In this document: positions 1-10,288 of the stretch, one piece after another
Numbering within the stretch: position 1 is the stretch's first letter
Layout: each line of letters opens with the position of its first letter
DNA from: Methanofastidiosum sp.
Lineage (GTDB): Archaea > Methanobacteriota_B > Thermococci > Methanofastidiosales > Methanofastidiosaceae
Direction: 5' to 3'
Assembly (NCBI GenBank): GCA_013329085.1
Contig: DUKX01000097.1
Location: 1-10,288, forward strand
DNA length: 10,288 bases
Made by a program: the position numbers and the translations under genes
Notes under the pieces: generated by a model
Database searches by the model: none
What the model saw: only the letters and a program-made list of their open reading frames with translations
What the model was told of the DNA's origin: nothing

Positions 1-491
1 AAGAGGAAGTTGCATTTGTATTAAGAAATCTTGGATTGGAAAAAGAACTCATAGATAAGAAGGTAGAAGAGATATTAAAGCGATTTAAGATTTATCAGTA
101 CAGAAATAGCTACCCGCATGATCTGTCGGGCGGGGAAAGGCAGAGGGTCGCACTTGCCTCTGTTTTAGTTTCAGAGCCTGAGATACTGATACTAGATGAG
201 CCTACAAGGGGTATGGACTATTTCCTAAAAAAAGAGCTGATTTCTTACCTAAAGGAAAAGGCCAAGACCGCTATCATGGTAACGCATGACGTTGAAACTG
301 CGGCAGAGTTTGCAGACAGAGTTGTTTTGCTAAGTGAAGGCAACATAATTTCTGACGGCAATAAAAGAGACGTGCTATCAAAGGCACTTCTATTTTCACC
401 GCAAATTAATAGATTGGTACAGCCCTATGCAAAATATGGCATACCTGACGATACATTGACAGTTGAAGAAGTATTAAAGGTGATCGAATAA
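1..491 (+). CDS. ECF-type ABC transporter ATP-binding protein, 3' part (5' end outside window)
   Basis: This is the C-terminal part of a cytoplasmic ABC ATPase that powers an energy-coupling factor (ECF) vitamin or metal importer. The frame is open from base 3, so the gene begins before the window; a TTG at base 36 is internal, not a start. Visible motifs are the ABC signature LSGGERQ (bases 123-143), Walker B LILDEP (186-203) and the H-loop histidine in VTHD (codon at 285). Walker A and most of the Q-loop region lie outside. The tail, with FSPQINRL and ending in a TVEEVL segment, resembles the C-terminus of EcfA-like ATPases encoded next to S-components. The next gene encodes a membrane S-component, which supports the ECF assignment. 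The stop at 489-491 overlaps the likely start region of that gene, so the two are probably translationally coupled. A T-component is not seen and may lie upstream. Confidence 0.9.
   Translation, partial: EEVAFVLRNLGLEKELIDKKVEEILKRFKIYQYRNSYPHDLSGGERQRVALASVLVSEPEILILDEPTRGMDYFLKKELISYLKEKAKTAIMVTHDVETAAEFADRVVLLSEGNIISDGNKRDVLSKALLFSPQINRLVQPYAKYGIPDDTLTVEEVLKVIE
478..485 (+). promoter_or_regulatory. strong Shine-Dalgarno site for the S-component gene
   Basis: AGGTGATC is an eight-base match to the archaeal anti-Shine-Dalgarno end of 16S rRNA. It lies within the last codons of the ATPase gene. It is 5-8 bases before two in-frame ATA codons (488 and 494) but more than 30 bases before the first canonical start, GTG at 521. 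It therefore argues that translation begins near 488, not at 521. Confidence 0.6.
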
Positions 492-520
492 AAATAAGTG
501 ACTTATTCCCCTTAATAGTT

Positions 521-1183
521 GTGGCATTAGCTGTGCTTCTTTTCGGCGGAGGTTTAGTATTTGATGAGTCTAGGACAATAGTCAAACTTTGGCCATACGA
601 GATAATAGGTATCTTTGTCCTTGTGATCATTTCTTTTGTATATCAGTTTGAAAGAAAAGAGTTCAGCACAAAGCAGCTTACGCTCATAGCGATGCTTTCT
701 GGGATATCGGCAGTTTTGAGGATCCCATTTTCTAATTTTCAAGGTATACAGCCGTGCACAACACTTATCATCTGTTCTGGTCTTGTATATGGCCCTATTG
801 CAGGATTTTTTGTTGGAGCTTTGACACCATTTGTCTCAAACTTTTTTTTAGGCCACGGGCCATGGACACCCCTACAGATGATAGGATGGGGGCTACCAGG
901 GCTTGCAGCAGGCTACCTTGGTAAAAAAGATATTAACTTTAAATTTATTATAGCGTTTGCAATTGCCTGGGGATTTCTTTACGGCTGGATAATGAATATT
1001 TGGCACTTTGCCTTTTTTGTGAAACCTCACACACTTGAAAATTTTGTCAGGACCTATGTTCTTAGCATCGGATGGGATGTGAGCCACGCATTTGGCAACG
1101 GATTATTCATGGCAATAATAGGTGAAAGGACAATTAAGATCCTAACACGATACAAGAAAAGATTTACTATTGAAAGAATGTAG
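521..1183 (+). CDS. ECF transporter S component (substrate-specific membrane subunit, CbrT-like)
   Basis: Integral membrane protein expected to bind a vitamin or related small molecule and to work with the ECF ATPase encoded just upstream. From the GTG at 521 it has 220 residues. An N-terminal pair of hydrophobic segments (about residues 1-14 and 27-42) precedes the S-component core, which starts near residue 50. The core has the typical stretch IQPCTTLIICSGLVYGP followed by the loop FFLGHGPWTPLQM (about 76-120), as in S-components related to CbrT. Cobalamin or a related compound is a guess from resemblance. The start is doubtful: the frame is open back to 467 without ATG, GTG or TTG, and the upstream codons 494-520 read ISDLFPLIV, which would complete the first membrane helix. 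A strong Shine-Dalgarno site points to 488 or 494, both ATA. The listed start is therefore conservative and probably too short. Confidence 0.85.
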   Translation: MALAVLLFGGGLVFDESRTIVKLWPYEIIGIFVLVIISFVYQFERKEFSTKQLTLIAMLSGISAVLRIPFSNFQGIQPCTTLIICSGLVYGPIAGFFVGALTPFVSNFFLGHGPWTPLQMIGWGLPGLAAGYLGKKDINFKFIIAFAIAWGFLYGWIMNIWHFAFFVKPHTLENFVRTYVLSIGWDVSHAFGNGLFMAIIGERTIKILTRYKKRFTIERM

Positions 1184-1192
1184 TTATTCTTT

Positions 1193-1324
1193 ATGTATAA
1201 CAGTCTTACTTTTACAGAAGTGACAAATGTGATCTTTCACGGGATAAAGATAGCATTTGCATTTGGGGCAATATTCTCTGACGTCTTTGGGGAAATTTAT
1301 AATGACTTTATTCTTCAATTATAA
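1193..1324 (+). CDS. possible small hydrophobic protein, 43 aa
   Basis: An ATG-started ORF begins 9 bases after the S-component gene. It encodes 43 residues with a hydrophobic centre (NVIFHGIKIAFAFGAIF) and an acidic, aromatic end. I do not recognise a family. No Shine-Dalgarno site precedes it, and its last 17 bases overlap the end of a minus-strand small ORF, so it may be chance. Its position directly behind the ECF genes would allow co-transcription. Confidence is low. Confidence 0.3.
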   Translation: MYNSLTFTEVTNVIFHGIKIAFAFGAIFSDVFGEIYNDFILQL

Positions 1325-1427
1325 CTACCTCTAAGGCCTCGCTATTTGCGATTGCAGAAATGATTGATATCAATTTATTAGCTTTTTCATTATTCAACTC
1401 TTTGTTTGGTATTTCAATCCGCAACAT
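1308..1427 (-). CDS. small hypothetical protein, 39 aa
   Basis: ATG at 1427 opens a 39-codon frame beginning MLRIEIPNKEL and ending LEVVIIEE. The pattern is a predicted beta strand, a long helix, and a second hydrophobic strand. No family is recognised. It overlaps the end of the preceding CxxC-protein gene by 14 bases, and a GAGG sequence precedes the ATG by about 9 bases. It therefore looks translationally coupled as the second gene of a two-gene mini-operon. The Lys/Glu-rich, Ile-rich composition resembles coding sequence. It is too short for certainty, but the overlap with a plausible upstream gene raises confidence. Confidence 0.45.
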   Translation of the reverse strand: MLRIEIPNKELNNEKANKLISIISAIANSEALEVVIIEE

Positions 1428-1560
1428 AGGCGCCGCCCTCTCTTTTCGAGTAGTTATTATTTGATTCTAATTGAGAAATATATTTTTCATAGCATTCTTC
1501 GCAGATTATGTAAATATCCTTTTCTAATTCAAATTTACAAATAATGCATTTGTTGTCCAT
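1414..1560 (-). CDS. small CxxC/CxxC zinc-binding protein, 48 aa
   Basis: ATG at 1560 encodes 48 residues with two cysteine pairs, CIIC (residues 5-8) and CEEC (20-23), 11 residues apart. This spacing suits a single tetrahedral zinc site in a minimal zinc ribbon. The remainder is a predicted helix (YEKYISQLES) and a polar tail. Partner and role are unknown; archaea carry many such tiny zinc proteins, often assumed to bind nucleic acid or protein. An in-frame ATG at 1581 is possible, but a TATA box at 1582-1593 lies about 26 bases before 1560, so a leaderless mRNA starting at or near the 1560 ATG fits better. The gene is followed by a 14-base-overlapping ORF on the same strand. Confidence 0.6.
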   Translation of the reverse strand: MDNKCIICKFELEKDIYIICEECYEKYISQLESNNNYSKREGGAYVAD

Positions 1561-1581
1561 ATGGATGGTGTCGCCATCCAT
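1561..1581. repeat. perfect 8-bp inverted repeat between TATA box and start codon
   Basis: ATGGATGG and CCATCCAT flank a five-base spacer (TGTCG). The repeat fills the space between the TATA box and the ATG of the CxxC-protein gene. As DNA it could be an operator. It would be transcribed only if transcription starts upstream of 1581. Confidence 0.55.
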
Positions 1582-1593
1582 TATATATAAATA
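1582..1593 (-). promoter_or_regulatory. TATA box for the CxxC-protein gene
   Basis: On the minus strand this reads ATTTATATATAA, centred about 27 bases before the ATG at 1560. This is the distance expected between an archaeal TATA box and the transcription start, so the message is probably leaderless or nearly so. Confidence 0.55.
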
Positions 1594-1634
1594 TTTCTAT
1601 GATTTCGGCTTAAAATGCAGAAAAAGTGGTAGGG

Positions 1635-1650
1635 GGAAAAGTTTATAAAT
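1635..1650 (+). promoter_or_regulatory. BRE and TATA box of the tRNA-Phe gene
   Basis: The purine-rich GGAAAA (1635-1640) followed by TTTATAAAT (1642-1650) is a textbook archaeal BRE/TATA pair. It lies about 35 bases before the mature tRNA 5' end, leaving room for a short 5' leader to be removed by RNase P. Confidence 0.75.
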
Positions 1651-1680
1651 TCCCTAAAATATTCACTTCTTATTAGGTAA

Positions 1681-1755
1681 GCCGCGGTCGCCTAGCCTGG
1701 GAGGGCGCCAGACTGAAGATCTGGTATTCCGCTGGTTCAAATCCGGCCCGCGGCA
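1681..1755 (+). tRNA. tRNA-Phe (anticodon GAA)
   Basis: A complete cloverleaf can be folded. The acceptor arms GCCGCGG (1681-1687) and CCGCGGC (1748-1754) pair fully, with discriminator A at 1755. The D arm pairs GCCT with GGGC. The anticodon stem CCAGA/TCTGG encloses loop CTGAAGA with anticodon GAA. The T arm GCTGG/CCGGC, with one T-G pair, encloses TTCAAAT. No CCA is encoded (CTC follows), as in many archaeal tRNA genes. No intron is seen. A strong TATA box lies upstream. The GC-rich gene stands out from the AT-rich surroundings. Confidence 0.97.
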
Positions 1756-1806
1756 CTCTTATATTAAAATATTTCACATTCACATATATAGGTGGAAACT
1801 AAAATT

Positions 1807-2556
1807 TCATGTTTCCATTTTATTGAAAAAATACGTCCCCAATGATCCTAATATTGAAACTATTATGACAATGACAGCAATATCTAGAAGTATACTGTGT
1901 AAAGCTGCAGATCCCATACTATATTTTAGTAGATGATTACAATATGTAAAGGGATTTATTTTTACAAGAAATTTAATTACTGGTGGAAATCCGTCGGTAG
2001 GGAATAATGCGCCTGAGATAAATATCATGGGCATTACCATGAAATTCATAATTGCCGGAAAAGAATGCATATCATCAAATTTTGAGGCGATGCTCGTTCC
2101 CAGAAGATTGAATAAAAGCGCTATAGTAAACATGACTATCAATGCCAAAGGGAATAATCCCCAATTAATTATCCTAAAACCCATAGAGAAACCTAAAAAG
2201 AGCACGATTAGTCCTTGAACAAAGCTTGTTGTAGCACCCCCTAGGCATCTTCCAAATAGGAGGCTTGTTCTTGAAACAGGGGCGACAAGTGTTTCTTTTA
2301 AGAATCCAAACTGCTTGTCCCATATAAGAGACATACCCCCCATTGTCGAGCTCATTAGGATAGTCATGCCAACAATGCCCGGGATAAGAAATTGAATATA
2401 GTTACCTCTCCCAGACTGTTCAAACATCCCGCCTATTCCAAATCTAAAAGCAATTAAAAACAATGATGGTTGCACCAAAGTTACAGCCAATCTTTGCCTA
2501 TTCCTAAAATAAGACTTAATTTGCCTATGCCACATCACTACAAGTGCACTGTTCAT
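1807..2556 (-). CDS. ABC-2 type transporter permease (DrrB-like)
   Basis: Membrane subunit of an ABC exporter, 249 residues, the usual length for the DrrB/NodJ type of ABC-2 permease. An amphipathic start (residues 1-25) is followed by about six membrane segments. The family's conserved loop WDKQFGFLKETLVAPVSR lies at residues 79-96, and the late ISGALFPTDGFP and INPFTY segments (180-205) are typical. It should pair with the ATPase encoded upstream to export a hydrophobic compound such as a drug, lipid or glycoconjugate; the substrate cannot be read from the sequence. The start at 2556 has an excellent Shine-Dalgarno site (AAAGGAGGT, 2564-2572) seven bases upstream. It is the third gene of the PadR-ATPase-permease operon, with a 30-base gap after the ATPase. 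It converges on the tRNA-Phe gene about 50 bases away. Confidence 0.93.
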   Translation of the reverse strand: MNSALVVMWHRQIKSYFRNRQRLAVTLVQPSLFLIAFRFGIGGMFEQSGRGNYIQFLIPGIVGMTILMSSTMGGMSLIWDKQFGFLKETLVAPVSRTSLLFGRCLGGATTSFVQGLIVLFLGFSMGFRIINWGLFPLALIVMFTIALLFNLLGTSIASKFDDMHSFPAIMNFMVMPMIFISGALFPTDGFPPVIKFLVKINPFTYCNHLLKYSMGSAALHSILLDIAVIVIIVSILGSLGTYFFNKMET

Positions 2557-2586
2557 CTCATAAACCTCCTTTGCATAAGGTTATTA

Positions 2587-3339
2587 TTATTTATCTGCAG
2601 ATTGCTCTCTTATGCCATACCCCGTAAGAGTTAAAAATGCATTTTCAAGGGTCTTTGTTTTAGTAGCCTTCTTAATCTCTTTTGAAGTCCCTTGACTCAA
2701 TATCCTTCCCTTATCTATAATGGCAATTTTTGTAGCAATATTTTCAACTTCCTCCATATTGTGCGTTGTAAAAAAGATTGTTATTCCCTGCTCTTCGTTG
2801 ATTTTTTTAATATAGTTCCAAAGAAATGCTCTTGTCTGGACATCTAGCCCCAATGTAGGCTCGTCAAGAAACAATATTGTGGGTGAGTGTAGCAATCCTC
2901 TTGCAATTTCAATTCTTCTTTTCATCCCGCCAGAAAAGGTCCTTACAAGGTCATTTTTTCTATCAAGGAGCCCCACATAATGTAGCATATCATCAATTTT
3001 TTCACGCCTTATTCTTTCAGGGATTTTATATAAAGCTGAGTGGTAATATAGATTCTCGTAAGCTGTAAGCTCATCATCTAAAGTATGGTCTTGAAAGATG
3101 ACTCCTATTGATTTTCGTACTTCACTTTTTTCGTTATGGATATTATAATTATTGATAAATATTGAACCATCTGTTGGGTATAATATTGTTGTCATCATTT
3201 TGATTACCGTTGACTTCCCTGCGCCATTTGGTCCTAAAAATGCAAAAATACCTCCCTTTTCTACTTGAAAACTAATATCGTCGACAGCGACAAATTGATC
3301 AAATTTTTTCGTTAAATTTTTTACATCAATTGCTATCAT
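2587..3339 (-). CDS. ABC transporter ATP-binding protein (DrrA-like)
   Basis: Cytoplasmic ATPase of an ABC-2 exporter, 250 residues, with a complete motif set. Walker A is GPNGAGKST (36-44), the Q-loop is Q83, the signature is FSGGMKRR (135-142), Walker B is ILFLDEP (155-161), the D-loop is LGLD (163-166), and H193 ends the switch motif FFTTH. The FSGGMKRR signature and the TIFFTTHNMEEVE stretch are typical of the DrrA/NatA-like drug-export class. It energises the permease encoded next. The start at 3339 is supported by AGGAGAT (3345-3351) five bases upstream. Its first 14 bases overlap the end of the PadR gene, indicating coupled translation. The C-terminal extension after residue 215 is short compared with DrrA proteins over 300 residues long. 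Confidence 0.95.
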   Translation of the reverse strand: MIAIDVKNLTKKFDQFVAVDDISFQVEKGGIFAFLGPNGAGKSTVIKMMTTILYPTDGSIFINNYNIHNEKSEVRKSIGVIFQDHTLDDELTAYENLYYHSALYKIPERIRREKIDDMLHYVGLLDRKNDLVRTFSGGMKRRIEIARGLLHSPTILFLDEPTLGLDVQTRAFLWNYIKKINEEQGITIFFTTHNMEEVENIATKIAIIDKGRILSQGTSKEIKKATKTKTLENAFLTLTGYGIREQSADK

Positions 3340-3796
3340 TTTGAATCTCCTGAAGCCTTCTTATGCAATCTTCAAGGATTGCCTTAACTTTATCGTTGTT
3401 TATTCCTGAGCATTCATCTATATGGAGGTACATCTTAAACCACAAATTATCAATGTCAGAATGCACGTTTTTGAAATCTGTAAAAATGATCGGAACATAC
3501 TTCATTTTATTTCTTATTCCTCTCTTTTTTTTATCCATTTCCTTAAGATATTTTATTCCTTTATCAGTCAATGAAAATGTTTTTTTGCCACGGGCCTCTA
3601 TCTTTTCAATTTTCAATATATTTTTATTTTCCAAATTATCAAGGAGGGGGTATATGTTACCTTTGCTTATGACTATAGTCCCCTTACTTTTCGTGCTTAT
3701 TTCTTTGAGTATATCATACCCCGATTTTGGACTTTGTTTAATAGAATGTAAACAGTAATATTCAAGGATTCCTGTCATCTTGCGTGGGCATGGCAT
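3326..3796 (-). CDS. PadR family transcriptional regulator
   Basis: DNA-binding repressor of 156 residues. The N-terminal winged helix-turn-helix spans about residues 8-88 and contains the PadR hallmark SKGNIYPLLDNLE (44-56), where the recognition helix packs, followed by the wing and the LTDKG segment (76-80). The C-terminal part (about 90-155) is helical, as in PadR proteins that dimerise and bind a ligand there. As first gene of an operon with a DrrAB-type exporter it most likely represses that operon and responds to the exported compound; this arrangement is common for PadR genes. ATG at 3796 lies about 26 bases from a TATA box, so the mRNA is probably leaderless. An internal ATG (Met7) is a weaker alternative. 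The end overlaps the ATPase gene by 14 bases. Confidence 0.92.
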   Translation of the reverse strand: MPCPRKMTGILEYYCLHSIKQSPKSGYDILKEISTKSKGTIVISKGNIYPLLDNLENKNILKIEKIEARGKKTFSLTDKGIKYLKEMDKKKRGIRNKMKYVPIIFTDFKNVHSDIDNLWFKMYLHIDECSGINNDKVKAILEDCIRRLQEIQNDSN

Positions 3797-3817
3797 GACT
3801 TGATGTTAATTAAACTC

Positions 3818-3837
3818 TTTATAAATATTACTATTTA
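3818..3837 (-). promoter_or_regulatory. PadR operon promoter with overlapping inverted repeat
   Basis: On the minus strand TATTTATAAA (3818-3827) is a TATA box about 26 bases before the PadR ATG. A perfect 6-bp inverted repeat, TAAATA-TTAC-TATTTA (3822-3837), overlaps it and the BRE position. A repressor bound there would block TBP/TFB, so it is a candidate PadR operator. AT-rich repeats also arise by chance. Confidence 0.5.
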
Positions 3838-4082
3838 GCACCGTGCGGAAAAGAACTATTTTTACTCTTTTAATCCCTAGAAATTAAGAATGGCAGTTGT
3901 TGCGTATAAATTCTATATGATATAATTTTATGTTAATCACATAGCCTGTGGTGCTCTTATTTCAAATTTGAATTCTTCTTTTCTATTCCTGAATTAGAAA
4001 TAATTTTTATAATTCTATATTATTACAAATCTCTCCTCTTGGTGCCAATATTCATTTATTAATCTTATTAATTATAAAATCT
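3838..4082. other. intergenic region between two minus-strand transcription units
   Basis: No ORF of useful length is present on either strand. The region contains a 12-bp palindrome TTCAAATTTGAA (3961-3972) and an ATGT-N5-ACAT repeat (3930-3942). It should hold the 3' end of the transcript from the downstream-facing unknown gene. I see no convincing RNA gene. Confidence 0.5.
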
Positions 4083-4766
4083 TCATATACCGGATACTTT
4101 ATCCCCCTTGCCTTTTAGGAGATTATGCAAATCTTTTCCCTTTGTGATTCTATTGGAAGTATAAGTTACATTTTTATCTTCTATAGGATTAATTCCCATA
4201 CCAAAAGAATCATAATTTATCCAGTTATTTTCTTTCGATGAAAAAATATTTGTAGATATCCATAAAATTCCATGTAACCCATTTATTTTTGCATTTTCTA
4301 TTAATTCGTTCCATTCCATAGTTTTTTCAAAATTAATAAAAAATATTAAATACAAAGTTTCTTTTTCATTTTTTTTCAGTGTATATGGAATCCAATTTCC
4401 CTTAACAGCTTTTCTAAAATCTGCATAGTTTTTTATTATTTCTCCATAATCCACAATGTGTTTGGCCATAAATTCAAAATTATCATGTAAGGTTTTTTCA
4501 CCTTGCCCAAACGTAGCATTAACAACTAACTTTACATTTTTGACTTCGCCAATCTGGCTGTCATAATTACAAATTCTAATGCCTGCCAAAAAGTATGAAT
4601 TCTCATAAGAATTTTCAGGAATAAAAATTAGAGGTTCCATAAATCGTGCATTTAATTTAAAGGGAGATAAAGTGCTTTTCCACAAGGCAATCAATGCAAC
4701 AATCAATGAAAATAACGATATAATTACAGATGGGTAAAGTTTTATAGTATTTATAATATCTATCAT
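4083..4766 (-). CDS. hypothetical single-pass membrane protein, 227 aa
   Basis: I do not recognise this family. A single N-terminal hydrophobic helix (about residues 12-29, SVIISLFSLIVALIALW) is followed by KSTLSPFKLN and a roughly 190-residue soluble part rich in aromatic residues, Asn and Lys. Alternating hydrophobic patterns (LIFIPE, YFLAGIRICNYD, VKNVKLVVNATF, KETLYLIFFINF) suggest a beta-sandwich-like domain. There are no catalytic motifs. The short N-terminus with no strong signal cleavage site suggests a membrane anchor; topology is uncertain. The ATG at 4766 has no Shine-Dalgarno site; an AT-rich TATA-like TTTAAAAAT lies at about 4795-4803 (minus strand). The gene is very AT-rich and sits in an accessory stretch with RNase III-like, KAP NTPase and propeller genes, so a link with them is possible but unproven. 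Confidence 0.75.
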   Translation of the reverse strand: MIDIINTIKLYPSVIISLFSLIVALIALWKSTLSPFKLNARFMEPLIFIPENSYENSYFLAGIRICNYDSQIGEVKNVKLVVNATFGQGEKTLHDNFEFMAKHIVDYGEIIKNYADFRKAVKGNWIPYTLKKNEKETLYLIFFINFEKTMEWNELIENAKINGLHGILWISTNIFSSKENNWINYDSFGMGINPIEDKNVTYTSNRITKGKDLHNLLKGKGDKVSGI

Positions 4767-4822
4767 TAAATCAATTAGTCGTTGAATTATTTAATTTTTA
4801 AATCTTTTTGAATAATAACCCC

Positions 4823-4937
4823 TCATTTGTCCAAAGCATTCTTGATAATCACAAGTGCCATAGCTCTTATGTAGGGATCTCCGTGTCTTGCTAGTTCTTC
4901 TAACCACTCTTTATTCTCATAATAATATTTGGCGAGT
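4823..4937 (-). pseudogene. HEAT-like C-terminal fragment in the +1 frame after the RNase III-like gene
   Basis: The minus-strand frame from the RNase III-like stop to a TGA at 4823-4825 encodes about 38 residues, including WLEELARHGDPYIRAMALVI. This is a helix-turn-helix pattern like a HEAT repeat. The frame has no ATG, GTG or TTG near its beginning; the only Met is late. It is +1 relative to the RNase III-like frame, and the frames meet at an A4 run next to the stop (4939-4946). Removing one A would fuse it to the upstream ORF. It is either a broken or frameshifted C-terminus, a sequencing indel, or the remains of another gene. Confidence 0.45.
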
Positions 4938-5381
4938 TTATTTTAGACTCGTCATTCCTCTTTTGACTCCTCCTTTTTCATTTTTTTCAAATATCTTTAG
5001 ATTGTTCTTTAGGATATATTTGACTTTTTCTATATCCCTATTTGAATCAAGATATATTGCAGCAATTATGGATTCCATCAGATTACCCCAAAGTTCTTCT
5101 CTTTTATGGCCTTCTATATTTTTTATAGTATGTTTCAGGTACCTTTCAAGTCCGTGTGATTTAACAATTCCAAAGAGGAATGGATTATCCTCGTAAACTT
5201 TTACTTCTGCTTTAGTAATTCTCTTTTTTTCAAGTTCTTCATAAAAATTATCCCAAACGATATATCCTAGTATTTTATCCCCTAGATTTTTTAAGTTTTC
5301 AAATGTTCTCTCAAAAATGTCTGTTCCTTTGACTGATTCATGCGTAATAGCTTTCTCTAAAAGCCTTTTATCTTTAAACAT
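4938..5381 (-). CDS. RNase III-like domain protein without dsRNA-binding domain
   Basis: This 147-residue ORF matches the RNase III catalytic fold. It has DKRLLEKAITHES near the start, LKNLGDKILGYI (30-41) at the position of the signature helix, and LMESIIAAIYLDS (101-113) at the second metal-binding helix. Compared with bacterial RNase III, E28, D35 and E103 are kept. The usual metal-binding Glu of ERLEFLGD is K31, and the Asp of the D-x-x-E motif is N100. It is therefore a noncanonical, possibly inactive member. No dsRNA-binding domain follows. The in-frame sequence upstream of the ATG (codons from 5423) reads IGPDISEIERLIGY, typical of the family's N-terminus, so the true protein probably starts earlier with a non-ATG codon or the gene has lost its start. 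The 3' end also looks broken. Confidence 0.65.
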   Translation of the reverse strand: MFKDKRLLEKAITHESVKGTDIFERTFENLKNLGDKILGYIVWDNFYEELEKKRITKAEVKVYEDNPFLFGIVKSHGLERYLKHTIKNIEGHKREELWGNLMESIIAAIYLDSNRDIEKVKYILKNNLKIFEKNEKGGVKRGMTSLK

Positions 5382-5438
5382 GTACCCTATTAATCTTTCA
5401 ATTTCTGAAATATCAGGGCCAATATAATTAACTTTAAG

Positions 5439-5452
5439 AAATAATATATTAA
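5439..5452 (-). promoter_or_regulatory. TATA-like box for the RNase III-like gene
   Basis: The minus strand reads ATTAATATATTATT, centred about 24 bases before an in-frame ATT codon at 5423. That ATT begins the family-like N-terminal sequence. This suggests transcription starting close to 5420 and possible leaderless initiation. The match is AT-rich and therefore weak. Confidence 0.35.
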
Positions 5453-5472
5453 TCTATCTTGATTAACAATGT

Positions 5473-5516
5473 CTAACTCTTAAATATTCTCCGGCTTAGA
5501 GTTAGCCGATTGGCTA
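5473..5516. repeat. overlapping, mutually exclusive inverted repeats in the divergent intergenic region
   Basis: Three stems share bases. CTAACTCT (5473-5480) pairs with AGAGTTAG (5498-5505). CGGCT (5492-5496) pairs with AGCCG (5504-5508). TAGCC (5503-5507) pairs with GGCTA (5512-5516) around a four-base loop. The patch is richer in G and C than the flanks. It lies between the predicted promoters of the divergent RNase III-like and KAP NTPase genes. It could be an operator or part of a small RNA. Confidence 0.5.
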
Positions 5517-5598
5517 GCATCTTTTGAATAATATGTTTAGATCCTTTTTAGACAAAACAGAGGGAGAAAAGAGCTTCTTTTGAAGAGACATAATTGGC

Positions 5599-5609
5599 TA
5601 TATTTTTAT
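5599..5609 (+). promoter_or_regulatory. TATA-like box for the KAP-propeller operon
   Basis: CTATATTTTTA lies 31-41 bases before the KAP ATG at 5640, predicting a start near 5630 and a leader of about 10 bases. No good Shine-Dalgarno site lies between. The region is AT-rich, so the assignment is tentative. Confidence 0.4.
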
Positions 5610-5639
5610 TACTATTAAGATGAGAATAAGAAGATAAAC

Positions 5640-7184
5640 ATGAAAAGATATTTATATCCAAGGTATAATTCTCAAGAGATGCCTGAAAATGATATAGCGG
5701 ATCTTCTTAATAATGATAGCATTTCGGATAGAGAATTAGGGAGTGTTGAACAAGATAAACTAGGATTTAGGCATCTAATTATTCCATTTATAAAATACAT
5801 TGAAAAAGTAAATGCTCCAACTGTTATTGGAGTTTATGGTGAATGGGGCGCAGGGAAAAGCTCTTTTCTTAATTTTGTTTGGAATCAGATTAAAGAAAAT
5901 GAAAAAAAAGAAGATAACAAAATTATTAATGAAAGAATTGATTTTGATGCTAGCAAATATAAAGAAGATAAAACTTTATGGAAATCATTTTTTCTTGTAT
6001 TATTAAAACAATTAAAGGCCAAGAACTTACTGGGTTGTATAATCCAAAGTTATCGTAGATCTAATAGTCTAAAAAGTAAACTATGCTTCTCAGAAAATAA
6101 ATTAAAGTTAGATTTTCCAAAAATAATTTTAGCCTGTCTATTAAGTCTCGCCTTGTTTTTATATATGAAATCAAAATATGGCTTCGAAATATCTCTTATA
6201 ATTTTTATCTTAGGAATTCTATTTGAAATTTCTTTTATTAAAACTACAATGGGACCAATCGAATCTTTTTCAGAATTTGAAGAAGACCTAAATATACTTA
6301 AATTACAATTAAATAAAAAATTAAACGGCAAGAGAATATTTGTTTTCATTGAAAACTTGGACAGAGTAGAACCCAGATATGCAATTAATTTATTAGAATC
6401 GATTAAGAACCTTCTTGATTTTAATAATTTTTACTACATTATCCCGTGTGACCCAAACATGATGAAAGAAGAAATAAAATTACTATATAATAAAGACGAT
6501 GTAAATGCAGAGGATTTTCTTAACAAAATCATAAACGTTCCTTTTTATTTACCGCCAATAAAATCTTTGGTTTTTGAAACTGAATTTTTGCAATCATTAT
6601 TAAATCAAGAAAAATACAATCTTAAAGAAATATCAAAAATATTTAATGAAGCAAACGTGAAAAACCCGAGAAAGGTCAAAATTATTTTAAGAGAAACAGA
6701 GTTCGCTTATAATTTTATGCCCGGATTGCATATTGATACAACTAAAATAAACTTATCTGTTTTAACTACATTAATATTAATAAAACATAACTATCCTTCA
6801 TTTTTTACAATACTAAAAAATTATGTAGAATTCAAAACTATAGATTTAGAAGGCATATTAAAAAAAGTTTTATTTATTGAGAACCTACATAAGCCTCTGG
6901 TAAAAAATGAGATAATCCTCAACACAATAGACTATTTTTTTGGCGTAATTTCTTCAACTAAAAAAATTCCATCTTCACTTGACAATAAAGAAGTAGAAAG
7001 AATTAGAAAAGAAATGTATTCTTTTTTAGTGTTCTTTGATAAGTGTGGCTTAAGAGAGCAAATGAAAAACATAATTGAAGAACTACCAAATTACCTTTTA
7101 GCAGTATCTGTAGTTTCTGAAACAATAGAAGCTACGATTGGCTTTAGTGGTTCAGTAGATATAAAAAAGAATAATGAATCTTGA
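5640..7184 (+). CDS. KAP family P-loop NTPase, membrane-inserted
   Basis: A 514-residue member of the KAP NTPase family (Kidins220/ARMS and PifA group), which are STAND-like NTPases with membrane helices inserted in the P-loop domain. Walker A is GVYGEWGAGKSS (64-75). Two hydrophobic helices (about 162-176 and 184-200) follow with only a short loop, giving a hairpin that leaves the NTPase halves in the cytoplasm. The Walker B region is RIFVFIENLDR (232-242): the LDR signature is intact, but the usual Asp-Asp is Glu-Asn. EDFLNKIINVPFYLPP, shortly after, is the family's characteristic KII-x-PF-x-LPP segment, and KNPRKVK is a sensor-like motif. The C-terminal helical part is unassigned. PifA of plasmid F blocks phage T7, so defence is possible. 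The stop overlaps the TTG of the propeller gene by four bases (TTGA), indicating coupled expression. Confidence 0.88.
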   Translation: MKRYLYPRYNSQEMPENDIADLLNNDSISDRELGSVEQDKLGFRHLIIPFIKYIEKVNAPTVIGVYGEWGAGKSSFLNFVWNQIKENEKKEDNKIINERIDFDASKYKEDKTLWKSFFLVLLKQLKAKNLLGCIIQSYRRSNSLKSKLCFSENKLKLDFPKIILACLLSLALFLYMKSKYGFEISLIIFILGILFEISFIKTTMGPIESFSEFEEDLNILKLQLNKKLNGKRIFVFIENLDRVEPRYAINLLESIKNLLDFNNFYYIIPCDPNMMKEEIKLLYNKDDVNAEDFLNKIINVPFYLPPIKSLVFETEFLQSLLNQEKYNLKEISKIFNEANVKNPRKVKIILRETEFAYNFMPGLHIDTTKINLSVLTTLILIKHNYPSFFTILKNYVEFKTIDLEGILKKVLFIENLHKPLVKNEIILNTIDYFFGVISSTKKIPSSLDNKEVERIRKEMYSFLVFFDKCGLREQMKNIIEELPNYLLAVSVVSETIEATIGFSGSVDIKKNNES

Positions 7185-9115
7185 GAGATTTTTCAATAGA
7201 AAATAATAAATATAACTTTAATATCTATTTTTACATGAAAATTAACATTTTTATTTTATTCTTCTTTATTATATTTTTTTCTCAAATTATTCCAACTATC
7301 TGTGATTATCCCGAAAAGTCACAATACTTCTTTGAAGGCTCTCCTATGAGTGTTTCACTTTCGCCCGATGGAAAATTCTTTGTTGCAGGTTCTTCTGATT
7401 ATTATGTATATTTATTTGAGAGATATAATCCTAATTGTATAAATAAATATAAAACCAAAGGCTGGGTAGAAAGCGTTTCGTTCTCAACCAAGGGTAACTA
7501 CATAGTTGCAGGTGTTCACTACTATGATTACAAAAATGGGAACAAAGAATCTGCCATTTATTTATTTGATAATAAATTATTGTACAGATGGGATAAGGAT
7601 ATTGGAGACGGAATACATTCTGTAAGTATCAGTGGTAAAGAAGATTATATAATAGGTGGAGACATATTTCAATCTTACCTTTATGATTTGAATGGTAATC
7701 AAATAGATTTTGATTCGGAGTACTCGGGGGTAGATGTTTTTTATAATAATGCCGGAAATTATTTTTTAACTGTAGATTCTGCGTTTTCAATTCCTTCAGA
7801 GATTACAATCTATGATTCAAATCAAAAAATAATCAACACAATTACTATTTTAGGGTATTCCTACGAAGCAGCTATTTCTAATAGGGGAGATATAGTAGTT
7901 GAATCTAAAAATTATAAATCTGATACACATATAGTAAGCTATTATGATTTAGAGGGTAAATTAAAATGGAGTTTGCCAACAAGAAAAGCAAATGAAATTT
8001 CAATTACCCCTAATGGTAGTATTATTGCATTGGCTACGGATAATTTTATAGTCCTGTATGATTCTGACCGAAACGTTATTTGGGAATCTGATGAAAAAAT
8101 GCAATATTCGTCCGTATCCATATCCTCCGATGGTGATACTCTTGTATTTAGCTCATATAACGATATTTATGAGAAATCTCTAGGCAATATATTAGGTAGC
8201 CATATGAGAAATAACTTACATCAAGAAATTTTTAATGAAGAAAACAATCTGGAATTTTATAAATATAAGGTCGATAATTTAATTATCGAATCAAATAAAC
8301 ATATAGATTATTGGGAATTCTCGAAAGCTTTAGAGAAAACGCTTTTAGCAAAAAAACTGGTTTTTGATATAGATGAAGATGATATAAAAAATGATTTAGA
8401 TCCACATAAATATATAGATGATAATTACATAAATGACGTTAATAACTCAATTAAACTTAATTTGGAGTATGATGTCAATAATCCGAAGTATGATATAGGA
8501 AAGATAAAAAAAGACTTCTTAATTGCATTAGACCTTGCGGATAAAAATCCAGAAAATTGTAAACTAGCTTTAATTGAAGTAAACATATCCGCACAGGATA
8601 TCGATGGTGATGGAATTCCTAATATAGATGATAATTATACCTACATCGATGATAATATCATTAAAAATGTTGGAGACGTTATTAAAGACAATGAGAAATA
8701 CAAACCTGACAATGCAATAAGTAAGTATAATTTTGCCTTAGAAATAGCTAATATTGATCCCGATGCAAGTCTTTCATATCTTTATGATGCTAATGAATCC
8801 GCAAAGGATGTTAATCACAATGGTATACCCAACGATAAAGATGGAACAATAAATAAAATAAGAAAAATATTGGAAGATTCAAATATTAGTATTTTATTAT
8901 ATGTGGCACTGACTATTAGTATTATTTTGAATATTATTCTATTTTACGTAAAAATTTGCCCTAAATATAGAAATATAAACAATATGGAAAATCTCATTGT
9001 TCACCAAAAAAGCAGATACTATAAATTAAAAAAATTTATTGATAATCCCATAATAAAAATAATAGAATTTGGTATTAATATAATAGCTTTATTAAATATT
9101 CTTAGAATCATATAG
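7181..9115 (+). CDS. exported beta-propeller protein with calcium-loop repeats and C-terminal membrane segments
   Basis: Starts at TTG 7181 (644 aa), overlapping the KAP stop, or at ATG 7235 (626 aa). The ATG gives a cleaner signal peptide (MKINIFILFFFIIFFSQIIP, then CDYPE). Numbering from TTG, residues about 53-335 hold seven blade-like units with hallmarks such as VSLSPDGKFFVAGS and ISITPNGSIIAL and strands ending YLF/YDL; this is a WD40/PQQ-like propeller common in methanogen surface proteins. A helical part follows. Two repeats start at YIDDN (411 and 488) and end in DIDGDGIPN (473-481) and DVNHNGIPN (543-551), resembling calcium-binding thrombospondin-3 or dockerin loops. A membrane helix lies at about 569-590 and a hydrophobic C-terminal end at 624-644. 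The likely topology is an outside-facing propeller anchored in the membrane. Co-expression with the KAP NTPase suggests a sensor or receptor role. The function is otherwise unknown. Confidence 0.82.
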   Translation: MRDFSIENNKYNFNIYFYMKINIFILFFFIIFFSQIIPTICDYPEKSQYFFEGSPMSVSLSPDGKFFVAGSSDYYVYLFERYNPNCINKYKTKGWVESVSFSTKGNYIVAGVHYYDYKNGNKESAIYLFDNKLLYRWDKDIGDGIHSVSISGKEDYIIGGDIFQSYLYDLNGNQIDFDSEYSGVDVFYNNAGNYFLTVDSAFSIPSEITIYDSNQKIINTITILGYSYEAAISNRGDIVVESKNYKSDTHIVSYYDLEGKLKWSLPTRKANEISITPNGSIIALATDNFIVLYDSDRNVIWESDEKMQYSSVSISSDGDTLVFSSYNDIYEKSLGNILGSHMRNNLHQEIFNEENNLEFYKYKVDNLIIESNKHIDYWEFSKALEKTLLAKKLVFDIDEDDIKNDLDPHKYIDDNYINDVNNSIKLNLEYDVNNPKYDIGKIKKDFLIALDLADKNPENCKLALIEVNISAQDIDGDGIPNIDDNYTYIDDNIIKNVGDVIKDNEKYKPDNAISKYNFALEIANIDPDASLSYLYDANESAKDVNHNGIPNDKDGTINKIRKILEDSNISILLYVALTISIILNIILFYVKICPKYRNINNMENLIVHQKSRYYKLKKFIDNPIIKIIEFGINIIALLNILRII

Positions 9116-9185
9116 GCAGTAAGATTTAATCGTTTAGATTTTTATTATAAAGTTAGATTAGTCGACATCTTTTCCATTTCTTCTT

Positions 9186-9287
9186 TCATTTTTGGATTGG
9201 AATTATAGTTTCTACAACCTCTAGAATCTTCTTGAAATATTCAAGCATTTTTGTATATATCTTTGAGATTCCTAAGAAATTATCCAT
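9186..9287 (-). CDS. possible small amphipathic protein, 33 aa
   Basis: ATG at 9287 opens a 33-codon frame beginning MDNFLGISKIY and continuing as an amphipathic helix rich in Lys, Glu and Ile (YFKKILEVVETII). There is no Shine-Dalgarno site or clear promoter. In the neighbouring frame the following bases read NPKMKEEMEKM, also protein-like, so the stretch could be the decayed end of a longer gene. Support is weak. Confidence 0.2.
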   Translation of the reverse strand: MDNFLGISKIYTKMLEYFKKILEVVETIIPIQK

Positions 9288-9315
9288 AATATTCTCGTTT
9301 TATACAAATCGTTCA

Positions 9316-9323
9316 TTTTATAT
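9316..9323 (+). promoter_or_regulatory. TATA box for the CMD-family gene
   Basis: TTTTATAT is centred about 36 bases before the ATG at 9356, predicting a start near 9346. A weak GGTG (9347-9350) could help ribosome binding. Confidence 0.4.
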
Positions 9324-9355
9324 CTCTCCTTCTTCTTGATTCTATCGGTGTTATA

Positions 9356-9679
9356 ATGAAAGATGGCGTATTTTATGGAAAAGGTGTAAACAAGATAAAA
9401 AATGAATATCCAGAGATATATGAAGCTATAGTAAAGCTCGATGAAGCAGTTTTTACAGGAAGAGTCTTAGACTATAGAACCCAGAAATTAGTTGCACTTG
9501 GAATAACAGCAGCCAGAGTAGATGAAAGTGCAACAAAAAGGCAGATGATGTCAGGTATGAATGAATTTAATATAACAAAAGATGAGATAGTTGATGTCTT
9601 AAGAGTTGTCCTCTTGACTTCGGGCATGCCAGCATTCAACAAAGGGATGAGAATCTTAGATGAGATAGAAAAACAATAA
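9356..9679 (+). CDS. carboxymuconolactone decarboxylase (AhpD-like fold) family protein lacking redox cysteines
   Basis: A 107-residue all-helical protein of the CMD/AhpD family, usually cytoplasmic and oligomeric. Recognisable parts are the N-terminal YPEIYEAIVKLDEAVF helix (18-33), the LDYRTQKLVALGITAA helix (38-53), and VLRVVLLTSGMPAF (81-94), typical of archaeal members. The canonical CxxC with a following His would fall near residues 55-63, but here the sequence is VDESATKRQ with no cysteine anywhere in the protein. It therefore cannot act as an AhpD-type thiol peroxidase. Some archaeal family members are of this kind; their role is unknown. It appears monocistronic, with its own TATA box upstream and a T-rich stretch after the stop. 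GC content and codon use are closer to the left part of the window than to the KAP region. Confidence 0.85.
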   Translation: MKDGVFYGKGVNKIKNEYPEIYEAIVKLDEAVFTGRVLDYRTQKLVALGITAARVDESATKRQMMSGMNEFNITKDEIVDVLRVVLLTSGMPAFNKGMRILDEIEKQ

Positions 9680-9700
9680 TTTTCTACCTTTTCTTTTTAT
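9680..9700 (+). terminator. T-rich archaeal-type terminator after the CMD-family gene
   Basis: Directly after the stop there are three T-runs (TTTT, TTTT, TTTTT) separated by short C- or A-containing interruptions. Archaeal RNA polymerase terminates at such U-rich stretches without a hairpin. The next gene has its own TATA box just downstream. Confidence 0.45.
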
Positions 9701-9712
9701 TAATCTTAATTC

Positions 9713-9721
9713 TTATATATA
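9713..9721 (+). promoter_or_regulatory. TATA box for the CxxC/coiled-coil gene
   Basis: TTATATATA lies about 45 bases before the ATG at 9762, predicting a start near 9743 and a leader of roughly 19 bases. Confidence 0.5.
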
Positions 9722-9761
9722 GCAAACTCAATCTATGCAATAGAGCTAAGAGAGTGTTCAG

Positions 9762-10172
9762 ATGAAAGACCTTGAAATAAAGTGCCCGCATTGCGACAAG
9801 AAGATTATAATACCTGAGAGTCTTCTAGTAAAAATTATAGAAAAATATCAACATGATAACGCAGGAGAAAAGAATCTTGAAATGTCCGCCCCAGTAGAGT
9901 CGCCTGAAGAAGCTTCGGCCAAAAAAGAACTAGAAAATGAGTTTACCGTAAAGAAGGAACAGCTAGCCGAGGTGATGTCAAAGCTTGAAAGAAACCAGGC
10001 TGATTTTACGAGGGTCGTTAAGAGGAACGTGAAACCTGAGGACATGTACCGGATACAGAAGGAGAGGACAATTCTTATGCAGAAGGCAAAGAATCTTCAA
10101 GACGAGATAGCAGCAATAAATAATCAACTTGGCAAACAAAATAATAAATCAAATAAGGTAAACTATCTCTAA
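9762..10172 (+). CDS. small CPHC-motif coiled-coil protein of unknown function, 136 aa
   Basis: The N-terminus IKCPHCDKKIIIPESLL (6-22) looks like the first half of a zinc ribbon, but C8 and C11 are the only cysteines. A complete zinc site would need a dimer or a partner. A Glu/Ala/Pro-rich linker (about 33-55) leads to a strongly charged helical region (about 53-125) with heptad-like hydrophobic spacing, probably a coiled coil, and an Asn/Lys-rich tail. The architecture suggests a dimeric scaffold or nucleic-acid-associated protein; no family is recognised. The stop codon overlaps the stop of a minus-strand gene tail to tail by three bases. The gene is less AT-rich than the KAP region and has well-formed codon use, so it is probably a native gene. 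Confidence 0.75.
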   Translation: MKDLEIKCPHCDKKIIIPESLLVKIIEKYQHDNAGEKNLEMSAPVESPEEASAKKELENEFTVKKEQLAEVMSKLERNQADFTRVVKRNVKPEDMYRIQKERTILMQKAKNLQDEIAAINNQLGKQNNKSNKVNYL

Positions 10173-10288
10173 TCTTTTAAGCTGTGTATTTTGATATCAG
10201 ACCTTTCAAACTTGTTATCGAATATCCTGATATAGTTTAAAATGTCTTCAAAATGATTTTCTATTTTTCTATCCTCTTCTCCATATGG
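10169..10288 (-). CDS. 3' end of an unrecognised gene (continues beyond the window)
   Basis: A minus-strand frame runs open from the window edge to a TAG at 10169-10171, giving the last 39 residues (PYGEEDRKIENHFEDILNYI and a charged helical end finishing HSLKD). The composition is protein-like, and the frame is convergent with the upstream plus-strand gene, overlapping it by three bases. The family cannot be named from this fragment. Confidence 0.55.
   Translation of the reverse strand, partial: PYGEEDRKIENHFEDILNYIRIFDNKFERSDIKIHSLKD

Follow-up and report, generated by a model that had tools for sequence, protein, structure and literature searches.

In the window, the whole 10,288-nt stretch of Methanofastidiosum DNA analyzed here, we identified a KAP P-loop NTPase that carries by hydropathy a membrane hairpin and is encoded in a genomic island that relatives lack. 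Downstream lies a gene for an exported, membrane-anchored propeller protein; what is new is the island setting of this KAP-propeller pair beside tRNA-Phe. We put at about even the chance that this is an accessory, inner-membrane-attached antiviral NTPase akin to PifA, PDC-S20 and Tmn, with the propeller co-carried in the tRNA-Phe-linked island.

The KAP NTPase and its defense-linked relatives

The KAP gene (5640..7184, forward strand) encodes 514 amino acids, or 501 from the alternative start M14, as in the database call P0030. The protein matched the Pfam KAP model PF07693 with 109.1 bits (E 3.3e-31) against a curated cut-off of 20. Both Walker motifs are kept in the window protein and in its seven closest relatives (P0031-P0037, 35-39% identical to it). 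Across these eight aligned members, G67, W69, G70, G72 and K73 are invariant in the Walker A region GEWGAGKS (residues 67-74; 5838..5861, forward strand), as are E238, N239, L240, D241 and R242 in the Walker B region IFVFIENLDR (residues 233-242; 6336..6365, forward strand), whose motif reads IENLDR. The initial annotation had described a KAP NTPase with an in-domain membrane hairpin, and our analysis agrees: hydropathy marked two hydrophobic segments (residues 157-175 and 182-200) between the Walker motifs, corresponding to two membrane helices within the NTPase domain (residues 157-200; 6108..6239, forward strand) that AF2 modeled as helices 159-180 and 182-198 (block pLDDT 53-79). Such inserted membrane helices are a feature of a subset of KAP P-loop NTPases. 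The AF2 model as a whole was poor (pLDDT 59), and its PDB matches (RdrA, ORC2, BrxC and others; E-values from 5e-4 upward, TM-scores 0.13-0.40) can only suggest an AAA-like ATPase.

Among PADLOC models, the leading names were PifA (E 5.9e-30, window KAP residues 27-397), PDC-S20 (E 8.3e-24) and QatA (E 4.5e-19), and the same names led for six of the seven relatives, the six that were scanned. PifA, the KAP NTPase of the F plasmid, excludes phage T7 and acts at the membrane. The likeness lies in the KAP domain, however: the PifA model has 720 positions compared with 514 residues here, and just its positions 5-351 aligned, so the match is not full length. PDC-S20, named as a single-gene defense candidate of PADLOC, is of similar length (464 positions) and gave two matching stretches, the best at 166-370 and scored without a curated cut-off; P0031 aligns over 17-421 of the 464 positions. 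Yet PDC-S20 is a candidate system only, which the model list pairs with no propeller, and we know of no tested function for it. The resemblance to QatA of the QatABCD system is limited by its NCBIfam score (NF041923, 63.7 bits against a cut-off of 600), and PADLOC found no match to QatB, QatC or QatD among the orf227, RNase III-like and propeller proteins of the window. Tmn is described as a KAP NTPase that acts against phages and whose two transmembrane domains are unusual (PMC11846954). The window protein likewise has two membrane helices, a likeness at the level of description; no Tmn-named PADLOC model matched the window KAP.

Counting the window KAP, eight proteins form a small, divergent subfamily that is new to this defense-linked family. 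In one member, P0031, an HNH nuclease is fused at the C-terminus (PF13391, E 1.8e-7; PADLOC HNH, E 8e-11), and two members are placed in Methanofastidiosa by their public names. The KAP alignment, A1, comprised seven of 17 relatives, P0038-P0047 being dropped (E 1.7e-11 to 6.8e-4, 8-74% coverage), and the propeller alignment, A2, comprised 14 of 28; the underlying protein-database searches scored the approximately 8000 candidates sharing most words with each query.

Clear KAP genes were sporadic: two of 115 genomes in the phylum had one at E 1e-7, and 13 of 396 archaeal relatives had one, both counts including the window and one scan step scoring at most five candidates per genome. A close KAP profile detected no KAP in the nine other genomes of the genus (68-99% complete). 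Relaxing the threshold to E 1e-3 gave weak PF07693 matches above the cut-off in seven of 21 genomes of the order, the window included. The six others were not counted, as they covered approximately 40-55 residues at the P-loop end of the model with 20-21 bits, and none was present at E 1e-7. Three scans of viral contigs yielded solely one distant KAP locus (L121), and we rejected a viral origin of the gene. Matches occurred in 65 plasmid records, none reaching 80% query coverage (at most 38% among the 20 matches listed).

An insertion between tRNA-Phe and a core gene

The KAP and propeller genes both lie in a partly AT-rich, 7.5 kb strain-specific insertion (1760..9305) extending from tRNA-Phe to the core CMD gene. 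Positions 1-1759 align at 89% to contig C69 of a same-genus genome (G009), and the alignment breaks just 3' of the tRNA-Phe (gaa) gene that ARAGORN located (1681..1756, forward strand). The site is empty in two genomes of the genus, G009 (23 bp, L180) and G003 (24 bp, L172), and occupied by other DNA in G001 (991 bp), G002 (1076 bp) and G006 (1382 bp). By this comparison the tRNA-Phe/CMD site is variable, a place in which to seek accessory genes of the lineage. No direct repeats of at least 14 nt joined the tRNA end to the right edge of the island, no integrase was present among the ORFs scanned, and no further defense gene was recognized by Pfam and NCBIfam or by PADLOC on four window proteins. 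The KAP gene has a GC content of 0.264 against a background of 0.318, a suggestive rather than an extreme value: 6.5% of the 276 background windows fall as low.

Two further island genes lie on the reverse strand. The first, orf227 (4083..4766; GC 0.279), has by eye a hydrophobic N-terminus; its Pfam match to Ntox50 (E 0.15) is below the cut-off, and PADLOC and NCBIfam returned nothing. The second (4938..5381) encodes a 147-residue RNase III-like protein (PF14622, E 1.6e-13), for which a search of the order's 20 other genomes gave one weak match (E 7e-4, G020). An RNase III-like gene also lies near KAP at another archaeal locus (L194, in G257). We rejected this gene as a KAP partner: among KAP loci, a three-sequence model matched only the window and L194, both of which it contained.

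The exported propeller protein

The downstream gene (7235..9115, forward strand) encodes 626 residues from ATG 7235, or 644 from TTG 7181. It had been proposed to overlap the KAP gene by four bases, TTGA, and to be translationally coupled to it. Those letters do exist at 7181-7184, but the coupling is doubtful. The database call P0001 (626 aa) starts at ATG 7235, directly at the export signal, making this probably the better start and TTG 7181 probably not the true one; a 50-nt gap then follows the KAP stop. Neither start has a Shine-Dalgarno-like motif. Before a TGA stop, any of three of the four bases yields a possible start codon anyway.

A signal-peptide-bearing, seven-bladed propeller with repeats and C-terminal membrane helices had also been described, and these features were borne out. 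The signal-peptide-like N-terminus (7235..7303, forward strand) is a hydrophobic stretch (residues 23-41 by hydropathy, in TTG numbering), and the aligned propellers of the genus begin likewise. The propeller spans residues 46-335 (7316..8185, forward strand), where we grouped the AF2 strands into seven four-stranded, WD40/PQQ-like blades starting at residues 57, 98, 147, 184, 230, 272 and 311, with a closing strand at 46-49. Over residues 51-330, 28 ten-residue blocks averaged pLDDT 87 (range 66-94). Seven-bladed propellers of the PDB matched at E ~1e-16, the top match being a seven-bladed designed propeller (E 1.1e-16, TM-score by target 0.83). From residue 411 follow two copies of a module of approximately 75 residues (8411..8860, forward strand), whose self-alignment scored 103 against 35.5 +/- 7.0 for 1000 shuffles (0/1000 as high). 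Each closes with a DxDxDG-like loop; of the DxDxDG loops initially described, one is exact (473) and the other is a variant, DVNHNG (543). A membrane helix (8885..8953, forward strand; residues 569-587 by hydropathy, 569-591 in AF2 at low confidence) precedes a short tail and a C-terminal hydrophobic helix (8954..9109, forward strand; residues 620-641 by hydropathy). The tail, with seven K/R and two D/E in 31 residues, is predicted to be cytoplasmic.

Propellers matched in all ten genomes of the genus. In eight, exported propellers have a single membrane helix followed by what looks by eye like a zinc-ribbon tail, predicted to be cytoplasmic, indicating that an outside-to-inside layout exists in the genus. 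These zinc-ribbon propellers (approximately 495 aa) share with the window protein a signal-peptide-like start, a propeller and a membrane helix (28% identity over residues 39-312). The window protein differs in lacking the zinc ribbon and in having the tandem module, the basic tail and the C-terminal hydrophobic helix. The module had no match in 60 related genomes, and a protein-database search with residues 335-644 returned only the protein itself.

A proposed antiviral NTPase and the alternatives

We infer an antiviral, abortive-infection-like action from the KAP family and its Walker motifs, the leading defense models, the HNH fusion in P0031, the parallel with Tmn as described, the sporadic distribution, the insertion with its empty sites and the low GC. 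The ATPase would sit on the membrane's cytoplasmic side, and virus infection would induce its nucleotide-driven assembly or a change of shape. Either event, relayed by the helical C-terminal region and by the hairpin, might disturb the membrane or stop growth. The downstream gene would be one of the lineage's common exported, membrane-anchored propellers, probably co-transcribed with KAP and only possibly a direct trigger of the NTPase. Against the antiviral reading stand the lack of another defense gene or integrase among the proteins scanned, the partial PifA match, the low-confidence KAP model, the unexceptional composition and the other roles of KAP proteins.

The two genes may instead be chance neighbors, the propeller being a lineage surface protein collected in the variable tRNA-Phe site and KAP acting alone. 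The presence of propellers throughout the genus fits this account, as do the other genes held at the same site in G001, G002 and G006, including, in G001, a short ORF that by eye resembles an exported propeller and comes without KAP. However, consecutive, co-oriented and compositionally similar genes within one 7.5 kb island suggest joint acquisition, and we consider chance association somewhat unlikely. It overlaps with the antiviral reading, so their likelihoods do not add up to one.

The initial annotation had proposed an outside sensor signaling through the membrane to the NTPase. As a two-gene transmembrane system, the exported propeller would bind a ligand or virus particle, and its helices and basic tail would switch KAP. 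Joint function is possible given the shared strand, the AT-richness of both genes and their single insertion; the close spacing (50-nt gap or 4-nt overlap), the basic tail following the first membrane helix and the outside-to-inside layout of the genus propellers also fit. Adjacency in independent genomes, as expected of a conserved system, was not observed in the loci covered. Of two scans of genome contigs, the first recovered no relative and the second solely distant loci. No propeller adjoined KAP in the 79 distinct distant loci (20-30% identical to the query; from 80 kept of 208), of which 12 had no adjacent same-strand ORF and four had the KAP ORF within 300 nt of the locus end. Likewise, none was near KAP in 12 other archaeal loci, three of them (G297, G317, G364) on contig ends or short contigs. 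These counts cover the distant and archaeal loci, with P0031-P0037 outside both, and lead us to reject a general KAP-propeller pairing. Nor are propellers confined to KAP-bearing genomes, since all nine other genus genomes have exported propellers and none has this KAP. Within the loci and genomes covered, these are the findings that the initial annotation had named as refuting its proposal. The C-terminal half of the propeller protein is also without relatives in the databases searched. A sensor-NTPase system finds no support beyond this one locus, and we regard it as possible but unlikely. Propeller control of the NTPase would, if true, be an unusual outside-sensing defense design.

For a rule that KAP proteins with a membrane hairpin have exported neighbors, the loci were too few for a conclusion: an adjoining gene on the same strand with an N-terminal hydrophobic stretch occurred at two of eight hairpin loci, compared with 11 of 79 overall, both Walker motifs being located in just 56 of the 79 loci.

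A role in envelope maintenance, with KAP as a membrane remodeling or scaffold ATPase tied to a surface protein, fits the membrane helices of both proteins and the precedent of Kidins220, a KAP scaffold outside defense, but is improbable for a gene that lies within an insertion, went undetected in the other nine genomes of the genus and has a nuclease-fused relative. Also improbable is a two-protein archaeal surveillance device, in which a propeller on a calcium-loop stalk would bind something outside, for example an attached virus particle, and trigger the membrane-embedded KAP by way of its membrane helices and basic tail; immunity of this kind, if true, would detect an infection ahead of virus genome entry.

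The KAP NTPase and the adjoining propeller

The KAP P-loop NTPase gene (5640-7184, plus strand, 514 aa) matched PF07693 with an E-value of 3.3e-31, and two hydrophobic segments (residues 157-175 and 182-200) lie between its Walker A and Walker B motifs, bearing out the in-domain membrane hairpin described in the initial annotation. In an alignment with its seven closest relatives (P0031-P0037, 35-39% identity), the residues of both Walker motifs were invariant. Two close relatives carry names, Methanofastidiosum sp. and Candidatus Methanofastidiosa, and the host is probably a member of that archaeal lineage.

The next gene, which ends at 9115 on the same strand, was described as an exported seven-bladed propeller with repeats and C-terminal membrane helices, and this description was confirmed. 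The N-terminus is export-like, residues 51-330 (counted from TTG 7181) form a seven-bladed propeller in the AF2 model (block pLDDT mean 87), and seven-bladed propellers in the PDB matched it at an E-value of about 1e-16. The protein also carries two tandem modules of ~75 aa each with DxDxDG-type loops (score 103 versus 35.5 ± 7.0 in 1000 shuffles). After these come a membrane helix, a tail of 31 residues (seven K/R, two D/E), and a C-terminal hydrophobic helix. The C-terminal half (335-644) retrieved only itself from the protein database in a search requiring shared 5-residue words, and residues 411-562 had zero matches in 60 related genomes. Since AF2 confidence was below 50 across residues 342-576, it is from the sequence alone that we read the C-terminal part as a putative stalk.

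The two genes were proposed to be translationally coupled through a TTGA overlap. The overlap between the KAP stop codon and TTG 7181 is present, and the claim of coupling is weak: starting at TTG 7181 would add 18 residues ahead of the export signal beginning at ATG 7235, the latter is the start used by the database gene call (P0001), and a Shine-Dalgarno-like motif is absent at TTG 7181, at ATG 7235, and at the KAP start. By a generous count, such a motif lay close to a start in the first 40 codons of 40 of 70 background ORFs (at least 200 aa; 23 stretches). Co-transcription of the KAP and propeller genes is plausible.

Distribution and pairing of KAP and propeller genes

KAP genes are sporadic: clear cases were found in 2 of 115 genomes of the phylum (E ≤ 1e-7) and 13 of 396 archaeal relatives (E ≤ 1e-10), the window's genome counted in both. 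Across the 21 genomes of the order, a close-family profile recovered the window and, beyond it, a single match of 34 positions (G016, E 6e-4); the Pfam model at a looser E-value of 1e-3 matched seven, six of them short matches of 20-21 bits that were left out of the KAP gene count. Propellers, unlike KAP, occurred in all ten genus genomes, with 2-9 matches each.

Among the loci examined, proteins combining a signal peptide, propeller, membrane helix, and zinc ribbons (recognized by eye) were found in eight of the ten genus genomes (G000, G002, G003, G004, G005, G006, G008, and G009; loci L123:4734-6212, L025, L007, L008, L010, L015, L032, and L005). These are exported proteins with one membrane helix and a pair of ribbons whose predicted location is the cytoplasm, so that they may be laid out as receptors reaching from outside to inside. 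The G001 relative of this family stops at 353 aa and lacks both the membrane helix and the ribbons. A shorter protein with signal peptide, propeller, and membrane helix occurred in six genus genomes (G000, G001, G002, G003, G006, and G007), again among the loci examined.

The pair had been proposed to form a two-gene system in which an outside sensor signals to the cytoplasmic NTPase. None of 79 KAP loci taken from the species collection had a same-strand ORF matching the propeller profile within 300 nt of KAP, with two (L052, L102) encoding a propeller elsewhere in the locus, and none of 12 other archaeal KAP loci had a propeller match in the fetched stretch. The pair on a 27.6 kb protein-database contig (a length listed for both P0001 and P0030) is the same sequence and no independent case. 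The sequence observations of the initial annotation were mostly right, the coupling claim was weak, and the two-gene system was not supported by recurrence in the 79 and 12 loci compared. The titles, abstract beginnings, and selected passages of open-access PMC literature yielded no description of a KAP and exported propeller pair.

Exported KAP neighbours of other kinds may occur: in the archaeal genome G257, the gene downstream of KAP (L194:3990-5063) has a product that looks exported, is membrane-anchored, and weakly matches transglutaminase (E 5e-4, below the cut-off). In the archaeal genome G126 (L202:6089-9711), a KAP gene encoding two hydrophobic segments shares four bases with the ORF after it (587 aa, without a clear Pfam family); the two make up a further compact membrane-KAP pair, one that lacks a propeller. 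Both the window (4938-5381) and G257 (L194:2758-3282) have a small RNase III-like gene close to KAP, and a model combining these with a third sequence matched no other KAP locus. The KAP gene of the archaeal genome G320 (L201:5413-6809) is broken by one TGA stop, and that of G196, of the same genus, is open.

A candidate defence role

Our best guess for the window KAP is a role in defence. Its top defence models are PifA, PDC-S20, and QatA, and its relative P0031 bears a C-terminal HNH_2 nuclease domain (residues 541-590), possibly an effector fusion. The same three models head the defence-model matches of the six relatives scanned. Passages of two papers list KAP ATPases among the actors of anti-phage immunity (PMC8195603; PMC10853773), and in a passage of another, Tmn is a KAP NTPase that acts against phages and has two transmembrane domains (PMC11846954). 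Against this role, the Pfam, NCBIfam, and PADLOC scans (the last of four window proteins) recognised no further defence gene, and membership in both PifA and QatA failed on coverage or cut-off. In passages of related work, beta-propellers appear elsewhere among NTPase conflict systems, one example being a fusion to the vWA component (PMC7159879), and KAP NTPases are placed among diversified sensors in a text that also mentions a propeller-bearing peptidase as a neighbour (PMC10907252).

The insertion between tRNA-Phe and the CMD gene

The window makes up an entire contig (C82, 10,288 bp). Its positions 1-1759, carrying ECF transporter genes and tRNA-Phe, are an 89% match to contig C69 of the genus genome G009, and the match resumes 23 bp on, at window 9306, in the core CMD gene. 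G003 has 24 bp in the insertion's place, and other DNA separates tRNA-Phe from CMD in G001 (991 bp), G002 (1076 bp), and G006 (1382 bp); thus, the site is variable, and the segment 1760-9305 is an insertion there. The stretches around the CMD relatives of G004, G005, G007, G008, and G009 contig C64 contain no tRNA-Phe and were uninformative for this comparison.

The insertion carries an ABC-2 exporter pair (DrrA/DrrB-like) with a PadR regulator of ordinary GC content (0.346), and then orf227 (4083-4766, minus strand), the RNase III-like gene (minus strand), KAP, and the propeller, at 0.26-0.30 versus a background of 0.318 (166 kb). Ranked by GC among 276 background windows, KAP and propeller each fall within the bottom 6.5%, which is suggestive and not extreme. 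Neither an integrase among the window ORFs scanned nor an attachment repeat of at least 14 nt at the insertion was found. The findings that hold up are a divergent membrane KAP NTPase carried on a genomic island and, beside it, a surface propeller of the lineage's type.

The right edge of the island (9172-9295) is 80% identical to DNA upstream of CMD on G009 contig C64 (L169:8760-8882) and resembles a remnant of a small minus-strand ORF; the G009 bin seems to contain both empty and occupied versions of the site. In G001, the tRNA-Phe/CMD site is occupied by a short ORF that is exported and propeller-like (L170:1086-2076), and in G002 by a different ORF (L171:9048-10123), both ending, by eye, in a similar KSLP-type tail.
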